Both the position numbers and the translations under genes were made by a program. Below are positions 1-47,554 of a stretch of 47,554 nucleotides of DNA, piece after piece (positions within the stretch are counted from its first letter, which is position 1; each line of letters begins with the position of its first letter). A model generated the notes under the pieces. It saw only the letters and a program-made list of their open reading frames with translations. It did no database searches and had not been told where the DNA came from. The stretch is from Candidatus Woesearchaeota archaeon (GTDB taxonomy: Archaea > Nanobdellota > Nanobdellia > Woesearchaeales > JAGVYU01). The stretch covers positions 1 to 47,554 of the forward strand of contig JAGVYU010000013.1 of NCBI GenBank assembly GCA_018303105.1. Reading direction: 5' to 3'.

Positions 1-176
1 ATAAATCTTTCGGAGGGGACTCTGGAAAGGCAGAAGATCTTTTCTATAAAAGCGAGCTTGATTTTGAGGATTCTATCGTAAGCGGTTAAGGTAAATCCGA
101 GTTAGTTCATTCTAGATCAAGGGCATCTGGCGCTGTATAATGCGACGGGCGTGAGTTATCAGATTTCATAGAATCA

Positions 177-194
177 CTCGAAAGGTTTATATAT
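177..194 (+). promoter_or_regulatory. BRE/TATA promoter of the first lipoprotein gene
   Basis: CGAAAG (179-184) is followed by TTTATATAT (186-194). The spacing predicts transcription starting near 212-216, at the ATG at 215, so the message is probably leaderless. The CTCGAAAG-TTTATA arrangement is repeated in the promoters of two other surface-protein genes in this window (14796-14812 and 18782-18798, minus strand). Confidence 0.65.
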
Positions 195-214
195 TTTGAA
201 ACGGCGTGAATCAT

Positions 215-2011
215 ATGCTAATGAGGAATCATAAACTTGTACTGTTTCTTATCTTATCTGTTGTTCTCCTGTTGATCGTCGCGTGCCAGGGTTCGATTTA
301 TTCAAGGATGGGTGGTAAGACGGGTATGGCGTTCTTTCCCGGACCTTCCGGCTCTAATGTGTATTGTGAGGATCCGGATGATTCAAGAACATATCCGTAC
401 TGGGATCCCTCGTTTGTTCCATTAGCAAAGGAATCCTTTAAACGCGCGACAACAGTAACGGGAGTTCATTATCAACAGCCAGGTGTGATAATTTCCAGGG
501 GAGACCGGTGCATTCAAGAGGGAGATTCATCGTTGACCTCACCTGATGAAGTATCAAGAGGGGCACAAGTGGGTGCTCTCGTTGAATATTTTTGCCAGGA
601 TAATCTTATCGTAAACCACTTCAACGCTTATTGCAAGTCGGAGTTTGATTATAGCTATGGTTGCGAGTCTGGAAGATGCGTTAAGCAATATCCAGAGTTT
701 AGTATTCTTTCCGTCTTATCGGCACCAAGTGTGTATTCTCCGAATAAACAAGTGTTTTGGCTCAAACTCTTTGACACGGGAAAAAACATCATTCCTGCTG
801 GTAATATTATTAAAGTATGCAGAAAGGAGTCACTGCAGCAATCCTCTTGCGATAAGATCTATGAATTTAGGTCTTTGGGGATTCAAGGTCACACATTTCC
901 ACCAGAGATGCTAATCGGTTACAACACGCTGAGCCCAATTAGGGTCTTCATAGGCACAAGTACAGATTTCGACAAATACAATCCAAACAATAATTGGGAT
1001 GATGCGCCCCTCACGAATCCCATTCGAGATGCTTATTTTATCGTTGATCCATTTAATGAATACCAAGAACTCGATGAATCAAATAATGTATTTCACTTCG
1101 TTGAAGAGCGCCCTCTTTCACCATCATATCCTGCTGATATCTTATCCCGTTGCTCATCAACCAAGGAGTTTCCTCCGGGAGGGGAGAATTACCACGATCA
1201 GTACGGGTTTGAGTATTGTACTTCCACTGGATCTTCGGGAGGGGGAATTTTTAAATCAAATGGATGGATTATGAAAAAAGGGGAATATATCATCGAGGAC
1301 ATTTGGCAAACATTTGGAAGTGATCAGGTAAATGAGGATGTATTGAAGGCATACTTTGCTAAGATGAAATCTAATTTATTGCTTAAAAAAATTAATTTTG
1401 GCAGCCTGAACTATCCAGTCTATACCGGGAATGGTGACCAAGGGAATTTACCTAACGGCGACAAGTCCGTGTACATGTTGCTCATTAAGGGAGGAGGTAC
1501 ACAACTCCAAGTTCGAGTATTTCTCTGTAAGAATGTGATCATGGACAATGTAGAGGGGTGCCAAGCGATTCTAGAAGACTACATCGTGAGAGAATATCTT
1601 GATTGCAACACTGGCAATTGGGGTTTTGACCAAGATATTGACCCAAGGTCTCCTTGCTTGTGCAAGGACACGGATGACACTTCAATTGATCCTGTTGGGA
1701 GTTACAAAACGAGTGCATATATTCTCACGACTTCAGGGAAGGGGGATACTCCACTCCTCACAAGGGATGTGTGTCAAAATGACGCAGTGCTGACTGAGTA
1801 CTCCTGCTCAGATGATGGCAAATCAAGTGTTCACACTACTTTTGATTGTGGAACACTGCCTGACGCGTCCTATTTCTGTTCTGATCGAAGATGTGCTCAG
1901 AAAATTCCAAGTGCAACATCATCATCTGCGTCGCCGGCGCCATTTGCAAAAAACGTAGTCATCACGGATCAAGCTGCTGAGGCCTTGATTGCACAGTACG
2001 AAGAAAAATAG
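215..2011 (+). CDS. secreted lipoprotein with two copies of a cysteine-rich domain and a CARDB-like domain
   Basis: The N-terminus has a hydrophobic stretch ending in IVAC, a lipobox, so the mature protein is probably a lipid-anchored surface protein. Residues about 48-150 carry a domain with the pattern CxDPDD, RGDRCI, LVEYxC, VNHxNxxC, GCxxGxCV. A diverged second copy is at about 460-565 (CKDTDDT, CQND, LTEYSC, FDC, FCSDRRC). Two copies of the same domain occur in the large protein at 14873-18709. Between the copies is a CARDB-like beta region (about 155-300) ending in a VDPxNExxELDESNN-type motif. Function is unknown; adhesion or envelope structure is inferred. ATG 215 is preferred from promoter spacing; GTG 206 and ATG 221 are alternatives. 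The gene stands alone. Confidence 0.8.
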   Translation: MLMRNHKLVLFLILSVVLLLIVACQGSIYSRMGGKTGMAFFPGPSGSNVYCEDPDDSRTYPYWDPSFVPLAKESFKRATTVTGVHYQQPGVIISRGDRCIQEGDSSLTSPDEVSRGAQVGALVEYFCQDNLIVNHFNAYCKSEFDYSYGCESGRCVKQYPEFSILSVLSAPSVYSPNKQVFWLKLFDTGKNIIPAGNIIKVCRKESLQQSSCDKIYEFRSLGIQGHTFPPEMLIGYNTLSPIRVFIGTSTDFDKYNPNNNWDDAPLTNPIRDAYFIVDPFNEYQELDESNNVFHFVEERPLSPSYPADILSRCSSTKEFPPGGENYHDQYGFEYCTSTGSSGGGIFKSNGWIMKKGEYIIEDIWQTFGSDQVNEDVLKAYFAKMKSNLLLKKINFGSLNYPVYTGNGDQGNLPNGDKSVYMLLIKGGGTQLQVRVFLCKNVIMDNVEGCQAILEDYIVREYLDCNTGNWGFDQDIDPRSPCLCKDTDDTSIDPVGSYKTSAYILTTSGKGDTPLLTRDVCQNDAVLTEYSCSDDGKSSVHTTFDCGTLPDASYFCSDRRCAQKIPSATSSSASPAPFAKNVVITDQAAEALIAQYEEK

Positions 2012-2129
2012 GATCTGGACCTGCATGATCCAGGTGAAACTCCGTACATAGTATGCAGGGGATTCGATGAATTGATAACAATAGAATCAGGTGCTTTCGT
2101 GCTGAAAATCCTATTCCCTTAAAAAAAGT

Positions 2130-2179
2130 TTCCGACACTCGAAACCCGTGCGGTTTCGATACTCGGAAGCATGGCTTCC
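2130..2179. repeat. two overlapping hairpins upstream of the pilin promoter
   Basis: Arms 2130-2146 and 2152-2168 form a stem interrupted by a 3-base internal loop (6 and 8 matched pairs, 5-base loop). GGAAGC (2165-2170) and GCTTCC (2174-2179) form a second, perfect stem sharing bases with the first. An A7 tract precedes them. They lie between the lipoprotein stop codon and the pilin TATA box, so they could end the upstream transcript or be an operator. Confidence 0.5.
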
Positions 2180-2184
2180 GATAC

Positions 2185-2249
2185 TTTTATATACCACCAA
2201 TGCTAAGATTCCAGTACTAGTATACATTTTTATGATATAAAAGAGGTGA
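2185..2249 (+). promoter_or_regulatory. pilin promoter and Shine-Dalgarno site
   Basis: TTTTATATA (2185-2193) predicts a start near 2215 and a leader of about 40 bases. The leader ends in GAGGTGA (2243-2249), five bases before the ATG at 2254. A strong Shine-Dalgarno site with a real leader contrasts with the leaderless genes nearby and suits a highly expressed structural protein. Confidence 0.6.
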
Positions 2250-2253
2250 GTAA

Positions 2254-2745
2254 ATGAAAGGAAGGAAAGCACAAGCCGCTATGGAGTTCTTGATGACGTA
2301 CGGCTGGGCCATCCTTGTTGTCCTGGTTGCCATTGGTGCATTGGCCTATTTCGGAGTGTTGAACCCGAGTAGATTCCTGCCCAATAGCTGTACATTAATC
2401 CCGGGACTGTCCTGTGATGAGTTCAAGGTCACAAGTGGCTTAGCTGGCGCTGGTACCGTCAACATTATCATCCGTAACGGAGCCGGAGACTCTATTGATT
2501 TCTCCAGCATCTACATTGATGTTGACAGAAGTGGTGCGTATGAGGCAGCTAATGATTGCGCAAAGACTGCGCCTGCTGATCCCCTGGCAATTGCGGATGG
2601 CGCGCAGGTAACGTATGATTTCACATGCGCTCCAGCAATCACGATTGACAGCCGATTTAGAGCGGACATCCGTGGCGTCTACACGAAAGGATCAAGCACG
2701 TTAACGCATAACCTGGCTGGATCGATTGTGGCAAAAGCTGAATAA
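2254..2745 (+). CDS. pilin-like protein with class III signal peptide
   Basis: A short basic start (MKGRK) is followed by AQAAMEF and a long hydrophobic helix (residues about 10-35). This is the arrangement of archaeal type IV pilin/archaellin precursors that are cut before the helix by a prepilin peptidase, leaving a Glu near position 5 of the mature protein. The remainder (about 130 residues, two Cys pairs) looks like a small beta-rich head domain. At 163 residues the length suits a pilin. Subunit of a surface filament is inferred; no assembly ATPase or membrane platform gene is present in the window. The last codons and the stop lie inside a 32-bp tandem duplication. Confidence 0.85.
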   Translation: MKGRKAQAAMEFLMTYGWAILVVLVAIGALAYFGVLNPSRFLPNSCTLIPGLSCDEFKVTSGLAGAGTVNIIIRNGAGDSIDFSSIYIDVDRSGAYEAANDCAKTAPADPLAIADGAQVTYDFTCAPAITIDSRFRADIRGVYTKGSSTLTHNLAGSIVAKAE

Positions 2746-2799
2746 GCTTATTATTTTCTTTTTTTATAGCTGAATAAGCTTATTATTTTCTTTTTTTAT
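2736..2799. repeat. perfect 32-bp tandem duplication carrying the pilin stop codon and terminator
   Basis: Bases 2736-2767 are repeated exactly at 2768-2799. Each unit has the 12-base palindrome AATAAGCTTATT followed by a T7 tract, a plausible intrinsic terminator. The first copy also contains the last codons and stop of the pilin gene. Confidence 0.9.
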
Positions 2800-2823
2800 C
2801 TTATTCTTAGAAAGGACGCGTCG

Positions 2824-3552
2824 TCACCTAGTCAGCAGCCATTCTTGAACTGAGAACGTCCATTCCGTGAACGAAGGGGCAATGAACATGCTCACTCGAA
2901 ATTGAAGCTCGAGTAGGAATAATGCTCCTAAGAGTATAAAAAACACTCCCGCAGCCACGTGTGTCGTGTGCAGGTAGAGTTGTCTATGAAATAAACGGAC
3001 CGTGAAGACCCTTCCAAGAAGGATTTTCCAGATACTATGTGTTTTTGGCAGCGCATCAAGCCAGTAGGAGATCCCGAAAAAAGGGAGTAAGAGGCCAATA
3101 CCATAAACAAAGAGGAGTACTGCGCCTTGAATCTGTGATCCCGTTCCTGCCGCGAGGACAAGGATTACCCCAAGGATGGGCCCTATGCATCCAGTCCATG
3201 TGATTCCGAGGAGTGATCCAAAAGCAAAACTGCTTTTCGCGCTGAAGTGCTTTGGCTTGAACAAACTCAATCCAACAAAAACCCCGTAAATAATCAGCAG
3301 AAATCCCATAATCATGAGGATTGTTCGTTTATGAACAAGGAGAAATCCCCCAATGGACCCCGCAAACGCTCCCAGGAGCACAAATACGAGGGACATTCCA
3401 AGTGATAGGAAAAGTGTGTTCCTTAGGAGTTGCCCGCGCCGTGCATTTGTGAGGTGTGCGGCATATCCGGGTAGAATGGGCAGGGAGCATGGTGCTATGA
3501 CGGTGAGCATTCCTCCAATAAGGGCAATGAAGAGATACACAATAAATTCCAT
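2824..3552 (-). CDS. ccdA: CcdA/DsbD-type transmembrane thiol-disulfide electron carrier
   Basis: A polytopic membrane protein (about six helices) of the cytochrome c biogenesis CcdA/DsbD family. The two conserved cysteines are visible: one in the APCSLPILPGY motif near residue 21, the other in WTGCIGP near residue 121. They pass reducing power from cytoplasmic thioredoxin to the outside of the membrane. The 242-residue length is normal. No cytochrome c maturation genes are near, so a role in disulfide exchange for the Cys-rich surface proteins here is a reasonable inference. It is divergent from the gene at 3646, with a TATA-like element just upstream of the start on the minus strand. Confidence 0.85.
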   Translation of the reverse strand: MEFIVYLFIALIGGMLTVIAPCSLPILPGYAAHLTNARRGQLLRNTLFLSLGMSLVFVLLGAFAGSIGGFLLVHKRTILMIMGFLLIIYGVFVGLSLFKPKHFSAKSSFAFGSLLGITWTGCIGPILGVILVLAAGTGSQIQGAVLLFVYGIGLLLPFFGISYWLDALPKTHSIWKILLGRVFTVRLFHRQLYLHTTHVAAGVFFILLGALFLLELQFRVSMFIAPSFTEWTFSVQEWLLTR

Positions 3553-3610
3553 GATTGAAAAGCTGTAGGGGGCTTTTTAAAACATATGAATTTGAGTTCC
3601 ATTAAGCAGT

Positions 3611-3624
3611 AAAATATATATACC
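3611..3624 (+). promoter_or_regulatory. TATA promoter of the surface-protein gene
   Basis: AAAATATATATACC is centred about 27 bases before position 3643. This favours the ATG at 3646 over the in-frame ATG at 3634. Confidence 0.55.
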
Positions 3625-3645
3625 CTGATTTCGATGTTTAAGGCT

Positions 3646-5253
3646 ATGAAGCTCTTCTGGCTCCTCAGCGTGCTTTGCATCCTGGCTGCGCTCACCGTAT
3701 TCGCTGGAGAAAAAGTCTATTATGACGAGGTCACCGCGCATGGCAGCTCTATCTTGGTCGCAAATGACTCGTATCTGTTCACGATTAACGCGGCAGGCCT
3801 CTCAAGCTTTAGTTCTCAGACAACCGGAGGATTAATTGTATACAATAACACATGCGAGGATCACGGGCTTCTGCAGTTTTGCGTGTCTGAGGCACAAGTG
3901 GACTATAAGAATTTCACATTAGACAAGGATTATTTCAAGGCGAGAGTCAAAATCTATAAAAAAACTGCCGAGGTTGACCTCGCAAGGGAATTTGAACCTG
4001 ATGACCTCATCACAGATAAAAAAAGCTATGTGCTCGCGACGTTGGAGAATACGGGAGATGAGCATGCGACAAATATTGTGTTTAAGGACCCGTACAAAAA
4101 CTTTACGATTTCTATCATTCATGGCGACTGCACGCTGAGCGGAGACACGATCGTTTGGAAGACTGCGTTGTTTCCTGGGAAAAAACAGACGTGCAGGTAT
4201 GCTGTAACTCCCTTATTTACGGGTTCATTCACGTCGATTGCCCAGCTTACCTACTTCGATGGCGTTGCAACCGTCAATGAGACAGATAAGAAGACGTTTG
4301 ATGTTCAGCAATCGCTTCTTGATGTAGCGTATGGAACGAGCAAAAGGATTATTGCATTGGGTGAGCAGTTTAATATCTCCGTGAATCTTACGAATAATGA
4401 GAACAGTGTTTTTTCCGGCTCGAGTTCCGTGAGCATCCCGATTGGATTTACTGTTGTGGACAAGTCTCGGGGGTTGCAGTATCAAGGATCAACCCTCGCG
4501 TGGAAAGGGGCGCTTAACCCTGATGATACCGTTACATATAACGCGACAATACAGGCAGGTCGCATTGGTGCGTATAACATTAAGTTGGAGAACAGCTTCT
4601 ACTATGAGTACGAGCTTACAAGCGCGGTTACGCAGATTCTGCTTACCGTTATTTTGGATAATGTCACCGTGGTCACAAATCTCAAGAGCAGCTATCATTC
4701 AGGGGAGAACATGAATTTTTTTCTGAATGTGAAGAATCCAAGCAAGCGCTATCATTATTACGATGCTCAGATTACAGCCAAAAGCGACCTGACGCAGGTT
4801 CACGCAGAGAAGCAGGGTGACTTAATGAAGGGAAATTATATTGAGCTCTTGAACACGAACCTTCTCGCTCCCGTCGTCACAAAAAAAACCGTGTTTCCGA
4901 TTACAGTGGATATCGAATACAAGACGGATGCTGGTCAGATTGTTGAGCAGCATGAGACTGTTAAAGTGACCGTGTTGCCGTTGGGTCAGGAAGAGGAGGA
5001 AACACTGCCTGAGGAGGTTATAGAAGAAACCCCCATCGAGCCCGTACAGCAGCCGCAGCCATCATCTGCAGATGTAAAAGAGCCGTTCTTCAAGAATCCC
5101 ATGATGCTTTTTATTGACGGCGTGATTGTGCTCTTAATAATTGTTTTTGTCATGATGTTGTTTGGAAGAAAACGCAAAGTCAATGTAAACAAGATCTTTG
5201 TTGATGATGATACGAAACAAAACCTCGAAAAAAGTGTTGGCAAGAAACCTTAA
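3646..5253 (+). CDS. C-terminally membrane-anchored surface protein with repeated beta domains
   Basis: A signal peptide (MKLFWLLSVLCILAALTVFA) is followed by an all-beta ectodomain of roughly 450 residues. It contains at least three COG1361/NEW3-like units of the kind found in archaeal S-layer-associated proteins (for example LTNNENSVFSG and LNVKNPSKRYHYYD). A Glu/Pro-rich linker then leads to one C-terminal helix (about 485-505) and a short basic cytoplasmic tail. Many N-x-S/T sequons suggest that it is an AglB substrate. Function beyond envelope structure is unknown. The 3' end overlaps the DUF192 gene, so the two are probably co-transcribed. Confidence 0.75.
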   Translation: MKLFWLLSVLCILAALTVFAGEKVYYDEVTAHGSSILVANDSYLFTINAAGLSSFSSQTTGGLIVYNNTCEDHGLLQFCVSEAQVDYKNFTLDKDYFKARVKIYKKTAEVDLAREFEPDDLITDKKSYVLATLENTGDEHATNIVFKDPYKNFTISIIHGDCTLSGDTIVWKTALFPGKKQTCRYAVTPLFTGSFTSIAQLTYFDGVATVNETDKKTFDVQQSLLDVAYGTSKRIIALGEQFNISVNLTNNENSVFSGSSSVSIPIGFTVVDKSRGLQYQGSTLAWKGALNPDDTVTYNATIQAGRIGAYNIKLENSFYYEYELTSAVTQILLTVILDNVTVVTNLKSSYHSGENMNFFLNVKNPSKRYHYYDAQITAKSDLTQVHAEKQGDLMKGNYIELLNTNLLAPVVTKKTVFPITVDIEYKTDAGQIVEQHETVKVTVLPLGQEEEETLPEEVIEETPIEPVQQPQPSSADVKEPFFKNPMMLFIDGVIVLLIIVFVMMLFGRKRKVNVNKIFVDDDTKQNLEKSVGKKP

Positions 5254-5560
5254 GCACTGCCATTCCGCATGGGCTAAGGGCCTGGGATGTATGTTCACGT
5301 TCTCAATGAAACACGCGCTTATCTTTCATTTCAAAAAACAGGCATACGCTGACTTGCACATGTTCTTTGTATTTCATCCGATTGATGTGCTGTGGCTTGA
5401 CGGCAAGAAAAGAGTCGTCGATCTGGAGAAAAAGCTTTTGCCATTCACATATCGCAGTGCGAGATGCAAATCAAAATTCGTTTTGGAGTTTGAACCCGGA
5501 ACAATTCAAAAAACGAGGACGAAATTGGGAGATCTTATTTATTTCGCTAACAACGCCTGA
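5234..5560 (+). CDS. DUF192 family protein
   Basis: Residues about 12-70 follow the DUF192 pattern: a GLxCMF turn, then FHPIDVLWLDGKKRVVDLE, matching the usual PLDVLFLDxxxRVV core, and a late LEFEPGTI strand. DUF192 proteins are small single-domain beta proteins of unknown biochemical role. GTG 5234 is chosen because it overlaps the end of the previous gene by about 20 bases and leaves a normal length (108 residues). ATGs at 5198, 5201 and 5204 are alternatives. The 3' end overlaps the convergent gene at 5539 by 22 bases. Confidence 0.7.
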   Translation: MLARNLKHCHSAWAKGLGCMFTFSMKHALIFHFKKQAYADLHMFFVFHPIDVLWLDGKKRVVDLEKKLLPFTYRSARCKSKFVLEFEPGTIQKTRTKLGDLIYFANNA

Positions 5561-6174
5561 ATTTCTAGCTTACTGTGCCCCATGCGATGCAAGGCATCGT
5601 AGACATTAACACGCGCGTTTTTCGTTTTTTGGTGCTCAGTAACGAGGAAACTGACCATGCTTTCATACGGGATTCGAAAGTCCTTGTTATGCTGCTGCGC
5701 CTTGAGTTCGTCACGTAAAATATATGTCTTTACGCCAACAAGGCCGATGCCGAGAAAATACACCGCGTCAAGCGTTGTGCACCACATGCCTTTCTCAAAT
5801 TTCTTTTCTGGATCTGCGCGATACTCGGGATCTCCGAGGTAAGCGTCATTCAGGGCAGGGCCCTGTTCTGGAGCAGGTTGTTCTACGTCGGGTGAGTGTG
5901 CATATTCCTGCGCGATTGCCGCAACATATTCAAGACCCGGCCTTCCTTTCTCGGATAAGTGATTAAGGACATCGAGCAGCCTTCGCATCGGATTTGCCTT
6001 CGTTCCTCCTGTCACCGGTACCTCCCGCAAGAGCATGGTAAGCCCCTGCGGTTTCAGTCCGGGATTTGCCTTCCTCATGGCTTTCAACAAATGCTCCTTA
6101 TCAATTGAAGATTCAAGGTCGGAATCTGGAACTTGCACGATGAATGCCTGCGCCTGAGCGATGTATGGTATCAT
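5539..6174 (-). CDS. hypothetical protein
   Basis: I do not recognise the family. The 211-residue protein has no signal peptide and no clear membrane segment. The N-terminal part (LESSIDKEHLLKAMRKANPG) looks helical, the middle is acidic and Pro-rich, and the C-terminus is a helical stretch (MVSFLVTEHQKTKN, LHRMGHSKLEIQALL) that could be a small nucleic-acid- or protein-binding domain. The ATG at 6174 is used because longer starts overlap the permease gene upstream. The two minus-strand genes are 53 bases apart and may be one unit. Confidence 0.6.
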   Translation of the reverse strand: MIPYIAQAQAFIVQVPDSDLESSIDKEHLLKAMRKANPGLKPQGLTMLLREVPVTGGTKANPMRRLLDVLNHLSEKGRPGLEYVAAIAQEYAHSPDVEQPAPEQGPALNDAYLGDPEYRADPEKKFEKGMWCTTLDAVYFLGIGLVGVKTYILRDELKAQQHNKDFRIPYESMVSFLVTEHQKTKNARVNVYDALHRMGHSKLEIQALLAK

Positions 6175-6227
6175 GAACGTGGACTGGGTGGCGTCTTTTT
6201 GTGCTTTGTGGCAGTGGAATATAGATA

Positions 6228-6977
6228 TTAGAAGAAAATGAGTTTTACCGCGCATCCAATAACAACGAGCAAGACGATATACCGTATCCACTCTTCACCT
6301 TTTTTGAGGCCATACTGCGTTCCAAAATAAGATCCTAACATAAGGCCGACTGAAAGAGCAAAAAAGAGCTTCCAATCAACTGCCCCGCCAACGATAAAAA
6401 CAATTGATGCCAAACAAGTTCCAATATAGGATGCGAAGCGCCAAAGAGCGGATGCTGAAATATAGCTTTTTCCATACACCCACATGTAAAGCGATGCGTA
6501 GAGTGGACCGAGTCCGCCTGTAAGCGTCCCAAAAAAAGAAATAATGAGTGTGCCAAAAAATGCAAAAATGTGGCGATACGCGGGAGAAAATGGGGATTTG
6601 TGTTCTTTCATTCCAAAAGTTTTGTTGAGGAATAAGATGATTGCAACAATAAGGAGCAGGATACCAAGGAAGAGATCAAGCCAGCCTTTAAATAGTGAAA
6701 GCGTTGCGAATCCTGCAAGCACGCCCCCAATTGAAGTTGGAATCATTAAATAAGCAACCAGCTTCCAGTCTACGCGCTTCTTCTTGTTTAATAAATAGAG
6801 ACTGGGGAGATCACCAACCAAACTGCTCACGCGGGATGTTCCAATGACTATAGCTGCAGGAAAACCCAAAAAAATAAGGACCGGGCGCATCACAAGACCA
6901 ACCCCTCCACTAATAGCGCCTATAAACATCGTAACAAAGCTGAACAAGAATGCTATGATGAGCAAAATGGATTCCAT
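6228..6977 (-). CDS. TauE/SafE (DUF81) family membrane permease
   Basis: A 249-residue polytopic protein with seven or eight helices in two related halves. The glycine-rich signature of each half is visible (FVTMFIGAISGGVGLVMRP near residues 13-31 and IISFFGTLTGGLGPLYASL in the second half). The family exports or takes up organosulfur and other small anions; the substrate here cannot be assigned. The ATG at 6977 removes 30 non-hydrophobic residues from the longest frame and lies just after a GAGGG sequence. Confidence 0.8.
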   Translation of the reverse strand: MESILLIIAFLFSFVTMFIGAISGGVGLVMRPVLIFLGFPAAIVIGTSRVSSLVGDLPSLYLLNKKKRVDWKLVAYLMIPTSIGGVLAGFATLSLFKGWLDLFLGILLLIVAIILFLNKTFGMKEHKSPFSPAYRHIFAFFGTLIISFFGTLTGGLGPLYASLYMWVYGKSYISASALWRFASYIGTCLASIVFIVGGAVDWKLFFALSVGLMLGSYFGTQYGLKKGEEWIRYIVLLVVIGCAVKLIFF

Positions 6978-7035
6978 AACCCTCAAAGGAAGAACATAAT
7001 GTAAAAAGCTTTCGAATTGGGAAAAATTTTGGAGT

Positions 7036-7509
7036 TCACCAGATCCGGCCTTCGGTGGAAACCCCATTATTAAAAAGAGTGAGAGAAAGCTCTAATGCAA
7101 TGATGCCTTCCAGTTTTTCTTGGGCTGTCAAGCTCGTTCGCGCCTTTCCCATTCTCATGCAGAAAGGTTCGGAATCGCTATCAAGGTGAGGAAGTTCTAT
7201 GTGGACGGGAGTATTACAACAAAGTGTAGTTAGGTTGCTGCCTGCAAGCGCAATCTCAACAACATATCCATTGTCAGTCGGATGAAGAACTTTAATCGAT
7301 TCAATTCTTTGCTCTTCATAAACGGGTAATCCGACGTGACTCCAGCCTTTTATATATCTGGCGGGAACATGTATCCCCGCGTAAGCCAATGCGTGCATCA
7401 CCGCAGTGTTTGAAGGCACGGAGCCTGCAACTTTTCCTTCGGCTAACTCATACAGGATAGTCACTGGCTTCGGTAATGTTGACAGATCAACAAGGCTTTC
7501 TTCTGCCAT
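7036..7509 (-). CDS. hypothetical protein
   Basis: A 157-residue soluble protein with no recognised family. The sequence alternates short strands and helices (VTILYELAEGKVAG, MHALAYAGIHVPARYIKGW, VGLPVYEEQRIESIKVL), includes a CC pair (LTTLCCNTPVHIELP), and ends in a helix (AQEKLEGIIALELSLTLF). The ATG at 7509 is fixed by a TATA element at 7531-7540 at leaderless spacing. It may follow the GH17 gene but has its own promoter. Confidence 0.6.
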   Translation of the reverse strand: MAEESLVDLSTLPKPVTILYELAEGKVAGSVPSNTAVMHALAYAGIHVPARYIKGWSHVGLPVYEEQRIESIKVLHPTDNGYVVEIALAGSNLTTLCCNTPVHIELPHLDSDSEPFCMRMGKARTSLTAQEKLEGIIALELSLTLFNNGVSTEGRIW

Positions 7510-7530
7510 ATTTTTTGGTAGTGCAAATAG

Positions 7531-7540
7531 GCTTATAAAC
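7531..7540 (-). promoter_or_regulatory. TATA promoter of the hypothetical gene at 7036-7509
   Basis: On the minus strand GGTTTATAAG precedes the ATG at 7509 by about 25 bases. This is a leaderless arrangement and identifies the start codon. Confidence 0.5.
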
Positions 7541-7598
7541 CTTATCTCATGCCACCACTGTAAAAGGAGTACAGAAAACAAAAACTCGCTGCTCGGAA

Positions 7599-8543
7599 CT
7601 ATCTCAGCAGAATGCCTGTGGGAATATCTCCAATGATTCCCGCCGCAAGCTTTGGATTCCGTGAAGCATCCCATAATCCCCAATGCGGCTCAACGGGATG
7701 CCAGTTTTTCCATAGTTGATCAAATGCCTCAAAATAGTGGAAATGCATTCCGGATGTATTCATGAGTGCATAATAATCGCGCTGTCCTTCTTCGCTTAAA
7801 CCAGACGCTCCCTCTGTAGGCAGCCCGCATTCGCCAAGAATAACGAGTTTGCCGTTCGCTCTCGCTACAATCTCATCATGCCGTGCCCGTGTCCATGTGT
7901 ATGCCTGCGAAGGATTTGTGATACTTGCGCGTACGACTCGGATCGCTGCCGCCGTATCCGACCAGAAAGGATGAATGTTGGGAAACAGCCAGTCTCCCGT
8001 GTCCAAAACCCACTGCTCGCTATACCTTGGCAGCACTTCAGATGTTGTAACGGGTTTCCCTGTTTCCGCCCTGAGAGCATTGATATAATCGGTAAGTTCA
8101 TAAAAAGTATAGCGTATGTATAATCCTTCGTTTCCGGCGGCGTAGCCATCCACATGGGATGCTGCGTTCACGGCATTTGTCCATTCTTCGCTTCCCGTTC
8201 CATCGCGGTCAATATCCCATATACCCATAATAACAGAAAGCCCCCTATCTTTTGCAAGCCGGGGTATTTCCCGTAATCCGTTATTTGCTCCATACGTTCT
8301 TATTCCCGTAATTCCCGCAGCAACCAGAATGTCTAAGTCCGCTTCAATGCTGCTTATTGAAGCATACGTGCCTGTATTTGGGTTGTAATTCGTGGGATTC
8401 ATAGCACTCCAATTTCCGAAGGTGAGAAACTGCTGTTCTGTAGCTGCTAGTGGATTCTTCTGTGCGTGGACGACTGGAATATTAAGCGCAGCAGCACCCA
8501 TCGCTGCCAACGTTTCAATAAACATTCTTCTATCCATGCACAT
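7599..8543 (-). CDS. exported glycoside hydrolase family 17-like protein (beta-1,3-glucanase type)
   Basis: A (beta/alpha)8 hydrolase of the GH17 type. Candidate catalytic residues are both in recognisable places: the acid/base Glu139 in AAGNEGLY, and the nucleophile Glu238 in VILGECGLPTEG, matching the GETGWPS motif of the family. ITGIRTYGANNG and FPNIHPFW also match the fold. The N-terminus MDRRMFIETLAAMGAAALN looks like a twin-arginine signal, so folded export is likely. GH17 enzymes cut beta-1,3-glucans such as laminarin. This type is commoner in bacteria and eukaryotes, which suggests gene transfer. Length (314) is normal for a single catalytic domain. Confidence 0.8.
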   Translation of the reverse strand: MCMDRRMFIETLAAMGAAALNIPVVHAQKNPLAATEQQFLTFGNWSAMNPTNYNPNTGTYASISSIEADLDILVAAGITGIRTYGANNGLREIPRLAKDRGLSVIMGIWDIDRDGTGSEEWTNAVNAASHVDGYAAGNEGLYIRYTFYELTDYINALRAETGKPVTTSEVLPRYSEQWVLDTGDWLFPNIHPFWSDTAAAIRVVRASITNPSQAYTWTRARHDEIVARANGKLVILGECGLPTEGASGLSEEGQRDYYALMNTSGMHFHYFEAFDQLWKNWHPVEPHWGLWDASRNPKLAAGIIGDIPTGILLR

Positions 8544-8675
8544 TGAGAATGCGTGTGAGTTTAAAATACCTTATTTTAATACGGCAGAAACGTAAGGAAG
8601 CTTGAGCGTAAGGTGAATTTCCCTGGTATTGCACCAATAGAACATTTATTAAGACAGCACAATCACAAGCTCCTC

Positions 8676-8945
8676 ATGAGAAATAAATGGATGTTGCAAG
8701 TCATAGCATCCTTAGTTGGCGCTGTAAGCATTGGATTGCTCAGTTTTATATTTTTCGTACAGTATGGAGGCAACAGATGTGATCAGCCACCCGCTTCGAC
8801 ATGTAGTTGCTTCTGTTGTCATATGTTCAATTCTCGGGGTTATGAAGCCTGTGGCATCTTTGGTTTTTGGATCGGAATCCTAGTTGGAGCTATTGTTGGA
8901 GTGTTAGCTGTTCAATTGCTGGGAAAGAAGTTGTTTAAAGGGTAG
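8676..8945 (+). CDS. small two-helix membrane protein with cysteine-rich loop
   Basis: An 89-residue protein with helices at about 7-28 and 60-80. Between them is an extra-membrane loop with six cysteines (NRC, TCSCFCC, EAC) and a basic C-terminus (GKKLFKG). I do not recognise the family. The cysteines could bind metal or form disulfides. ATG 8676 is chosen because a TATA-like element (CATTTATTA, about 8643-8651) sits at leaderless distance. Confidence 0.55.
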   Translation: MRNKWMLQVIASLVGAVSIGLLSFIFFVQYGGNRCDQPPASTCSCFCCHMFNSRGYEACGIFGFWIGILVGAIVGVLAVQLLGKKLFKG

Positions 8946-9019
8946 GAAAAATTAGCATCTCCATGATAAGATTCAGGCGGATGTAAAAGTTATTAAACCA
9001 CTCTTATTTATGTTAATAT

Positions 9020-9553
9020 ATGAAACGCATCGTTATCTCCGGCGGCTCCTATTCTGGAAAGTCAAGCCTTGTTAAGTTATTCAAGAGAGATAAATATAAA
9101 GTAATCCCAGATGTTGGATTTGAAGTCATAAAATCGCTTAATAAGCGGCTTGGAATTCAAGGACAGAAGAGATTTAGGCACAATAATCCGCTGGCGTTTT
9201 ATTCTATGATCCTTAAAAAGCAAGTGCAGTTAGAGAAACACATAAAAGAAAAAAGGGTGATTTTAGATAGGGGCGTCTACGACTATCTAGCTATGTTCCA
9301 ACTCAAAAACCAAAAAATTCCAAAGATGCTAACGATTCTGGTAAAAAACACGGTATATGATACCGTTTTTTTATGTGATACGTTATCAAATTTCGATCAG
9401 AGAAAAGCAACCGGAAGGTCCTTATCCAAGAAAGATTCTCAAAGACTTAAAGGCTTAATCAGAAAAATATACACGCAGGCAGGAATTAAAGTAATTCATG
9501 TTAGAGAGATGCCATTAAAGCAGCGATATATTTTCATTAAAAAACATATTTGA
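9020..9553 (+). CDS. P-loop AAA_28-like ATPase/kinase
   Basis: The Walker A loop GGSYSGKSS is at residues 8-16. A later hydrophobic strand ending in DRG (VILDRGVYDYL) is in the place of Walker B or the kinase DR motif, and RKATGRSLSKKDSQRL resembles the lid of nucleoside/nucleotide kinases. The arrangement fits the AAA_28/NadR-like group, 177 residues, cytoplasmic. The substrate is unknown. A TATA-like GTTATTAAAC at about 8988 makes the ATG at 9020 the start. Confidence 0.7.
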   Translation: MKRIVISGGSYSGKSSLVKLFKRDKYKVIPDVGFEVIKSLNKRLGIQGQKRFRHNNPLAFYSMILKKQVQLEKHIKEKRVILDRGVYDYLAMFQLKNQKIPKMLTILVKNTVYDTVFLCDTLSNFDQRKATGRSLSKKDSQRLKGLIRKIYTQAGIKVIHVREMPLKQRYIFIKKHI

Positions 9554-9571
9554 AACCTTCGTAAACTCCTC

Positions 9572-9600
9572 AGGGAGCTTGAGCGAGAGCTCAACTCCCT
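9572..9600. terminator. hairpin between the ATPase gene and tRNA-Trp
   Basis: AGGGAGCTTGAGC and GCTCAACTCCCT pair over about 12 bases with one bulged base, and a T-rich stretch follows on the plus strand. It probably ends the plus-strand transcript. Confidence 0.5.
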
Positions 9601-9628
9601 CCTTTTGGTCAAGCTTTTGGAAAAAGAT

Positions 9629-9740
9629 TGGGGCTGCTGGGATTTGAACCCAGATCAAAGGCTTTCACCGGGAAGGTTGTGTCAAGCTCATCCCTCCAGT
9701 ACTGGAGGCCCGCATACTAGCCAGGTTGTACTACAGCCCC
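9629..9740 (-). tRNA. tRNA-Trp (CCA anticodon) with a 38-base intron
   Basis: The acceptor stem GGGGCTG/CAGCCCC (9734-9740 and 9630-9636), D arm, T arm (CTGGG/CCCAG) and A73 discriminator (9629) are complete. The loop CTCCAG places CCA at 9703-9705. The 3' anticodon strand (GCCTT) is found only after removing 9664-9701, which puts the intron after position 37, a standard archaeal site. The pairing at the splice sites gives an imperfect bulge-helix-bulge: CTCC of the exon against GGTG of the intron, three of four pairs. One C-U mismatch is left at 27-43. No CCA tail is encoded. A T5 run follows the 3' end. A palindrome (9693-9708) overlaps the anticodon loop and intron start. Confidence 0.92.
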
Positions 9741-9767
9741 ATTGAGATTGTAGAAAAGTAAAACCGA

Positions 9768-9777
9768 ATTTATAAAG
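9768..9777 (-). promoter_or_regulatory. TATA promoter of tRNA-Trp
   Basis: CTTTATAAAT on the minus strand is about 30 bases before the mature 5' end of the tRNA. Confidence 0.6.
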
Positions 9778-9786
9778 ATGATGCTT

Positions 9787-12700
9787 CTATTTCTTTTTCT
9801 TCGTATCTTCTTCTAAGAAGTCAAGTATTTTCTTGTGGTAGACGATGAATGCGATGAGGATGACAAGCACGATGATTCCTATGATCGCGTACAGCCAATA
9901 ATCCCTGAAGTTGTTTTTAATCCATGATCCAACGCTTTGTAATTGGCCATCAGCCCTCGTAACGCGTTCTTTAACAGCCGCGAGTCCGGAAGGCTCTGGC
10001 GCATCCCGAACGATAAGCGTAACCGTGCTTTCATTGATGCCACCCTTGCCATCATCCGCAATGAATGTTGCTGTGGCAATGCCATACCAGTCCTTCTCTG
10101 GAACAAATGTTGCTATTCCACCCTGAATGAGAATCGTGATGTGCTCCGGTGCGATTGCCGTAAACATGAGCACGTCGCCGTCGGGATCCGTGAAATATGT
10201 TGTGAGATCAAGCGTTTGTTGTATATCCTCAGTCATAATCTGTGTAGGAAGGCCTTCCTTTGATTCTGGAACTTCCTGGTCTGGATTCAGGATCGTGATA
10301 AACTGTGCAATTTCTTCCCTGCGTATGGATGTTTGTGCGGTGATACTCTCAATCGAATCAGTAAGCAATCGTGCGTATTCTTCCCGTGAGAGCACTGCTC
10401 CAGTGTCTCGGTTTACAACATCACCCTCAGAATTGTACTGATAATTCCCCGGGATCGCATCCAGGATCGGATCAGATGAATATTCCTCTTCAAGCGAGGG
10501 AGGGATTGCAGTCATGCTGATATAATAGCTGAGACCGAGCAGCACTGCGATAATCGCAAACAATACAAGATATGGAATCCATGATCGCTGGGTTGGCTCT
10601 TCAACTTCAGGAGCTTCGCGCTCAGCAGCCTCTTCCTGTGCGCATATGGCAAAGTAGCTGAAGTACACGAGTTTTGCCTCAAAGTATACAAAGGTATTAT
10701 CCTGGTCTACGATCTTCGTCGGGACGTCCGTCCACGCATTGTCTTCATAGCGCCGGAATACAATATCTTCAGAGCTCAGATTGTGATCAATCAACCACGT
10801 CTTTCTGACTTTAAATCGGACAGAGAGATTTGTGAAAGCGTTTTCATCAAGATCGCTGGGATCAAGCTCCACATACTGGTACACTAACGAAGCTGCCCTG
10901 AGGAATGTTGGTTTTCGTCCAAGGCCGCGAACCGTGACTTTTCCTGTGCTTCGCTTTTTGAGTGTGAGTGTGAGTTCTCCTAAGCCGGTTGCAGGCTTAA
11001 GCGGGAATGAAATGCTTGTATCTGCAGGGTATGGTGCTAATGAGCATACTTGCGTTCTGCGGTTTTCCATGCCGAACCGCACAAATATAATGATCATGAT
11101 GAGAGCGATCACTGCGCCAGCAATGTAGTACCATCCATATACACTCAAATGCTCAGGAGATGTGACAAGATCCCAGTCAACGCTCTGCCAGACAACATAC
11201 CCAATGCCCAAGATGATAACGAGCGCGAGGAGCACGGGAATAATAAGGCTTTTCTTCGGAACGCGAATAGCGGCAGGGGCGTCTTCAGGAATAATTTTCG
11301 GAGCCACTTTGCGCTCAATGACTACCTTTTTTTCCTCTGTTTGAGGCCTGCGTTTGAGCCAGCGAGCGATCACGATGAATACGATAAGCACTGCGATTCC
11401 AGAAATCAAGAATATCCAGTACGCGAGGAAGAATGTTTTCACGACATCGGGGATGTACTCGTAGAAGTACACAAGCACCGTGATGAATGCAACAACAATA
11501 ATCGCTTTGATCGCGTTCCATAGGAAACGTCGCGGTTTCTTTGGCGCTGCGATCTTTTCGGGAGCCGCGCGCCGTTCGCTGACCATAGTTTTTTTGACGC
11601 GTCTGTTTATAAGATGCACGGCAAGGATGATGAATATGATGAGGAGCGCAACGGAGCTTGCAATATACCATCGATAGTCTGCAATCCAGCCCCATCCAAG
11701 TCCGAGAAGCTCGAGCACATCCGGCAGGAAGAAAAATAAGAGCGCCGCGACAATAACCAGGGCTCCATTAATAAGCACTGCTGCTTTATGTGCTTTTATG
11801 AATTCAATACCCTTTGACATCCAGCGCCCAATAATGCTTGGTCGTTTCGGCTTTTCATAAGCTCGTGGGACCTCACGCTTCACTGCTTCTTTTACAGTAA
11901 CCTGCGCCGACTTCTTGCGCATGAGCATGATGAGTATGACAACAAGCAAGACGAGAAGCCCTGCGCTTGCGTATGCAACATATTCCCAAGCGAAGCCCCC
12001 ATCAAGCACAAGTGAGAATTGCTTTGAATACTCTAAGTCATCCTGTGTGGTTACAGTAAGAATGATCGGATACGCTCCGGATGCTGTTTCTGCTGTTGGG
12101 ATTGTTTTCAGTTCAACGAATGCCTCTTCTCCAGGCTGAAGAATTCCCTGTTCAGGATTCAGTGTTATCCACGCTTCATTTGTGAGGATGGAGAACCTAT
12201 ACGTTGCTTCCTGAGTTCCCGTGTTTTGAATCGGAATGCTTGTAAACGTTTCAGCTCGAGGAATAGGAATGCGCGTTGGTCTTTTTTCTGCGATTTCTGG
12301 CGTGTAACAATTTTGAATATCTAACGTAAATGGTACGCTATGGGAAACCCCTGCCCGTTGTGCAATAATCGTGGGTTGCTGAACACTCACGGAATCAAAC
12401 GGTGCTTCCACAGCAATATATCCCGTTGCTGATTGTCCCGCTCCAAGAGCGAGGGGTGCTGGATCAATAGCTGCCCATGAGGGAGCATTCATGAGATAAG
12501 GTGTAAATTCTGCGCTGATACTGCCCAAGTTTGTAATCTGATACGGTATTGTATACTGCGCTCCCTGGCAGATCGTGTACGTAGCATCCTGAGTTGCGTT
12601 AAAGAGGGTTTGCGGATCACGAGCACCCATTTGCAGAGTAAAAGGATTGCAGTCGCGCAGGGTAAGCGTAACTGGAGTTTCCACAGTAATTCCGGACGTG

Positions 12701-13344
12701 AGGGCCTTAACTAAAATATTCGTTGTTATGTTACCCAGCCGATCACCGGGGAATTGAATAAAAACGTCAACAATTCTTGAATCGCCTGGTGCGAGAAACA
12801 CAGGATTTTCATAGAGTGAGCTGTATTGCACGACGTCTTGAGGCGTGATCTCATAGCCTTCAATAAACGTGCCTGTGTTGGCAAGCGAAAACTGATACTG
12901 CGCAAGCTCTCCACTGCATACAGATTGTTCGGAGATAATGGGAACGATATCTGCGTTCATGCAGCGGTCGTATACGATCTGCTGCTCAATGCGCTTTTTA
13001 AGCCCATCATTTGCTGTGAGGTCAATGATCAGGGCGTATGCTCCTTGCGCTGTGCAAGGCGCCTGTATGTATAAGAAAACCTTTTCTTGCGCTCCCGGCA
13101 TCAGGAAGAGCTCTGTTGGGGCGTACGTCGTCCATGCGGCAGCTGGACCGCCAATGGCAACGGTGATAACCTCAACTTCAGTGCCCGTATTTTGAACCTG
13201 AATCGCACTCGTGAGAAGTGTGCACGGGCATGCCGTGATGCGCTCAACACTCGTGGCAGAAAAATCAATGCTAGCAAAAGCGAGAGGCAGCCACAACAGC
13301 ATAACTAGGGTAAAGATACCAAACCTTAGTGTGTTGCGGCTCAT
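9787..13344 (-). CDS. giant membrane-embedded surface protein with NEW3, PGF-pre-PGF-like and Ig-like domains
   Basis: The 1185-residue protein starts with a signal peptide and about 420 residues of NEW3/COG1361 beta domains. A membrane block (about 450-760) follows. It holds paired helices separated by basic segments, and a short aromatic motif recurs before the second helix of each pair (DYRWYIAS, AYWIFLISG, YGWYYIAG). Residues about 770-910 match the PGF-pre-PGF domain (WLIDHN, FRRYEDNAW, YFSYFAI). Then come another helix, an Ig/cadherin-like domain (DLTTYFTDPDGD, about 1035-1110) and a final helix preceded by DYWLYAIIG. The role is unknown; an envelope anchor or scaffold is likely. The start follows GAGGT by five bases, 53 bases after the gene at 13398, so the two form an operon. 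Confidence 0.75.
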   Translation of the reverse strand: MSRNTLRFGIFTLVMLLWLPLAFASIDFSATSVERITACPCTLLTSAIQVQNTGTEVEVITVAIGGPAAAWTTYAPTELFLMPGAQEKVFLYIQAPCTAQGAYALIIDLTANDGLKKRIEQQIVYDRCMNADIVPIISEQSVCSGELAQYQFSLANTGTFIEGYEITPQDVVQYSSLYENPVFLAPGDSRIVDVFIQFPGDRLGNITTNILVKALTSGITVETPVTLTLRDCNPFTLQMGARDPQTLFNATQDATYTICQGAQYTIPYQITNLGSISAEFTPYLMNAPSWAAIDPAPLALGAGQSATGYIAVEAPFDSVSVQQPTIIAQRAGVSHSVPFTLDIQNCYTPEIAEKRPTRIPIPRAETFTSIPIQNTGTQEATYRFSILTNEAWITLNPEQGILQPGEEAFVELKTIPTAETASGAYPIILTVTTQDDLEYSKQFSLVLDGGFAWEYVAYASAGLLVLLVVILIMLMRKKSAQVTVKEAVKREVPRAYEKPKRPSIIGRWMSKGIEFIKAHKAAVLINGALVIVAALLFFFLPDVLELLGLGWGWIADYRWYIASSVALLIIFIILAVHLINRRVKKTMVSERRAAPEKIAAPKKPRRFLWNAIKAIIVVAFITVLVYFYEYIPDVVKTFFLAYWIFLISGIAVLIVFIVIARWLKRRPQTEEKKVVIERKVAPKIIPEDAPAAIRVPKKSLIIPVLLALVIILGIGYVVWQSVDWDLVTSPEHLSVYGWYYIAGAVIALIMIIIFVRFGMENRRTQVCSLAPYPADTSISFPLKPATGLGELTLTLKKRSTGKVTVRGLGRKPTFLRAASLVYQYVELDPSDLDENAFTNLSVRFKVRKTWLIDHNLSSEDIVFRRYEDNAWTDVPTKIVDQDNTFVYFEAKLVYFSYFAICAQEEAAEREAPEVEEPTQRSWIPYLVLFAIIAVLLGLSYYISMTAIPPSLEEEYSSDPILDAIPGNYQYNSEGDVVNRDTGAVLSREEYARLLTDSIESITAQTSIRREEIAQFITILNPDQEVPESKEGLPTQIMTEDIQQTLDLTTYFTDPDGDVLMFTAIAPEHITILIQGGIATFVPEKDWYGIATATFIADDGKGGINESTVTLIVRDAPEPSGLAAVKERVTRADGQLQSVGSWIKNNFRDYWLYAIIGIIVLVILIAFIVYHKKILDFLEEDTKKKK

Positions 13345-13397
13345 GATACCTCAGGAGTTCCTCCTCCCTTTCGCTAGGTTAAAAGAAGGAAAAAAAT

Positions 13398-14702
13398 CTA
13401 GTAGTACGTTTGCGCACCTGAGCCATCCTTGCGCTCGTCCTCATCGGACTTCAGCTTGTTGAAGCCAATGATAAGGCCGAGGATCACGAGGATCACGACC
13501 AGCACAACAAGGCCAATCTCGAGCGCTCGCTTTAGGCTTCCGGCTGCAACCGCTGATCCCTGCACGACATTTGCCGTCAGAGGAATCTGCTGCACCTCGG
13601 CACCTGAGCTGACTGATACGCTGAATCCATACTGTCCCGGCGCAGTCGTTTCGAGCGCGCTCACATAGACAAATATGGACTTCGTTTCTCCACCGTTCAC
13701 AACGACCACGTTGCTTGGGCTGATGCGTACATTCGCAAAGCTATCCGCAGCTGCGACGCTGATCGTGTATGTTTTTGTGGATCTGCCGTTGTTGGTTATC
13801 GTAATGGGATAGATTGCTCCTCCCGTTCCCGCGGTGATGTCCTGGCTTTGGCTGCCAACGGTGATCACGCTCTGAGGGCCTTGCGCTCCTGGACCCGGTG
13901 AGGGTTCGGTAGCATCGAGCTCGCAGGCATCGCCTTCGATAATCTCGATCAGTGCATCCTCTGTCGCGCGCATGTCTCTGTCATCAAACTCAACATCAAC
14001 ACGCACCGTGTATAGTCCCGGCTCAGCACACTCTGGGATTCTCAAGTAGAGCTCTTCGCTTGTCGTTTCATCGTCGTCCTCTCCCTCAGGTTCGAGCTCA
14101 TCAATATAATCTGAAGCGCTCAAATCCAATTCTGGAATGGAGACTGTAATTTTGACACCATCCTCAAGGCGGTCGCCGTCATTTTCGACGCGTACCGTCG
14201 TCAGTAAAGCACGTCCTGCTTTTACTTTTCCGGAAGGTGAGAAGAGAATGTCGTCAATGCGCACTTCGTGCTCAGGCAATTCAACGCCTAATGCGTACGT
14301 CTGCTCAACCGTTGGGTTGCGCCTGTCTTGAATCCTGACACGCAGGAGGTATTCATCCTCTTCCATGCGGCCCGTCAAGGGAAGCGTGAGCTTTTTGACA
14401 TACGTGCGGTTGGCAACCATATCGAAGACATCTGTGTCGTCGCCAATCACGTCGTCGCGTGCATCACCGGCAATTTCTGCCTCAATTTCGACATTGCTCA
14501 TATCAATATCAGAACTTAGCGTCACCTTCACTTCGAAGGATTCGCCGCGCTCAACAGCCCGAACGAAATTCGTTCCAGACGTGTCAAGCACATCATTATC
14601 GAGTTTCACTTCCTCGATCGTCACTGCAGCGCTTGCGAACGCGCTGTACGCAACCATGCTGAAGAGCACGATTGCCAAAAATCCAATATTTCGCATTTTC
14701 AT
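13398..14702 (-). CDS. secreted, C-terminally anchored NEW3-type surface protein
   Basis: A signal peptide (residues 1-26) is followed by acidic beta domains (VTIEEVKLDNDVLDTSG, EHEVRIDDILFSPSGKV) and a Pro/Gly linker. A NEW3-like domain (about 285-380) has the typical ITNNGRSTKTYTISV and VNGGETKSIFVYVSA. One C-terminal helix (about 393-413) and a short charged tail end the protein. It is strongly acidic and uses more GC-rich codons than neighbours. It is probably an envelope protein acting with the giant protein encoded 53 bases downstream. The start follows a GGGGGTA leader segment, shared with the gene at 14873-18709. Confidence 0.75.
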   Translation of the reverse strand: MKMRNIGFLAIVLFSMVAYSAFASAAVTIEEVKLDNDVLDTSGTNFVRAVERGESFEVKVTLSSDIDMSNVEIEAEIAGDARDDVIGDDTDVFDMVANRTYVKKLTLPLTGRMEEDEYLLRVRIQDRRNPTVEQTYALGVELPEHEVRIDDILFSPSGKVKAGRALLTTVRVENDGDRLEDGVKITVSIPELDLSASDYIDELEPEGEDDDETTSEELYLRIPECAEPGLYTVRVDVEFDDRDMRATEDALIEIIEGDACELDATEPSPGPGAQGPQSVITVGSQSQDITAGTGGAIYPITITNNGRSTKTYTISVAAADSFANVRISPSNVVVVNGGETKSIFVYVSALETTAPGQYGFSVSVSSGAEVQQIPLTANVVQGSAVAAGSLKRALEIGLVVLVVILVILGLIIGFNKLKSDEDERKDGSGAQTYY

Positions 14703-14778
14703 GGTATCTTTACCCCCTATTATACTATAGACGATTTGAATCGAATTCCTCCTCAGCGGCTTGCTGGGAGCGTTCGTG

Positions 14779-14839
14779 ATGTAATCACGCGCTGCTTTAT
14801 AAAACTTTCGCTTATGTTGCTATTCGCGAGTGATTACAT
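14779..14839 (-). promoter_or_regulatory. promoter with flanking 10-bp inverted repeat, upstream of the 13398/9787 operon
   Basis: On the minus strand CGAAAG (14805-14810) and TTTTATAAA (14796-14804) form the BRE/TATA. ATGTAATCAC (14779-14788) and GTGATTACAT (14830-14839) are a perfect 10-bp inverted repeat on either side. Between them, ATGTTGCTATTCGC (plus-strand reading, 14813-14826) matches the promoter at 18782-18823. Transcription should begin near 14774, giving a leader of about 70 bases. Confidence 0.6.
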
Positions 14840-14872
14840 AAATGGTGTTTGTTTCTGCACAAACACTGCGAT

Positions 14873-17800
14873 TCAATCGACGATTATGAGTGGTCTATGT
14901 TTGATGCGGTGGAGTCGCTCATCCGTGATATAGATGCGGACATCATACTCCCCAGGATCCGCCCATTCGGGAAGGTCAAGGACTGTACGCAGGTTCACGC
15001 GCTCGCCATCCTCAAGTTCCATAGGCCCAATTTTTCTGTGAATATCAAGCTCATCAATAACGACGGTAACAACCAAGTTGTTAATGTCAAACTTGTCCGC
15101 ATTGCGGAGCGTTAGTGCGAACTCAATGGCTTCTCCGGCCTGCGCGCGCTCCCCACTTTTTCCCTTTGCGTTGACAAATGCAATCTGATCAATGATGAGG
15201 CCGCGTCGTGACGAGCTGATTGGCTTTGGCTCTGGCGGCTCGACAGGTGGCGTTGCAGGAACGACACATGCTCCACGGTAGCAAAAGCTTCCCGCTCCAA
15301 AGTGGTCTGCACAGTTCACGTTCGAATGCGTGACTGCTCCAAACTCGCGGCCGAATGGAATACAGCGATATTCAACAAGGTATCCGATCTGGGCGTTAGG
15401 CTCGCTGAGATGTGGATCATTTGCCTCAATGCATCGATCTGACCGTGTAATAATCTGGTTCGTGGTGTTGTATGCTCTCCCCTGTGTGAAACTTGCGATG
15501 AGCAAACTCGGGTCGCGATCTGCTACTCTCGTGAAGTTAGCGTTAAGCTGTGTGTTGTCATGATCTACGCATGAAATCGGCTCTATTGCCTTAATCACCA
15601 CGCTTGCGGAATCGTTCTGTCCCTGGCTGTCCTCCACCGTGCATGTAGCCGTGAAGATTCCTGATGCGTAAGTATGCCCTATGATTCCGCCTTGGTCACT
15701 AATGACGACGGGTGAACCATCTCCATAGTCAAGCAGGAACTCTAAAGGAGCCGTTCCACCGGATCCCAAACAAGTGAATGTGACTGTGAGAGGTGCAAAC
15801 CCTTGCGTAGGTGTTGCTGAAAAGTGAATCGTAGGGCTTTCGAGCAGGCACATTGAGCTGCAGCCGTCACCATTTTCGGTGTTGCCATCGTCGCACTGCT
15901 CATTCCCCGCAACTATGCCATCACCACAGATAGCAAACGCGCTCACAGATATGTTCTCGCTGTCTTCTGCAATATCCCCGTCATTGTCCGTGACCTTGCA
16001 TGTTGCCGTAAACTCCCCTGCTTCATAGACATGGTTTTTTTGAATGGGCTGAGTGCTTTGGATGGGAGCTGCGGCATCGCCAAATTCAAGTCTGAATGTA
16101 AGAGGCGCGTCACCGTTGCTTCCTGTGCATTCCAAGCTGACGTTAAGTGGAGCATCTCCTGATGTGGGAGACGCGGTGAGTTCAGCAATTGGCTTATGAT
16201 CTCCTGCTACTGTAATAATGAGTGAGTCGAATGCTGTATCTCCATCAGAATCTTCGACCGTGCATGTGGCATTGTACTCGCCAGCGGCGTCATACGTGTG
16301 TGCTGTTGAGAATGAAAAGTCATTATCAACGGGAGCAGATCCGTCACCAAATGTGATGGTGTACGTTGCAGGAGCATCTCCCGGATTGCCTTCGCATCGG
16401 ATAACGCTTGTTACGGGAGCAAATCCTGATTGCGGCTGTGCTGATATGATTGCGCTCGGGGATAGATCTTCGCTGAGGACAGCCACATCGACAGTTGTTG
16501 CTATGGAATCATCATCTCTATCATTTGCCGCGCACGTTGCAGTGTAATCTCCTACAGCCATATACGTGTGGGATGGATTTTGTAACGAGCTCGTTGCGCC
16601 ATCTCCGAATGTCCAAGCATAGGATATGGGAGCATTGCCGCCTTGCGCTTCACAGGTAAAATTTACTTCAAGCGGAGCGATGCCTTCACTAGGATCTGCT
16701 TCCGCGATGATTCCTAAGAAGTCCTTGTCTTCTTGCTCAAGGCCTTCGACATACGTAATATGCTCTCCCTCAATGGGATGATTGTCATCGTACACGAATG
16801 TGTGACTTGCAACTCCATTTGTTGCGGTGCAATTGTAAAATGTGATCGTTGCTGGATTGCCGCCTTGCCAGGGGAGGATGACGCGCATGCATGACGTTGT
16901 CCATCTGCTTTGATTTTGCGCGGTCACGAGGTCAGCAATGTCTATACGGCCATCATTGTTGAGATCAAACTGCTCAATATCTGATGCGCTCGGATCACCC
17001 ACATGCGTCAATAAATAATCCTGAATTGCATTAACGAGGTTTGGATCCTGTGCTTCTAATATACACGTTTCCGTGTTCTGTAATGTACATTTGTTCAGGA
17101 AAGTGTCAAAAAATACGGGATATTCCTCATCAATATAGTCCTGCGCAGCATATGCCGTGGAGAGAGCAACTCCACTAGGAACTCCTGTGAAATTCACTCC
17201 CACGTCAACATTTGTGTTTACTGTTTTTTCCTGGGCCCCAATATTGATTGTTGCGTTGATAAACTGATACTGTGCTTCTTCATCATATATGTGTTGATCA
17301 AATACGCCAACACGGACACGGTACTCGCTTCGGGGCTGCGTTTCAACGCATGCTCCTTTGCTGCACACGAAGTCATCGCCAAACTGATCTGAGCAGTCAA
17401 CATTCACGTGATTCACGATACCATCGAGCTGGCACCAATACTCCACAAGATCCCCGAGCTCTCCTTGCTCGAATCCACCGTAGTGAGGATCGCTTGTCGT
17501 CTCTATGCACCGGTCTCCCCGGAAAATAGTTTGCGATGGATCAATGTAATAAAGTCCTGTAGTTGTTTTTGCGGTAAGGAGTGAATCCTGAACTTCCGGA
17601 GTGAATGTGAAATCGTCAAACACGGCAAAGCGCGTTGTGTTGTCAGGATCTGCGCAGGATAAGTATGCATTGCTGTACACTCCTTGAATGTAACCAACAT
17701 GTTCGCCATGGAAATGGTGGTTATCATCATAGAAGAACGGGAATGTTGTTCCCGTTGCTGTTTGAGTTGCATTGCATTGAAAAAAATAATTTTCTGGAAT

Positions 17801-18709
17801 GTCATAAAAGGAGTCACCAGGAAGATATGCCTGCTCGCAGTGCGTTGCCCATCCATTTGAGGCGACGTTGCACTCCGATTCAGTATTGGGATTGCATGAC
17901 CGTATGCCCGCGTCAAAGTAAAGTGTGCGTTCTTCGGCTCCAAAACCAAGAGCGGTATGTGTTGCATCATATTCGGCGCTAAGCGTGACGTGCTCAAAGT
18001 TGACTCCGCCGTCAATTGAGTCATTGAGTATTCGTATTTGCGTCTCTCCGGGGCGCGCTATGGCCACGCTTCCGAATAGAAAATCCCATTCTCCTGTCGT
18101 CTCCTGAAGCACTTTGTCATACGTTCCTGTGCGGAGGAAGAGTGTTGAAGAACCTGTATTGGGATAGAGCCCCTCTACAAACGTTACGTGTTTTCCCCAA
18201 ATATAATGATTGTCATCATAGACGAAGTTGAACGTGTTGCCATTCGAGGTTTTTGTCGCCGTACAATAATAGATATAATTATCTGGAATACTAAAAGCCG
18301 GATCACCTGGCAAGAATCCTTGCTGGCAGAGCGTGTGCCATCCGTCCGTATTCAAATCGCACGTTGCTTGCGTGTTAGGATCGCAGGTTTGTATGTTTGT
18401 GTCAAAGAAAAGATAATAATTCTCAGTGGCATAACCGGCCACGCGATACGTTGCGTCGAGCTCGCGTCCCGCAGGAACTTGGTCGAAATTAATGCCCACA
18501 TCCTGTGACGTGTTAACCGTGTGCCAAACGAAATATGGAATGATGTGATTTTTTATGAGGACTGTGGTATTCAAAAAAGAATATTGCTGCGTGGTGTCAA
18601 AGACCTGTTGATCATAGACCCCTAATCTCAAAAAATAGGATGAATCAAGAGCGTACGTTGATGGAATGAGACACAAAATGAACAATACGAGCAATCCTAA
18701 TCTTTTCAT
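14873..18709 (-). CDS. giant secreted repeat protein with PKD, cysteine-rich and dockerin-like elements
   Basis: A cleaved signal peptide (residues 1-20) leads into three copies of an unrecognised ~160-residue domain (about 24-190, 191-345, 461-656), each ending in FxYDDNHxxxGxHxxxxEG or a close variant. The third copy contains an insertion with a dockerin/EF-hand loop (DLNNDGRIDIADL, about 582-594). Four PKD domains (about 668-1042) each carry an extra Cys pair. A CGDGxxxGNEQCDDGN Cys-rich repeat (about 928-958) precedes the fourth. Two copies of the Cys-rich domain shared with the lipoprotein at 215-2011 lie at about 350-455 and 1045-1155. A CARDB-like domain closes the chain. There is no C-terminal helix, so it is released or held by partners. 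Adhesion or glycan binding is inferred. Confidence 0.75.
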   Translation of the reverse strand: MKRLGLLVLFILCLIPSTYALDSSYFLRLGVYDQQVFDTTQQYSFLNTTVLIKNHIIPYFVWHTVNTSQDVGINFDQVPAGRELDATYRVAGYATENYYLFFDTNIQTCDPNTQATCDLNTDGWHTLCQQGFLPGDPAFSIPDNYIYYCTATKTSNGNTFNFVYDDNHYIWGKHVTFVEGLYPNTGSSTLFLRTGTYDKVLQETTGEWDFLFGSVAIARPGETQIRILNDSIDGGVNFEHVTLSAEYDATHTALGFGAEERTLYFDAGIRSCNPNTESECNVASNGWATHCEQAYLPGDSFYDIPENYFFQCNATQTATGTTFPFFYDDNHHFHGEHVGYIQGVYSNAYLSCADPDNTTRFAVFDDFTFTPEVQDSLLTAKTTTGLYYIDPSQTIFRGDRCIETTSDPHYGGFEQGELGDLVEYWCQLDGIVNHVNVDCSDQFGDDFVCSKGACVETQPRSEYRVRVGVFDQHIYDEEAQYQFINATINIGAQEKTVNTNVDVGVNFTGVPSGVALSTAYAAQDYIDEEYPVFFDTFLNKCTLQNTETCILEAQDPNLVNAIQDYLLTHVGDPSASDIEQFDLNNDGRIDIADLVTAQNQSRWTTSCMRVILPWQGGNPATITFYNCTATNGVASHTFVYDDNHPIEGEHITYVEGLEQEDKDFLGIIAEADPSEGIAPLEVNFTCEAQGGNAPISYAWTFGDGATSSLQNPSHTYMAVGDYTATCAANDRDDDSIATTVDVAVLSEDLSPSAIISAQPQSGFAPVTSVIRCEGNPGDAPATYTITFGDGSAPVDNDFSFSTAHTYDAAGEYNATCTVEDSDGDTAFDSLIITVAGDHKPIAELTASPTSGDAPLNVSLECTGSNGDAPLTFRLEFGDAAAPIQSTQPIQKNHVYEAGEFTATCKVTDNDGDIAEDSENISVSAFAICGDGIVAGNEQCDDGNTENGDGCSSMCLLESPTIHFSATPTQGFAPLTVTFTCLGSGGTAPLEFLLDYGDGSPVVISDQGGIIGHTYASGIFTATCTVEDSQGQNDSASVVIKAIEPISCVDHDNTQLNANFTRVADRDPSLLIASFTQGRAYNTTNQIITRSDRCIEANDPHLSEPNAQIGYLVEYRCIPFGREFGAVTHSNVNCADHFGAGSFCYRGACVVPATPPVEPPEPKPISSSRRGLIIDQIAFVNAKGKSGERAQAGEAIEFALTLRNADKFDINNLVVTVVIDELDIHRKIGPMELEDGERVNLRTVLDLPEWADPGEYDVRIYITDERLHRIKHRPLIIVD

Positions 18710-18738
18710 GAAATACCCCCCACATGATGATTTGGAAT

Positions 18739-18823
18739 ATAGGTGATCGAACCTATACGTTCAAATGAAATCGTTCCCGACTATATAAAACTTTCGAGAT
18801 GTTACTATTCGCTAATAGTTACT
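18739..18823 (-). promoter_or_regulatory. promoter and leader hairpin of the giant secreted protein
   Basis: On the minus strand CGAAAG (18791-18796) and TTTTATATA (18782-18790) form the BRE/TATA. The upstream segment, read on the plus strand as ATGTTACTATTCGC (18799-18812) then TTAC, matches the promoter at 14779-14839. ACTATT and AATAGT form an inverted repeat within it. ATAGGT (18739-18744) and ACCTAT (18751-18756) would form a hairpin close to the 5' end of the leader. The whole gap 18710-19020 holds this promoter and the divergent AglB promoter; I see nothing else convincing in it. Confidence 0.6.
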
Positions 18824-18990
18824 AAGTTGGGACAAAAATGGGTATCGTAAGCGAATGATTTTTCTTTTTGTCGACGGTAATTCCATGAAAAAACAAGCTG
18901 CGCGACAATAAGACGGGGTTGAATGACCTTCTTACGCTGCAGAAAAACAACATCGTTTGCCGTTCGCCTGTTTTCATTTTATCAACAAGC

Positions 18991-18999
18991 TTTATAAAT
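18991..18999 (+). promoter_or_regulatory. TATA promoter of the aglB unit
   Basis: TTTATAAAT is centred about 26 bases before the ATG at 19021. This gives a leaderless message and rejects the longer frame that begins at 18919. Confidence 0.65.
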
Positions 19000-19020
19000 C
19001 GCCGCGTTTCCTCTTCCGAC

Positions 19021-21897
19021 ATGGAAAAGAACGATGAGGATGACATTGGGATTGATTTCTCGGGTATAAAGAAGTTCTTCAAAAAGAAAGCGCCTTCGCA
19101 CCCGGATTACAAAGTGGAGCATGAAAGCACGGAGCATCATGAAACGCATCCGCATCACAAACAAACCATTCAAGAAAATCATGAAAAGCTCTCTGCAGAA
19201 GACGATGAAAAGATATCCTTAACGGCAGTCAAGGAGAGCTGGAAGAAATATCAGCGGATCATCATCCCATTAGTATTAGTGGTTCTTGCCATGAGCTTCT
19301 CTGTGTATCTTAGGATGCAGCCGGACTCCCTTCCGATTACAGAGAGCTGGGCGCGCGGCACGATCCATTCTCAGATTCAGTCAGGGATTCGAGACCAGGT
19401 GAATTCGAATTTCCCCAACCTTCCGGATCAGCGTAAAGAGCAGATTGTTCAGGAGCAATTTAATCAGTTTATAAGAGAGAACAATAATGATGTTGAGCAG
19501 CGCGTTCAGGAAGTCGCAGATTATTTCAGGGCGCAGCTGAAAGATGATGACGGCAACACGTATTTAATTGGGATTGATCCGTATTTCTGGTATCGCCATG
19601 CGCAGAACGTTCTGGAGCATGGTCATGCCGGTGATGAACTCAGGATTTCGCCGGTTGACGGCACAGAATATTCCTATGACACGTATATGTATGCGCCCAT
19701 AGGCAGGTTTATGCCGTTAGACATGTTTCATGCCTATTTTATAGCATACACGTATGTCGCCATACATCTCATAAATCCCGGCATGACGCTTGTGGGTTGG
19801 GAGTTCTGGGTTCCTGTTCTGCTGTGCGCGCTGTCCGTGATTCCCGCGTTTTTTATTACGAGAAGAATTGCCGGTAATCTCGGAGGATTTGTTGCAGCTG
19901 TGATCATTGCCATCCAGCCGAGTTATCTTCAAAGGACGATCGGGGGTTTTGCTGACACCGATCCGTACAATGTACTGTTTCCGCTTGTTATCACGTGGGT
20001 GTTTCTGGAAGCGTATGAAACCATCCATCTGAGAAAATCACTCGTTCTTATTGGGATTGCCTCCTTTCTTGTTGGAGTGTACTCCTTTTCCTGGGGTGGC
20101 TGGTGGTATGTGTTCGTGTTCCTCCTCGCGAGCGTTGCACTATACTTCGGATATGAAATTATGCGCGAACTGTTTTTCCAAAAGAAAACGTTCGGAGCGA
20201 TTGTTCAGGACAAGGATCTCCGCCATATTGTGATCGCCAGCGTGCTGTTCTTCCTCCTTTCAGGGGTATTTGTCACACTGTTCACGTCATTCAATACGTT
20301 TGAGGGTTTTATTCGCAGCCCGGTCTCATTCCGTGAAATAAAGGATGTGGGCACAAAGACCGTGTGGCCTAATGTGTTCACGACCGTTGCCGAGCAGAAT
20401 GAGGCTGACTTTAAGCAGATCATTCAGGATATCGGGGGCGGCCTGTTTGACGGCAGTCTCATGTTCGTCATCGCGCTTGTGGGAATTGGTTTAGCGCTCC
20501 TCCATAAGGATTCCAAAGGGAAGCATGACGTCAAATTTGCGTTGCTGTTGCTCATATGGTTTATCGCGACAATTTACGCCAGTTTTAAGGGTATCCGCTG
20601 GACGCTCTTGCTTCTGCCAGCATTTGCAATCGCTGTGGGCATAACGTTTGGGGTTGCATATCGATGGGGGAAGAAGCTATTAACTGCGGAATATCATATT
20701 GAAAAAACATTTGCCGCTGCATCTCTGCTGTTTATTCTCTTCATTTTGTTCTGGTCTTCAGGAATGGCGCAGGAGGCAAACAGGCGCGCAGTGGGCACCG
20801 TGACGGATATGAATGACGCATGGTACAACGCGCTCTCAAAGATCGATCGAGAAGCTTCTCCTGACGCGATTATTAATTCCTGGTGGGATTTTGGGCACTG
20901 GTTCAAGGCGATTGGGAATAGAAAAGTCACGTTCGATGGAACGTCGCAGGGCGAACCCATGGCGCATTGGATGGGAAATGTCCTGTTGACAAGTGATGAA
21001 AAAACTGCCGTCGGGTTGTTGCGCATGATGGATTGTGGAAGTAACAAGGCATTTGACGCGCTTGACCAGGTCATGCAAAAGCCGTATCATTCCGTTAAAA
21101 CGCTTTATGAAATTGTCGTGTTGAACAGGGATGATGCAAAAAAAGTGTTGATTGGTCATGGATTGACCGCTGAGCAGGCTGAATCCGTGCTTGAGTATTC
21201 GCACTGTGACCCTCCCGAGGATTATTTCATTACAAGCGAGGATATGATTGGGAAGGCGGGGGTATGGGGGCATTTCGGGGCGTGGGATTTTGATAAAGCG
21301 ACGCAATTTAACACGCTGAAAAACACGCCGTCAAAGGAAGAATCCCTAGCGTATCTTGAGACTGAGTTTAATATGACTCCAGAAGAGGCAGAGTCACGTT
21401 ACGCGGAGATTTCTGCACTAGGGGTAGGGAGAGACGCAAACGACTGGATTGCGCCTTGGCCCGGGTATGCGAATGACATCTCATCGTGCAGCCGCGTGGA
21501 TAATGCAACGTTCGAATGCACGGTGGTTTCCGTGAATGTACTAGTGAATACGCAGACTAATGAAGCTTGGGTGGAAACGCCTGATAAAGTACTTCATCCC
21601 AACGCGCTCGTGTATGTCAAGGGAGAGGATATCGCTGTGAAATCATATCAGAATAACACGATAGGAGTGAGCCTTATCGTGATTCCGAATGGCGAAGGAT
21701 TGCAGTATGTTGTTGCCTCTCCCGAGCAGGCCGCAGGCATGTTTACAAGGCTCTATTATTTGCGCGGTCACGGGCTGCGCTATTTTAAGCTGTTCACGGA
21801 GCAGGTAAGCCCCTTTGGTAATCATATTTATATTTGGAAAGTGGATTGGAAGGGAACAGAGAAAAACATGGCGTTTAACTCCTCGGTGCTCGCATGA
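19021..21897 (+). CDS. aglB: AglB/STT3 dolichyl-phosphooligosaccharide-protein glycotransferase
   Basis: A 958-residue oligosaccharyltransferase that moves lipid-linked glycan onto Asn of N-x-S/T sites outside the membrane. A charged, His-rich cytoplasmic extension (residues 1-78) precedes the first helix (about 80-98). The catalytic outer loop carries GIDPYFWYRHA near residue 184, and ADTDPYN lies near residue 313. About a dozen helices follow, then the signature SWWDFGHW (621-625), a variant of WWDYG, and a soluble C-terminal domain. The N-terminal extension is unusually long. The gene leads a tight cluster: its stop overlaps the GT2 start by four bases (ATGA). Confidence 0.95.
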   Translation: MEKNDEDDIGIDFSGIKKFFKKKAPSHPDYKVEHESTEHHETHPHHKQTIQENHEKLSAEDDEKISLTAVKESWKKYQRIIIPLVLVVLAMSFSVYLRMQPDSLPITESWARGTIHSQIQSGIRDQVNSNFPNLPDQRKEQIVQEQFNQFIRENNNDVEQRVQEVADYFRAQLKDDDGNTYLIGIDPYFWYRHAQNVLEHGHAGDELRISPVDGTEYSYDTYMYAPIGRFMPLDMFHAYFIAYTYVAIHLINPGMTLVGWEFWVPVLLCALSVIPAFFITRRIAGNLGGFVAAVIIAIQPSYLQRTIGGFADTDPYNVLFPLVITWVFLEAYETIHLRKSLVLIGIASFLVGVYSFSWGGWWYVFVFLLASVALYFGYEIMRELFFQKKTFGAIVQDKDLRHIVIASVLFFLLSGVFVTLFTSFNTFEGFIRSPVSFREIKDVGTKTVWPNVFTTVAEQNEADFKQIIQDIGGGLFDGSLMFVIALVGIGLALLHKDSKGKHDVKFALLLLIWFIATIYASFKGIRWTLLLLPAFAIAVGITFGVAYRWGKKLLTAEYHIEKTFAAASLLFILFILFWSSGMAQEANRRAVGTVTDMNDAWYNALSKIDREASPDAIINSWWDFGHWFKAIGNRKVTFDGTSQGEPMAHWMGNVLLTSDEKTAVGLLRMMDCGSNKAFDALDQVMQKPYHSVKTLYEIVVLNRDDAKKVLIGHGLTAEQAESVLEYSHCDPPEDYFITSEDMIGKAGVWGHFGAWDFDKATQFNTLKNTPSKEESLAYLETEFNMTPEEAESRYAEISALGVGRDANDWIAPWPGYANDISSCSRVDNATFECTVVSVNVLVNTQTNEAWVETPDKVLHPNALVYVKGEDIAVKSYQNNTIGVSLIVIPNGEGLQYVVASPEQAAGMFTRLYYLRGHGLRYFKLFTEQVSPFGNHIYIWKVDWKGTEKNMAFNSSVLA

Positions 21898-22550
21898 AAA
21901 AACTGTTCATTATTATTCCCGGATTGAACGAGCAAAAGCATATTGCGTCTGTCATCAAAGGAGCGCAGCAATACTCTGAGCACGTTGTTGTTGTAGATGA
22001 TGGGTCTACAGACGCAATGGCGAAAATCGCTATGGAAAGCGGCGCTACGGTGCTGCATCATGTCATTAACTTGGGAAAGGGCGCCGCGCTGAAAACGGGC
22101 TGTGAATACGCGCTTGCGCAAGGCGCTGATCAGATTGTTTTTATTGATAGCGACGGCCAGCATGATACACGAGATATTCCAAAGTTTATCGAGGCATTGA
22201 AAGGCCATGATATTGTGTTTGGGTATCGCACGTTCAATCGCGATATGCCGCTCGTGTTCAGGATTGGAAATATTTTAATCAATCATACGGCACGCCTCCT
22301 GTTCGGTATTCGTCTGCGGGATATCCTGTGCGGATACCGCGCGTTTAATGCCGAAGTATATGAAAAGATTGAATGGACCGTTTCCGGATACAGCGTGGAG
22401 TCTGAGATCGTAGCGAATGTGGGTGCGCACCATCTCACCTATGCTGAGGTATCCACAAAAACGATTTATGATGACAAGTACAAGGGAACAACGGTTGTTG
22501 ATGGTATTAAAATTGTGTTGAATATGCTCGCGTGGAGGTTGAGAGGATGA
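21894..22550 (+). CDS. GT2 glycosyltransferase, DPM1-like
   Basis: A GT-A enzyme of 218 residues. The N-terminal nucleotide-binding strand (FIIIPGLNEQKHIASVI), VVDDGSTD and the metal-binding DSDGQHD motif are all present, as is the DILCGYRAFN segment typical of dolichyl-phosphate mannose/glucose synthases. There is no C-terminal membrane domain, so it probably acts at the membrane surface with a partner; the DUF2304 protein encoded next is the likely candidate. It is translationally coupled to aglB and to the following gene by ATGA overlaps. Confidence 0.88.
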   Translation: MKKLFIIIPGLNEQKHIASVIKGAQQYSEHVVVVDDGSTDAMAKIAMESGATVLHHVINLGKGAALKTGCEYALAQGADQIVFIDSDGQHDTRDIPKFIEALKGHDIVFGYRTFNRDMPLVFRIGNILINHTARLLFGIRLRDILCGYRAFNAEVYEKIEWTVSGYSVESEIVANVGAHHLTYAEVSTKTIYDDKYKGTTVVDGIKIVLNMLAWRLRG

Positions 22551-22891
22551 TTCAAGGCATTCAGTTAATCGGAGTATTTGTGGGATTGTTCATGCTGTAT
22601 TATTCCTATGTGTACATCAAGAGAAAAGAGTTCACGATGAAGGAAGCCGTGTTTTGGCTTATGGTATGGATCGCATTAATTGCCCTGAGCCTGTTTCCCC
22701 AAGTCCTGAATGCAATGTCCTGGTATGTCTTCCGCGTCCAGAGAACTATGGACATGCTCATCATTTTCGGGTTTTTCTTCCTAGCAATGATTATATTCTA
22801 TATGTATACGCTCGTGAGGACGAGCCAGCGCCAGATTGATGCTATTGTGCGGAATCTCGCGCTCGAGAAAGTGCAGAAGAAGAAAAAGTAA
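22547..22891 (+). CDS. DUF2304 family membrane protein
   Basis: A 114-residue protein with three helices (about 3-20, 31-50, 64-86) and a highly basic C-terminus (EKVQKKKK). It matches the DUF2304 pattern (YxYxxxxxxxMKEAVFWLMVW). Genes for this family often sit beside DPM1-like GT2 genes, as here, which suggests a membrane anchor or flippase-like helper for lipid-linked sugar. The ATG at 22547 overlaps the previous stop and follows GAGAGG closely. Confidence 0.8.
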   Translation: MIQGIQLIGVFVGLFMLYYSYVYIKRKEFTMKEAVFWLMVWIALIALSLFPQVLNAMSWYVFRVQRTMDMLIIFGFFFLAMIIFYMYTLVRTSQRQIDAIVRNLALEKVQKKKK

Positions 22892-22924
22892 AGGTTTTTA
22901 TGCACCAATCCGCCTCATACGTAG

Positions 22925-24037
22925 ATGAGCGTTCCCCTGATCAAGGCGGTTGATCGAATCTTTGGCGGCATTCTTGTTCGGATACTGCCAAGACCAAAAA
23001 CTGCGATTCCCAAAAACCCAAAAGCGATTCTTTGCATTCAGCTGTGGGGCATTGGTGAAACGCTGCTGACACTGCCCGCCATTGAGCGCCTGAAAAAGTC
23101 ATTTCCAAAGGCGAAGGTTGACGCGCTGTGCACGGACCGCGTGAAAGACGTGTATGGGGGGCAATCATTCATTCATAGGATTCATGCTATTCGGACGGAA
23201 CCATTCACGATTCTTGGCTTTATTCTGAAAAACCAAAGAGCATACGATCTTGTGATTGATTTTGAGGAGTATTTAAATGTCTCGACGCTGATTGCGTGGA
23301 GTAGTGCGCCATCAATTGGCTATGCGAATCAGCCCCGATCAAGGTTGTATTCCCGGTCAATCCCTTACAATGATCGGCAGCATATTACGGAAACGCACAT
23401 GGATCTTATTCGTGTGCTCAAACAGCAGCCAAGGGTTGGGGGTCTCATTGCCCCAAAAATAGAAAAGTCTGTTGAATCAAAAATGCGGAGGCGAATGCCT
23501 AAAGGACAAACAATCGTCATCGCCCCCGGTGCCGCTGAATCGAGTAAGTCAAGGATGTGGCCTTCTGAGAGGTATGTAGATCTTATTAATCGCCTTCCAA
23601 AAAACGGCAGCATTATCCTCATGGGAACGCACCAAGAAGCTTCGTTGGTAAACACTATCCAAAAGGGGTTGAAACGGAAGTCAACAAATCTCGCGGGAAA
23701 GCTGAGCGTCAAAGAAGTCTTCGCCGTCATAAAAAATGCGGATCTCGTCATAAGCAATGATTCTGGCGCGATGCATATGGGCGCCGCGTTGGGGGTTCCA
23801 ACAATTGGCTTGTTTGGTCCGAATCTTCCCGTGCGCTGGGCTCCGTTTGGTGCTAAAAACGCGTCAATATACCACGGAGATTGCTGTAAATACTCGCCAT
23901 GCATAAATGTACACAAAGGAGAAGTGCCTGAATGTCTTTGGGGAAAAGCTCACGAAAACTATGTAATGTGCATGAAAGCGATAAGTGTGGACGAAGTGTA
24001 CGCTCAGGCGTTACTTATGCTTGCGAGAAAAATCTAA
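22925..24037 (+). CDS. GT9 (heptosyltransferase-type) glycosyltransferase
   Basis: A GT-B enzyme of 370 residues. The N-terminal domain has LCIQLWGIGETLLTLPAIERLKKSFPKA, the usual GT9 opening. The C-terminal domain has IVIAPGAAESSKSRMWPSERY and the donor-binding NADLVISNDSGAMHMGAALGVPTIGLFGP. GT9 enzymes mostly use ADP-heptose or related sugars. A Cys-rich tail (CCKYSPC, then ECLW and MCM) resembles the Cys cluster seen in many family members. It has its own TATA element (GGTTTTTATGC) at leaderless spacing. The 3' end overlaps the convergent ferredoxin gene by 27 bases. Confidence 0.85.
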   Translation: MSVPLIKAVDRIFGGILVRILPRPKTAIPKNPKAILCIQLWGIGETLLTLPAIERLKKSFPKAKVDALCTDRVKDVYGGQSFIHRIHAIRTEPFTILGFILKNQRAYDLVIDFEEYLNVSTLIAWSSAPSIGYANQPRSRLYSRSIPYNDRQHITETHMDLIRVLKQQPRVGGLIAPKIEKSVESKMRRRMPKGQTIVIAPGAAESSKSRMWPSERYVDLINRLPKNGSIILMGTHQEASLVNTIQKGLKRKSTNLAGKLSVKEVFAVIKNADLVISNDSGAMHMGAALGVPTIGLFGPNLPVRWAPFGAKNASIYHGDCCKYSPCINVHKGEVPECLWGKAHENYVMCMKAISVDEVYAQALLMLARKI

Positions 24038-24604
24038 TTCATCGTCCTGGACATATTCCAGGCCATGTTCTAGCGCAATGTGTGCTTTTTGCAACTCTCT
24101 TCCGAGATACGCGGCGTGATCTGGCCGTGTGATAATCTTCTCGCGCAGAACGGTCTGGTACACCTCAATCGGTTTTTTGCCGCGCACAATATATGAGATC
24201 GTGTTCGGATCCTTGCAGAATGCGATCTCAAGGAGCCTTTTTTCATAATCCACCTTGATCAGAAAATACCCTTGGGGATCAAGCACAAATTCCTTCTCGT
24301 CACTGTAATGGGCCGTGATCTCCTTCGCGCCCGCCTGTTTGACTGCCGTGTCATATAGAACCTCGTGAGTGTCCATATTTGTGATGCGGATCGCGTTAAC
24401 GGGGCATGCCGCCGCGGCTTCCACCGCGTGCTCTATTTCTTCCTCGGTTAGATTCTTGACGAGGGCATGATGATCGCCATGTTTCACGGCCCCTTCAAGC
24501 GCTGCCTTGGATTCATCGCGCGAAAAATGCTCGGGATCCATGCTCACACATGAAAAATTCCCAATGCACACGTTGCGAAAAAACTCGATCTGGATGCGTG
24601 CCAT
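24011..24604 (-). CDS. ferredoxin fused to a DUF4346-like domain
   Basis: Residues 1-70 form a single-cluster ferredoxin: CIGNFSC near the start and ACPVNAI near residue 67. Only three cysteines are in cluster positions; Asn occupies the second, where Pyrococcus-type ferredoxins have Asp, so a 3Fe-4S or labile 4Fe-4S cluster is expected. Residues about 105-190 (EFVLDPQGYFLIKVDYEKR, GKKPIEVYQTVL, DHAAYLGRELQKA) match DUF4346, a domain seen near corrinoid and methyltransferase systems. It is encoded two bases after the radical SAM gene and probably supplies its electrons. ATG 24604 is taken because earlier starts overlap that gene. Confidence 0.75.
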   Translation of the reverse strand: MARIQIEFFRNVCIGNFSCVSMDPEHFSRDESKAALEGAVKHGDHHALVKNLTEEEIEHAVEAAAACPVNAIRITNMDTHEVLYDTAVKQAGAKEITAHYSDEKEFVLDPQGYFLIKVDYEKRLLEIAFCKDPNTISYIVRGKKPIEVYQTVLREKIITRPDHAAYLGRELQKAHIALEHGLEYVQDDELDFSRKHK

Positions 24605-24606
24605 CG

Positions 24607-26019
24607 TTAGCCAAACCACGGTGTCGTAAATACGAGGCGAACATCATCGATGATCTGGCCGTTCGTGAGGCTCCGGAATCCTCTTCGGATGAAGTACGTT
24701 GGCCTAAGGTAGAATTTCCTGTATGCTTTTCGGTAATATGCGTTGATCGTGTCCCAGGAGAGCGTTGGATGATTGTACACCTGTTTTCCTTTATGAAAGT
24801 TGTAGTCATCCCAATTCTCAGACGTGATATACGTTCCTTTCCATTCTTCATATATGGGAGTTGACGGTAGAGGAATCATGATGCCGAATTTCGCAATATC
24901 AGGGTCGCATTTCTTTGCGAAGTCGATTGTTTCCTGCATCGTTTCTTCGGTATCATTGGGGAGCCCAAACATGAAAAACCCGTATGCTATGATGCCCACT
25001 TTCTTGCAGAGTTTGAACGCGTCAATGACTTGTTGTGGAGTTTGTTGTTTTTCTATCCTGTCGAGCACGGCCTGATTCCCGGACTCAGCGCCAAACGAAA
25101 CACGGTAGCAACCTGCTTTTTTCATGAGCGTTAAGAGCTCCTCGTCTACCCGATCCGCCCTAATGCCGTTCGGGCATGCCCACACGACATTGATTTTTTT
25201 CTCGATCATGAGCCTGCATATCTGCTTCACGCGCTCTTTGTTTGTTGTGAACATATCATCATTGATGTGGATTTCTTTGTATCCCATCGCGACGAGCTGC
25301 TCGATTTCCTTCACCGTGCGTTCAGGTGATTTCGCGCGAAACGTCCTCCCAAACACAGACTTCGTGCAGTACGTGCATCCCCACACGCAGCCCCTACTTG
25401 TCTCAATAGAGATAACGGGAGTCTTTCTGCAGAAGCTTGCCGGAACCCGATAATCATGGATATTAATAAGTTCATAAAGAGGCACGGGAATCTCATCGAG
25501 ATTTTGGATCCACGGCCTTTTTTCCGTTTTGACGAGCTTCCCATGCTCATCACGGTATGCGACCCCTTTGATAAGATGCCAGGACGACTTTGGGTTTGTC
25601 ATGACTTCAGCGAGTGTGAACTCTCCCTCTCCAATGACGGCCATGTCATACGGCGTGTTTTCGATGAGATCTTCCGGTTTTGAGGAAGGATGCGGGCCTC
25701 CGGCAATGACGAGTATATTTTGGTCATACGCTTTGACTGTCTCACAGATCTTCACGCAATGGCCGTACAGCGCGCTTGTGAATGTGACACCCACAACGGT
25801 AGGTTGCACTTCTTTCAGTTTCTCTATAACAATTTCGTATATTCTGTTCTGATCCACAAGATCTAAGTCCAGGAGCGCTACGGGGATGTTGGATTGCTTC
25901 AGAGCCCCCGCCACCGTCAGAAGATTCGTAGGAGGATAGTGAGGCACAGAGTGCTTAAGCTTTGTGTTTTGATACACTTCAGACATGCTCGGATTGATGA
26001 GGAGCGCTTTTTGCTTCAT
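24607..26019 (-). CDS. B12-binding-domain radical SAM protein
   Basis: The N-terminal Rossmann domain (1-150; VVGVTFTSALYG, VIAGGPHPS) is of the cobalamin-binding type but lacks a clear DxHxxG motif, so B12 would bind without the His ligand. The radical SAM core carries CVWGCTYC (Cys211, 215, 218) and later AESGNQ and GFFMFGLPNDTEETM. These class B enzymes perform methylations and other radical chemistry on lipids, cofactors and secondary metabolites. The substrate is unknown; surrounding glycan genes suggest lipid or sugar modification. A TATA element at 26045-26060 gives leaderless spacing to the ATG at 26019. Confidence 0.88.
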   Translation of the reverse strand: MKQKALLINPSMSEVYQNTKLKHSVPHYPPTNLLTVAGALKQSNIPVALLDLDLVDQNRIYEIVIEKLKEVQPTVVGVTFTSALYGHCVKICETVKAYDQNILVIAGGPHPSSKPEDLIENTPYDMAVIGEGEFTLAEVMTNPKSSWHLIKGVAYRDEHGKLVKTEKRPWIQNLDEIPVPLYELINIHDYRVPASFCRKTPVISIETSRGCVWGCTYCTKSVFGRTFRAKSPERTVKEIEQLVAMGYKEIHINDDMFTTNKERVKQICRLMIEKKINVVWACPNGIRADRVDEELLTLMKKAGCYRVSFGAESGNQAVLDRIEKQQTPQQVIDAFKLCKKVGIIAYGFFMFGLPNDTEETMQETIDFAKKCDPDIAKFGIMIPLPSTPIYEEWKGTYITSENWDDYNFHKGKQVYNHPTLSWDTINAYYRKAYRKFYLRPTYFIRRGFRSLTNGQIIDDVRLVFTTPWFG

Positions 26020-26044
26020 AAATTAACGATTGTTGAAAAAGATG

Positions 26045-26060
26045 TATATAAAGGTTATTG
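26045..26060 (-). promoter_or_regulatory. TATA promoter of the radical SAM/ferredoxin unit
   Basis: On the minus strand CAATAACCTTTATATA lies about 27 bases before the ATG at 26019. The ACC-TTTATA core recurs in other minus-strand promoters of the glycan region. Confidence 0.6.
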
Positions 26061-26145
26061 CACACGAGCATAGGAATTTAGCTACTCTAGTATATATCTT
26101 TCTCAAGCGGTATGCATTTAAAGCAAATTGCTGTACCTTTACGCC

Positions 26146-27153
26146 ATGACAAATCTAGGTTCCATAGTTAGTGACTTTTCCAGAGGTCGAGTGCTCGTTA
26201 TTGGAGATGTTATGCTCGACCGGTACATTCGGGGGGATGCAAATCGCCTGAGCCCCGAAGCTCCCGTGCCGGTTATTGATGTTGTTGAAGAAACAAATGC
26301 CCCTGGAGGCGCGGGTAACGTCGCAGCTAACATCGCCTCATATGGCGCAACCTGCACGCTTATTGGGGTAATAGGTGAGGACTATCATGGGCAGATTCTC
26401 ACGGAGAAACTTCGAGATCGTCACGTGCAGTTTCTGTCCGTTAAAGATGCATATACCACAACAACTAAGGTTCGTGTATTGGGAGCTTCTGAAGGCAAGA
26501 GCAGTCAAGCAATTTGTCGCGTTGACTATGGGGATCATCGGGTGCTTGGAGACGAAATGAAACGCCTCCTTCTCGGGGCTGTCAGCAGCGCAAACGAGGA
26601 ATATGACGTAATTGTGATTTCTGACTACGCGAAAGGAACGCTCCCTGAGGATGTACTGAGTTGCATCATTCGAGAACACATAAGAGGAAAAACAATGATC
26701 GTGGATCCAAAACCACAGCATGCGGGATATTACAAGGGTGCGTCTATCATTACTCCAAGCATTCATGAGGCTATAGGAATGGCGTCTGCGCTGGGCAAGC
26801 GGTACTCGCAAGAGCGCCTGAGCGATGAGGCGAGACAAAAAGTGGTCATTGAAATGGGAAAGGAGCTGAGTATGCTACTTGACGCTCGCTTGCTGATTAC
26901 ACAAGGGGCACATGGAATGACCTTATGCGATGCGGACGAAGCGCATCATTACCCCACAAAAGCGAGGGAAGTGTATGATGTTACAGGCGCTGGCGATTCT
27001 GTCGTGGCAACCATTGCCACTGCTTTGAGTGTTGGTGCATCTTTACAGGACGCCATCCACCTTGCAAACCATGCGGCTGGAATCGTTGTTGGTAAATCCG
27101 GAACGGTGAGCGTATCGTGCGACGAACTCCTTCAGAGCCTTCAAGAACGTTAA
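26146..27153 (+). CDS. PfkB-family sugar kinase, HldE/RfaE kinase-domain type
   Basis: A ribokinase-fold enzyme of 335 residues. It has GRVLVIGDVMLDRYIRGDANRLSPEAPV-type opening motifs, the NAPGGAGNVAAN substrate loop and the YDVTGAGDSVVAT catalytic/anion-hole motif with the base Asp. The sequence is closest in style to the kinase half of HldE/RfaE, which phosphorylates heptose 7-phosphate at C1. The nucleotidyltransferase half is absent. With two GT9 enzymes in the window, an ADP-heptose-like donor pathway is plausible, though other sugars are possible. ATG 26146 is favoured by the TATA-like ATTTAAAGC at about 26116. Confidence 0.8.
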   Translation: MTNLGSIVSDFSRGRVLVIGDVMLDRYIRGDANRLSPEAPVPVIDVVEETNAPGGAGNVAANIASYGATCTLIGVIGEDYHGQILTEKLRDRHVQFLSVKDAYTTTTKVRVLGASEGKSSQAICRVDYGDHRVLGDEMKRLLLGAVSSANEEYDVIVISDYAKGTLPEDVLSCIIREHIRGKTMIVDPKPQHAGYYKGASIITPSIHEAIGMASALGKRYSQERLSDEARQKVVIEMGKELSMLLDARLLITQGAHGMTLCDADEAHHYPTKAREVYDVTGAGDSVVATIATALSVGASLQDAIHLANHAAGIVVGKSGTVSVSCDELLQSLQER

Positions 27154-27185
27154 TCTTTTTATACTCTCCATAACTTGCTTCTCGT

Positions 27186-28127
27186 ATGGTCAAAATCAGC
27201 GTTGTAGTCCCCGTCTTTAATGAAGAGCAAAACATCGCGCTGCTGTATCAGGAAATTTCTAAGGTTATGAAGCCAATCACGGAGAGTTTTGAGCTTTGGC
27301 TTGTCGATGATGGCAGCTCGGATGGCAGCGCCCGCGAGATGAGGAGGCTGCACGCTAAAGACAAACGCGTAAAAGCGATTTTTTTCCGCAGGAATTATGG
27401 CCAGACTGCTGCGATGCACGCAGGATTCGCCCATGCAAATGGGGAGATTATAGTATCGCTTGATGCAGACTTGCAAAATGATCCTGCTGACATTCCGAAT
27501 CTCCTCACAAAACTTGACCAGGGATATGATTGCGTGTGCGGCTGGCGCTGGAAGCGTCGCGATGGCTTAGGGAAGAAACTCGCGTCAAGGATCGCTGACG
27601 TGATGCGGAAGATTATCATCAAAGATAGTATTCACGATTCAGGATGCTCGCTGAAAGCGTACCGAAAAGATGCTGTGAAAAAGTTACAGCTCTACGGAGA
27701 AATGCATCGCTATATCCCTGCGATTATTGAGCTGAACGGATTCAAAGTTGCTGAGGTCAAGGTGAATCATCGCCCAAGAAGACATGGAAAGACAAAGTAC
27801 GGGATCACGAGGATCGCGAAAGGGCTTCTGGATCTCATTTATATCAAGTTTTGGGGCACGTACTCGACAAGGCCGCTGCATTTCTTTGGCGTGATGGGGA
27901 TTATTACGATTATTACGGGGTTTCTGCTAGCGTTCTTTAATCTCTTCTATTATTATGTAATCCTCAAGCGCACCGTGCTGAGTGTTGGGCCACTTCTCCT
28001 CCTCTCTGTATTGCTCGTTATCCTTGGAGTGCAATTTATTGTGCTCGGATTCATTGGAGAAATCCTCGTTCGTACATACTATGCGAAGGCGGACGAGAAA
28101 CCCTATAACATCAAGGAGATCTTGTAA
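27186..28127 (+). CDS. GT2 glycosyltransferase with two C-terminal helices (GtrB/ArnC-like)
   Basis: A GT-A domain (1-230) has VVPVFNEEQNI, LVDDGSSDGS, FFRRNYGQTAAMHAGF and the DADLQNDPADIP metal site. Two membrane helices (about 235-258 and 268-293) follow. This is the layout of polyprenyl-phosphate glucosyl/mannosyl/aminoarabinosyl transferases such as GtrB, DPMS and ArnC, which charge a polyprenyl phosphate on the inner face of the membrane. It begins a tight unit: the AsnB gene starts three bases after its stop. A TTTTTATACT TATA element gives leaderless initiation. Confidence 0.88.
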   Translation: MVKISVVVPVFNEEQNIALLYQEISKVMKPITESFELWLVDDGSSDGSAREMRRLHAKDKRVKAIFFRRNYGQTAAMHAGFAHANGEIIVSLDADLQNDPADIPNLLTKLDQGYDCVCGWRWKRRDGLGKKLASRIADVMRKIIIKDSIHDSGCSLKAYRKDAVKKLQLYGEMHRYIPAIIELNGFKVAEVKVNHRPRRHGKTKYGITRIAKGLLDLIYIKFWGTYSTRPLHFFGVMGIITIITGFLLAFFNLFYYYVILKRTVLSVGPLLLLSVLLVILGVQFIVLGFIGEILVRTYYAKADEKPYNIKEIL

Positions 28128-28130
28128 GCG

Positions 28131-30050
28131 ATGTGTGGAATCTGTGGTTTAAGCTGGGAAGATAGAAGGCTCATTCAGGAAATGAGCGCGTGTTTAGCGC
28201 ACCGTGGCCCTGATCAATCGGGAGTATATACTGATCGTCACGTAAGCTTGGGCCATCAGCGCCTGAGCATTATTGATCTTTCAGATGCGGGTAAGCAGCC
28301 CATACATAACGAGGACAAGACGCTATGGCTTGTCTATAACGGGGAGATCTATAATTTCCGCCATTTGAAGCATGACCTTGAGATGAAAGGCCATCGTTTT
28401 TTCTCGCATACGGATTCGGAAGTGATTGTTCACGCATATGAAGAGTATGGGGAGCAATGTGTCCAGAAATTGAATGGTATGTTTGCGTTTGCGATCTGGG
28501 ATGTGAAGCAGAAAAAGCTGTTCCTCGCGAGGGACCGTCTCGGCATTAAGCCGCTCTACTACACATTCAGCAAGGGAAGGATTCTCTTTGCCTCAGAGAT
28601 CAAGGCGTTGTTCAAACATGATGAGATACCGCGGAGGGCGAATCCCGCTGCGCTGCATGATTACCTCACGTTCCGTTGCAACACGTCCGAGGAAACCCTG
28701 TTTCAGGGAATTTACAAGCTTCTTCCCGGGCATTTCCTTATCTGGCATGAGGGAAGGCTGCAAAAAACAAGGTATTGGAGGATTACGATGAATCCTCAGC
28801 GGGAGAGCGAAGCGTATTACAAGAAGGAGCTAATCTCTTTGCTTGAGGATAGCGTTCAGAAAAGGCTTATGAGCGATGTTCCTCTTGGATTATACCTTTC
28901 CGGCGGTGTGGACTCGGGGACGATGCTTGCATTAATGGATGAAGTTGTTGATCGTCCCGTTGAGACGTTTTCTGTCGGTTTTGGTATTGAGAATCATCAG
29001 GATGAGCTTGCGAGGGCTCGTTTCCTTTCCAGGCACTTTGGCACGAAGCATCATGAAGTGATTGTCGACCCTTCAAGTTACAAGCTGCTGCCCGAGATTG
29101 TCTGGCATCTTGATGAGCCCATGTGTGATTCTACGGTGATTCCTACGTATTGTCTTGCGAGGGAAACAAAAAAGCACTGCACGGTCGTTCTGACTGGAGA
29201 AGGCTCGGATGAGATTTTTGCGGGATATGAGCAGTACAAGATGATGATGTTGCATCAGACATACGCGAGAAAGATTCCGCATGTAGTCCGCTCGACATCC
29301 AGCCACATCGTTAATGTCATTCCTACACCCCTTTTGAATAAAATCTTCAAATATGCCTCTGGCCTTGGAAAAAAAGGGATTGAGCGTTTTAAGAAGTTTA
29401 TCGCCGCGAATGATTATGCAACACAGTATCTCTGCCTCGTCGCGATATTTGACGAGGATGAACAGCATGAGCTGTTTACGACGGCATATCAGTATCTCAG
29501 CGAAGAAGTGCAGCTAAAAAAACAGTTATCGCAGGAGTATTTTTCCGGAAAGCATCTCATAAATAACCTGTTGCAGTTAGAGTCAGAAACCTTGCTTCCT
29601 GAAGACTTGCTCATGAAAATGGACAAGATGACGATGGCGTTTGGCGTTGAAGCGAGAGTGCCTTTTTTGGATTACCGCATTGTGGAGCTCGGATCAAAAA
29701 TGCCTCCTGAACTGAAACTTAAGGGATTAAAGGATAAATATATCCTGAGGGAGGCAATGCGCGGCATCATCCCGGATCAGACACGATTGCGCAAGAAAGA
29801 GCGTTTTTTTGTGCCAACACAGCATTGGTTCAACACGGAGCTTGGGGAAATCACGAAGCAAATCCTCTCGAAGGAAGCCCTTCAGCGTGAAGGGTTTTTC
29901 AGTCCGGACTACTTGGACAAAGTCTGGAAGGGCTATAAGAACTCAAGCATTTTTTATGCGCGCCAGCTGTGGAGTCTGCTGACGTTTGAGGTGTGGCTGC
30001 ACACATATATTCATCAGGAAAAAATTAATCCTTTGAGGAGCATAGCATGA
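28131..30050 (+). CDS. asnB: glutamine-dependent asparagine synthetase-like amidotransferase
   Basis: A complete class II amidotransferase of 639 residues. Cys2 (MCGICGL) is the glutaminase nucleophile, with HRGPDQSG, RLSIIDLS and NGEIYNFRHL. The synthetase half begins with the PP-loop LSGGVDSG (about 257-264), and VLTGEGSDEIFAGYEQYK and ARVPFLDYRIVE follow. It forms an amide from a carboxylate, ATP and glutamine. Between a glycosyltransferase and a methyltransferase it may amidate a uronic acid of the surface glycan rather than make asparagine; that is inferred from context. Its last four bases overlap the next start (ATGA). Confidence 0.88.
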   Translation: MCGICGLSWEDRRLIQEMSACLAHRGPDQSGVYTDRHVSLGHQRLSIIDLSDAGKQPIHNEDKTLWLVYNGEIYNFRHLKHDLEMKGHRFFSHTDSEVIVHAYEEYGEQCVQKLNGMFAFAIWDVKQKKLFLARDRLGIKPLYYTFSKGRILFASEIKALFKHDEIPRRANPAALHDYLTFRCNTSEETLFQGIYKLLPGHFLIWHEGRLQKTRYWRITMNPQRESEAYYKKELISLLEDSVQKRLMSDVPLGLYLSGGVDSGTMLALMDEVVDRPVETFSVGFGIENHQDELARARFLSRHFGTKHHEVIVDPSSYKLLPEIVWHLDEPMCDSTVIPTYCLARETKKHCTVVLTGEGSDEIFAGYEQYKMMMLHQTYARKIPHVVRSTSSHIVNVIPTPLLNKIFKYASGLGKKGIERFKKFIAANDYATQYLCLVAIFDEDEQHELFTTAYQYLSEEVQLKKQLSQEYFSGKHLINNLLQLESETLLPEDLLMKMDKMTMAFGVEARVPFLDYRIVELGSKMPPELKLKGLKDKYILREAMRGIIPDQTRLRKKERFFVPTQHWFNTELGEITKQILSKEALQREGFFSPDYLDKVWKGYKNSSIFYARQLWSLLTFEVWLHTYIHQEKINPLRSIA

Positions 30051-31120
30051 AAGCATGGCTTTCTGATTACATGGTGTGCCCGTATTGCGAAAAACCTCTC
30101 GCGTTGCGTGTGCTAAGGAAAGAACAAATGGAAATCCTTTCGGGCAAGCTTTCATGCACGGCTTGCAAGCGCAACTATCCGATCATTCAGGGAATCCCGA
30201 GGATGCTCCCAGATGCATTGATGGCTTCCGTCATAAAGCGGCACGATGCTTTTTTTCGTATTTATAAAAAGGAATTTCCAACGCTCAAGCTTACCGAGGG
30301 GGAAAGAATAAAAAAACGCACGGCCGAGGTATGGGGCTATCAGTGGACATACTTCACGAATTTAATTAGGGAAAGCGAGGATCAGTTTCTTCGATGGATT
30401 GCGCCTGTGCAACGCTCATTTTTCCGGGGTAAGCTTGTCTTCGATGCGGGCTGCGGCACGGGCAGGCATGCGTATTTTTCCGCAAAATTCGGTGCGCGTG
30501 TCATTGGCATTGACCTTAGCGATGCTGTTGAGACCGCGTACCATACTACAAAAAATATTGGCAATGTTGGAATTGTACAGGCGGATATTTATCATCTTCC
30601 ATTCCGTGAGCGCACATTCGATTACGCGTATTGTATTGGAGTCATTCATCATCTTCCCGATCCCGAGCAGGGATTTCGTGAAGTTTTGAAAAAAATCAGA
30701 AAAAACGGCGCATGCTCTATTTGGGTGTATGGCAAAGAGCACAATGGGTTTATCGTGTACGGTGTTGAGCCTATTCGTAAATTGATGACGAGGCATATGA
30801 ATCTGAGAGTGCTCAATGGCGTGAGTTATCTCGTGACGCTTCCTTATTATGCTTCAACAAAGCTCATTTATGGGCCGTTCAATAAGATTCCCGGAGTGCG
30901 TCGGGTAATGAAACGTGCCCCGTATAATGAGTATTTCGTTCAGTTCTCAAGGTTTGGATTTAAGCATCATTGGATGAATGTTTTTGACAAGCTCAACGCA
31001 CCGCTTGCCGCGTATTATACGAAGAAAGACCTTGAAGGGTGGATAAAACGGTCTGGGCTTAAAGGAGCAACGCTAATTCCTGTAAACAGAATTAGTTGGG
31101 CATTGTTTGGACAACGATAG
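30047..31120 (+). CDS. SAM-dependent methyltransferase with N-terminal zinc ribbon
   Basis: Residues 8-44 form a Trm112-like zinc ribbon (Cys11, Cys14, Cys37, Cys40) followed by YPIIQGIPRML. The methyltransferase domain has motif I VFDAGCGTGRH at about 128-138, then GIDLSDAV, QADIYHLPF and the IGVIHHLPDPEQGFREV motif of class I type 11 enzymes. The C-terminal third (about 250-357) is not recognised. It probably methylates a sugar or glycolipid in the same pathway as the coupled AsnB-like enzyme. The ATG overlaps the asnB stop. Confidence 0.82.
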   Translation: MKAWLSDYMVCPYCEKPLALRVLRKEQMEILSGKLSCTACKRNYPIIQGIPRMLPDALMASVIKRHDAFFRIYKKEFPTLKLTEGERIKKRTAEVWGYQWTYFTNLIRESEDQFLRWIAPVQRSFFRGKLVFDAGCGTGRHAYFSAKFGARVIGIDLSDAVETAYHTTKNIGNVGIVQADIYHLPFRERTFDYAYCIGVIHHLPDPEQGFREVLKKIRKNGACSIWVYGKEHNGFIVYGVEPIRKLMTRHMNLRVLNGVSYLVTLPYYASTKLIYGPFNKIPGVRRVMKRAPYNEYFVQFSRFGFKHHWMNVFDKLNAPLAAYYTKKDLEGWIKRSGLKGATLIPVNRISWALFGQR

Positions 31121-31131
31121 TTCTAGAAACA

Positions 31132-31180
31132 TTTATATAAGGGTATGCACTCAAGATGCATATCGGATGCACATGGAGGT
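31132..31180 (+). promoter_or_regulatory. promoter and Shine-Dalgarno site of the toxin-antitoxin operon
   Basis: TTTATATAA (31132-31140) predicts a start near 31162. GGAGGT (31175-31180) stands six bases before the ATG at 31187. GATGCA appears twice (31156-31161 and 31167-31172) between TATA and start, a possible operator for autoregulation. Confidence 0.6.
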
Positions 31181-31186
31181 AATTTC

Positions 31187-31441
31187 ATGACACTTGCCAG
31201 ACTAAAGTTGAACACGTACACAAATAAAGTGTTGAATGTTGTGAAAGCTAAATTTGACTTGAAGGATAAATCTGCTGCTTTGAACAGATTTGTTGATGAG
31301 TATGGACAGGAAGTTGTAGAAAAAGAAGCAAATGACGCCTACATAAAGAAAATTCTTGAAGTTGAAGAGAAACACATTCAAAAATATGGAAAGCGAAAAA
31401 TGTCCCTGAAAGAACTTGATGAGCTCTGCGGTGTTGACTAA
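31187..31441 (+). CDS. DUF2683-like antitoxin
   Basis: An 84-residue protein. MTLARLKLNTYTNKVLNVVK followed by a helix (FDLKDKSAALNRFVDEYGQEV) looks like a ribbon-helix-helix DNA-binding start. A long charged helical tail would wrap the toxin. The pattern is that of archaeal DUF2683 antitoxins. It stands directly before the toxin: stop TAA and toxin ATG are adjacent. The pair lies immediately upstream of the diversity-generating retroelement. Confidence 0.75.
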   Translation: MTLARLKLNTYTNKVLNVVKAKFDLKDKSAALNRFVDEYGQEVVEKEANDAYIKKILEVEEKHIQKYGKRKMSLKELDELCGVD

Positions 31442-31714
31442 ATGTTCTCCTTTGACATGAGTGACGAGCTTAAGATCAAGATTCGTAAATTAGTGCATAA
31501 AGACCATAAAAAAGTTGAAATTATAAATAAAAAGATTAAGGAGATCATTCAAAATGACTCAATAAGTATCGATCGCTATAAGAATCTGCGGTATGACTTA
31601 AAACAGTACAAAAGAGTACACATTGACAGGCACTTTGTGCTGACATTTAAGGTGGATAAGCAAAATGAGCATATTCTTTTCATTGATTTTGATCATCATG
31701 ACAGGGTCTATTAA
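31442..31714 (+). CDS. RelE/ParE-superfamily toxin
   Basis: A 90-residue basic protein with the RelE layout: two N-terminal helices (MSDELKIKIRKLVHKDHKKVEIINKK), then strands YKNLRYDLKQYKRVHIDRHFVLTFKV and HILFIDFDHHDRVY. The DHHDRVY ending is typical of archaeal members. RelE toxins cut mRNA on the ribosome; some relatives poison gyrase instead. It starts directly after the antitoxin stop codon, so production is coupled. Confidence 0.8.
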   Translation: MFSFDMSDELKIKIRKLVHKDHKKVEIINKKIKEIIQNDSISIDRYKNLRYDLKQYKRVHIDRHFVLTFKVDKQNEHILFIDFDHHDRVY

Positions 31715-31742
31715 TTGGCTGATGACCTCAATTTCAGTTACA

Positions 31743-31792
31743 TTTATATATAAGTTGTTACTAACTAGTGATTAATGAATGATTTTGGAGGG
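31743..31792 (+). promoter_or_regulatory. promoter and Shine-Dalgarno site of the DGR target gene
   Basis: TTTATATATA (31743-31752) predicts a start near 31773. GGAGGG (31787-31792) is seven bases before the ATG at 31800. The element CATTTATATA also opens the toxin-antitoxin promoter. Confidence 0.6.
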
Positions 31793-31799
31793 ATGTGGT

Positions 31800-32621
31800 A
31801 TGGTTTTGGCTCAGAATGTTGACACGAAAGTTCCGGGGATTGTGGTTCCTGTGTATGTGGAGGGTAAGGAGTTTTATGGTAATACTGTCGCGGATGCGTT
31901 GAAATCTGTTGAGTCTGGTTTTGGGGCGGCGTTTATGCCGCAGCTTGTGGATGCGAGGATTGCTGCTTCTGCTGAGAGTCGGCTTTGGCAGGTGTGGTGG
32001 ACGGCTCCGAGTGTTCAAGCGACGGGAAGAAATAAGGCAGGAAAGCCTGTTGTCGTGTATGCGCATGTTCCTAATTATTTCTCACGTTCAGAAAACATTA
32101 CTCAAGCGGTTAAGAATGGTCTCGTGAATGGGGCGGGAAGGCTTCCTCAGGAAGAATTTCAGCGATTGCTTGACTTAGAAGATAACGCTAATGTGTTTGT
32201 TGTTGAGTATGCTGACCTTCAAAGCTCAGATTCTGGTCTGATTGCTGTGGAGAATGCGTTGCAGCATCCGCAAGTAATTCCTTTCTTAGGGGGGCAAGAA
32301 CGCGCAGAAGCGTACTTGGCAGCGTATGAACGCATGATTGGAAAACACATCAGAGTCTATCACCGAAATGACTTAGGTGATGAACCAGTAGCTCGTCTGT
32401 TGTTCCTTGGCGGCCTCGCCAACCTTAGCGGCCTCGATGGCAGCGACGACCTCAACAGCAGTGCGCGTTTCCTCGGGGTACGTGGTCGTATCGCCGCCGC
32501 AGGCGGCGCGTCGCAAAAAACAGGCCCTAGCCTTGATGCAGTCCTCAAAGCCACTGGAGACTTTGTCGCTCACGTGAACCAGGACGAAATGAGGCGCAGA
32601 GTCTCTGCCCTATATCAATAG
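31800..32621 (+). CDS. DGR target (variable) protein
   Basis: The 273-residue protein carries the variable repeat at residues 199-227. I cannot assign its first ~195 residues (for example KPVVVYAHVPNYFSRSENI and EEFQRLLDLEDNANVFVVEY) to a known family. The VR region (RLLFLG, then G/S/D/L/N positions, then ARFLGVRGR) has the small-residue, aromatic-poor look of a C-type-lectin-fold display loop. Unlike classical DGR targets it continues for about 45 residues after the VR. There is no signal peptide or membrane helix, so it is cytoplasmic or exported by an unknown route. The ATG at 31800 follows a good Shine-Dalgarno site; ATG 31779 is the longer alternative. Confidence 0.85.
   Translation: MVLAQNVDTKVPGIVVPVYVEGKEFYGNTVADALKSVESGFGAAFMPQLVDARIAASAESRLWQVWWTAPSVQATGRNKAGKPVVVYAHVPNYFSRSENITQAVKNGLVNGAGRLPQEEFQRLLDLEDNANVFVVEYADLQSSDSGLIAVENALQHPQVIPFLGGQERAEAYLAAYERMIGKHIRVYHRNDLGDEPVARLLFLGGLANLSGLDGSDDLNSSARFLGVRGRIAAAGGASQKTGPSLDAVLKATGDFVAHVNQDEMRRRVSALYQ
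32394..32480 (+). repeat. DGR variable repeat (VR)
   Basis: This 87-base segment aligns without gaps to the template repeat at 32785-32871. Sixteen positions differ and all are A in the template (12 read G, 2 read C, 2 read T). The ends are A-free and identical: 18 bases at the 5' side, and GCGCGTTTCCTCGG near the 3' side, in the place of the IMH element where mutagenic homing starts. Ten of twelve template Asn codons are recoded to Gly, Leu, Asp or Ser. Confidence 0.96.
32492..32508 (+). repeat. hairpin downstream of the VR
   Basis: CGCCGCC (32492-32498) and GGCGGCG (32502-32508) form a perfect 7-bp stem with a 3-base loop, 12 bases after the VR. DNA hairpins just after the VR are needed for efficient homing in the Bordetella phage DGR, so this is a likely target-recognition structure. 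It lies inside the coding sequence. Confidence 0.75.
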
Positions 32622-32784
32622 ATTTTTATATTCTTATTTTTCTTATTTTATTGTCTTGGTCGCCGCGCCAGCGGCTTCTGGACTACATGCTCTTTTGCTA
32701 CGGCGGCAAACACCGTCATAAAATACAGCCACGACACATCATGTGAAGTGGCAGTGCAACAGACGGCAAGAGAGCTATAGGAAA
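32622..32784 (+). promoter_or_regulatory. spacer before the TR: T-rich terminator/TATA and small hairpin
   Basis: Directly after the target stop is TTTTTATATT (32623-32632) in a T-rich stretch. It could end the target message and also be the TATA box of the TR/RT transcript, which would start near 32653. GCCGC (32662-32666) and GCGGC (32671-32675) form a small hairpin. The spacer is too short for an Avd accessory gene and none is visible. Confidence 0.4.
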
Positions 32785-32871
32785 CGTCTGTTGTTCCTTG
32801 GCAACAACGCCAACAATAGCAACCTCAATGGCAACAACAACCTCAACAACAATGCGCGTTTCCTCGGAATA
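32785..32871 (+). repeat. DGR template repeat (TR)
   Basis: The TR is rich in AAC/AAT codons in the frame of the VR, the classic design in which A mutagenesis of Asn codons reaches many residues without making stop codons. It holds 28 adenines, 16 of which differ in the VR. Three more adenines just upstream (32782-32784) also align to non-A bases, so the true 5' border may be three bases earlier. Homology stops at 32872. The TR ends 24 bases before the RT start codon. Confidence 0.96.
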
Positions 32872-32895
32872 GCCCAGAACCCAAGACACCTTTTA

Positions 32896-33985
32896 ATGAA
32901 AACATACAGTAACCTCTGGCAAGAACTTTGCAGCTACGACAATCTCAAGCTCGCATACAAAAAAGCGAGAAAGCACAAAACCCAGAAGAAATATGTCATT
33001 GAATTTGAGAAAAATCTCAAAACAAATCTTCTAACGCTCCAGAGCGAGCTTCTTCTCCATGCGTACACGCCAAAACCGTTAGTGACATTCATCATCCAAG
33101 ATCCAAAAACAAGAACAATCAGCAAAGCAGACTTTCGCGACCGAGTAATCCATCATGCCCTCTGCAACATCATTGAGCCCATTTTTGAAGAAAGCTTCAT
33201 CTACGACTCCTATGCAAACAGAATTGGTAAGGGAACACTCAAAGCCATTGAGCGCTTTGACACCTTCAAGAGAAAAGTAAGCAGGAACAATACACGGCCA
33301 TGTTTTATTTTAAAAGCCGACATCAAAAAGTATTTTGAAACGGTTGATCATGTAACCCTTTTTTCAATTATCGGAAGACGCATCAAAGATGAAAAAGTAC
33401 TATGGCTTATCAGACGCATTATAGAATCAGCGGGGGGGGGTCCATCGTGGCATGCCGCTCGGCAACCTCACCTCACAATTCTTCGCCAACGTCTACCTCA
33501 ACGAGCTTGACCAGTTCGTAAAACACGAACTAAGAGCAAAATACTACATTCGATACGTCGATGATTTTGTCATCCTTCACACTTCCAAGCAACAGCTTGA
33601 AACTTGGAAACAGGAGATTGAGAAGTTCCTCAAGATACAACTCCTGCTACACCTTCACCCAGATAAAGCAAAAATAGTTCGTTTAGGATCCTCAATCACT
33701 TTTCTGGGATTAAGGATTTTCTACAACCATAAACTTCTCAAAAAATCAAACATGCAAAAAATGAGGAGAAAAATACGAGAACTCACAGAAGAAGATCAGC
33801 AAGGAACTGCTTCCTATGATATCCTGTATGATTATTTAGAAGGATGGGTTGCGTACGCAAAGAATGCAAACACATACCGATTACGAAAGCGAGTCACAGA
33901 GCAGATAAGGAAGGACTACCCGGAAGAATTTTCATCAAAAGAAATTGGTAGATTGGAAAAAGAGAGTGTAGAAAGAGAACAATAA
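32896..33985 (+). CDS. DGR reverse transcriptase, interrupted by a +1 frameshift in a G9 run
   Basis: Read through the frameshift this is a 362-residue RT that copies the TR RNA into mutated cDNA. The palm Asp142 (LKADIKKYF) and Y220-V-D-D223 form the active site. PLGNLTSQ (about 187-194) has the SQ pair that marks DGR enzymes. A thumb region (about 255-362) ends the protein; no maturase, endonuclease or RNase H domain follows. The first frame stops at 33510 and the second is open from before 33452. Removing one of nine G (33432-33440) joins them as SAGGVHRGMPLG. ATG 32896 is favoured by the family start; the upstream frame is also open through the TR from GTG 32743. Confidence 0.9.
33432..33440 (+). 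repeat. poly-G tract (G9) at the RT frameshift
   Basis: Nine consecutive G are at the exact point where the two RT frames meet. Eight would restore the enzyme. Confidence 0.9.
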
Positions 33986-33986
33986 C

Positions 33987-33995
33987 ATTTAAATA
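33987..33995 (+). promoter_or_regulatory. TATA promoter of the YfhO-like gene
   Basis: ATTTAAATA is centred 27 bases before the GTG at 34018, supporting a leaderless GTG start. Confidence 0.5.
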
Positions 33996-34017
33996 CACAC
34001 TCTACGCGTGGTTTATC

Positions 34018-36351
34018 GTGGGTTTTTCCGATCGTAAAGGGATTTGGTACTGCGTTGCGCTTGCCGTAATCGCGATAGTGTTTTTACATCAATATGTGTT
34101 CCTGCCCGGAGATCAATTCTCAGGAGATTTGGTGCTGTTTTATCTTTCTCATGCAGAATTATTAAAGGAATCCATCACAGAATACGGTAATTTTTTGCCA
34201 TTATGGAATCCCTACGGCTTTTCTGGCATGCCCTACTATGGAAAAGCGAATGCTCTGGGCTTCAACTACCTGCTGGGTCCGTTGCTCCTCATCCTCACAC
34301 CGCTTGCTGCATTGAAAATCAGTCTTATCATCGGGTTAATTCTCTCGGGCATCACAATGTTTCTGCTCGCGAATCATCTCATAAAAAACAAAGAAGCCGC
34401 ATGCATTGCTGCGTTCGTTTACATGTTTAACGGCTATATTCTCGTTTCTGTTTTTCATTGGGGCTGGGTTCCGTATGCGTATGCGTATCCATTGCTTCCA
34501 TTAGTAATACTCTGTGTTCTCCGCGCATTAAAAGAGGATTTTCTCGTCTGGAGTATTGTTGCTGGTTTGCTCATGGCTGTACAAATTCATGCGGGGACTG
34601 GAATCATTTTTCTCTACACCACAATTGCTGTAAACTTGCTTTTATTCACTCATCTTCTTGGCAAAGATTTCAAAAAGCGACTTGTCAAGGTACTCATCGT
34701 AGGATGTGTTGCCTATCTCTTCACGTTTGGCATTGCTGCCATCAAAATCCTTCCTGTGCAGGAGGAGTCCAAGCTGAGCAGCAGGCAATTCTCATATGAG
34801 GAAAGCTCTGGTAGAAGTGTTCCGTTATCGGGCATTTGGAATGCGGTTATTGAAAGCTCATTTCAGGGTTTTGGAAATCCTCAGTCGCTGAATAGTAAAA
34901 TTGGCGTTGTTGCGCTTATTCTCCTGATCTTTGCGTTTGCATACTGGAGAAACCGGTATGTGCTGTACCTTGGAGCGGTAGCACTTGTCGCTCTTCTCAT
35001 TTCCATGGACACATTCGTCCAATACCTCGTTTGGAAATGGTATCCTGGCTGGGAAGGCATGAGGTATGCAAACCGCGGATTAGTGCTCTTTGTGTTCTCT
35101 GGAGCCCTCCTTGCAGGCTATGGGTTCGTATCTTTTTCAAAATGGATCCGAAATAAAGTCAGTATTAAAGAAAGCAAGATACCTTGGATTTTTGCTGGAA
35201 TCTTTGCAGTTTTAATCATTGACCTCTTGGTACTAGGCGTTGGTCCTACGCGCTATGATCCTTCTGGCCGTTTCGCGTACGGTAACATTGATGAGATGGT
35301 GAGAAGCAACCAGATCATGAACCATATAGCAAGTGAGCCTGGAATTTTCAGAACGCATGTGTATGAAACGCATGGAATTGACTGGGGCACGGAGTTTTAT
35401 ACTGTTCCATTGCAAATCGAAACGATTTATGCCTACGAGTCTGTTTGGAATCTTGAGTATTTTAATGAGTTTCTCGCTGTATCGTGGCAGAATCCCGCAA
35501 GATTCTGGGGCATACTCAACACAAAATACATAACTTCAACACGGCCATTGAACATTTCCGGTTTGAAACTCGTCAAAGAGTTTCCTAAATGTGATGTTTG
35601 TTTCCCATCCATCCCTGAACTCACAAAGGCGTATGGTCCATATCTCTACGAAAACACAAACGTAATGCCCCGTGCATATATGATCGACAAAAGCATTCTT
35701 GTGATTGGAAAAGACGGAGATATCTCAGAACCAGGCACAGCAAAAAATCTCATGTACAGTCTTCTGTTTATCATAGATCCTAAACAAGCCGTGATCCTGC
35801 TCGGTGGGGAGCATATAGGGGATTACACAGTTGAAGAGTTGGGAAGATATAGCGTAATCGTGCTCGGAAGTGGAGCACTGGAGCAGTCCGATATTCCTAC
35901 ATTACAGCAATTCAAAAACGCAGGAGGAGTTCTTCTTCCGGATGTAGTTGCCGGAGAACAAACAATCTCCGACGGACAACTGCAGCATCTTTTGGGCGTT
36001 GTAGAGAATGCAACATTTACTCCCATTAACGACTACCAGATTCATCGCGAAGATTTTGAGCATCAGACAATAGAATTACCCTCATCGCAAGGAAAATACC
36101 TCGTGCTAAGCGAAACCTATGATTTATACCCGGGATGGAAAGCGGTAACTGATCATCACGAATTTCCAATTCAGCGTGCGGAGGGAGTCATTTCTGCTCT
36201 TTATCTTGATCAGAACACTTCGCAAATCACGTTTTCGTATGAACCAAAAAGTGTCAAGATTGGAATCTGGATTTCAGCTCTTACAATAGTCCTTGCGGGG
36301 GCTGTGTTGATTGTCCGTAGGCGAAAGTATGCAAAGAAAAACGATAATTAA
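34018..36351 (+). CDS. YfhO-like polytopic membrane protein (putative glycosyltransferase)
   Basis: A 777-residue protein with about 12 N-terminal helices and a large C-terminal outer domain, then a final helix (about 745-765). LPLWNPYGFSGMPYYGKAN near residue 60 and the late LYPGWKAVTDHHEFPIQRAEG match YfhO-type proteins, which are GT-C-fold relatives proposed to glycosylate envelope polymers. The first outer loop carries a conserved Asp (PGDQFSGDLVLF), the usual GT-C metal or acceptor site. It overlaps the flippase-like gene by 23 bases. GTG is the only plausible start near the promoter. Confidence 0.8.
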   Translation: MGFSDRKGIWYCVALAVIAIVFLHQYVFLPGDQFSGDLVLFYLSHAELLKESITEYGNFLPLWNPYGFSGMPYYGKANALGFNYLLGPLLLILTPLAALKISLIIGLILSGITMFLLANHLIKNKEAACIAAFVYMFNGYILVSVFHWGWVPYAYAYPLLPLVILCVLRALKEDFLVWSIVAGLLMAVQIHAGTGIIFLYTTIAVNLLLFTHLLGKDFKKRLVKVLIVGCVAYLFTFGIAAIKILPVQEESKLSSRQFSYEESSGRSVPLSGIWNAVIESSFQGFGNPQSLNSKIGVVALILLIFAFAYWRNRYVLYLGAVALVALLISMDTFVQYLVWKWYPGWEGMRYANRGLVLFVFSGALLAGYGFVSFSKWIRNKVSIKESKIPWIFAGIFAVLIIDLLVLGVGPTRYDPSGRFAYGNIDEMVRSNQIMNHIASEPGIFRTHVYETHGIDWGTEFYTVPLQIETIYAYESVWNLEYFNEFLAVSWQNPARFWGILNTKYITSTRPLNISGLKLVKEFPKCDVCFPSIPELTKAYGPYLYENTNVMPRAYMIDKSILVIGKDGDISEPGTAKNLMYSLLFIIDPKQAVILLGGEHIGDYTVEELGRYSVIVLGSGALEQSDIPTLQQFKNAGGVLLPDVVAGEQTISDGQLQHLLGVVENATFTPINDYQIHREDFEHQTIELPSSQGKYLVLSETYDLYPGWKAVTDHHEFPIQRAEGVISALYLDQNTSQITFSYEPKSVKIGIWISALTIVLAGAVLIVRRRKYAKKNDN

Positions 36352-37225
36352 CATTCTCAAATACGTCCTTGGTATCGGTTTTTTAGTAGCCGTGCTCGCC
36401 TGGTTTGACATTTTTAATTCGTTATATTTGCTCTCGGACATTCAGATTGAGTTTTTTGTCATCGCATGCCTTATAGTTGTGTGCGTTCATCTTCTAAAAA
36501 CATTGAGGTTTTACGCGCTTGCACAGGAGCTCGATGTCCCCAATACTTTTTGGCAAATGATACTTGCCCACATGATTGCTCCAATTGTTGGTCGTGTGAC
36601 ACCTGGAAAGCTTGGAGAATTAAGCAAAGTTGCGTTGCTGAAGGGTGATAAAAAGATCCTGAGCTTCGTCTTCATACTCGAGAAACTCGCCGATATGATC
36701 ACGCTCTGTATTGTTGCAGTATTCGGAATTTATGCCTTCGGAAATTATATGCAGGCATGGCTCGGCATGGTCGTTATTATTATCGCAGCGCTTATTGTGC
36801 TCTGGAAATTCGAGAAATTCCTCAATTTTTTCTTTGGGAAAAATCTCCTTGCGGATCAGTGGTTTAAGGAAAATCTGATGAAGGTAGGGTATATGCAATG
36901 GCTGCTCTATCTTGCGTATTCGACGCTCATCCGTTTTTTAATTCTAAGCGTTCCGTGGATCGTCGCAAAAGCGTTAGGGATAGGTGTTCCCATGTGGCTC
37001 ATGTTCATGATATTTGCTGTTTCCTCTTTGATTGGAAATCTGAGCGGACTTCCTGGGGGAATTGGCACGCGTGAAGCAAGTTTCGGCTTTCTCCTGATTA
37101 CCTACGCATTTATTGCGAAAGAACCAGCAGGTATTATTGTGCTCTTATCGTTGCTCGCAGACGTTCTTGTAGAAGGTATTTTGGCGGCAATCGGATGGAC
37201 GATTAACCTCATCCGCGACGCTTGA
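36329..37225 (+). CDS. LPG synthase TM/flippase-like (UPF0104) membrane protein
   Basis: A 298-residue protein with about eight helices. IVGRVTPGKLGELSKVALLKG and LSGLPGGIGTREASFGFLL are the two signature motifs of the lysylphosphatidylglycerol-synthase membrane domain/UPF0104 family. In archaea these proteins often lie with glycosyltransferases and are thought to move or modify lipid-linked substrates. ATG 36329 overlaps the upstream gene by 23 bases, implying coupling. The 3' end overlaps the convergent GT2 gene by 17 bases. Confidence 0.8.
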   Translation: MQRKTIINILKYVLGIGFLVAVLAWFDIFNSLYLLSDIQIEFFVIACLIVVCVHLLKTLRFYALAQELDVPNTFWQMILAHMIAPIVGRVTPGKLGELSKVALLKGDKKILSFVFILEKLADMITLCIVAVFGIYAFGNYMQAWLGMVVIIIAALIVLWKFEKFLNFFFGKNLLADQWFKENLMKVGYMQWLLYLAYSTLIRFLILSVPWIVAKALGIGVPMWLMFMIFAVSSLIGNLSGLPGGIGTREASFGFLLITYAFIAKEPAGIIVLLSLLADVLVEGILAAIGWTINLIRDA

Positions 37226-38063
37226 CGATTAAATCAGCGACAAGCCCCAAAAAGCAGATTTGGAGTCCCGTAAGGAATAACGTAACTGCAAGATCTGCAA
37301 GGTTGTCAATTACGATAAACTGGTAGAATCCATACAAAAATCCCGCGAGCATGAGCAATAATCCGGGAAACAAAAAAAACTTGAGTGGCTCAAAATATGT
37401 CATAATTCTGACGATAAGCGTTGTAAACCCAATAAAATCTCTGATCGGACGAATGCTTGAGCTTCCTTTGCGCTTGAAGTAATGCACAGGAACGTATTTT
37501 ACAGTAAAACCATGCGTGAAAAACGAGAGCGTGATCGTTGTCGTAAATGAAAAACCGTTCGGATACAAATGCATGAACCGAAGCGCTAAGTCTCTTTTGA
37601 AAATTCGCAATCCGGAGTTAATATCAGGGATTGGTCTTCCAGCAAGAATGCTCGCTAAGCTTGTGAGGATCCATTTTGCCGGGCGCCGTAATAAAGGGAT
37701 ATGCGGATTTTTTACGCGGGCACCCACGACCATGTCATAGTCATACATGTACGCGATGAGTGCCGGGATTTCTTTGATGGGGTATGTCCCGTCTGCATCC
37801 GTGATGAGCACATATTCTCCTTTCGCAATTTCAAGTCCTCTTTTGAGTGAAGCCCCATACCCCAGGTTGTAAGGATTCCTGATGACTCTGATTCCTTTCG
37901 TCCGTTTTTGAAGGACCTCTTTCGTTTGATCCGTGCTGCCATCATCAATAACGATAATTTCATAGGAAAGCGGCGTGCGCTTCAGCACTTCATTGAGCTG
38001 TTTTAGCGTCTGCAGGATGGCCTGCTCTTCGTTATACGCGGGAATGAGTACGCTTACGTCCAT
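37209..38063 (-). CDS. GT2 glycosyltransferase with two C-terminal helices
   Basis: A GT-A domain (1-210) has VSVLIPAYNEEQAI, VIDDGSTDQT, the metal site DADGTYPIKEIP and DINSGLRIFKRD. Two helices (about 225-247 and 255-278) follow, as in DPM1/GtrB relatives that act on polyprenyl phosphate. A minus-strand ATTTAAAAACAAC element near the 3' end of the TldD gene gives it its own leaderless promoter, although the two genes are only 24 bases apart. Confidence 0.87.
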   Translation of the reverse strand: MDVSVLIPAYNEEQAILQTLKQLNEVLKRTPLSYEIIVIDDGSTDQTKEVLQKRTKGIRVIRNPYNLGYGASLKRGLEIAKGEYVLITDADGTYPIKEIPALIAYMYDYDMVVGARVKNPHIPLLRRPAKWILTSLASILAGRPIPDINSGLRIFKRDLALRFMHLYPNGFSFTTTITLSFFTHGFTVKYVPVHYFKRKGSSSIRPIRDFIGFTTLIVRIMTYFEPLKFFLFPGLLLMLAGFLYGFYQFIVIDNLADLAVTLFLTGLQICFLGLVADLIVKRRG

Positions 38064-38087
38064 ACGATTGAGAGGAGAACGTTGTTT

Positions 38088-39794
38088 TTAAATCCTTCGA
38101 TGGCAACATCCCTGCTGGGGAGGAGGATAAATCGGATCCCACTTCAAGGCTTGATTAACAGGATGGACTCTGAGATTCTTAATAATTCCGGGCCCAATAA
38201 CAAATGTTTCAGGAGCATCCACACAATGGTCTTCAACATTTTCAGCCGTAAGTCCGCAGTAGCTTCGGACAATCTGCCTTGGGTGCGCCATTGCTGCGAT
38301 ATTTTGAAGGAGATCTTGAGGTGTTGATGTCGTGAAAAAAGGAGACAGCGGCGTTTGCGCCCCATCAGGGGATAACCGATATCCGGCAAGGTGAAATCCA
38401 TGGCCCACGGGCCGCTCCGTGTAACTAAATCCCGGAGCGCCGCAGTTAAATACAACGATTGCTGACTGGCCCGAAGTTTTGATGATTCGTTTATAGAGCT
38501 TCAGGAGTGAATCCCAGCTCCGAGGTTTTTTTGGATCATCCCAGTCAAATTCGAGGTAGCCTGTCCGCGGTTGAGGGGTTGGGACAATGATTTCCGATTC
38601 GGTGGCTGAGCAGCACGTGAATGTGTCCCCGGGATAAATCTCGACTTCTTTTCCAAGATGTTCATGAATCATCGCTTCAAGATACGCGGCGCCATTGCGA
38701 TCTGCAATAAAACCCTTGAGTATTCCATGATCAACGAGTGCCTTTCGAGCTACGGAAACGCCTTCAGCGTCGTACTTTCTTGATCCCCAGCCCAATCCAT
38801 TTCCTCCACCAATCCAGATACTGAGCCGTGGATCAGCGATAAGTTTATCGTAATTCTGGTATCCATATGCGGCGCTTTGCCCAGGGATCATTTCATTGGA
38901 AGCAAGATGGTGGACGACAGCTTCATGCAGCTCAGTACTCATGCCGGTCGCGTCAAACATAATCGTTGCGAGTTCTCCGGGTCTGACTTTTTCGCAGTCG
39001 ACCCGTTCGCGGGCATAACCCCTCAATCGCTTTGCCACACTCTCAACTTTTTTTAGCGAGAGCTCGCCAGATGAGGTAACAGTGACAGAATCATAAAAAT
39101 CAAGCCAAACACCGTCTTTGTCCCTAATACGGGCAACGAGCAAGATGCGTATGCCATGCTCTTGATCATGGATGACTCTTCCGTCGGATGTGACTAATCT
39201 GCGCTCGCGATCAATGTACGTTGCAATTGCAGAGCTTTCACGAATGGAGCCATCAGGCTTGAGTATGGAGGATGCCCGATTAAGCATTTCTTTAAGTCTT
39301 TTCTGGGGAAGTTTGTATTTGTAGATTTGGCCGAAGTAGGGCTCTTGACGTGGTAACCGCTTGAGCGTTGCTAACTGAAATCCTCTGGGTTCAGAGAATG
39401 TTGACCCAAACCGCTCATAAAAGTCATGCGCAGCAGCAAATCTTGATGTTTTTACAAGTGTATCCATGATACTTTCAAGCGCGGGATAACCATGTTGGTA
39501 AGGCACATACGCACCTTGCACATTCTGACCAGCACCTTGAGAGAGGCCAACATGTGTTTGCACCCAGATATATGCTTTCGGGTACTCTGGCTTTAAGGGT
39601 ACTCCAAGCAATGAGCCTCGTGTAGCTATGGAAAACTCATCACTCGTGTCAATGATGTGAGTGAGCAGGATATGATTGAGTTTTGGAGGATTTGTATGCT
39701 CATAGCGTGAAGGTGTAGGCACGACTGTCTTTCTGTGATATCGTTCTATGACTTTTGCAAGAATATCTATGATGGGATCTCCTGTTTTTTCCAT
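38088..39794 (-). CDS. TldD/PmbA-family metalloprotease-like protein
   Basis: A 568-residue protein. Its middle carries the family zinc motif HExxxH (His290, Glu291, His295, in TELHEAVVHHLAS) and the following GWGSRKYDAEGVSVARKALVDHGILKGFIADRNGA block, which corresponds to the DDEG...LI..GVLKGY region of TldD. The N- and C-terminal parts are diverged and the chain is longer than bacterial TldD (about 480). TldD normally pairs with PmbA/TldE to degrade unfolded or modified peptides; no partner is in this window. A CACAAACCC-TTTAAA promoter (39821-39836) precedes the start. Confidence 0.72.
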   Translation of the reverse strand: MEKTGDPIIDILAKVIERYHRKTVVPTPSRYEHTNPPKLNHILLTHIIDTSDEFSIATRGSLLGVPLKPEYPKAYIWVQTHVGLSQGAGQNVQGAYVPYQHGYPALESIMDTLVKTSRFAAAHDFYERFGSTFSEPRGFQLATLKRLPRQEPYFGQIYKYKLPQKRLKEMLNRASSILKPDGSIRESSAIATYIDRERRLVTSDGRVIHDQEHGIRILLVARIRDKDGVWLDFYDSVTVTSSGELSLKKVESVAKRLRGYARERVDCEKVRPGELATIMFDATGMSTELHEAVVHHLASNEMIPGQSAAYGYQNYDKLIADPRLSIWIGGGNGLGWGSRKYDAEGVSVARKALVDHGILKGFIADRNGAAYLEAMIHEHLGKEVEIYPGDTFTCCSATESEIIVPTPQPRTGYLEFDWDDPKKPRSWDSLLKLYKRIIKTSGQSAIVVFNCGAPGFSYTERPVGHGFHLAGYRLSPDGAQTPLSPFFTTSTPQDLLQNIAAMAHPRQIVRSYCGLTAENVEDHCVDAPETFVIGPGIIKNLRVHPVNQALKWDPIYPPPQQGCCHRRI

Positions 39795-39820
39795 GGGATT
39801 GCTAATGAATAAAACGTTGT

Positions 39821-39836
39821 TTTAAAGGGTTTGTGA
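39821..39836 (-). promoter_or_regulatory. promoter of the TldD-like gene
   Basis: On the minus strand CACAAACCCTTTAAA is about 27-30 bases before the ATG at 39794. It resembles the promoters at 45604-45618 and 46220-46234. Confidence 0.5.
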
Positions 39837-39911
39837 ATCAGAAACTATATATTGGACAAGATAAACGTTAGGAGGGAAACGTTTTAATAGGGGCAGTTCT
39901 TGAGGGAAAGG

Positions 39912-40649
39912 ATGAAAGTATCCTTTGCGTACACTGAGGCGGCTATAGTGGTTGTGTTTTGCTGTGTCTTTTTAATCTCCGGCCTCGGCTCTCCCTGGGC
40001 TCACACATTACGCCATGATTTCCCATATGGCTACGGCGCTTCTGATGCGTTTTTTCATCAATCCGTAACGGAATATATGAAAGAACAGGGCAGGGTGAAG
40101 TACACGCCCCCGTATGAAGTAGGCGGTTATGATAACGTGTATGACGCGCATCCTCCTATCCTCTTTCAGATAGCAGCTCCCCTTTCCATCATGACAGGTA
40201 TTGAAACGTATGATACAGTGCTTTTTACCGCAGTTTTCCTTTTGCTGCTCAGCGGCCTTGTCATGTATTGTATTATCAGGGCGCATAGCACCTCTATCGC
40301 CCTGCTCGCGTTGCCTGTTACGCTCCTCATGCTTGGAGGTAAGTCGTTGATCGCGCTTAAATGGGGCTATTGGCTGTTCATCGCTGGTGTTTTCTTCATG
40401 CTCGCCGCGTTTTGGATGCTCTCTAAGCGTGATGTGAAACATTCTTGGGTGTTGTTAGGCTTGCTTTTGGGAGCTACGGCTGTTGCGCACATTCCGGAAT
40501 TTGTATTTTTAGGGATTTTCATGGCACTCATGCTCCTCTGGGAAGTGTATAAGCACAAGAAGCTGCCTATAGCCACATTGAAAACGTTTATCATCGCCGG
40601 AGTGCTTGCGGTAATACTGGCAGCACGCAATTGGGAACTACCGCTATGA
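39912..40649 (+). CDS. N-terminal half of a split GT-C-like membrane protein
   Basis: A 245-residue membrane protein with about six helices. The first outer loop has GYGASDAFFHQSVTEYMKEQG and YDNVYDAHPPILFQ, like the acceptor loop of GT39/GT-C transferases and like GEFDATSHFMVADYM and WYHPPYHTNF in the paralogue at 43982-45580. The paralogue continues for another 290 residues; here the frame stops, and the next frame resumes after a segment of about 50 residues has been lost. ATG 39912 follows a TTTTAATAG element at leaderless distance. It may be a pseudogene half or a two-chain enzyme. Confidence 0.7.
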   Translation: MKVSFAYTEAAIVVVFCCVFLISGLGSPWAHTLRHDFPYGYGASDAFFHQSVTEYMKEQGRVKYTPPYEVGGYDNVYDAHPPILFQIAAPLSIMTGIETYDTVLFTAVFLLLLSGLVMYCIIRAHSTSIALLALPVTLLMLGGKSLIALKWGYWLFIAGVFFMLAAFWMLSKRDVKHSWVLLGLLLGATAVAHIPEFVFLGIFMALMLLWEVYKHKKLPIATLKTFIIAGVLAVILAARNWELPL

Positions 40650-41524
40650 CTTTAGTTGATTTAGGATGGATTGGTCTTATCTGCTTAGCTGGTCTTGTGC
40701 TGTTTCTCATATCGAAGAAAAAGAATTCTATGGTTGCTGAGATCGCCGTATTCCTCTTCATAATCAGCTTCCTGAATCTTCTCGGATTAGGAAAAAGGGC
40801 AGCGACTCATCGCTGGTTTTGGTATATTTATCTTTGTTTTTTCTTTGGTTATGCTGTGTATTTCGCGCTTTCATTTATTAAAAAGGAGTGGAGAACATAC
40901 GCGGTATATGCTGCTTCTCTCTTCCTCTTGGCGGGATTCGCATATGCGGTCTATGTCCCTTCCGAAAAGCAATGGCCGGGCGTCATGGACAAATACAATT
41001 GGGAATCTTTCACGTGGATCCAAAAGAACATTCCCGAAGACGCCCAGATTTTTTATTGGTATGGTGATGCGCTGCAGCAGGGTGCCGTATTATATAATGC
41101 GCAACATATTGGCTATAAAATAAATCCGGAGTACATTGGAAAGGCGATTCAGGAAAGAAGGGTTGCTCGGGTGTACGCGTTTGGTCTTGCGGATTCATAT
41201 GCCGCGTACCTCTGTGATGCAACACCGTTTTCGTATGGATATTACATTGTTAATCCTAAAACTCGTAACGCCACATGCATGAAAGGATCAAGCGTGATTA
41301 CTCCTTCCGTTCCTTATGAACGGGATATCTGCGAGAATGAGTATCATTATTTTAACGCGCAGAGCTCAAACGAACCGCTCTCGCAGTACAGCCTTATCGT
41401 TCGTCAGGCATTATTGGAAGGCAACATGAGCGAAGAGATCTATAGGAATGATCTTGTGTCAATCATCAAGTTAAAACAAACCGGAGTTGACTGTATTGGA
41501 AACATCACGTTATCAACGGCTTAA
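40646..41524 (+). CDS. C-terminal half of a split GT-C-like membrane protein
   Basis: A 292-residue protein. Helices (about 5-24, 32-50, 64-82, 92-108) lead into an outer domain with WESFTWIQKNIPEDAQIFYWYG. This corresponds to the region of the paralogue at 43982-45580 that reads QYDAADWMRTNLPQDLNVTN. The ATG overlaps the stop of the first half by four bases (ATGA), so the two halves could still be made together. The missing stretch includes the central outer loop of the paralogue. Confidence 0.65.
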   Translation: MTLVDLGWIGLICLAGLVLFLISKKKNSMVAEIAVFLFIISFLNLLGLGKRAATHRWFWYIYLCFFFGYAVYFALSFIKKEWRTYAVYAASLFLLAGFAYAVYVPSEKQWPGVMDKYNWESFTWIQKNIPEDAQIFYWYGDALQQGAVLYNAQHIGYKINPEYIGKAIQERRVARVYAFGLADSYAAYLCDATPFSYGYYIVNPKTRNATCMKGSSVITPSVPYERDICENEYHYFNAQSSNEPLSQYSLIVRQALLEGNMSEEIYRNDLVSIIKLKQTGVDCIGNITLSTA

Positions 41525-41528
41525 GACA

Positions 41529-41870
41529 ATGGGAATGGAGCTTGGAATCATGTTCATACTCTTGGTTCTCATCATAAAAATCGCATTTTTCAAAGAATCC
41601 ATTGTTACGGCCCTTAGACTTGCTCTCGCATTGTTTTGGCTCGGCTTTATCCCGGGATACGCATTATTACTGTATTGGAAGCATCACCTTGGTAACATCG
41701 AGTATATGATCATGTCCTGGCCTGTGGGATTAGCGTACTGGGGTATATTTGGGTATATGCTGGGATATGTTGGCGTAGTTTTTGCCGTTCAGATCATACT
41801 TCTTCCAATAATCGCGTTGGCAATAGGCCTATATGTGATTTATAGAGAAAACCCTAAGCACTCTTCTTGA
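41529..41870 (+). CDS. small membrane protein paired with the GT-C-like protein
   Basis: A 113-residue protein with four helices. LFWLGFIPGYALLLYWKHHLGNIEYMIMSWPVGL resembles the N-terminal part of DUF1616-type proteins: FxPGY followed by an E-x-hydrophobic segment. A similar small protein (43681-44001) follows the paralogous GT-C gene. ATG 41529 is five bases after the previous stop; a TTG at 41487 would lengthen it. The 3' end overlaps the glycogen synthase gene by 17 bases. Confidence 0.65.
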   Translation: MGMELGIMFILLVLIIKIAFFKESIVTALRLALALFWLGFIPGYALLLYWKHHLGNIEYMIMSWPVGLAYWGIFGYMLGYVGVVFAVQIILLPIIALAIGLYVIYRENPKHSS

Positions 41871-43626
41871 GCGAGAGATTATGCGCTTGGATGTAGTATT
41901 CAACAAACACTTTCCAGTCTGTGAGTTCTGTTAAAGATTTCGCGTCCGCTTTGAGGGCAACTCGTTTTGCCCTGTCCAATTGGACAAACCAATGGAAATA
42001 ATCAGAGAGCTGCTTGCACGAATCCTCATATGATTTATTCAATCGTTTTTGGATGAATATTCCGCGTGTTTTGTCCTTTACTTCACTCTGGAGGAACATA
42101 CCACAGCCGCTTAAATCCGTCGTAACCGCGGGAACTCCGAGAGCAGCTGCTTCTATGGGCGTGTAGCCCCACGGCTCGTAATAGCTTGGGAAAACGCCAA
42201 GATGGCATCCTGCCATCGTGTCATAATACGTAAGATTGATGAGCTCATCATTTCCCGTGAGATAGACAGGATAAAATACAACTTTGACTTTATCTTCCGG
42301 CCTGTTTAAGAGTCCAAAATACCTGAACGCTTGGATGATCGGGTCTGTGCTTTCATTGACATTATGCGTTGATAGGGGAGGGAGCCCTTGGCGCTTAAAC
42401 AGCTTGACATCCCTCTTGATCGCCTGAATGAACTCCTTCGTGTAGATATTTGACGTCGTGAACTCTTTTTTGGAGATAATGTCTGAGACTATTTTTTTCA
42501 TGAGGTCCTCTGAGTTCCAGTCGACAAAGTTCTTGATATGACGATAGTAATTCTTGTTCTCGAGCAACTCCATCTTGATGCCCTGGATCCCTGTTGGAAT
42601 CCAGAAGAACGCGGTCACCGTGCGCTCGCTGTTTTCTTTCTTGAGCTGCTCGTTGAGCTGAGCGAGCGCTTGGATGAAGATATCGATCCCCTTGTTTTTG
42701 TATTCGTACCTTCCTACGATGAAGAAAATGAGATTATGCTCAACATTGAAGGAATAATACGGAAAAAAGTAATACGTGATGAACTCTCTGATCTTTTCCC
42801 TGCATGTGATATGTTTAATTGCGGCCTCTTCCATCGTTGGAAATTTTCCAACATCTAATCCATTGAGCAAGAGCACATCCGCTTTTCTTCCCAATATTTT
42901 TTCAGCCTCTAACGCGGTAATCCCGGACACGGTCGTGAATACGGATGCGTTCTCAGCGCATGCTTTTTCCGTGAGGAATTTATCCTGAACTCCTGACGCA
43001 TATGCCTCTTTATACGGGTCTATCGTATCAAGAATGCTGTACAGGTCTTTTCCTGATCCCGCCAGTGCCCTTCCGAGCATGGTCGCATGTGTTGTGAATA
43101 TTGTCCCGCAGTGGACTTTCTTGTATTTGAGATACAGTAATGCAAATCCCGCCATCCACTCATGGCAGTGCACGACCATTTTCCTGCCGTAGCTATGCGA
43201 TGCGAACTCAATGAATTTTCCGACTGCCGTTGACCAGCATAATGGTTCTTCATAGTCATATCCGGAAGCTATGGAATCAATTTTGAACGCTTCCCAGTAC
43301 ACTTTTTTCCATGTGTTTTTCTCTTCCCACATTTTGCCGAAGTCAATAAGAATTGCGTATGGCTCTCCGGGGATCTGCCATTTTCCAAAGTAGCAGGGTA
43401 TTCCTTGCTTTTGCATGCCTTCAAACGCAGCTTTTAGTTTGTCTGGTATGGGACACGGTTCAAGCTCCAATTCTGCGTTTTTCTGAAAGTAAGGACCTAT
43501 GAGGTAGAACTCTTTGTATTGTTCTTTAATTAAGGCTGATTTGGACTGGATAACGGTGTATATGCCGCCCACTTTGTTCACGACCTCCCATGAAGTCTCG
43601 AACAGAACATCCGCTTCCGCTTTCAT
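41854..43626 (-). CDS. GT3-family glycogen synthase
   Basis: A 590-residue GT-B enzyme of the GT3 (eukaryotic-type) glycogen synthase family rather than the bacterial GT5 family. Diagnostic segments are FETSWEVVNKVGGIYTVIQSK at the start, VHCHEWMAG, FTTHATMLGRALAG, NGLDVGKF, NLTYYDTMAGCHLGVFPSYY and EPWGYTPIEAAALGVPAVTT with its catalytic Glu. It extends alpha-1,4-glucan from UDP- or ADP-glucose. Length is slightly below that of the animal enzymes. No branching enzyme or phosphorylase is seen. The TATA element at 43649-43658 gives leaderless initiation at the ATG. Confidence 0.88.
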   Translation of the reverse strand: MKAEADVLFETSWEVVNKVGGIYTVIQSKSALIKEQYKEFYLIGPYFQKNAELELEPCPIPDKLKAAFEGMQKQGIPCYFGKWQIPGEPYAILIDFGKMWEEKNTWKKVYWEAFKIDSIASGYDYEEPLCWSTAVGKFIEFASHSYGRKMVVHCHEWMAGFALLYLKYKKVHCGTIFTTHATMLGRALAGSGKDLYSILDTIDPYKEAYASGVQDKFLTEKACAENASVFTTVSGITALEAEKILGRKADVLLLNGLDVGKFPTMEEAAIKHITCREKIREFITYYFFPYYSFNVEHNLIFFIVGRYEYKNKGIDIFIQALAQLNEQLKKENSERTVTAFFWIPTGIQGIKMELLENKNYYRHIKNFVDWNSEDLMKKIVSDIISKKEFTTSNIYTKEFIQAIKRDVKLFKRQGLPPLSTHNVNESTDPIIQAFRYFGLLNRPEDKVKVVFYPVYLTGNDELINLTYYDTMAGCHLGVFPSYYEPWGYTPIEAAALGVPAVTTDLSGCGMFLQSEVKDKTRGIFIQKRLNKSYEDSCKQLSDYFHWFVQLDRAKRVALKADAKSLTELTDWKVFVEYYIQAHNLSLKKSA

Positions 43627-43648
43627 AGCTCCAACCTATAGATTAGAG

Positions 43649-43664
43649 TATATAAAGGTTGTTG
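43649..43664 (-). promoter_or_regulatory. TATA promoter of the GT3 glycogen synthase
   Basis: On the minus strand CAACAACCTTTATATA is about 27 bases before the ATG at 43626. It shares ACAACC-TTTATA with other glycan-region promoters. Confidence 0.6.
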
Positions 43665-43680
43665 AAAATTGATCAATACC

Positions 43681-44001
43681 CTATTTGCCCCATATAAGGA
43701 GATAGAGTGATGCAAAGAGTAGTAAGATAAGGGAGGCATACACCGCCCACGCAAACGGTATTACAAACCCAACATAGTACACAATCCCAGAAACTATCCC
43801 AATGCTCGTGAAAAACCCATAGCAAGCTGATTCCTCCGGACTAAATTTGAGTTTTCTAAAGGCAAAATAACCCGGGAGTGTGAAGAGCAGTAATCCTATT
43901 CCAAACCGTAATCCGTGAATTCCAAAGAAAACTAGTCCAAATAGCAGTATTCCAACGATTATTACAATCCACATCCAGTTTTTACGTAGGTCGAATTGCA
44001 T
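43681..44001 (-). CDS. small membrane protein paired with the GT-C-like protein
   Basis: A 106-residue protein with four helices. LLLFTLPGYFAFRKLKFSPEESACYGFFTSIG has the same PGY-x-basic-segment-E layout as the product of 41529-41870. It starts 20 bases before the end of the GT-C-like gene, so the two are translationally coupled. The role is unknown, perhaps assembly or substrate delivery. Confidence 0.65.
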   Translation of the reverse strand: MQFDLRKNWMWIVIIVGILLFGLVFFGIHGLRFGIGLLLFTLPGYFAFRKLKFSPEESACYGFFTSIGIVSGIVYYVGFVIPFAWAVYASLILLLFASLYLLIWGK

Positions 44002-45580
44002 AGATCCTCACGTTGTTTTCATTATAGATGAGCGTGTCATTCACAAGCATGTCATGCTCCCATCCTAAGAAGAGATCTAATGTTTCTTGATTCACAAGAT
44101 ACGGCAATACAGAGTAATCCATAAGCAAGTACGGGTCAAACTCTTCTCGTGCTGGAAAATTATCTGTTTTAGGAGCATACGGGGTGTTAATATGCTGAGA
44201 AACTCCCGCGATCCATCTTGCAGTATTCAAATCAATGACTCCGACATTGGTTACATTAAGGTCTTGGGGCAGGTTTGTGCGCATCCAGTCTGCCGCGTCA
44301 TACTGCGCTTGATTGAGGCGGTGGGAATACTGTTTCACATCGTTCAATCCTAGCAAAACAACATTTCCTGACGAGTCTTTAGCACCGTACACCCCGGTTC
44401 TTCCATTAATGAAGAGCGCGAGAAGAATGAAAACAATGATAACTCCAATCTTAGCGTACTTTCTCACATCTTTTTTGAAAAAGCTTGCGATGCTTAATGC
44501 TCCAAGAACCGTAAGCGGAACAAAAATATGCGCGCTCGCCGCCAGGGATCTGTGAATAAAAGGTCCTTTTCCTATAACGTCCGCATGGAGTACTAGGTAT
44601 AATCCAATGAGCCAGCTCAGTAAGAGCATATCTTTATCCTGTCGCCGGATGAGTAAAATGATGATGCCGAGAAGTAAAAAGGGCAATGTCCATAATCCAT
44701 GCATGAGTGAGAATGAGAAATAGCTTGCAGGAACTCCGGGAAGCTCACTCGGAGTCTTAAACCAGTAAAATAACCTTGAAAAATCAGGCGTTGTTGCGCT
44801 CGTTTGTTCTTTGCCTATAAAGCTCGCGATGACATTTCCCGTCTGGAACGGAAAAATCGCGAGAAGTACGATGAAAATTGCCGCGCTGATGCCAATATTC
44901 TTCCAATTCCAAGGAATTTTTCTGTGTTTTACAAACAAATAGATCGTGTAAATGACAAGTGCAGCGATGCTATGAAAAAAACTCACAGGATGCATGTAGA
45001 GATTAACCGCAAGAAGAACTCCAAAGAGATACGCATACCGCCTATCTTCTTTTCCTTCGAGATAGCTCTTCGTGTATTGATAATACACAAATAAGACGAG
45101 CGGGATTAATGCCTGTCCAATCCTCTCTGGCCACTGCCCCCAGAGAAACACCATGATGTCACGCATGGAAAACGAGACAAGTAATGCGGATAATATTCCT
45201 GCCCAGTAGCCGTACAGTGAGCGCATGACAAAAAACAGGATCAAGACGATGCTCGAAGACAAAAGTGTGTTCATCAGGTATACCCCGAGAACTCTGTCTC
45301 CCGAAAGTACTTGCATAATCGCGAAATTCGTGTGATACGGCGGATGATACCAGAGCGTATGCGGTTTGAACGCGTTATCTAACCCATATCTCAGCGCAAT
45401 ATACGGAGGAAGTTCCATATATGAAGAATCCTGCGTCGTCATGTAATCTGCAACCATGAAATGAGAAGTCGCGTCAAACTCTCCGTACGGCATGCCATCC
45501 GCGCGATACGGCATGCTCCAGATAAACAAAACTGCTAAATAGAGCACAACTATTGAAAGTAATTCCACCCTCCGATCCAT
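43982..45580 (-). CDS. GT-C-like polytopic membrane protein (putative glycosyltransferase)
   Basis: A 532-residue protein with about 12 helices. The first outer loop has PYGEFDATSHFMVADYMTTQ, with acidic residues in the GT-C catalytic position, then LWYHPPYHTNFA. A C-terminal outer domain (about 400-532) contains YDAADWMRTNLPQDLNV, often seen in archaeal GT39-like proteins. The product probably transfers sugar from a polyprenyl-phosphate donor. It is a full-length paralogue of the split pair at 39912-41524 and is followed by the same kind of small partner. The CACAAACC-TTTAAATAATC promoter is just upstream of the ATG. Confidence 0.75.
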   Translation of the reverse strand: MDRRVELLSIVVLYLAVLFIWSMPYRADGMPYGEFDATSHFMVADYMTTQDSSYMELPPYIALRYGLDNAFKPHTLWYHPPYHTNFAIMQVLSGDRVLGVYLMNTLLSSSIVLILFFVMRSLYGYWAGILSALLVSFSMRDIMVFLWGQWPERIGQALIPLVLFVYYQYTKSYLEGKEDRRYAYLFGVLLAVNLYMHPVSFFHSIAALVIYTIYLFVKHRKIPWNWKNIGISAAIFIVLLAIFPFQTGNVIASFIGKEQTSATTPDFSRLFYWFKTPSELPGVPASYFSFSLMHGLWTLPFLLLGIIILLIRRQDKDMLLLSWLIGLYLVLHADVIGKGPFIHRSLAASAHIFVPLTVLGALSIASFFKKDVRKYAKIGVIIVFILLALFINGRTGVYGAKDSSGNVVLLGLNDVKQYSHRLNQAQYDAADWMRTNLPQDLNVTNVGVIDLNTARWIAGVSQHINTPYAPKTDNFPAREEFDPYLLMDYSVLPYLVNQETLDLFLGWEHDMLVNDTLIYNENNVRIYAIRPT

Positions 45581-45593
45581 ACACTTACGAGAA

Positions 45594-45620
45594 TTTGAGA
45601 TTATTTAAAGGTTTGTGAGG
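45594..45620. repeat. left copy of a 27-bp direct repeat (promoter of the GT-C-like gene)
   Basis: This segment matches 46210-46236 at 24 of 27 positions in the same orientation. It includes the minus-strand TATA TTTAAATAA of the GT-C-like gene. The two copies flank the truncated dinD-like gene. Confidence 0.8.
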
Positions 45621-46135
45621 ATCTCTTTGCTTCCAGCTTTTTCTTCCAGCACTCCTCTCTTCTTCCATTCATCTGTTAATTCATCTCGTATGGCAACGCC
45701 TCTGACTCTCTTTTCTATCCAGTCATCAGAATAGCCCTTTGCTTTGTAAATTTCCTTCATACGCTTTTGGGCGAGCTCTGGGTTTTCAATCTCTTTTACT
45801 CTGTCATAGCCGACTTGAGCCAACCATTGCTTAAAAGGCTCCGCCTTGGAAGAAGGGATAGATTGGATAAGCCTAAATGCTCCTTTAACAGAAACACAAT
45901 TCAACTGTTGTTTACCGCCAGCGGTTTCAACCAAAAGGGGGGTGGCAATTTGCCCCCACCCTTTAGCAAATCCTTCATCACGCCGTCGCATATCCTTTAG
46001 ATAACCGGAGGGATCCTTTGAATCTGTCAGGCCAGCAACGATATCCACAGCAACAAACCACCATTCATCATTAAACCAGGCTCTTCTGATCTTCTTGCCT
46101 TGAAAGGCGACGAGCGCTTTATTGGAATCTGTCAT
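45605..46135 (-). CDS. truncated DinD/Bro-N-type antirepressor-like protein
   Basis: A Bro-N domain protein of 176 residues. KKIRRAWFNDEWWFVAVDIVAGLTDSKDP, then RLIQSIPSSKAEPFKQWLAQVG and PELAQKRMKEIYKAKGYSDDWI, follow the DNA-damage-inducible protein D/phage antirepressor pattern. DinD relatives continue for roughly 100 residues beyond EWKKRGV; here the chain ends soon after (EEKAGSKEILTNL), so it is probably a 3' truncation. Such genes move with phages and plasmids. It is unlike its glycan-synthesis neighbours and is flanked by direct repeats, suggesting insertion. An 18-codon frame (46139-46195) lies just upstream of its start. Confidence 0.75.
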   Translation of the reverse strand: MTDSNKALVAFQGKKIRRAWFNDEWWFVAVDIVAGLTDSKDPSGYLKDMRRRDEGFAKGWGQIATPLLVETAGGKQQLNCVSVKGAFRLIQSIPSSKAEPFKQWLAQVGYDRVKEIENPELAQKRMKEIYKAKGYSDDWIEKRVRGVAIRDELTDEWKKRGVLEEKAGSKEILTNL

Positions 46136-46138
46136 TGT

Positions 46139-46195
46139 TCAGAAGCCTTCTGAAATTCCTAGGTATTTATCATATGCAACTAAAAAAGGTTCCAT
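46139..46195 (-). CDS. 18-codon leader or remnant frame upstream of the dinD-like gene
   Basis: ATG at 46193-46195 (minus) is exactly about 26 bases after the TATA at 46215-46226, the usual leaderless position. The frame (MEPFLVAYDKYLGISEGF) stops four bases before the dinD start. It may be a leader peptide, or the stub of a gene whose promoter was separated from it. Too short to be sure. Confidence 0.3.
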   Translation of the reverse strand: MEPFLVAYDKYLGISEGF

Positions 46196-46209
46196 GCTTT
46201 CTAAGAGAG

Positions 46210-46236
46210 TTTGTGATTATTTAAAGGTTTGTGGGT
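46210..46236. repeat. right copy of the 27-bp direct repeat
   Basis: See the copy at 45594-45620. It carries a minus-strand CACAAACC-TTTAAATAATC promoter that would drive the 18-codon frame and the dinD-like gene. It overlaps the last base of the GT9 gene. Confidence 0.8.
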
Positions 46237-47453
46237 TAAAGATAACGTTTGACTTCCTCATACACGCTCTTCGCCGTAATCACTTGCAAGCACAGATTAT
46301 CCTTGCATGGGCTCTTTCTATGGTTCGCGGCAGACACACACGGACTGCACGCCATTCCAGAATAGAAAACAGTTAACTTCTTGCTTAATGGTTTGTACAA
46401 CTCCGGAGTCTCAGGCCCGAAAAACACGAGGATCGGGATTTCCGTGAGCGACGCGAAATGCGGTCCTCCTGAATCGTTCGCCACAAGAGCAGTTGAGATT
46501 TGATAGAGCGCGATAAGCTCTTTGAGTGAGGTTTCTCCCGTAAAATCAATGACGCGTTCACTTTTTGCTGCGCGCGCAATCGCCTGTGCAGTTTCTTTAT
46601 CCGATCCTACTCCTGTAATCACGACAAAAACATGAGGATGCTTCAGAATCATCTTCGTGAGCGCTACATAGTGTAACCACGGCCATTTGCGAAGCGGAAG
46701 CAGCGCACTTGCATCAGGAGTCAACAGGACAATCTTGCTGTCATGCTTAATACTAGGATTTTTTTTCTGTAATTTACCAAATACTCTCTGTTGAAGAGCC
46801 TTATCCTGGGGCAATTTATAGTAAATAATATCTGAATCAGGAATGACTTTTTTGGGTAAAGGAACTTCTCCTTCAGGAGCTTCCAAAGCATAAACAAGAG
46901 AAAGAAAGTTCTTGCTCATGTGCTGGTGTGCATTATACCAGACTTTATGCGTCTGAAATGTTCCTTTGTACAATCCTTCATTGTAATAACGGTAAAACCC
47001 AACCATGTCCCGCGCTCCTGAAAGATAGCTGACAACCGCTCCGACTCTGCTGAAGAGCTCAAGGTCAAACACGACATCAATGGGGATGTTGCGGCTTTTG
47101 AACATGAATTTCAAAAGGTCCCAAGAGAGCGCAAACATTCCCGTGTCTCTCACGGTTAAAATGTTCTGTTTAGGAATGATGTCGAAGAGTTCAGCAGCGT
47201 TTCTGTTGCGCTCAAACGTGAGAAAGTACAAATTCGCCTTAGGATACAGTTCCTTGACTTTAGCCATCGCAGAATACGACAGCACAGAACTCCCCATTTC
47301 CGCGAGCTCAATGAAGAGAAAGTTTTTGCGCTCATCACGCGTATTTGGCCTCTTCAATCCGAGCATGCGCATTACCCTGTATTCCATAGAGAGAAACCAG
47401 CACGCGGGCTTTCCTAATGTCCGATCAATCCAACGCATCGTGTCAATGTGCAT
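46236..47453 (-). CDS. GT9 (heptosyltransferase-type) glycosyltransferase
   Basis: A GT-B enzyme of 405 residues. The N-terminal domain has FLFIELAEMGSSVLSYSAMAKVKELYPKA, a diverged GT9 opening in which the usual GDxL is replaced by GSSVL. The C-terminal domain has IVLLTPDASALLPLRKWPWLHY and the donor-site STALVANDSGGPHFASLTEIPILVFFGPE. A Cys-rich tail (MACSPCVSAANHRKSPCKDNLC) is present, as in the other GT9 here and in many family members. It probably adds a heptose-like sugar to the surface glycan. A TTTTTAAAGGTT element at 47476-47494 (plus reading) is its promoter. Confidence 0.83.
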   Translation of the reverse strand: MHIDTMRWIDRTLGKPACWFLSMEYRVMRMLGLKRPNTRDERKNFLFIELAEMGSSVLSYSAMAKVKELYPKANLYFLTFERNRNAAELFDIIPKQNILTVRDTGMFALSWDLLKFMFKSRNIPIDVVFDLELFSRVGAVVSYLSGARDMVGFYRYYNEGLYKGTFQTHKVWYNAHQHMSKNFLSLVYALEAPEGEVPLPKKVIPDSDIIYYKLPQDKALQQRVFGKLQKKNPSIKHDSKIVLLTPDASALLPLRKWPWLHYVALTKMILKHPHVFVVITGVGSDKETAQAIARAAKSERVIDFTGETSLKELIALYQISTALVANDSGGPHFASLTEIPILVFFGPETPELYKPLSKKLTVFYSGMACSPCVSAANHRKSPCKDNLCLQVITAKSVYEEVKRYL

Positions 47454-47475
47454 GAACGATTAGAAGCGTTGTGTG

Positions 47476-47494
47476 TTTTTAAAGGTTGTTGTGG
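47476..47494 (-). promoter_or_regulatory. promoter of the GT9 gene at the right edge
   Basis: On the minus strand CCACAACAACCTTTAAAAA is about 25-30 bases before the ATG at 47453. It is another member of the ACAACC-TTTA(T/A)A group. Beyond it (47495-47554) I see no gene. Confidence 0.5.
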
Positions 47495-47554
47495 GAAGAA
47501 TCCTATTTAACAGCAACGTGCTGTATAAAATCTGTGCTGCGCGGATTAAACTCC

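Follow-up and report, generated by a model that had tools for sequence, protein, structure and literature searches.

An AvpA-type diversity-generating retroelement with an apparently phase-variable reverse transcriptase in a woesearchaeal genome

The closest described systems are the DUSEL4 single-cell nanoarchaeal diversity-generating retroelements (DGRs; Paul 2015, PMC4372165; Handa 2016, PMC5006420). AvpA, a nanoarchaeal DGR protein, has a C-type-lectin fold (PMC5006420, PDB 5IOO). Several DGRs and partial DGRs per archaeal genome are already known, and a trinucleotide-loop hairpin was reported earlier for nanoarchaeal DGRs (PMC4372165). An always-on DGR would erase every successful variant, and the control of DGR activity is little understood. 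In bacteria such as Neisseria and Campylobacter, contingency loci contain simple sequence repeats (reviewed in PMC11868660). Here, we describe a DGR of the AvpA type from a Candidatus Woesearchaeota archaeon (assembly GCA_018303105.1, contig JAGVYU010000013.1). The reverse transcriptase (RT) of this DGR is interrupted at a run of nine guanines. The window is the whole stretch of DNA analyzed, 47,554 nt in length.

The window locus is a genuine DGR (Table 1). It has a VR within a protein gene, a TR copy that differs from it at template A, and an IMH/IMH* pair with a hairpin 3′ of the VR. An earlier note on this DNA had described an 87-base VR/TR pair with 16 differences confined to template A and none at 59 non-A positions, and the ungapped alignment bears this out (16/16 and 0/59). 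The note was also right that such a bias is very improbable by chance, but its figure of about 1e-8 becomes 2.6e-10 when recomputed with the hypergeometric distribution. However, not all 16 differences are mutagenic. Because VRs elsewhere in this genome and in relatives also end in GGGGTACG, the differences at 32477 and 32478 are assigned to a fixed IMH versus IMH* signature; TRs read GGAATAG at the IMH* position, where the VRs of other targets have the VR ending just given. The mutagenic differences therefore number 14, all of them on template A (25 A in 81 bases, P = 2.4e-9). The 24 TR/VR pairs from the window and related cassettes contain 624 template A, of which 333 differ in the VR (215 G, 94 T and 24 C). 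Hairpins with a trinucleotide loop and other stem sequences occupy the same place after the VR on contigs C71 and C22 and at loci L028 and L032. Ongoing mutagenesis of the window VR is putative.

Table 1. Coordinates of the DGR features in the window, of neighboring genes, and of further DGR parts in the same genome
Feature	Position	Strand	Basis or remark
Antitoxin-like and YafQ-like toxin genes (context, outside the DGR)	31187..31714	+	TIGR00053, E 7e-15, below curated cut-off
Target gene, AvpA-like variable protein, 273 aa	31800..32621	+	phmmer vs PDB: 5IOO_A
VR	32394-32480; mutagenic part 32394..32474	+	A-only differences from TR
IMH at VR 3′ end, TTTCCTCGGGGTACGT; TR counterpart, TTTCCTCGGAATAGCC	32468..32483	+	Common to other VRs of this genome and relatives
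Hairpin 3′ of VR, CGCCGCC-GCA-GGCGGCG	32492..32508	+	Within target coding sequence
RT-16 RNA, 5′ leader of template	32654..32783	+	Rfam RF03019, 64.6 bits vs gathering score 50
TR	32785-32871; narrower bounds 32785-32867, paired with VR 32394-32476	+	Ungapped match to VR
RT gene, 5′ part	32896..33431	+	Open frame from 32743, probable ATG 32896; RVT_1, E 6e-8
G9 tract, RT out of frame	33432..33440	+	Recurrent site in related RTs
RT gene, 3′ part, motif 4 GMPLGNLTSQ and YVDD	33441..33985	+	RVT_1, E 1.3e-10
Second DGR RT with C-terminal HTH_40 domain (E 7e-19), contig C22	L018:2643-4154	-	On the opposite strand; open frame
AvpA-like orphan target that has a VR, an IMH and a hairpin, contig C71	L019:3864-4697		Matching TR absent from assembly

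The target protein belongs to the AvpA family. In a phmmer search against PDB, its residues 21–273 match residues 7–255 of AvpA (E 1e-73). The alignment spans nearly the entire length, including the tail after the VR, and the VR lies at the same place in both proteins. A profile search recovered AvpA-like targets in dozens of fetched DGR loci. The earlier note had thought this family new, a view that the AvpA match rules out, because the near-full-length alignment and the AvpA-like targets of dozens of related cassettes place it among known proteins. An alternative start codon at 31779 would lengthen the target to 280 aa. Targets sought in named genomes by peptide patterns gave no match. The toxin–antitoxin pair that had been proposed next to the target is plausible, its toxin being YafQ-like, but the score lies below the curated cut-off. 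The surface-glycan setting named in the same note is putative. Elsewhere in the window, Rfam places a tRNA at positions 9629–9740 of the minus strand (46 bits); the match is interrupted by a long insert that is probably an intron. No tRNA was reported in the window by ARAGORN.

The RNA between target and TR scores above the gathering threshold of the RT-16 family. RT-16 matches over the cut-off occur in 80 of 353 genomes of the order, and the RNA adjoins the TR in the window and in most related loci. An A-only TR/VR pair is present in 24 of the 32 RT-16 loci examined, and in most of these the TR starts within a few bases of the RNA 3′ end. When the tolerated base was set to C, G or T at the same 32 loci, no TR/VR pair was found. 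The A-only pairs at RT-16 3′ ends therefore identify this RNA as the leader that precedes the DGR template on its 5′ side in these archaea. The Rfam entry RF03019 is named simply RT-16 RNA, and its position is here placed directly 5′ of a DGR template, which provides a handle for locating archaeal DGR templates without an intact RT. In the window and at loci L050–L079, the RNA occupies the target–RT interval where published schemes draw Avd-like ORFs.

The order target–VR–TR–RT given by the earlier note holds along with the A-only relation, but the RT is not one open frame, and both the RT-16 RNA and the frameshifting tract had been overlooked, as had the additional targets and the second RT elsewhere in the genome. 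A +1 frameshift divides the RT into open frames at 32743–33510 and 33452–33985. It amounts to one surplus G in a nine-G run, positioned in a loop just before RT motif 4. In the G9 state, as assembled, the RT frame is not intact and translation ends ahead of the active-site YVDD, whereas a tract of G8 or G11 yields a single 420-aa RT ORF. Apart from the tract, neither half carries a lesion. Motif 4 fits the DGR pattern LGNxTSQ, and the best PDB match is the DGR RT 8UB7 (E 4e-25). This structure is nearest by both sequence and fold, and a group II intron or retron type of RT was rejected on that ground. The broken frame reflects the present condition of this gene and is not a hallmark of the DGR family. 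The claim of a DGR in a DPANN archaeon is thereby upheld, 8UB7 being the best solved relative of the RT, IMH and hairpin being present, and the cassette type being widespread in the order. Long G runs are not general in this genome, which has just 7 distinct runs of at least eight in 1.3 Mb; one of these lies inside the window RT and another close to where the C22 RT begins. A search with a gapped pattern found no tract-length variants of the window RT among viral contigs. Loss of mismatch repair as a cause of tract instability is unsupported; the genome encodes a MutS-family protein, and instability of the tract is therefore not assured.

Other RTs at RT-16 loci break at the same place, at G runs or CT repeats. 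We surveyed 115 non-redundant archaeal DGR RT loci, defining a tract as a G/C run of at least 8 or at least 7 dinucleotide units. Seventeen tracts lie in 112.7 kb of RT body versus 5 in 485.8 kb of sequence flanking the RT at these loci, a 14.7-fold higher density (Poisson P 1e-14). Codon shuffling of the RT bodies predicts a mean of 0.25 tracts and a maximum of 2. G/C runs of at least nine number 14 in RTs versus 2 outside, all G on the coding strand; A/T runs of that length are absent from RTs and present outside. The internal tracts fall at four sites (L089 numbering), residues 131–136 before motif 1, 177–194 before motif 4, 243–250 after YVDD, and 300–317 in the thumb, with most at the site before motif 4. 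G runs, (CT)n and (AG)n all occur at shared sites. The AlphaFold model of the in-frame relative L089 (mean pLDDT 87), which has 8UB7 as its best PDB match, contains a single stretch below 50. This stretch, residues 182–187, includes the tract-coded glycines. The site after YVDD is a predicted helix, not a loop.

Tract length and reading frame are closely connected in these genes. A frameshift is found in 11 of 17 RTs with a tract versus 3 of 91 without (Fisher P 1e-8), and altering the tract alone restores one full frame in 11 of 11 off RTs. In the frame-unbiased subset of 65 RTs fetched through the RT-16 RNA, the window RT included, 8 tracts are off and 3 on, where random phase expects 2:1. 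Tracts in these RTs exceed chance and their length sets the reading frame, as in genes that are phase-variable by simple sequence repeats. The tract switch is not universal among related archaeal DGR RTs, and 91 of the 108 near full-length RTs lack an internal tract. A few further tracts lie at the RT start codon, as in the C22 RT; other start codons stay in frame. Start tracts of G10 or C10 were seen at L156 (a Moranbacteria DGR with G10), L167 (a Nanoarchaeota) and L112 (an Aenigmatarchaeota), where the length decides the in-frame start codon. Only one tract, at the RT start, was present in 26 bacterial relatives, and one in 62 DGR RTs of viral contigs. Two other irregularities were noted. 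At L197, a C14 run 1051 bases after the start of the RT match, just past the conserved RT part, may be a tract in a C-terminal extension, and the L129 RT has an in-frame tandem duplication of ~20 residues in the thumb.

Comparison of related RTs shows that tracts arose many times. In a quickly built phylogeny of 109 RTs, many of whose forks have weak support, tract presence requires 16 changes. Related RTs differ in repeat and phase at a common site (G14 on versus G10 off; G9 on versus G10 off; (CT)11 versus (CT)9; G10 versus (AG)10). Length and phase therefore differ among related genes, as for phase variation, in comparisons between species only. The off cassettes look recently active. Their TR/VR pairs contain 0–1 non-A mismatches in 66 bases, and the fraction of template A changed is 0.554 in off cassettes versus 0.553 in on cassettes.

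Contig C22 (L018) of the same genome carries a second DGR cassette, with an open 504-aa RT that has an ATG-G8 near its start. One TR lies behind an RT-16 RNA of its own. The cassette has two AvpA-like targets. With IMH and end positions left out, their VRs carry 7 and 11 mutagenic differences, every one of which falls on an A. At L018:4568–10031, these two targets adjoin a MoxR-like ATPase (Walker motifs GVTGVGKT and ALFIDEIN) and a vWA-like protein (DSSASM), an arrangement resembling ternary conflict systems. Both proteins were named from their motifs because searches of Pfam, NCBIfam and PDB gave no significant match. Homologs of the vWA-like protein adjoin AvpA-like targets at L056, L060, L189, L200 and L225, and a homolog of the MoxR-like one does so at L225.

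Together, these results favor, with a probability of roughly 0.7, a nanoarchaeal AvpA-type DGR with an RT that is phase-variable by slipped-strand mispairing, turning the hypermutator on and off. When made, the RT would copy the TR transcribed behind the RT-16 leader, erring at A. With the IMH and the 3′ hairpin as guides, the cDNA would then take the place of the VR, and the ligand-binding face of the AvpA-like protein would change; this homing step is modeled on the Bordetella phage BPP-1 DGR. Slipped-strand mispairing would add bases to or remove them from the G9 tract, which lies in a disordered loop ahead of motif 4, and lineages would flip between RT-off (G9) and RT-on (G8, G11). A rare or transient on-state could diversify the target, and the off-state could then hold a good variant. 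From the survey of sequences we infer that tract length may change within one population, that this would affect mutagenesis and that the cell would benefit. It is also probable that RTs of DPANN archaea, and possibly of some CPR bacteria, repeatedly gained slippery tracts, such that only some cells hypermutate while the rest keep the variant.

Other readings of the broken frame were weighed. Assemblies err most often in the length of homopolymers, the frame here depends on one base and the window RT is otherwise perfect, so the true tract could be G8 and the RT intact, in an ordinary constitutive DGR. We consider this unlikely. The tract is real either way and such RTs are 15-fold enriched in tracts; some frameshifts lie at (CT)n and (AG)n repeats, which are not homopolymers, and the off:on ratio fits random phase. 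From the enrichment, the dinucleotide tracts and the phase ratio it follows that assembly error explains at most the single G here. The dinucleotide tracts also bear on recoding. Polymerases and ribosomes tend to slip on long homopolymers, and transcriptional slippage or ribosomal frameshifting on G9 might constantly yield some full-length RT, making the tract a matter of dose and not a genetic switch. Recoding works poorly at CT and AG repeats, however; many tract lengths are already in frame, and related RTs differ in both tract length and repeat type; recoding thus seems quite improbable.

The window cassette might instead be dying, with a decayed RT, and the C22 RT might now or formerly have acted in trans on its VR. 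The genome does hold another RT, with an open frame, and another RT-16/TR, and incomplete DGRs have been described in related archaea (PMC4372165). Against this, neither RT half has another lesion and the window VR/TR pair is without a non-A difference. Moreover, none of the 11 off RTs of the survey has a second lesion, an absence not expected under decay, and we give decay very little credence. Phase variation of the RT accommodates these observations better than a single base error, recoding or decay.

If phase variation of the RT is true, phase variation and targeted hypermutation are joined in one archaeal locus, and this would explain in general terms why a DGR does not destroy its own successes. 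Such tracts would be a simple, heritable and reversible control that is readable from sequence alone. To our knowledge, slipped-strand phase variation is little described in archaea. We found no report of DGR RT phase variation in the literature searched, mostly papers available without subscription, and in the texts examined that mention both DGR and phase variation, the latter term is unrelated to how a DGR RT is controlled. The case also warns against discarding frameshifted DGR RTs from metagenomes as pseudogenes.

The DGR type and the AvpA target family are known already; what is new is the apparently phase-variable RT. The window DGR is like the DUSEL4 nanoarchaeal DGRs in its homologous target, including the post-VR tail, in IMH, trinucleotide-loop hairpin and the order target–VR–TR–RT, and in having several DGRs or partial DGRs per genome. 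It is unlike them in that the RT is broken by G9 and RT-16 is recognized as the template leader; the window has the RT-16 RNA in the target–RT interval to which the DUSEL4 papers assign Avd-like ORFs. With the Bordetella phage BPP-1 DGR (8UB7–8UBF), it shares RT family and fold, A-specific change, IMH and hairpin. It differs in being cellular and archaeal, with a leader RNA 5′ of the TR and a tract in the RT. No Avd was found in the window genome, where the bAvd and 23S_rRNA_IVP profiles were silent, as they equally were in all controls. The likeness to bacterial contingency loci lies in poly-G or dinucleotide tracts within the coding sequence or at its start and in a random-phase frame ratio. 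Here, however, the switched gene is a targeted mutator, it is archaeal, and the proposed switch is judged from comparison between species.

Follow-up and report, generated by a model that had tools for sequence, protein, structure and literature searches.

What does a DGR diversify when its target could not be assigned to a family, carries the VR inside the protein and starts with no export signal, and why can the reverse transcriptase (RT) beside it not be read in one frame? The locus lies in a 47,554-nucleotide contig (JAGVYU010000013.1; the window) of a Candidatus Woesearchaeota archaeon, and its parts are collected in Table 1. The target ORF is real, with GGAGGG preceding its ATG, and an alternative in-frame ATG at 31779 would lengthen the protein by seven residues. 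The protein matched no family in Pfam, NCBIfam or PHROGs, and a PADLOC match to HamB was rejected as weak (17 bits, E=2e-4). A phmmer search of the PDB returned one convincing match, to AvpA (5ioo_A, E=1e-73), which pairs residues 21-273 with residues 7-255, and profile searches from family alignments reached AvpA at 1.2e-87 and 7.9e-99 and matched no other chain. The sequence-only reading had placed the target in a family that it could not assign; the match extends from end to end, and by sequence the protein is a full-length AvpA homologue and a new member of a known family. The three motifs of distant AvpA relatives (GXXVVVYAH, HPXXXPFXG and RFXGV; PMC5006420) are all present, as GKPVVVYAH, HPQVIPFLG and RFLGV. 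Searching viral and genome contigs for related loci with the target alone gave nothing; the genome search did yield relatives.

AvpA is a nanoarchaeal DGR variable protein of solved crystal structure (PDB 5IOO; Handa et al. 2016, PMC5006420). Its residues 8-209, among them the VR, make a single C-type-lectin domain with a potential binding site built from 12 variable residues, and the VR is internal and followed by a flexible tail of 46 residues that is invisible in the crystal (PMC5006420). The target shares this layout over its full length: its VR is internal, as the sequence-only reading had recognized, ends the putative C-type-lectin fold, and is followed by 47 residues (estimated earlier at about 45), and its variable residues are of similar number (12-13 in the two proteins) and nearly all encoded by AAY codons. 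The target differs from AvpA in a VR loop one residue longer and an N-terminus about 14 residues longer, and the RT gene of the present cassette is frameshifted. The first 195 residues had been taken for a separate globular domain, but the equivalent part of AvpA builds one C-type-lectin fold together with the VR (PMC5006420). From this solved homologue we infer the same fold for the target, with VR side chains that would be exposed rather than buried; AlphaFold, given a shallow alignment of four sequences, returned a pLDDT of 35.6. No homology to a known non-DGR enzyme appeared. The earlier description, of a DGR target whose VR is internal and which has no export signal, thus stands, whereas its separation from C-type-lectin targets is overturned by the homology to AvpA, and the target's oddities (the unassignable sequence, the internal VR and the tail) are already published features of the AvpA family.

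The cassette around the target bears the marks of past activity. VR and TR differ at 14 of 83 positions, and all 14 fall at TR adenines, of which there are 25 (hypergeometric 1.7e-9); a VR so changed from its TR indicates that the system has been active. Thirteen target residues are variable, all within 205-221, and 12 of them derive from AAC or AAT codons in the TR. RT-16 RNA was found in 11 of 14 related loci, both with and without the RT tract described below. The hairpin just 3' of the VR is no more stable than those of shuffled DNA (z -1.35), and no small neighbour gene among those scanned matched the Avd family. Directly upstream of the target (31187-31714) are two small adjoining genes, one DUF2683-type and antitoxin-like, the other ParE/RelE-type and toxin-like, both matching below curated cut-offs.

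Table 1. Parts of the DGR cassette in the window, and of the genome's second DGR (contig 22).
Feature	Position	Strand	Remark
Target ORF, AvpA-family DGR target, 273 aa	31800..32621	+	C-type-lectin fold by homology
VR, residues 199-226	32394..32476	+	83-nt copy of TR
C-terminal tail after VR, 47 residues	32477..32618	+	equivalent of the disordered 46-residue AvpA extension
Hairpin, 7-bp stem, just 3' of VR	32492..32508	+	within tail coding sequence; AvpA-like position
RT-16 RNA (Rfam RF03019)	32654..32783	+	structured RNA directly 5' of TR, E=4e-9
TR	32785..32867	+	83-nt copy paired with VR
DGR RT, first part	32896..33440	+	frame stays open, out of phase, up to 33510; inferred start codon
G9 tract, frameshift site	33432..33440	+	RT in frame if 8 or 11 G
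DGR RT, second part (MPLGNLTSQ ... YVDD ...), other frame	33452..33985	+	Pfam RVT_1
Second DGR, contig 22 (L034)	14639-16153	-	
Second DGR, contig 22 (L034)	18161-19057 and 21161-22030	+	
Own TR of second DGR, contig 22	22349-22406		

It is the RT frameshift that is the unusual part of the locus. The RT adjoins the TR and has the GNLTSQ and YVDD motifs, and in this assembly it has no uninterrupted frame: two frames meet at a run of nine G, and the first codon of PLGNLTSQ follows 14 nt later. The RT of a related locus (L048) is broken at the same place, also at nine G. No G run is present there in other RTs, the second one of this genome among them.

The distribution of such tracts was followed in two ways. 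When 84,980 genomes were scanned for a run of at least G7 lying 2-32 nt ahead of the GNLTSQ motif, 34 stretches were found, all from DPANN-type archaea or CPR bacteria; the archaeal sources are Woese-, Pace- or Nanoarchaeota, and three records say only 'archaeon'. The same pattern had no match in IMG/VR, and at least 120 viral RTs with the motif have no G run above five there, the 98 that could be tested all being in frame. An order-wide survey of 353 genomes used an intact RT as query, so as not to condition on the tract, and found a repeat in the 60-nt slot before the motif in 12 of about 111 RTs with the motif: ten poly-G tracts of 9 to 27 bases, and (CT)11 and (CT)9 in two species of one genus. 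One further RT has G7 in the slot. With repeats defined as G/C runs of eight or more, or microsatellites, 12 of the 23 repeats in 549 kb of RT-centred DNA fall in this slot, which makes up 1.2% of the bases (binomial about 1e-17, a figure that applies within RT neighbourhoods). G9 or longer runs occur genome-wide in the order at about 0.5 per Mb (corrected for the last base of the pattern), against ten in 6.7 kb of slots. A CT-repeat pattern, with a spacer allowed that was shorter than that of one of the two CT cases, found none in 378 genomes of the class and in viral contigs, and the two CT cases were apparently not among the genomes drawn. Because (CT)n as well as G(n) occupies one site, selection would appear to act on a slippable repeat and not on a particular base, and since the same site is hit in dozens of genomes, sequencing error does not explain the repeat.

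The reading phases point in the same direction. The non-redundant set comprises 135 RTs, 39 with a repeat, a share enriched by the tract scan. Of the 38 repeat-bearing RTs that could be judged, 8 keep the frame, while 15 are shifted by one and 15 by two, as expected of a uniform distribution (p=0.28), whereas the frame is intact in all 92 judged RTs without a repeat (Fisher 2e-22). Comparison of sister RTs gives a dN/dS of about 0.04-0.15 downstream of the break, similar to the upstream half, and this holds also between out-of-frame members; by this measure both halves are under purifying selection, and low values on both sides of the break argue that the RT is not a dead gene. Parsimony requires 14 changes of state for the repeat on the RT tree, three of them forced by well-supported branches, against 34 with shuffled labels; the tracts are clustered on the tree, and the cases are not all independent. 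In one well-supported clade of 12 RTs, every member has the tract and its length and phase vary between members, a comparison made with one consensus sequence per species; exact lengths may contain errors.

We therefore have good reason to think that the locus is, quite probably, a cellular DGR of a small DPANN-type archaeon, with an AvpA-type lectin target and an RT that is phase-variable through slippage at G9. The constant segment of about 200 residues and the VR would fold as one domain with the 13 variable residues on a binding face, and the RT would copy the TR, which lies behind the RT-16 RNA, into the VR with adenine-specific errors. The G9 tract sits in a stretch of the RT before GNLTSQ that tolerates changes in length, and DNA slippage at the repeat could shift the RT frame at a rate presumably far above that of point mutation. 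RT-on cells would diversify the lectin and RT-off cells would keep their current VR, and a lineage could fix a favourable variant through loss of the frame, which it might recover later; the genome of the window would be one caught in the off state. The broader proposition, that DPANN archaea and CPR bacteria toggle hypermutation by repeat slippage in the RT gene (at poly-G ahead of the GNLTSQ motif, and at poly-C, CT or AG repeats in other places) as a second, stochastic layer of control, is likely.

Three other accounts of the broken RT are less attractive. G runs can be slippery, and the tract could be a recoding signal at which transcriptional slippage or ribosomal frameshifting yields a small fixed fraction of full-length RT, and hence a low RT level. 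Selection on both halves would fit recoding, and a random phase would be tolerable if slippage were bidirectional, but recoding sites usually keep one fixed offset, and here all three phases occur, including in-frame genes with long tracts; moreover, repeats of the classical DNA-slippage kind, (CT)n and (AG)n, are found in RT genes, whether at this site or at others, and we regard recoding as unlikely. That the RT is a pseudogene, its homopolymer a neutral expansion or a sequencing error, would suit the frameshift seen here. This is very improbable, however, given that the slot is unbroken in all 92 judged RTs without a repeat, that dN/dS stays low downstream of the break, that different projects produced dozens of genomes affected in this same slot, where CT repeats occur as well, and that the rest of the cassette (RT-16, TR, VR and target) is intact. 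Least credible of the three is an enzyme in two pieces, the second translated separately from the ATG at 33452, with the chains assembling into one RT. An ATG does open the second ORF just before PLGNLTSQ, and GMPLGN is kept in most relatives, yet unsplit RTs have the methionine as well, the tract-free and in-frame RTs are single ORFs, and a split would not call for a repeat or maintain one.

Where the lectin acts is a separate matter. The absence of an export signal, claimed from the sequence at the outset, is borne out: the best 19-residue hydropathy mean of the target is 1.03, with no signal peptide or transmembrane helix, and in 34 of 35 family members no window reaches 1.6, the exception having its stretch in the VR region and not at the N-terminus. 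Archaeal DGR targets are usually devoid of recognizable membrane or other domains, and whether they truly lack membrane binding was left undecided (Roux et al. 2021, PMC8144416). We give about even chances to the target being exported or displayed by an unrecognized route, for instance through its C-terminal tail or a partner, and binding host or neighbour cells instead of working in the cytoplasm. Surface proteins make up most of the other cellular DGR targets (PMC8144416), and conserved types of C-terminal tail recur among AvpA-like proteins; against export, none of the 35 family members has a signal peptide or an N-terminal transmembrane helix, and several have three to six cysteines.

The proposed phase variation of the RT has close parallels in bacteria. 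Intragenic poly-G or poly-C tracts switch genes at the simple-sequence-repeat contingency loci of Campylobacter, Neisseria and Helicobacter, and the RT tracts resemble these in being intragenic poly-G or dinucleotide repeats, in showing all three phases across lineages, and in lying in a gene under selection. They differ in that the gene to be switched encodes a mutator RT instead of a surface structure or methylase, in having archaeal or CPR bacterial hosts, and in that length variation is known here only between genomes. The DGR of Bordetella phage (Mtd, RT, Avd, TR/VR) likewise has an RT, adenine-specific transfer from TR to VR and a C-type-lectin target, but it is phage-borne, its VR is at the extreme C-terminus of an FGE-type lectin, it has an Avd, which was not found among the small neighbour genes scanned here, and its RT is not known as phase-variable. 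The open-licence literature yielded no report of a DGR with phase variation, a frameshift, a homopolymer or slipped-strand events, and the RT repeat tract as a possible switch is apparently new. To our knowledge little is known of DGR regulation, on which RT phase variation would bear; it would also be the first case known to us in which the hypermutation engine, and not its product, is phase-variable, would explain how a cell can retain a useful variant although it possesses a device for overwriting it, and would demonstrate repeat-based phase variation in DPANN archaea. With about 12% of the order's RTs bearing a repeat, surveys that require an intact RT frame miss or discard some DGRs.

The genome (1.3 Mb in 72 contigs) has further DGR parts. 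The second DGR, on contig 22, has an intact RT that is 57% identical to that of the window, and at least two AvpA-like targets whose VRs show adenine-specific changes. This intact RT might serve the TR of the window in trans, in which case 'off' may not mean off. A G8 run lies just before the start of the second RT. On contig 47 (L036, 2417-3643) a 408-residue protein has a core remotely similar to AvpA (E=0.003 to 5IOO, with an RFVGVRG motif) joined to a C-terminal part of about 160 residues of no known family, and no TR matching its VR-like stretch was found. Among the AvpA-like targets, C-terminal tails of at least two types recur on otherwise divergent cores, one helical and ending in YK (L037, L042, L043, L053, L098 and L108), the other with a GrlYvP-type stretch (L045, L057, L067 and L126), and such tails might be a docking or sorting module.

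Several of the surveyed repeats that fall outside the slot are also inside RT genes (G9 at residues ~310-317, C8-C14 at residues ~350-365, and C10 at the start). In L140 an (AG)10 repeat (1176-1195) splits the DGR RT at about residue 142 and is a possible second site of phase variation. Two loci from genomes of different families (L102 and L103) have an identical C10 tract with identical flanks at the RT start, the result of either recent transfer or a binning error. Runs of G8-G11 flanked by TGACG or CGA lie upstream of the TR/RT in the DGRs of several genomes (L168, 2018-2026; L169, 2280-2287; and L213), and are possibly a transcriptional counterpart of the RT tract. At the DNA level, CG(A/T) follows the RT G tract in most of 37 cases, whatever the codon frame. 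The same motif accompanies, on the other strand, some of the C tracts found at other places in RT genes, whereas ordinary G9 runs are mostly without this flank; the recurrent G(n)CG(A/T) context may be a dedicated slippage signal, a suggestion that we hold far less likely than phase variation of the RT itself.
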